A stretch of 15,956 bases of DNA from Myxococcales bacterium (GTDB taxonomy: Bacteria; Myxococcota_A; UBA9160; SMWR01): the NCBI GenBank assembly GCA_022572485.1, contig JACZVU010000047.1, positions 1 to 15,956 of the forward strand, given 5' to 3'. The translations under genes and the position numbers were made by a program. Shown here in pieces: positions 1 through 15,956 of this stretch (within the stretch, counting starts at the first letter, position 1; every line of letters starts with the position of its first letter). The notes below the pieces were generated by a model, which saw only the letters and a list, made by a program, of their open reading frames with translations, was not told the DNA's origin and did no database searches.

Positions 1-1
1 G

Positions 2-88
2 GATGTCGTCGTCCACCGAGACCTCGCCGCACGTCCTCGCGTCGTATCGGCGCGTGAGCCACGACTCCCCGCGAGTGAGATCGGCTGA
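2..88 (+). CDS. prmC: C-terminal end of probable PrmC, release-factor glutamine methyltransferase (5' partial)
   Basis: An open frame enters from the left edge (frame starting at base 2) and ends at TGA 86-88, 28 residues in all. The segment around residues 4-17 (VHRDLAARPRVVSA) resembles the C-terminal strand of PrmC/HemK, where a 'v.rDlaGr.Rvv' pattern is usual. PrmC methylates the glutamine of the GGQ motif in class 1 release factors. Its stop codon overlaps the murA start by one base (TGATG), which implies translational coupling. prmC just before murA is, to my knowledge, a common order in deltaproteobacteria-like genomes. The catalytic NPPY motif would lie outside the window, so the identification rests on this short tail and the context. 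Confidence 0.6.
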   Translation, partial: DVVVHRDLAARPRVVSAREPRLPASEIG

Positions 89-1344
89 TGGATCGCATCC
101 TGATTCGCGGCGGCGCCCGACTCAGCGGAGAGGTTCGGGCTTCGGGTTCGAAGAACTCGACCCTTGCGCTGATGGCTGCGGCGTTGTTGGCCGACGGCGA
201 GGTGGTCCTCCACAATGTTCCACGGTTGCGCGATATCGAGACGATGTTGGAGATCTTGCGCGCTCTCGGGGCCTCCGCGGATTGGGAGAGCGACGATCAG
301 AGCCTTCGGATCGACCCGACGACACTCAGCCAACAGGAAGCCCCCTACGATCTGGTCCGCAAGATGCGTGCTTCGTTCATGGTCTTGGGGCCCCTGCTGG
401 CGCGATTTGGCAGCGCTCGGGTTTCCGAGCCAGGTGGCTGCGCGATTGGCGTGCGGCCCGTCGATCAGCACCTCAAGGGGTTGGCGGCGCTCGGCGCGAA
501 GATACGACTCGACCACGGCTACGTGGAGGCCACGACCGCCGAACTCCGCGGTGGGCGAGTGTCTTTCGACATAACGACGGTCAACGGAACCCAGAACGTC
601 ATGATGGCAGCAACCCTCGCGCGCGGGGAGACCACCATCGAAAACGCTGCCCGAGAACCCGAGGTGGTAGAACTCGCGGCGGTGCTCAGCGCCATGGGCG
701 CTGAAATTTGCGGAGCGGGCAGTGATCGCGTGGTCGTGCGCGGGGTCGCGTCCCTGAGCGGTACCGAGCACTCGATTGCTGGCGACCGCATCGAAGCCGG
801 CACCCTGCTCGCCGCCGGGCTCATCACGGGCGGTGACGTCCGGGTAACGGGTGTCGAGCCTGCATTTCTGGAATCCACCCTCGAAAAATTCCGTGAAGCC
901 GGAGCCGAAATCGAAGTCGAAGCCGGGGCCGTGCGGGCCCGGATGCCGGGCCCCGTGCAGCCGCTGCGGGCCGTTACCGCGCCGTTTCCGGGCTTTCCGA
1001 CCGACATGCAGGCCCAGCTGATGGCCATTTTGACGGTGGCCGAGGGTTCGAGTGTCGTGGTCGAGCGGGTTTTCGAAAATCGCTTCATGCACGTTCCCGA
1101 ACTCCAGAGGCTGGGGGCGAATATCGCCCTTTCCGGTCGCTCCGCCCATATTTGCGGCGTTCCACAGCTGATGGGGGCGCAGGTGATGGCCACGGATCTA
1201 CGGGCTTCGGCGGGGTTAATTGTCGCTGCGCTCGCCGCAGAGGGTGACACGGTGGTGAATCGCGTCTATCACATTGACCGGGGTTACGAGCGCATCGAAG
1301 CGAAGCTCGGCGCTCTCGGAGCCGAAATCAAGCGGGAGAATTAA
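88..1344 (+). CDS. murA: UDP-N-acetylglucosamine 1-carboxyvinyltransferase MurA
   Basis: MurA transfers enolpyruvate from phosphoenolpyruvate to UDP-GlcNAc, the first committed step of peptidoglycan synthesis in the cytoplasm. The protein is 418 residues, against 419 in E. coli. Seen directly: K22-N23 in the N-terminal ASGSKN segment at the E. coli positions, the RKMRAS segment near 91-96, the catalytic loop EPGGCAIGVRPVDQH with Cys118 (equivalent to E. coli Cys115, the fosfomycin target), the FPTDMQAQ motif carrying the catalytic Asp near residue 308, and HIDRGYERIEAKL near the C-terminus. Because Cys rather than Asp is in the loop, the enzyme is predicted to be fosfomycin-sensitive. The ATG at 88 overlaps the upstream stop, and hisD begins 2 bases after the TAA. 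There is no sign of damage. Confidence 0.97.
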   Translation: MDRILIRGGARLSGEVRASGSKNSTLALMAAALLADGEVVLHNVPRLRDIETMLEILRALGASADWESDDQSLRIDPTTLSQQEAPYDLVRKMRASFMVLGPLLARFGSARVSEPGGCAIGVRPVDQHLKGLAALGAKIRLDHGYVEATTAELRGGRVSFDITTVNGTQNVMMAATLARGETTIENAAREPEVVELAAVLSAMGAEICGAGSDRVVVRGVASLSGTEHSIAGDRIEAGTLLAAGLITGGDVRVTGVEPAFLESTLEKFREAGAEIEVEAGAVRARMPGPVQPLRAVTAPFPGFPTDMQAQLMAILTVAEGSSVVVERVFENRFMHVPELQRLGANIALSGRSAHICGVPQLMGAQVMATDLRASAGLIVAALAAEGDTVVNRVYHIDRGYERIEAKLGALGAEIKREN

Positions 1345-1346
1345 GC

Positions 1347-2732
1347 ATGGCGAGTCGTTCCAAAACCAAGGGAATCGTTCCGGCCCTGCGTACGGACAGC
1401 CCGGATTTTGAAGAGGCTTTCGCGCGCTTGGTCGATCGCCGCCACACCGGCGCCGCCGACGTCGAAAAGGCGGTCCGCAAGATCATCGATCGAGTCCGGA
1501 AAGGCGGCGACAGCGAACTGCTCGCTCTGGTGCGGAAATTCGACCAGACGAAGATCGCGAACGCCAAGCAGCTCGAAGTCAGCAACGAGGAGTTGGAGGA
1601 AGCCGGCGAAGTGATCGACGCAGCCGATCGCGCTGCGTTGGGCAAGTCTGCGATGCGAGTGAGAGAATTTCACCGCAAACGCATCCCCTCCAGTTGGGAA
1701 GTTCGAGAAGAAGGTGGGGGCACTTTCGGACACCGCGTGCGACCGCTCGAGCGGGTGGGCATCTACGTGCCCGGAGGCCAGGCCATCTATCCATCGAGTG
1801 TGATCATGAACGCCATTCCGGCGTCGGTTGTCGAGGTGCCCGAGATCATCATGGCGACGCCCGCGCAGCCCGATGGCTCGCTGCGGCCCGAGGTGTTGAT
1901 GGCTGCCAGGGTTGCAGGCGTTCATCGCATCTTCAAGATGGGAGGCGCCCAGGCGATTGCTGCGATGGCCTATGGGACCGAGACGGTTCCGCGTGTCGAT
2001 AAGATCGTGGGTCCCGGAAATGTGTATGTGGCGACCGCGAAGCGACTGGTATTCGGAGACGTCGCGATTGAAAGCGAGGCCGGGCCCTCGGAGGTATTGA
2101 TCGTCGCGGATCGCAGTGCCACGCCTGCCTGGCTGGCGGCGGATATGATCTCCCAGGCAGAGCATGACGAACTTGCGAGTGCATTGTTGATAACGACTGT
2201 GAGCTCGCTGGCCGCTCGTGTCCAAGATCAGATTACGAAGCAGCTCAAGACACTCGATCGCTCCACTGTGGCCAAGCAATCGCTTTCGAAGCGCGGCGCG
2301 ATCATCGTGGCGAAGAAGATGGACGAGTGCATCGAACTTTCGAACCGCTACGCGCCGGAACACTTGGTGATTTCCGTCGATGCCCCAGAGGAGATTTCGA
2401 AGCAGGTTACGAACGCAGGTGCGATATTCCTGGGCCACTACACGCCAGTCGCGGTTGGCGACTACATCGCCGGACCCAACCACGTGCTGCCGACGGGTGG
2501 AACCGCGCGATTCTTCTCGCCGCTGGGTGTCGATGACTTTCTCAAGCGCACGAGCGTCACGCGGTTCGAGCCGTCAAAGCTTCGAGAACTCGGTGCGGAC
2601 GTGGTTCGACTGGCAGCGATGGAGGGTTTGACGGGACACGGAATTTCCATCGACCTACGACTACAGAAGATCCGGCGTGTACGGCGTGAACGTGAAGCGG
2701 CGCGAGACGCCGATGCAGAGGTTGAAGTATGA
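1347..2732 (+). CDS. hisD: Histidinol dehydrogenase HisD
   Basis: HisD carries out the last two steps of histidine synthesis, oxidising L-histidinol to L-histidine with two NAD+. The 461-residue protein carries all family signatures: GPGNVYVATAKRLVFG near 222-237, AGPSEV near 245, zinc ligands Gln270 and His273 (SQAEHDEL), catalytic Glu338-His339 in NRYAPEHL, Asp372 in GDYIAGPNH, and His431 in GLTGHGISI. A GGGAG ribosome-binding site lies about 8 bases before the ATG. It is somewhat longer than the E. coli enzyme (434 residues). Some of the excess is a highly charged C-terminal tail from about 441 (RRVRREREAARDADAEVEV), which is beyond the catalytic fold. It overlaps hisB by 4 bases (ATGA). 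hisG, often found before hisD, is absent from this junction. Confidence 0.97.
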   Translation: MASRSKTKGIVPALRTDSPDFEEAFARLVDRRHTGAADVEKAVRKIIDRVRKGGDSELLALVRKFDQTKIANAKQLEVSNEELEEAGEVIDAADRAALGKSAMRVREFHRKRIPSSWEVREEGGGTFGHRVRPLERVGIYVPGGQAIYPSSVIMNAIPASVVEVPEIIMATPAQPDGSLRPEVLMAARVAGVHRIFKMGGAQAIAAMAYGTETVPRVDKIVGPGNVYVATAKRLVFGDVAIESEAGPSEVLIVADRSATPAWLAADMISQAEHDELASALLITTVSSLAARVQDQITKQLKTLDRSTVAKQSLSKRGAIIVAKKMDECIELSNRYAPEHLVISVDAPEEISKQVTNAGAIFLGHYTPVAVGDYIAGPNHVLPTGGTARFFSPLGVDDFLKRTSVTRFEPSKLRELGADVVRLAAMEGLTGHGISIDLRLQKIRRVRREREAARDADAEVEV

Positions 2733-3328
2733 GTGAAACGGAGCGGCGCTCGGCATCTGTCGAGCGGAAGACCAAGGAAACTGAAATCAACGTCCAGCTC
2801 GTCATCGATGGATCCGGCGAATACGAGATCAGTACCGGAATTGCGTTCTTCGATCATATGCTCCAATCCTTCACCCGACACGGTGCATTCGATCTGCGCA
2901 TCGCCGCCAAGGGTGATCTCGAAGTCGATACCCACCACACCATCGAGGATGTCGGAATTACGCTCGGGCAGGCGTTTCGCGAAGCGCTCGGCTCGGCGGC
3001 GGGAATCCGACGCTACGGATCGATCGCGCTTCCGATGGCGGAGTCGAAGGTCGAAGTCGCGCTGGATATCTCGAATCGACCCTACCTGATCTACCGAGTA
3101 GATCTGGCGAATGATCGCATTGGCAGCTTTGACGCGTCTCTGACGGAGGACTTTCTCTACGCCTTCTCACAGAACGCGGGAATCGATCTGCACGTGGCGC
3201 TCGTGTACGGGAAGAACCCCCACCACGTGGTGGAAGCCATCTTCAAAGGGCTTGCGCGGGCTCTGCGAATGGCGGTGGAATTCGACCCACGCATGAAGGG
3301 TTTGCCGACCGTGAAGGGTGCGCTGTAG
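2729..3328 (+). CDS. hisB: Imidazoleglycerol-phosphate dehydratase HisB (monofunctional)
   Basis: HisB dehydrates imidazole glycerol phosphate to imidazole acetol phosphate, a Mn2+-dependent step of histidine synthesis. The protein has 199 residues, the size of the monofunctional enzyme; the N-terminal histidinol-phosphatase domain of the enterobacterial bifunctional form is missing. Metal-binding signatures are present: FFDHMLQSFTRHG (His43), DTHHTIED (His69, His70, Glu73) and NPHHVVEA (His165, His166, Glu169). The segment usually written PMDEA reads PMAES here (102-106), so the Asp is replaced while the Glu is kept. The ATG overlaps the hisD stop (ATGA), and hisH starts 9 bases downstream. 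Confidence 0.97.
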   Translation: MSETERRSASVERKTKETEINVQLVIDGSGEYEISTGIAFFDHMLQSFTRHGAFDLRIAAKGDLEVDTHHTIEDVGITLGQAFREALGSAAGIRRYGSIALPMAESKVEVALDISNRPYLIYRVDLANDRIGSFDASLTEDFLYAFSQNAGIDLHVALVYGKNPHHVVEAIFKGLARALRMAVEFDPRMKGLPTVKGAL

Positions 3329-3337
3329 TTCACCGCG

Positions 3338-3982
3338 ATGAGCGTGCCCCCCCGAATCGCAGTCGTCGACTTCGGCGCAGGTAACCTACGCAGTGTTGCG
3401 AAGGCGTTGGAGCGGTCTGGCCTGATTCCGGACATCACCGCAGACTCAGCGGTCGTGCGCCACGCCGATGGCGTCGTGCTTCCGGGTGTCGGCGCCTTCG
3501 CGGATGCGGTGGCGAGCCTGAGTGCAACCGGATTGGACGATGCGATTCGCGATCGGCTTGCGGCCCGGCGCCCCTACCTCGGACTCTGCTTGGGCCTCCA
3601 AGTGCTCTTCGATGAGGGCGACGAACACGGCGTAACATCCGGCCTTGGGATCCTTCCGGGCCGGATCGAGCGCTTTCCTGATCGAACGCCGGATGGGAAG
3701 CCGCTGCGGGTGCCGCATATCGGCTGGAACACCGTAAAGTTCAGTGGGGATCACCCGATGCTTGAGAAACTGCCCGACGAAGATTGCTTCTACTTTGTGC
3801 ACTCCTATCGTGCGATTCCGGATCGCACGTCTGATGTCGTTGGCAGGGTCGATTACGGCGAAGAGTTTGCTGCCGCGGTCGCTCGAGAGGGAATGTTCGC
3901 CGTGCAATTTCACCCGGAAAAGAGCCAGTTCGCTGGTCGCCGGTTGTTGGACGCTTTCGCGTTCTGGGTTTCAGAATGTTGA
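3338..3982 (+). CDS. hisH: Imidazole glycerol phosphate synthase, glutaminase subunit HisH
   Basis: HisH is the class I glutamine amidotransferase that releases ammonia from glutamine and channels it to HisF. Over 214 residues it shows the N-terminal strand IAVVDFGAGNLRSV, the LPGVGAF oxyanion-region motif, the nucleophile Cys84 in LGLCLGLQ, the VPHIGWN segment near 125-131 and the catalytic His192 and Glu194 in QFHPEKSQ. The full triad predicts an active glutaminase. Its partner HisF lies two genes downstream (5373-6164), separated by the lipoprotein gene and hisA. The last 7 bases overlap the lipoprotein gene. I see no strong Shine-Dalgarno right before the ATG, so translation is probably coupled to hisB. 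Confidence 0.96.
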   Translation: MSVPPRIAVVDFGAGNLRSVAKALERSGLIPDITADSAVVRHADGVVLPGVGAFADAVASLSATGLDDAIRDRLAARRPYLGLCLGLQVLFDEGDEHGVTSGLGILPGRIERFPDRTPDGKPLRVPHIGWNTVKFSGDHPMLEKLPDEDCFYFVHSYRAIPDRTSDVVGRVDYGEEFAAAVAREGMFAVQFHPEKSQFAGRRLLDAFAFWVSEC

Positions 3983-4626
3983 CCAGCGATCGCTGGATCA
4001 TCACTGCGGCTGCCATGCTCGTGCTGGTGGGTTGCGCGATAGTCCGCCCTGCGCCGGTCGTGCAAAATCAGACCTACCGGATTCCGCCGGGTACCTTGAA
4101 GAAAGTGGCCGTGGTGCCCTTCAGCTACAAGGATACCTTGCCCAAGTATTCGGGAAAGAGCGGTGTCACCCCGGATGCTGCCGCTGCATTGCTGGCTCGA
4201 TTCATCACCGAAGCAATGGTCAAACGCGGCATCCAGGTGATCCCGCCGAGCGATCTTGCGATTGCGTTCAACGCGCAGGGCTTGAAGTCGGCGGACCTCA
4301 ACCCGAGAACCGCCGCCGAGTTGGCCGCCCGCGAGTTCGGGGCGACTGCGATCATGATGGGTCAGGTCTCGCGCTACCGAGAGCGTGGCGGTGAGAAGTA
4401 CGGTTCAATGTCCGCAGCGAGCGTGGCTTTCAGCGTGACGGTCTACACCGCGCCCGCCATGCAACGCGTATGGTCTTCGCAATTCGACGAAACCCAACGC
4501 CCGCTCTTCGAGAACATCGTCAACGCCCGGCGCTACCCCGGTGGCGGGACGCGATGGCTGACCGCCGCCGAACTGGCGCAATGGGGGGCAGCGTCCGCGG
4601 TCGATACGCTGCCCTTCCGGTACTGA
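3976..4626 (+). CDS. Putative lipoprotein with CsgG/LpoB-like (GNA1162-like) appearance, embedded in the his operon
   Basis: The 216-residue product begins with a basic-poor but hydrophobic signal peptide and a lipobox LVGC at 17-20, predicting cleavage before Cys20 and lipid anchoring in the cell envelope. After the signal, LKKVAVVPF starts an alternating strand/helix region. This continues through a helix near 70-85 (LLARFITEAMVKRG), IQVIPPSDL, and FGATAIMMGQVSRYRERGG, and ends with a conserved-looking WSSQFDETQRPLFENI segment. This layout resembles the N-terminal fold of CsgG, LpoB and GNA1162-type lipoproteins, but I cannot name the family with certainty. It overlaps hisH by 7 bases and ends 12 bases before hisA, so it must be co-expressed with histidine genes. 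A direct role in histidine synthesis is unlikely for an envelope protein. Confidence 0.8.
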   Translation: MLTSDRWIITAAAMLVLVGCAIVRPAPVVQNQTYRIPPGTLKKVAVVPFSYKDTLPKYSGKSGVTPDAAAALLARFITEAMVKRGIQVIPPSDLAIAFNAQGLKSADLNPRTAAELAAREFGATAIMMGQVSRYRERGGEKYGSMSAASVAFSVTVYTAPAMQRVWSSQFDETQRPLFENIVNARRYPGGGTRWLTAAELAQWGAASAVDTLPFRY

Positions 4627-4638
4627 GCGAGGCGCCTG

Positions 4639-5382
4639 GTGGTGACGGATTTCGAGTTCATACCCGCGATCGATGTCCTCGGCGGGCGCTGTGTACAACT
4701 CGCCCAGGGAAAATACGATCGCGTCACCGTCTTTGACGACGATCCGGTGGCTGTGGCGGCGCGCTTTACCGCGCATCCGATCCGACGTTTACACGTCGTC
4801 GATCTCGACGGCGCCAAGGACGGCCGCCGTCGCAATGCCGAAGTGATTCAGCGGATCGTCGAGCAGGCGGGTTCCGTACCCGTGGAATTGGGTGGCGGTT
4901 TACGGACGATCGCGGCGATCGATGAAGCGTTGAGTAGCGGTGTCGACCGAGCCATCCTCGGCACGGTCGCACTGCGCGATCCCGAATTGGTCGGCGAGGC
5001 TTCGCGCCGATTCCCAGGACAGATCGCGGTCGGAATCGACGCGAAGGCCGGCCGGGTCGCGGTGGAAGGTTGGCTCGACGAAAGCGAGACGACCGCGATC
5101 GAAGTGGCCCGCCGTTTCGAAGACGCTGGAGTCGCGGCGATCATCTACACGGACATCACTCGCGACGGGATGCTCGGTGGCCCCAATCTCGAAGAGACCG
5201 CGGCGTTGGCGCGTGCGGTCGCGCTGCCCGTGATCGCTTCCGGAGGCATGAGTTCGGAGCAGGACGTGAGACGCACCGCGTCCTACTCGGATGGGATCAT
5301 CTCGGGTGCGATCGTCGGAACGGCCCTCTATACCGGTGCCATCGATATCGGCCGGGTTCTGGAGAAACTCTCGTGCTCCTGA
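4639..5382 (+). CDS. hisA: ProFAR isomerase HisA, (beta/alpha)8 barrel
   Basis: HisA isomerises ProFAR to PRFAR by an Amadori rearrangement and supplies the substrate of HisF. The 247-residue half-barrel duplication is intact: catalytic base Asp12 in [14 protein letters not shown], the general acid Asp172 in [14 protein letters not shown], and phosphate-binding loops GGGLRT (85-90), ASGGMS (200-205) and [11 protein letters not shown] near 223-233. The start is GTG. Two GTG codons lie in tandem at 4639 and 4642, and the GAGG at 4629-4632 is 6 or 9 bases away respectively, so either could be used. It overlaps hisF by 10 bases. Confidence 0.96.
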
Positions 5383-6164
5383 AGCGGATCATCCCCTGCC
5401 TGGATGTCGACAAGGGCCGCGTCGTGAAGGGTGTGAGGTACGTCGACCACGTCGACGCCGGAGATCCCGTCGAGGTCGCGCAGATGTACGACGACCAGGA
5501 GGCCGACGAGATCACATTTCTCGATATCACCGCCAGCCATGAAGGCCGTGGAATCTTGCTCGACGTCGTAACCCGGACCGCCGAGACGGTCTTCATGCCG
5601 TTGACGGTGGGAGGCGGCGTGCGATCGCTCGACGATATTCGCGACCTGTTGAATGCCGGGGCCGACAAGGTTTCGATCATGACGGCTGCCGTCGAGAATC
5701 CGGATCTCGTTGGAGAAGCTGCCGTGAAGATCGGCAGTGCGAATCTGGTGGTTGCCATCGATGCCCGAGCTCGACCGAGCGGAGACGGCTGGGAAGTCTG
5801 TACGCACGGTGGGCGGCGCCCGACCGGAATCGACGCGGTCGAATGGGCAACGCGTATGGCGAAAATGGGCGCCGGAGAGATTTTGCTGACGAGTATGGAC
5901 CGCGACGGAACCAAGAGCGGGTACGCGCTCGAGTTGTTGCGAGCGGTCGCCGACGCCGTCGGCATTCCGGTCATCGCCTCTGGCGGTGGCGGCAGCGCCG
6001 ACGATCTCGCTAGCGCCCTCGACGATGGCCCCGCGGGGGGGCACTGCCAAGCGGCTCTGGCGGCTTCGATCTTCCATTTTCATGAAACCACCGTGCCAGA
6101 CGTCAAGTGTCGGCTGCTCGAACTTGGGATTCCGGTTCGACGGCCATCGTCGGCTGCTGGTTGA
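5373..6164 (+). CDS. hisF: Imidazole glycerol phosphate synthase, cyclase subunit HisF
   Basis: HisF uses ammonia from HisH to convert PRFAR into imidazole glycerol phosphate and AICAR. I place the start at GTG 5373 ([12 protein letters not shown]), with GGAG at 5361-5364 eight bases upstream; the same frame is open further upstream but that part lies within hisA. Catalytic Asp11 ([12 protein letters not shown]) and Asp130 (VAIDARARP) are in the canonical positions. TSMDRDGT (173-180) and the phosphate loop ASGGGGS are also present. At 263 residues it is slightly long. Residues 217-226 ([10 protein letters not shown]) replace the usual short G-A-D turn before [10 protein letters not shown] and look like an insertion of about 4 residues, encoded next to a run of seven G. 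An RRPSSAAG tail follows. It is the last gene of the his cluster here. Confidence 0.95.
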
Positions 6165-6170
6165 TGGGGG

Positions 6171-6197
6171 GTGGGGGGTACGCTAATTTCCCCTCAC
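6171..6197 (+). terminator. Possible hairpin ending the his operon
   Basis: Seven bases after the hisF stop, GTGGGGGG (6171-6178) can pair with CCCCTCAC (6190-6197) as an 8-bp stem containing one G-T pair, with an 11-base loop. No T-run follows, so this is not a typical intrinsic terminator. It may mark the operon end, stabilise the 3' end, or be incidental. Confidence 0.25.
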
Positions 6198-6210
6198 GCC
6201 AGGAAGAGTC

Positions 6211-6238
6211 GAAACTAGCTGAGTTTCCAAGGGTTTTT
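6211..6238 (+). terminator. Weak second hairpin with T-run in the hisF-rpsU gap
   Basis: GAAACT (6211-6216) and AGTTTC (6222-6227) form a perfect 6-bp stem with a 5-base loop. TTTTT follows at 6234-6238, separated from the stem by six bases. The spacer makes this a poor intrinsic terminator. Together with the preceding hairpin it is the best candidate for separating the his and rpsU transcripts. I could not identify a convincing promoter for rpsU in the rest of the 192-base gap. Confidence 0.25.
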
Positions 6239-6356
6239 GCCGGCTGATGGGTGTTGTTGTGGCTCCTATTTTCGACACGGAATCCAACCGAATGTCACTC
6301 ACTGAAGAGTCGCGGCCGCGTTGCGGCGCCTGTGTACCGGGAGAACAGAATTACCC

Positions 6357-6554
6357 ATGCCCGTGATCAAGGTCCGGGATAACGAGCCTTTCGAAGTCGC
6401 TATGAAGCGCTTTAAGAAGCAATGTGAAAAGGCAGGGATCCTGAGCGAGTTGAAGCGACGCGAGTACTACGACAAACCGAGTGTCCGCAAGAAGAAGAAG
6501 GCAGCGGCCGCTCGAAAACGCGCGCTCAAGAAGATGAGACGCATATCGAACTGA
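6357..6554 (+). CDS. rpsU: Small ribosomal subunit protein bS21
   Basis: bS21 binds the 30S subunit near the anti-Shine-Dalgarno end of 16S rRNA and helps initiation. The product is 65 residues, the normal length, beginning [19 protein letters not shown]. It has the [10 protein letters not shown] turn, the REYYDKPS segment and the very basic tail ([16 protein letters not shown]) typical of the family. The frame is open further upstream to 6321, but the conserved N-terminus fixes the ATG at 6357. GGGAG at 6339-6343 is 13 bases away, rather far for a Shine-Dalgarno. It is the first gene of the rpsU-dnaG-rpoD macromolecular synthesis arrangement; the gatB/YqeY-like gene often found between rpsU and dnaG is not present. 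Confidence 0.96.
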
Positions 6555-6569
6555 GGCGAGGCGTATTTT

Positions 6570-8330
6570 TTGGGTCGGATCGCTGACGAGATCATTCAGG
6601 AAATCCGCAACCGTGTCGACATGGTCGAACTCATCGGTCGCCATCTAACGCTGAAGAAGTCCGGGCGCAACCACGTTGGACTCTGTCCTTTCCACGGCGA
6701 GAAGACTCCGTCGTTCAACGTCAACTCCGATCGACAGAGCTATTACTGCTTCGGGTGCAACCAGGGCGGCAACGCCTTCACGTTCTTGATGCACGTCGAG
6801 AATCTGACCTTTCCGGAAGCCGTGCGGACGCTTGCGCGGGAGTGTGGGGTCGAAGTTCCCGAATCGAGCGGGGGCGGGCGGAGCAATACCGAAATCCTCT
6901 ATCGGGCGAACGAAATCGCCCAAGCCCGATATCGCAAAGCGCTCCTGGTTCCAGGCAATCCGGCGCTCGCCTATCTGGAAGCGCGCGGCCTCAGCGCGGA
7001 CACCGTCGAGAAGTTTCAGTTGGGCTATGCGCCCGATTCTTGGGATGCCGTCGCCAATGCGCTGCGGGACGAGGGCATCTCGCCCGAAATCGGTGCGCAG
7101 GTCGGCCTTCTCGCAGAGCGACAATCTGGCGGCCACTACGACCGCTTGCGAGATCGCGTCACCTTCACGATTCGCGATGTGCGCGGTCGAGTGATCGGCT
7201 TTGGTGGGCGCGCGATTTCGCCAGAACAGGAACCCAAATACCTCAATACTCCCGAGAGCCCGATCTTTCACAAACGCGCGGCGTTCTACGGATACCCCGA
7301 TGCTCTCGGGCCGATTCGCAGCGCCGCGCGTGCTGTGGTCGTTGAGGGTTACTTCGACCGGATCGCGTTGGATCTCGCGGGCGTGAGCAGCGCAGTCGCG
7401 ACCTGCGGCACTGCACTCACGCCCGATCACGTCCGGGACCTTCGCCGCCGCACCGGCGAAGTGGTGCTGCTCTTTGACGGCGACGAGGCCGGACAACGCG
7501 CTCTCGAAAAGGCGCTGCAGTTGTTGCTTCCAGAGGGTCTACGCGTGCGGGCCGCCGTACTCCCGGCCGGTGACGATCCCGACAGCTTCTTGGTTCGAGA
7601 AGGGGCGGAGGCGCTCAAAGCCCTGGTGGATTCGGCCCCGCCCGCAATCGAAACCGTGATTGCGCGCGTTGCAGCGGGCGGGCACGACACGGTCTGGAAG
7701 ACCGCCGATGCCGTGGCTGAAGTCGTGCCGCTGCTGGCATTGATTCCGGGAGTGGTGGAGCGGAGTGAGCACGCGACGCAGCTCGCTCTGGCTGTCGGAA
7801 CGCAACCGAGACACGTTGAAGCGGCAGTCTCTGCCCACCGTCGCGGCGAAGACCCGCGCGACGCCGTTTTGGCGCGGCCGCGCAAGAGCGGCCCGGAAGA
7901 TCGCATTGCTGCTCAGCTCGTGCGCAGCCTGATTGAGTATCCGGCGCTCATCGAGCGCGTATCGGCCGACGAACTCTTGATTTTGCTGCCGGCGGGCCCT
8001 GCAGCGGAGATCGTTCAGGCGCTCGTGTCGGAGCCTCTTGCGGAGAAACTGGATGTAGAATCTCTCTGCGAGCATCTCGGAGACGACGCGAAAAAACTTT
8101 TGCGGGAGACCGCAACGGACAATACGGAACTCGATGTCGACACGGCGACGCGTATTCTAGACGATACGATTCAATGGCTGCGAAAGAAGCTGCGCAACGA
8201 AGAAAGTCGAGCTCTCACACAGCAACTACGCGACGAAGGTGAAGATTGGCGAGCCGTCCTGGAGGCCAAACAGCGTCTTCAAGGACAGTCCGTGCGTCAG
8301 GAGCATCGTAGAACAGGTATGACGACGTGA
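6570..8330 (+). CDS. dnaG: DNA primase DnaG
   Basis: DnaG synthesises the RNA primers for replication and is recruited by the DnaB helicase. The 586-residue protein has the N-terminal CHC2 zinc ribbon (Cys39, His42, Cys60, Cys63 in [11 protein letters not shown] and [10 protein letters not shown]) and the RNA polymerase domain with [12 protein letters not shown]. The TOPRIM core has Glu259 in VEGYFD (258-263) and the metal-binding DGDEAG at 303-308. The C-terminal third (from about 440) is divergent, as expected for the DnaB-binding domain. The start is a rare TTG at 6570, chosen because [12 protein letters not shown] matches the family N-terminus and GAGG at 6558-6561 is 8 bases upstream. 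Initiation at TTG may keep primase levels low within the operon. It lies 15 bases after rpsU. Confidence 0.95.
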
Positions 8331-8391
8331 AGTTCAACGTGAAACAGTAGGCTGGAGATCATCTAAAGAGACCGATAAGGAGCCCTCCCCC

Positions 8392-10281
<1,890 letters not shown>

Positions 10282-10319
10282 AGCCGATTCACCGAAGACT
10301 CAGCGCGGTGGTCTGTAGC

Positions 10320-10400
10320 GGCTAGAGAGTCCCGCAGAATACCGTGACACCCGTTTCCGACGAGGATCGGTGTAACCCCATTCCGCGATCCTCTCTAGCC
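10320..10400. repeat. 10-bp perfect inverted repeat in the convergent rpoD / oxidoreductase gap
   Basis: GGCTAGAGAG (10320-10329) is the exact reverse complement of CTCTCTAGCC (10391-10400). The arms are 61 bases apart, and three more pairs (10333-10335 with 10385-10387) can form after a small internal loop. The right arm covers the stop codon of the - strand gene. The two genes converge here, so the structure might serve as a bidirectional 3' end, but there is no T-run on either side and the loop is long. Confidence 0.5.
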
Positions 10401-11759
10401 ATTGTCCGAAGCCCCAGGTGACATTCGCTCGATCCAGGCCTCAAAATTCTCATCGTAACCCACCTCTCGCTGGCGAGCGGCGACACGCGAGCGAATCTGC
10501 GCGAGCGAATCTGCGCTGATCTTCGGCTGAGCGGTGATTTCCACCGCGATGCCCTTGGCCGTTTCGCGAACACCCCCACCCGCGGTTTCTGCGAGCCCAG
10601 CTTTTGCGGCGTGCGCGTCGTCTGCGATCCCGAGGAAGGTTTCCGCCATGGTTTCGGTGACCCGCCGTGCGTGCTTGCGGGAGGCGATGATGTTCCCCTT
10701 GCCGGTGACGATGTTGCCGGCCGAGAACAGCGTCGGGAAGCCTTCGAGTCGGCCCAGATCCCAATCCGTGAAGCGGAATAGTTCGCCCTTCATCTCGATG
10801 CCTTCGATCGGCAGCGGGATGCTCCCGATCGAGCTGACCACGCAGGACCCGCGGCGCTCGAAGGTTTCATCGGTCGGAACCAGCGTGCCGCCGTCGCTGC
10901 GCATGCGGCGAAACAGCAATCCCACCAGCCGCCCATCTTCGATGATCATGTCTTCGGGAGCTGCGAACGCCTCGACACGAAACCGATACTTTTCGGTCGC
11001 CTTCTGGAGCAGTTTGGCGCGGCTGTTGCGAACTTTTTCGACGCGATCGGGAGTCGCGTCAACGGGGATCTCGACCAGCGGCATGTCCTGCTCGCCGCGG
11101 CGATAGAAGAGCGTGCAGCCTTCGAGCCCGAGGTCTTCGAATTGCAACCCGCGGCTCGCGAGAAACTTCGGGATGCCCTTGACCTCGAGTTCGATCATGT
11201 CGACTTCGATGCCGCGCTCGCGCAGTGCCGCGCGGGTGGTTTCCAACATCAGGACCTTCGCAACGTCGATCGACGCGAGCCCGCCGCCCACGACGATGGC
11301 GCGGTCTTCGACTTCGAAGGTAGGCCCCTCGTAGCTGGCCTCGTTCATGTGGTTGAACCAGATGATGAAGGGATTCTGGTAGATCATGCCCTTGCCGATG
11401 TAGGCGTCGACGCCTTCGACGGGCAGCGGACGGTCCCGCCACGCGCCGTTGGCGAGAACGACGCCCGTGAATCCCCAGTCGTTGACGAGTTTCCGGAAGT
11501 CGATGTGTTCGCCGATCCGCGTCAGCGGCACGAAGTGGACCCCGGGCTGCGTGAGCCGCTCGCCAATCGCCGCGTACTCTTTTTCGCGGAGCGCCTTGTG
11601 CCAACGCGGCAGGCCGTCCTCGATCTTCCCGTAGGGGCGCGCGTTCTGTTCGAAGACGACGATCTCGCAGCCCGCCTCGGCGAGCTTTCCCGCGACTTCG
11701 GCACCGGCCACGGCTCCGCCGATCACCGCGATACAGTGAGATGGATTGGCATTGGACAT
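10395..11759 (-). CDS. FAD-dependent pyridine-nucleotide oxidoreductase (ferredoxin-NADP reductase / GltD-like fold)
   Basis: The 454-residue protein has two Rossmann dinucleotide-binding motifs. An N-terminal IAVIGGAVAGAEVAGKL (GGAVAG at 14-19) with the FAD ribose-binding Glu in VVFEQNARPYG binds FAD. A second motif, IVVGGGLASIDVAKVL (155-170), would bind NAD(P)H. FYRRGEQDMPLVEIP near 215-230 and the FSAGNIVTGKGNI segment near 350 resemble the adrenodoxin reductase / glutamate synthase small subunit group. No cysteine-rich iron-sulfur domain is present, so it probably works with a separate ferredoxin or other electron carrier. Substrate and partner are unknown. It is a single gene converging on rpoD. 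The ATG at 11757-11759 has no clear Shine-Dalgarno. The first glycine pattern (GGAVAG) departs from the usual GxGxxG. Confidence 0.85.
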   Translation of the reverse strand: MSNANPSHCIAVIGGAVAGAEVAGKLAEAGCEIVVFEQNARPYGKIEDGLPRWHKALREKEYAAIGERLTQPGVHFVPLTRIGEHIDFRKLVNDWGFTGVVLANGAWRDRPLPVEGVDAYIGKGMIYQNPFIIWFNHMNEASYEGPTFEVEDRAIVVGGGLASIDVAKVLMLETTRAALRERGIEVDMIELEVKGIPKFLASRGLQFEDLGLEGCTLFYRRGEQDMPLVEIPVDATPDRVEKVRNSRAKLLQKATEKYRFRVEAFAAPEDMIIEDGRLVGLLFRRMRSDGGTLVPTDETFERRGSCVVSSIGSIPLPIEGIEMKGELFRFTDWDLGRLEGFPTLFSAGNIVTGKGNIIASRKHARRVTETMAETFLGIADDAHAAKAGLAETAGGGVRETAKGIAVEITAQPKISADSLAQIRSRVAARQREVGYDENFEAWIERMSPGASDNG

Positions 11760-11898
11760 GGCCGCAGTTTAGCGAGCACGCCGTAACCATGCGGTGCTGT
11801 TTATCCGAACAGAGCGGGGCCGGATCCGTTGCATCCATCCAGAGGTCAGCTCGTTCGCGCCCATCAGGTGTGGATCCACCCCGTCCGTCTGCTGCTAG
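11760..11898. other. Intergenic region upstream of the oxidoreductase gene, interrupted by the insertion sequence
   Basis: This stretch should hold the - strand promoter of the oxidoreductase gene, but I see no convincing -10/-35 pair. It contains a 10-bp palindrome, GTGGATCCAC (11870s). The insertion sequence begins at 11899, so DNA that originally adjoined this region now lies at 13575 and beyond. Confidence 0.4.
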
Positions 11899-11918
11899 GC
11901 TACTTCCCGTCTTGAAAT
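11899..11918 (+). repeat. Left terminal inverted repeat of the insertion sequence
   Basis: The sequence is GCTACTTCCCGTCTTGAAAT. It is the exact reverse complement of 13555-13574, and pairing breaks down immediately inside the repeat. Confidence 0.9.
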
Positions 11919-12082
11919 GGCTGTTTCGTAGCCTACCAGACTGCTTTGACGGGTTCGCTTTCCTGGAATTGTGGGTGATCTGGGTGCTGCAGCGAGCTCG
12001 ATCTGTCGCAAACGGCGTAGGGCCGCTCCAAATCGTTTCCGAGATGCAGTTGTCCTGTTGAATGGGTCTGAAGAGGATCGGT

Positions 12083-13428
12083 TCAGGCGAACTCGCGCGT
12101 GAGCAGATGTCGCGCGAGGACGATGAGGTTGAAGCTCGTCACCGAACTCCAGACGTACGCGCGGAACGACGACGACCCTCGCCAGGTGCAGCGGTCCATC
12201 TGGAAGGCGCGCTTGAGCGTTGAAATACAGCCCTCGATCCCGGATCGAAAGTCGCGCAGACGACGGAAGACCCAAGCGCTTCGAACCATGTCGCTGATCT
12301 CGAGACCCCTCTTGCGATGAAAGGCGATGTCCTCGACGCCCAATGCTTTGGCGATGGCGATGTTTTCCTTCGAGGCAAAGCCGCCGTCGAAAGCCGCTTG
12401 GCGAGGAGCCGCTCCAAACAGATCCACGTGTCGCTCGAGGCTTCGGTGGATGAGAGTCGAGTCGGCCGGGTTGCCTTCCTCGATCACGCAGTCGAGCACA
12501 AGCGAAGACTTCCCGCCGGTCAGATAGACCTTGTGCCCGTAGCGCGTTTCTCGGTGGCCTTTCACGATGATGTCCGTATGGGGCTCGAAAATCGAGACGA
12601 TCTTCTCTTCGGACGGCACCTTCTCTCCATCTAGGACGCGCCGCCGGGTCTGGTCGAGCACCCGGTCGAACCGAGGGAGGAGCGCTTGGAGCTCCGTGAC
12701 AGCGCCTGCAAGACTTCGACTCGCGTGGCCTTCTCGACGAAGACGGCGGCGTCATCACGGACCGCCTGTGAGACGCGGATCAGGTCGCGATACTGCGACG
12801 CCATGTCTTTGCGCCGACGATGGAACTTGATCGTGTAGGCGCGCCGCTTCGCGCGTCGGGTGTGATCGGAGAAGGCCTTTCGGAGCACGGGCTTGCGTTG
12901 GGCCATCCGGTGCATGAGCCGGGTTGCGACCCGCACGCAATCCCACAGCAGGCTCGAATCCGACGGCTCGTGGATGGCCGCATCGACGACCGTCGTATCC
13001 CCGCGAATCGTCCGGCCCCGCTCGATTCCCTCCTTCTGAGCGAAGCGGATCAAGATCCGATGGATCGCTTCCCATGTCGCGGGCCGAATCCGCTTCACGT
13101 TGGACTGTAGGGCCTGATGGCTCGGCCGGTCTTCGAAGCCGAGGCCCACAAAGGCGCGGAACGCGTCGGAGTCCTGCAGGTGGAACTCCAGCTCGCGGTA
13201 GCTCAATCCATGGATCTGCTTCAGCAGCGCGATCCGGAGCACTTGATCGCCACTCAGCCCACGACGGCCCCGATCGCTGCGACGCCCCTGCAAGAGATCG
13301 TTCTGGACGAGCTCTCCGATCTCCGGATGCGCATCCAGAACCCTGGCCGCCATCTGCAGTTCTCGGGTATGCTGGTGCGGGCCCCAGATGGGCACGAGAG
13401 GTCTTTGAGATTCTCGGAATTGGCGCAT
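12083..13428 (-). pseudogene. DDE transposase, ISNCY-type, split by a frameshift near 12700
   Basis: Two - strand frames together make one transposase of about 450 residues. The first part (13428 down to a stop at 12631) carries the N-terminal helix-turn-helix-like region (LSGDQVLRIALLKQIHGLSY), the first catalytic Asp in IRGDTTVVDAAIH, then HEPSDSSLLWDCVRV. The second part (down to 12083) carries GHKVYLTGGKS, the second Asp in AAFDGGFASKENI and the Glu in RSGIEGCISTLKRAF. Continuity is restored if one base is added near 12697-12702, where CTGTCACGG on the - strand would read Leu-Val-Thr-Glu as CTGGTCACGG. I see no slippery heptamer in the overlap, so mutation or an assembly error is likelier than programmed frameshifting. 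I prefer the ATG at 13428 (GGGGGTG just upstream); 13488 is an alternative. Confidence 0.85.
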
Positions 13429-13554
13429 CGCTTCACCCCCGATCGGCGATTTTCTGTGTAAGTTCGGTTGGTTGGTACCGCCTAGCATACACCAATCGCA
13501 AGATGAAAGGGAGTCGCGATTGCGCCAATTCCTTTTGGATTCAATGACTTCCGA

Positions 13555-13574
13555 ATTTCAAGACGGGAAGTAGC
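13555..13574 (-). repeat. Right terminal inverted repeat of the insertion sequence
   Basis: The sequence ATTTCAAGACGGGAAGTAGC is the perfect reverse complement of 11899-11918. It is followed by TAG, matching the TAG that precedes the left repeat. Confidence 0.9.
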
Positions 13575-13588
13575 TAGAACTTTCACAT

Positions 13589-13647
13589 CGATCGACCCGC
13601 TGATCACGGGTCGCGATCGCCAAAGAGAGCTTGCAAGCGGCTCTTTG
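13589..13647 (+). promoter_or_regulatory. Two tandem hairpins preceding the orphan terminator; the second competes with it
   Basis: The first hairpin pairs CGACCCG (13593-13599) with CGGGTCG (13607-13613) over a 7-base loop, and can extend by four pairs past a 2-base bulge. The second pairs CAAAGAG (13621-13627) with CTCTTTG (13641-13647), with GCT/AGC inside. CTCTTTG is also part of the 5' arm of the terminator that follows, so the two cannot coexist. This is the layout of an anti-terminator/terminator switch or of a structured small RNA. No ligand-binding aptamer or leader peptide was recognised. Confidence 0.4.
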
Positions 13648-13679
13648 CCTTTGACCGGGCAAAGGGCCGTTTTCTTTTT
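13638..13679 (+). terminator. Strong Rho-independent terminator with no gene in front of it
   Basis: CGGCTCTTTGCC (13638-13649) pairs with GGCAAAGGGCCG (13658-13669) as a 12-bp stem containing one G-T pair, with an 8-base loop. It is followed by TTTTCTTTTT (13670-13679). This is a textbook + strand intrinsic terminator. The nearest + strand gene upstream is rpoD, more than 3 kb away, with a - strand gene and the insertion sequence between. The transcript it ends is therefore unidentified. Confidence 0.8.
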
Positions 13680-13762
13680 GGCGTCACTTTTGGAGCGGCG
13701 AAGCATGTCACGCAGTCACCCAGCGGATCGCTACGCGCTGGCGGTTTGTTCCGGCGAGATCG

Positions 13763-13942
13763 TCGCGGGGAAGCACGAATCGGCTGCTACGCCAATACTT
13801 TCCCAAAGGCACGGATCTCTCCGCCTTCACGCAAGCGGGCCTGAATCGGATCGCTCTTCGATTGAACCAGCGTCCGCGCAAGACGCTTGGCTTTCGATGT
13901 CCAGCAGACGTATTCAATGAAGCTGTTGCGTTGACCGCTTGA
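13763..13942 (+). pseudogene. IS30-family transposase, C-terminal remnant
   Basis: A + strand frame ending at TGA 13940-13942 reads SRGSTNRLLRQYFPKGTDLS, then AFTQAGLNRIALRLN, then QRPRKTLGFRCPADVFNEAV. This matches the well-known C-terminus of IS30 transposases (N-GLLRQYFPKGTDL, LN-RPRKTLGF-PAE). Only about 60 residues are recognisable. Further upstream the frame is open but has no family match, and the catalytic Glu region before LLRQYF appears deleted (SRGSTN instead of PWQRGSNENTN). The last codons include GTTGCGTTGACC (13925-13936), whose reverse complement GGTCAACGCAAC is typical of IS30 ends, so the right end of the element is probably about here. No matching left end was seen, so this is a dead fragment. 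Confidence 0.8.
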
Positions 13943-14364
13943 GTGCAAGCCCAATTGATCCAAACTCGGTTGACGGCTCACACCACGGCTGCGAATGGAG
14001 TCGGTCGTCCCATAGGGTCTTGTTTTCCATCGGTGCCTCCTCTCGTTGGGTGTTGTTGAATTGCCAACTCGAGGATGTCCGATGAGGCCGGGAGGCACCA
14101 ACCGTCGTGCTCTCGGGAACTTACGTCACTGTCCGCAGGCGCCATACCCTTATGATGCTTATCAACTCGGTTGAGCCATTAGCCGCCGCCCGCCCACCGG
14201 AAAAAAGCGAGGCGGCAGCCTGAGAGCGCCAGAATGAACGACGACTTGCGTTCGAGAAAACCCTAAAGTTCGAGTCTCGCGCACCGATAGTGTGCTGAAT
14301 TGGACACGGCCAGGCGTATTGCCGCGCTGTGCTCCCGGATGCGGGTCGGACCGTGCGTTCACCT
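13943..14364. other. Gene-poor stretch between the IS30 remnant and the riboswitch
   Basis: I see no credible gene in this 420-base region; the open frames on the - strand show no recognisable domain. It holds a 9-bp inverted repeat, GGTGCCTCC (14032-14040) with GGAGGCACC (14091-14099), and must contain the promoter for the riboswitch-controlled transcript. No clear sigma-70 or sigma-54 promoter was found by eye. Confidence 0.5.
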
Positions 14365-14460
14365 GCTCCTCGACAAGGCAAACCCGGCGAAATCCGGGGA
14401 CGCAAAACCAGTGCCCGACCTCGGAGAAGCCGAGAGGGTCGAACGGTTGCCGAAAGGAGT
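14365..14460 (+). promoter_or_regulatory. Cyclic-di-GMP-I riboswitch (GEMM-I)
   Basis: The aptamer follows the GEMM-I consensus closely. P1 is CTCCT (14366-14370) with AGGAG (14455-14459). It is followed by AAGGCAAACC (14375-14384) and the stem CCCGG/CCGGG (14383-14387 and 14394-14398) capped by the GAAA tetraloop (14389-14392). Next come GGACGCAAAACC (14398-14409), a third stem (TCGG/CCGA within 14417-14440) and the 3' block GGTTGCCGAA (14445-14454). The base equivalent to Vc2 G20 (14377) is G, which predicts c-di-GMP rather than cGAMP specificity; the intercalating A47 equivalent is 14404. It precedes a gene for a PilZ c-di-GMP receptor. P1 contains AAGGAG (14454-14459), seven bases before ATG 14467. 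A hairpin with a UUCG loop at 14540-14564, followed by CGTCTTTC, is a weaker candidate expression platform. Confidence 0.9.
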
Positions 14461-14610
14461 TGCGCAATGCACGCGCCTCGCCGACCCACGCTCGCCCTTG
14501 CATCACTCGCCTTGAACTCGCTCTCGGCCCGCCGTTCGACCCGCTCGGCCCCTTCGGGTGCGGGCGTCTTTCACTCGCCACCGTTATCTATATCTGGAGG
14601 TAAAACCACC

Positions 14611-15411
14611 ATGGTACGAAGCCAACCGCCGAGGACCAACGAAAGCCGAGAGAGTCGGTTCAAGAACCTCGCTGACCTCGAAGCCGCTTACAGACGCGTT
14701 GCAGACGATCCGTCGACCGAGAGCTGCGTCGTCGATGTTTCGAGCCGGACGCTCCACGTCCAACTAGAATCGGAGGTGAGGCAGCCACCGGCGCCTCCGA
14801 ATCTCCACCTTGACCGGCGTCGCGACCCCCGTGCTCTGGTCTCGGCGAGTGTACTCGTGAGGGCGAACGAAAAGGTCAGTGAACACATCACATACGACCT
14901 CTCCGTCGGCGGAATCCGCCTGTGCGGCTTGCCCTGCGCGCAGGTCGGGGACAAGGTCAAAGTGCGCCTTCAGCTGCCCCGGACTCTGGTCCGCGCTCGG
15001 GGTCGACTCATGAGGTGTGGATCGACCGACGGACGGCCCGACTTCGCCATACAGTTTGTGGATCTGGAGGCAAGCGACGAGGATGCGATCCACGAGGCTG
15101 TGGTGGAGGTTCTCTCGCAGCCGGAGCGCCGCTCTCTCCTGTTGATGCAGAGCGAACAGAACCCCTACTGGTGGTCCGGGTGGGAATGGCTAGACCCCGT
15201 GGCGCCCATTTGTGCCAACGCCATGACTCCGCTTGCGGCGGTGGAGTACCTGGAGGAGCACCGCTTCGACGTAGGGATCGTCGGCTCTGGGGGTCGTGGG
15301 ACGCCGGACTCGGAATGGATTGAGATGTACCCGGAGGTTTGTTGGCGAAGCATCAACCACGTGGGGCGCCTACGCCCTGTCGCTACGACCTTTGGGCTAA
15401 GGGTGGTTTAG
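14611..15411 (+). CDS. PilZ-domain protein with C-terminal degenerate receiver-like domain
   Basis: PilZ domains bind cyclic di-GMP and pass the signal to motility, polysaccharide or transcription targets. From the ATG at 14611 (GGAGG at 14596-14600) the protein has 266 residues. Residues 1-65 are a polar region of unknown role. The PilZ domain spans about 68-167, with the c-di-GMP motif RxxxR at 70-74 (RRDPR) and DxSxxG at 96-101 (DLSVGG), so binding is expected. From about 174 (RRSLLLMQSEQN) to the end the sequence looks like a receiver domain (TPLAAVEYLEEHRFDVGIVG), but Gly225 stands where the phosphoacceptor Asp should be and the second half is short, so it is probably a pseudo-receiver. 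The frame is open upstream to ATG 14467, which gives a possible 48-residue extension. The riboswitch lies directly upstream. Confidence 0.85.
   Translation: MVRSQPPRTNESRESRFKNLADLEAAYRRVADDPSTESCVVDVSSRTLHVQLESEVRQPPAPPNLHLDRRRDPRALVSASVLVRANEKVSEHITYDLSVGGIRLCGLPCAQVGDKVKVRLQLPRTLVRARGRLMRCGSTDGRPDFAIQFVDLEASDEDAIHEAVVEVLSQPERRSLLLMQSEQNPYWWSGWEWLDPVAPICANAMTPLAAVEYLEEHRFDVGIVGSGGRGTPDSEWIEMYPEVCWRSINHVGRLRPVATTFGLRVV
14881..15150 (+). repeat. Direct repeat, copy 1, within the first PilZ gene
   Basis: These 270 bases align without gaps to 15687-15956, 806 bases downstream, with about 30 mismatches by hand count. The block covers most of the PilZ domain and runs to the start of the receiver-like part. 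It shows a tandem gene duplication. Confidence 0.85.
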
Positions 15412-15584
15412 ACGTCGCGATCTCGGTAACGCACAGGCGCAATAAGGAGTGCCCGACGAGCACCGGATCGCGTGGACGCGCCCCAGCATCGTCTACTCGC
15501 AGCGCGTGATGGCCGCCTAGCGCAAATCGTTCTCCGAGATCTGAGCGCCATTTGAGGCCTCGATTCCAACCGGGAGGAAACCCC

Positions 15585-15956
15585 ATGGCAACAGCGTTGA
15601 TTCCGATTCCTCAGACAGATCGTCGCAGTGTGCCGCGTGCGCTGGTCTGCGCGAGCGCCGTTGTGGTGAGCAAGGGAAAGGCCACCGAACACATGACCTA
15701 CGACCTCTCCGTCGGCGGGGTCCGCCTGTGCGGCTTGCCCCGCGCGCAGGTCGGGGACGAGGTCAGCGTGCGGCTTCAGCTGCCCTGGGCTCGCGTCCGC
15801 GCTCAGGGTCGACTCCTGAGGCGCGGATCGATCGACGGACGGCCCGACTTCGCCATTCAGTTTGTGGATCTGGAGGCGAGCGACGAGGATGCAATCCAGG
15901 ATGCCGTGGTGGACGCTCTCTCGCACCCGGAGCGCCGCTCGCTCCTGTTGCTTCAG
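15585..15956 (+). CDS. Second PilZ-domain protein (3' partial, runs off the window)
   Basis: The frame opens at ATG 15585, with GGGAGG at 15572-15577 seven bases upstream, and continues with no stop for 124 codons to the window edge. The PilZ motifs are intact: RxxxR at 14-18 (RSVPR) and DxSxxG at 41-46 (DLSVGG). A GRPDFAIQFVDLEASDEDAI segment is identical to the first PilZ protein. The last residues, ERRSLLLLQ, match the point where the first protein enters its receiver-like domain, so a similar C-terminal domain is expected beyond the window. Unlike the first copy it lacks the polar N-terminal region of about 65 residues. A 173-base gap separates the two genes; no second riboswitch is visible in it, so the pair may share one transcript. 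Confidence 0.85.
   Translation, partial: MATALIPIPQTDRRSVPRALVCASAVVVSKGKATEHMTYDLSVGGVRLCGLPRAQVGDEVSVRLQLPWARVRAQGRLLRRGSIDGRPDFAIQFVDLEASDEDAIQDAVVDALSHPERRSLLLLQ
15687..15956 (+). repeat. Direct repeat, copy 2, within the second PilZ gene
   Basis: This is the counterpart of 14881-15150, without gaps. The repeat may continue past the window edge. Confidence 0.85.

Follow-up and report, generated by a model that had tools for sequence, protein, structure and literature searches.

A c-di-GMP-I riboswitch aptamer ahead of a PilZ gene, followed by a putative expression platform antisense to the aptamer's own 3' half

Main finding

Within the window, i.e., the whole stretch of 15,956 bases that was analysed, a full-length c-di-GMP-I (GEMM-I) riboswitch aptamer is followed, 156 nt downstream, by a gene for a PilZ protein, and the intervening leader holds a long arm that is antisense to almost the whole 3' half of the aptamer. 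We think that the aptamer is very probably genuine and acting on this first PilZ gene, and we consider it probable that the antisense arm is its expression platform. That control is exerted by transcription attenuation through strand invasion is a reading that we favour with a confidence a little above even. The riboswitch itself belongs to a known kind, and its unusual trait would be the length of its antisense platform.

The aptamer and its ligand

The aptamer occupies positions 14367-14454 of the forward strand. It was matched by the Rfam family RF01051 with 60.1 bits (cmscan, gathering score 35, E 7.3e-10) in an alignment that spans model positions 1-87 of 87 without truncation, which places it in the family, and it is the sole Rfam match across the 15,956-base window at gathering thresholds. 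The original prediction had described a very clear GEMM-I aptamer and had proposed a search with the RF01051 covariance model as a check; the significant match on the forward strand bears it out, and the motifs quoted there, a GAAA tetraloop and the GGCAAACC and GGACGCAAAACC blocks, are present in the sequence. Besides these motifs, the alignment retains GGC-AAA plus GCC on the 3' side.

The ligand is likely to be c-di-GMP, judging from one base. Riboswitches that bind cGAMP (GEMM-Ib) carry an A at the equivalent of G20 of the Vc2 aptamer, and the base of the window aptamer at the position that we take to be this one, and to separate c-di-GMP from cGAMP binders, is a G.

Plasmid DNA searched with the leader at E up to 1 gave 10 distant records, whose matches span 8-15% of the query each. 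A stretch of the Deinococcus taeanensis plasmid NZ_CP083458.1 (29858-29907), in which no gene is listed, weakly resembles the 5' part of the aptamer (query bases 24-67) at the DNA level (78%, E 0.3), and it may be another GEMM-I aptamer, carried by a plasmid.

The PilZ genes and their surroundings

PilZ gene 1 (14611..15411, + strand) is the next gene on the strand of the aptamer and encodes 266 residues, formed by an N-terminal extension, a PilZ domain (residues 68-163) and a C-terminal region without known family. PF07238, whose cut-off is 22.5 bits, matches it with 49.6 bits, and the ligand motifs are RRDPR at residue 70 (RxxxR) and DLSVGG (DxSxxG). A paralogue, PilZ gene 2 (15585..15956, + strand, open at the window end), reaches 38.9 bits, carries RSVPR and DLSVGG, and matches gene 1 at 84.9% of nucleotides across 324 nt. 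Both genes therefore possess the family domain together with the RxxxR and (D/N)xSxxG motifs of a PilZ receptor, so that two earlier claims, a first gene behind the aptamer encoding a PilZ domain with both ligand motifs and a tandem of two PilZ genes, are confirmed.

The further claim of a self-contained c-di-GMP module goes too far, because a Pfam scan of 8 window proteins, with the other ORFs judged by eye, gave no c-di-GMP synthase or hydrolase, an Rfam search of 13500-15956 at E up to 5 gave no second aptamer 5' of gene 2, and a transcript common to both genes is conjectural. In the same region, an SAH riboswitch match inside gene 2 was rejected as chance-level (17.3 bits vs 37, E 4.1). 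The original account of the aptamer holds, but it lacked the long inverted repeat at 14410-14569, the weak U-tract, the in-frame ATG at 14467 and the finding of no aptamer ahead of gene 2.

Upstream of the riboswitch, on the reverse strand, Pfam recognizes a transposase (12086-13488) in two halves, DUF772 and DDE_Tnp_1, on a pair of ORFs that overlap; we read it as a frameshifted gene or the product of a programmed frameshift. Farther upstream, dnaG and rpoD were confirmed by Pfam, and murA and his genes were named by eye. No tRNA or tmRNA was found in the window, nor any sigma-70-type promoter in 13500-15956.

Relatives of gene 1 were searched for among 5.8 billion proteins. A single-sequence query gave 12 of them at E up to 0.001, and a query with a 14-row alignment, which scored the 7998 candidates with the most words in common, gave at least 20, all with a PilZ domain. 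Every one of the 22 aligned members matches PF07238 at E up to 5 and has DxSxxG, and RxxxR is present in 15 of the 22; two of the seven that are without it (P0011 and P0020) are predicted to start 3' of the RxxxR stretch. One of them, P0001, with 99% identity to gene 1, may be that gene itself. In phages and plasmids tblastn gave no match to the family, and no related locus was confirmed in species genomes and viral contigs with short peptide patterns, which may miss relatives. Searches of annotated and species collections did not yield the family either.

From its sequences the family looks small and mosaic. Four members (P0001, P0003, P0005 and P0007) contain segments that agree at 100% with one relative here and another there. 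In P0003, residues 96-155 are 100% identical to those of P0007 and residues 181-266 to those of P0001, while identity between P0001 and P0003 is 50% over residues 126-155. Recombination between tandem copies could explain such mosaics, and so could chimeric metagenome assembly.

For the PilZ part, the structural model is of fair quality, with pLDDT block means of 74-89 for residues 81-160, and its Foldseek matches include the PilZ structures of MotI/DgrA, Alg44, cellulose synthase and YcgR; residues 172-266 lie almost all below pLDDT 50. A receiver-like C-terminal domain that had been suggested by eye was discarded, as Pfam gave, beyond PilZ, 6 families matched by 1 of the 22 members each, with a best E of 0.01, in a region of pLDDT below 50. 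The family profile gave no match to PDB sequences at E up to 1.

An arm antisense to the aptamer

The left arm of the inverted repeat (14410..14453, + strand) is the 3' half of the aptamer itself, and the right arm (14524..14569, + strand) is its antisense, that is, an anti-aptamer. Aligned with the reverse complement of the right arm, the left arm gives 36 identities in 47 columns. In the minimum-energy fold the arms are joined by 39 base pairs, as counted from the pair list, with an uninterrupted core of 12 bp, one G-U included, between 14436-14447 and 14531-14542; the outermost pairs, 14411-14568 and 14410-14569, reach a weak U-tract, UCUUUC (14567..14572, + strand).

This complementarity is exceptional for the window. 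When 44-mers were compared with the reverse complement of the next 160 nt at 1431 window positions, the top inverted-repeat score (53) was that of the riboswitch repeat, which begins inside the aptamer. The next scores, 41-44, were given by 44-mers starting near 13388-13421, 10308-10319 and 5798; the inverted repeat behind rpoD is probably a terminator. The predicted duplex of 14404-14454 with the following 156 nt (14455-14610) has an energy of −71.6 kcal/mol, a strength that was reached by none of 1000 dinucleotide shuffles of the downstream stretch (−41.8 ± 4.0 kcal/mol) and by none of 730 other window segments (−41.2 ± 4.6 kcal/mol). Moreover, the 274-nt leader as a whole folds better than 200 out of 200 shuffles (z −4.2). 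As an outside control, 12 GEMM-I leaders of other organisms were taken from viral contigs by one exact search pattern and confirmed by Rfam, 11 of them as RF01051 and 1 as RF03167; their duplex z-scores, with 300 shuffles each, range from −2.4 to +1.6, in contrast with −7.7 for the window.

The aptamer and the long hairpin are mutually exclusive, since both use the same bases, and by prediction the leader can therefore take up alternative structures that involve the aptamer and the putative platform, as is expected of a riboswitch. For the free leader RNA, an energy of −113.9 kcal/mol and a probability of 1.0 for the anti-aptamer pairing are predicted. Enforcing the 19 canonical Rfam pairs of the aptamer, which leaves out the anti-aptamer pairing by construction, gives −86.0 kcal/mol, a value in which the energies of ligand and tertiary contacts are not counted.

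Strand invasion and the sign of control

We infer from these folds that control would be co-transcriptional. The aptamer would fold first, and an inner hairpin between the arms (14449..14528, + strand) would form next, beside the aptamer, competing for its 3' tail as a possible toehold. If c-di-GMP did not hold the aptamer, the right arm would invade and zip with the aptamer half into one long hairpin ending at the UCUUUC tract, where transcription would stop. Bound c-di-GMP would block the toehold, and transcription would reach the PilZ gene, thus giving an ON switch. Because the long hairpin is better by 27.9 kcal/mol (ligand and tertiary contacts not counted), such switching could only be kinetic.

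The predicted folds agree with this scheme in part. The inner hairpin is found in the free RNA, with the aptamer pairs enforced and with 14376-14448 masked; it takes the 3' tail of the aptamer and vanishes once masking is extended to 14453. This loss agrees with a toehold that could be blocked by the ligand, and invasion would begin next to the ligand pocket, which presumably lies beside the 3' tail; the same loss also counts against the invasion reading. Strand invasion with attenuation is made likely, in a modest measure, by the bases that hairpin and aptamer share and by the end of the hairpin at a weak U-tract, to which the free-state structure extends (up to 14569). The poor quality of this tract, at which the terminator scan called no intrinsic terminator, is an argument against attenuation; the great stability of the long hairpin and the negative promoter search (sigma-70 type, 13500-15956) also count against the scheme.

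As for the sign, we give ON a chance somewhat short of even, which is higher than that of OFF, while control at another level is a slightly weaker candidate than OFF. ON is favoured because the complementarity runs right to the U-tract, which would be needed by an invading terminator and not by an antiterminator, and because the antisense of any hairpin must itself be hairpin-like.

This last argument bears on an OFF switch, which we hold to be possible though unlikely. There, the right arm of the unliganded leader would pair with the aptamer and so block a short terminator (14537..14566, + strand); c-di-GMP would free the right arm, the short hairpin would form at the UCUUUC tract and PilZ synthesis would end, i.e., the amount of receptor would be under negative control. 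With 14376-14448 masked, as if the aptamer were held, this short hairpin is the predicted fold of transcripts ending at 14568-14575 (its core from 14565 on), which would favour either OFF or no switching at all. Its stretch, 14530-14575, has an energy of −16.0 kcal/mol, and the 12-bp core of the long repeat (14531-14542) overlaps its 5' arm. However, the short hairpin appears only transiently: other folds displace it in transcripts from 14580 on, and, when the aptamer is enforced in the full leader, a hairpin at 14531-14549 and pairing of 14557-14566 with 14572-14582 take its place. Moreover, the long free-state hairpin shares the end at the U-tract and would be a poor antiterminator, the complementarity of the right arm goes far beyond what an OFF switch requires, and the short hairpin may be a by-product of being antisense to a hairpin.

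The predicted folds make a hairpin followed by UCUUUC possible in both states. Alternatively, control might act on translation or RNA stability instead of termination, the leader folds altering ribosome access or cutting by RNase III. We think this improbable, even if the poor U-tract, the long double strand of the free state and a strong Shine-Dalgarno sequence (GGAGG, 14596..14600, + strand, 10 nt before ATG 14611) speak for it, for the predicted accessibility of the first base of that sequence is nearly the same with the leader free, enforced or masked (0.07, 0.09 and 0.08, respectively).

A more doubtful explanation is that the inverted repeat is an accident, left by an inverted duplication or a mobile palindrome, and that the switch is defunct. 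The extreme stability of the free-state hairpin, the split transposase upstream and the mosaic look of the PilZ family would suit it; the aptamer, however, is intact at 60.1 bits, and the arm stops at the U-tract. In addition, part of the leader between the arms occurs in at least one relative, as P0006 keeps 17 of the 22 residues of the leader peptide.

That peptide would be read from an ATG at 14467, just 3' of the aptamer, which is preceded by AAAGGAG and runs in frame and without stop into the PilZ gene (leader extension 14467..14610, + strand). In P0006, whose predicted start is this leader ATG, the leader peptide is fused directly to the PilZ domain and RxxxR is lost. It is quite unlikely that the gene of the window starts there, with the aptamer acting on AAAGGAG, in spite of this ribosome-binding sequence, the open frame and the predicted start of P0006, since 14467-14610 does not look coded (G+C by codon position 0.58/0.71/0.65 vs 0.68/0.47/0.73 in gene 1), three relatives that possess the N-terminal extension (P0001, P0002 and P0004) have their predicted start at the equivalent of 14611, with MVRSQ or MVQSR, the site is enclosed by the inner hairpin in both the free and the aptamer-enforced folds, and P0006 itself is without RxxxR. 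The start of the window's gene is more probably ATG 14611.

What a receptor circuit would mean

With an aptamer for c-di-GMP in the leader of a gene whose protein is likely to bind c-di-GMP, the messenger probably tunes the amount of one of its own receptors, and a receptor circuit is plausible. The second messenger would then act twice on one receptor, on its amount through the RNA and on its activity through PilZ. An ON sign would amount to coherent feed-forward and make the response sharper, whereas an OFF sign would buffer it. One review gives a KD of ~1 nM for the Vc2 aptamer and of 840 nM for a PilZ domain of E. coli; if these values held here, the RNA would respond at lower c-di-GMP than the protein.

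A broader picture can be drawn, which we regard as speculative and rather improbable as a whole. In it, the GEMM-I platform would nearly copy, in inverted orientation, one half of its own aptamer, would invade as an antisense of that whole domain and would control fast-diversifying tandem PilZ receptors, and c-di-GMP would set the receptor dose by way of a kinetic switch, irreversible once the 39-bp hairpin has zipped.

Comparison with known systems

In the consulted sections of the literature, GEMM-I aptamers precede genes for c-di-GMP turnover and signalling, for the cell surface and for respiration (PMC7266159, PMC6200980, PMC12564702, PMC11218506, PMC8835794, PMC6456294). One review assigns many of the genes associated with GEMM to c-di-GMP "signaling networks", a term that could cover PilZ genes. 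In a search limited to part of the open-access literature, no GEMM-I aptamer was described as preceding a PilZ gene, and the founding GEMM papers may mention one. At 8 of the 12 GEMM-I loci found in viral contigs, Pfam was run on a downstream ORF of the same strand (at L017, on the second one listed), and none of the 8 matches PilZ at E up to 0.01; this sample, small and biased, thus gives no support to a general link between GEMM and PilZ. The other four loci (L012, L015, L016 and L019) have no ORF of at least 100 aa listed within 1.4 kb. In L017 the aptamer (2587-2670, − strand) lies 5' of an HD-domain (HD_5) gene, and this viral contig also has a pemK RNA match. L018 (3398-3482, − strand) and L021 (1044-1128, − strand) are near-identical GEMM-I leaders of two viral contigs, followed by secreted-looking proteins without Pfam match at E up to 0.01. 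An rpoD query gave no match in viral contigs and 9 distant loci in species genomes; RF01051 was found in neither of 2 genomes that carry such loci and in none of 14 control genomes, a comparison that is uninformative.

The cGAMP-binding GEMM-Ib riboswitches of Geobacter share the architecture of the aptamer and carry A where the window aptamer keeps G. They are located ahead of cytochrome, pilus and polysaccharide genes, and the main text makes no mention of PilZ (PMC6456294).

With the RF01051 class as a whole, the window shares the full-length aptamer, the GAAA tetraloop with its two conserved blocks, and the position in the leader of a c-di-GMP-related gene; the difference lies in the platform, which here is antisense to almost the whole 3' half of the aptamer over 39 bp and has nothing comparable in the 12 control leaders. 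Class I c-di-GMP riboswitches generally act on termination or on the start of translation, according to the consulted part of PMC11218506. The same source describes, for the Bc1 c-di-GMP-I riboswitch of Bacillus thuringiensis, an expression platform behind the class I aptamer that is also long; judging by that description, Bc1 has two typical terminators 28 bp apart, whereas the window has one weak candidate of hairpin and U-tract plus the long antisense arm (PMC11218506).

On the protein side, the PilZ barrel is shared with MotI/DgrA, YcgR and Alg44 (PDB 5vx6, 5y6f and 4rt0), which are among the best Foldseek matches, and RxxxR and DxSxxG are found in both genes of the window. The window protein differs from them by its N-terminal extension and by a C-terminal region without convincing Pfam match.

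Strand-displacement riboswitches, such as ZTP (pfl), offer the parallel for the mechanism. The principle proposed is the same, namely that a downstream hairpin ousts the aptamer (PMC10085676). A ligand that holds the aptamer would prevent this. The aptamer of ZTP is different, and the mechanism has been tested there by mutagenesis, whereas here we infer it from complementarity (PMC10085676). With an antisense platform of such length, the present leader would lend itself well to studies of how riboswitches use strand invasion.
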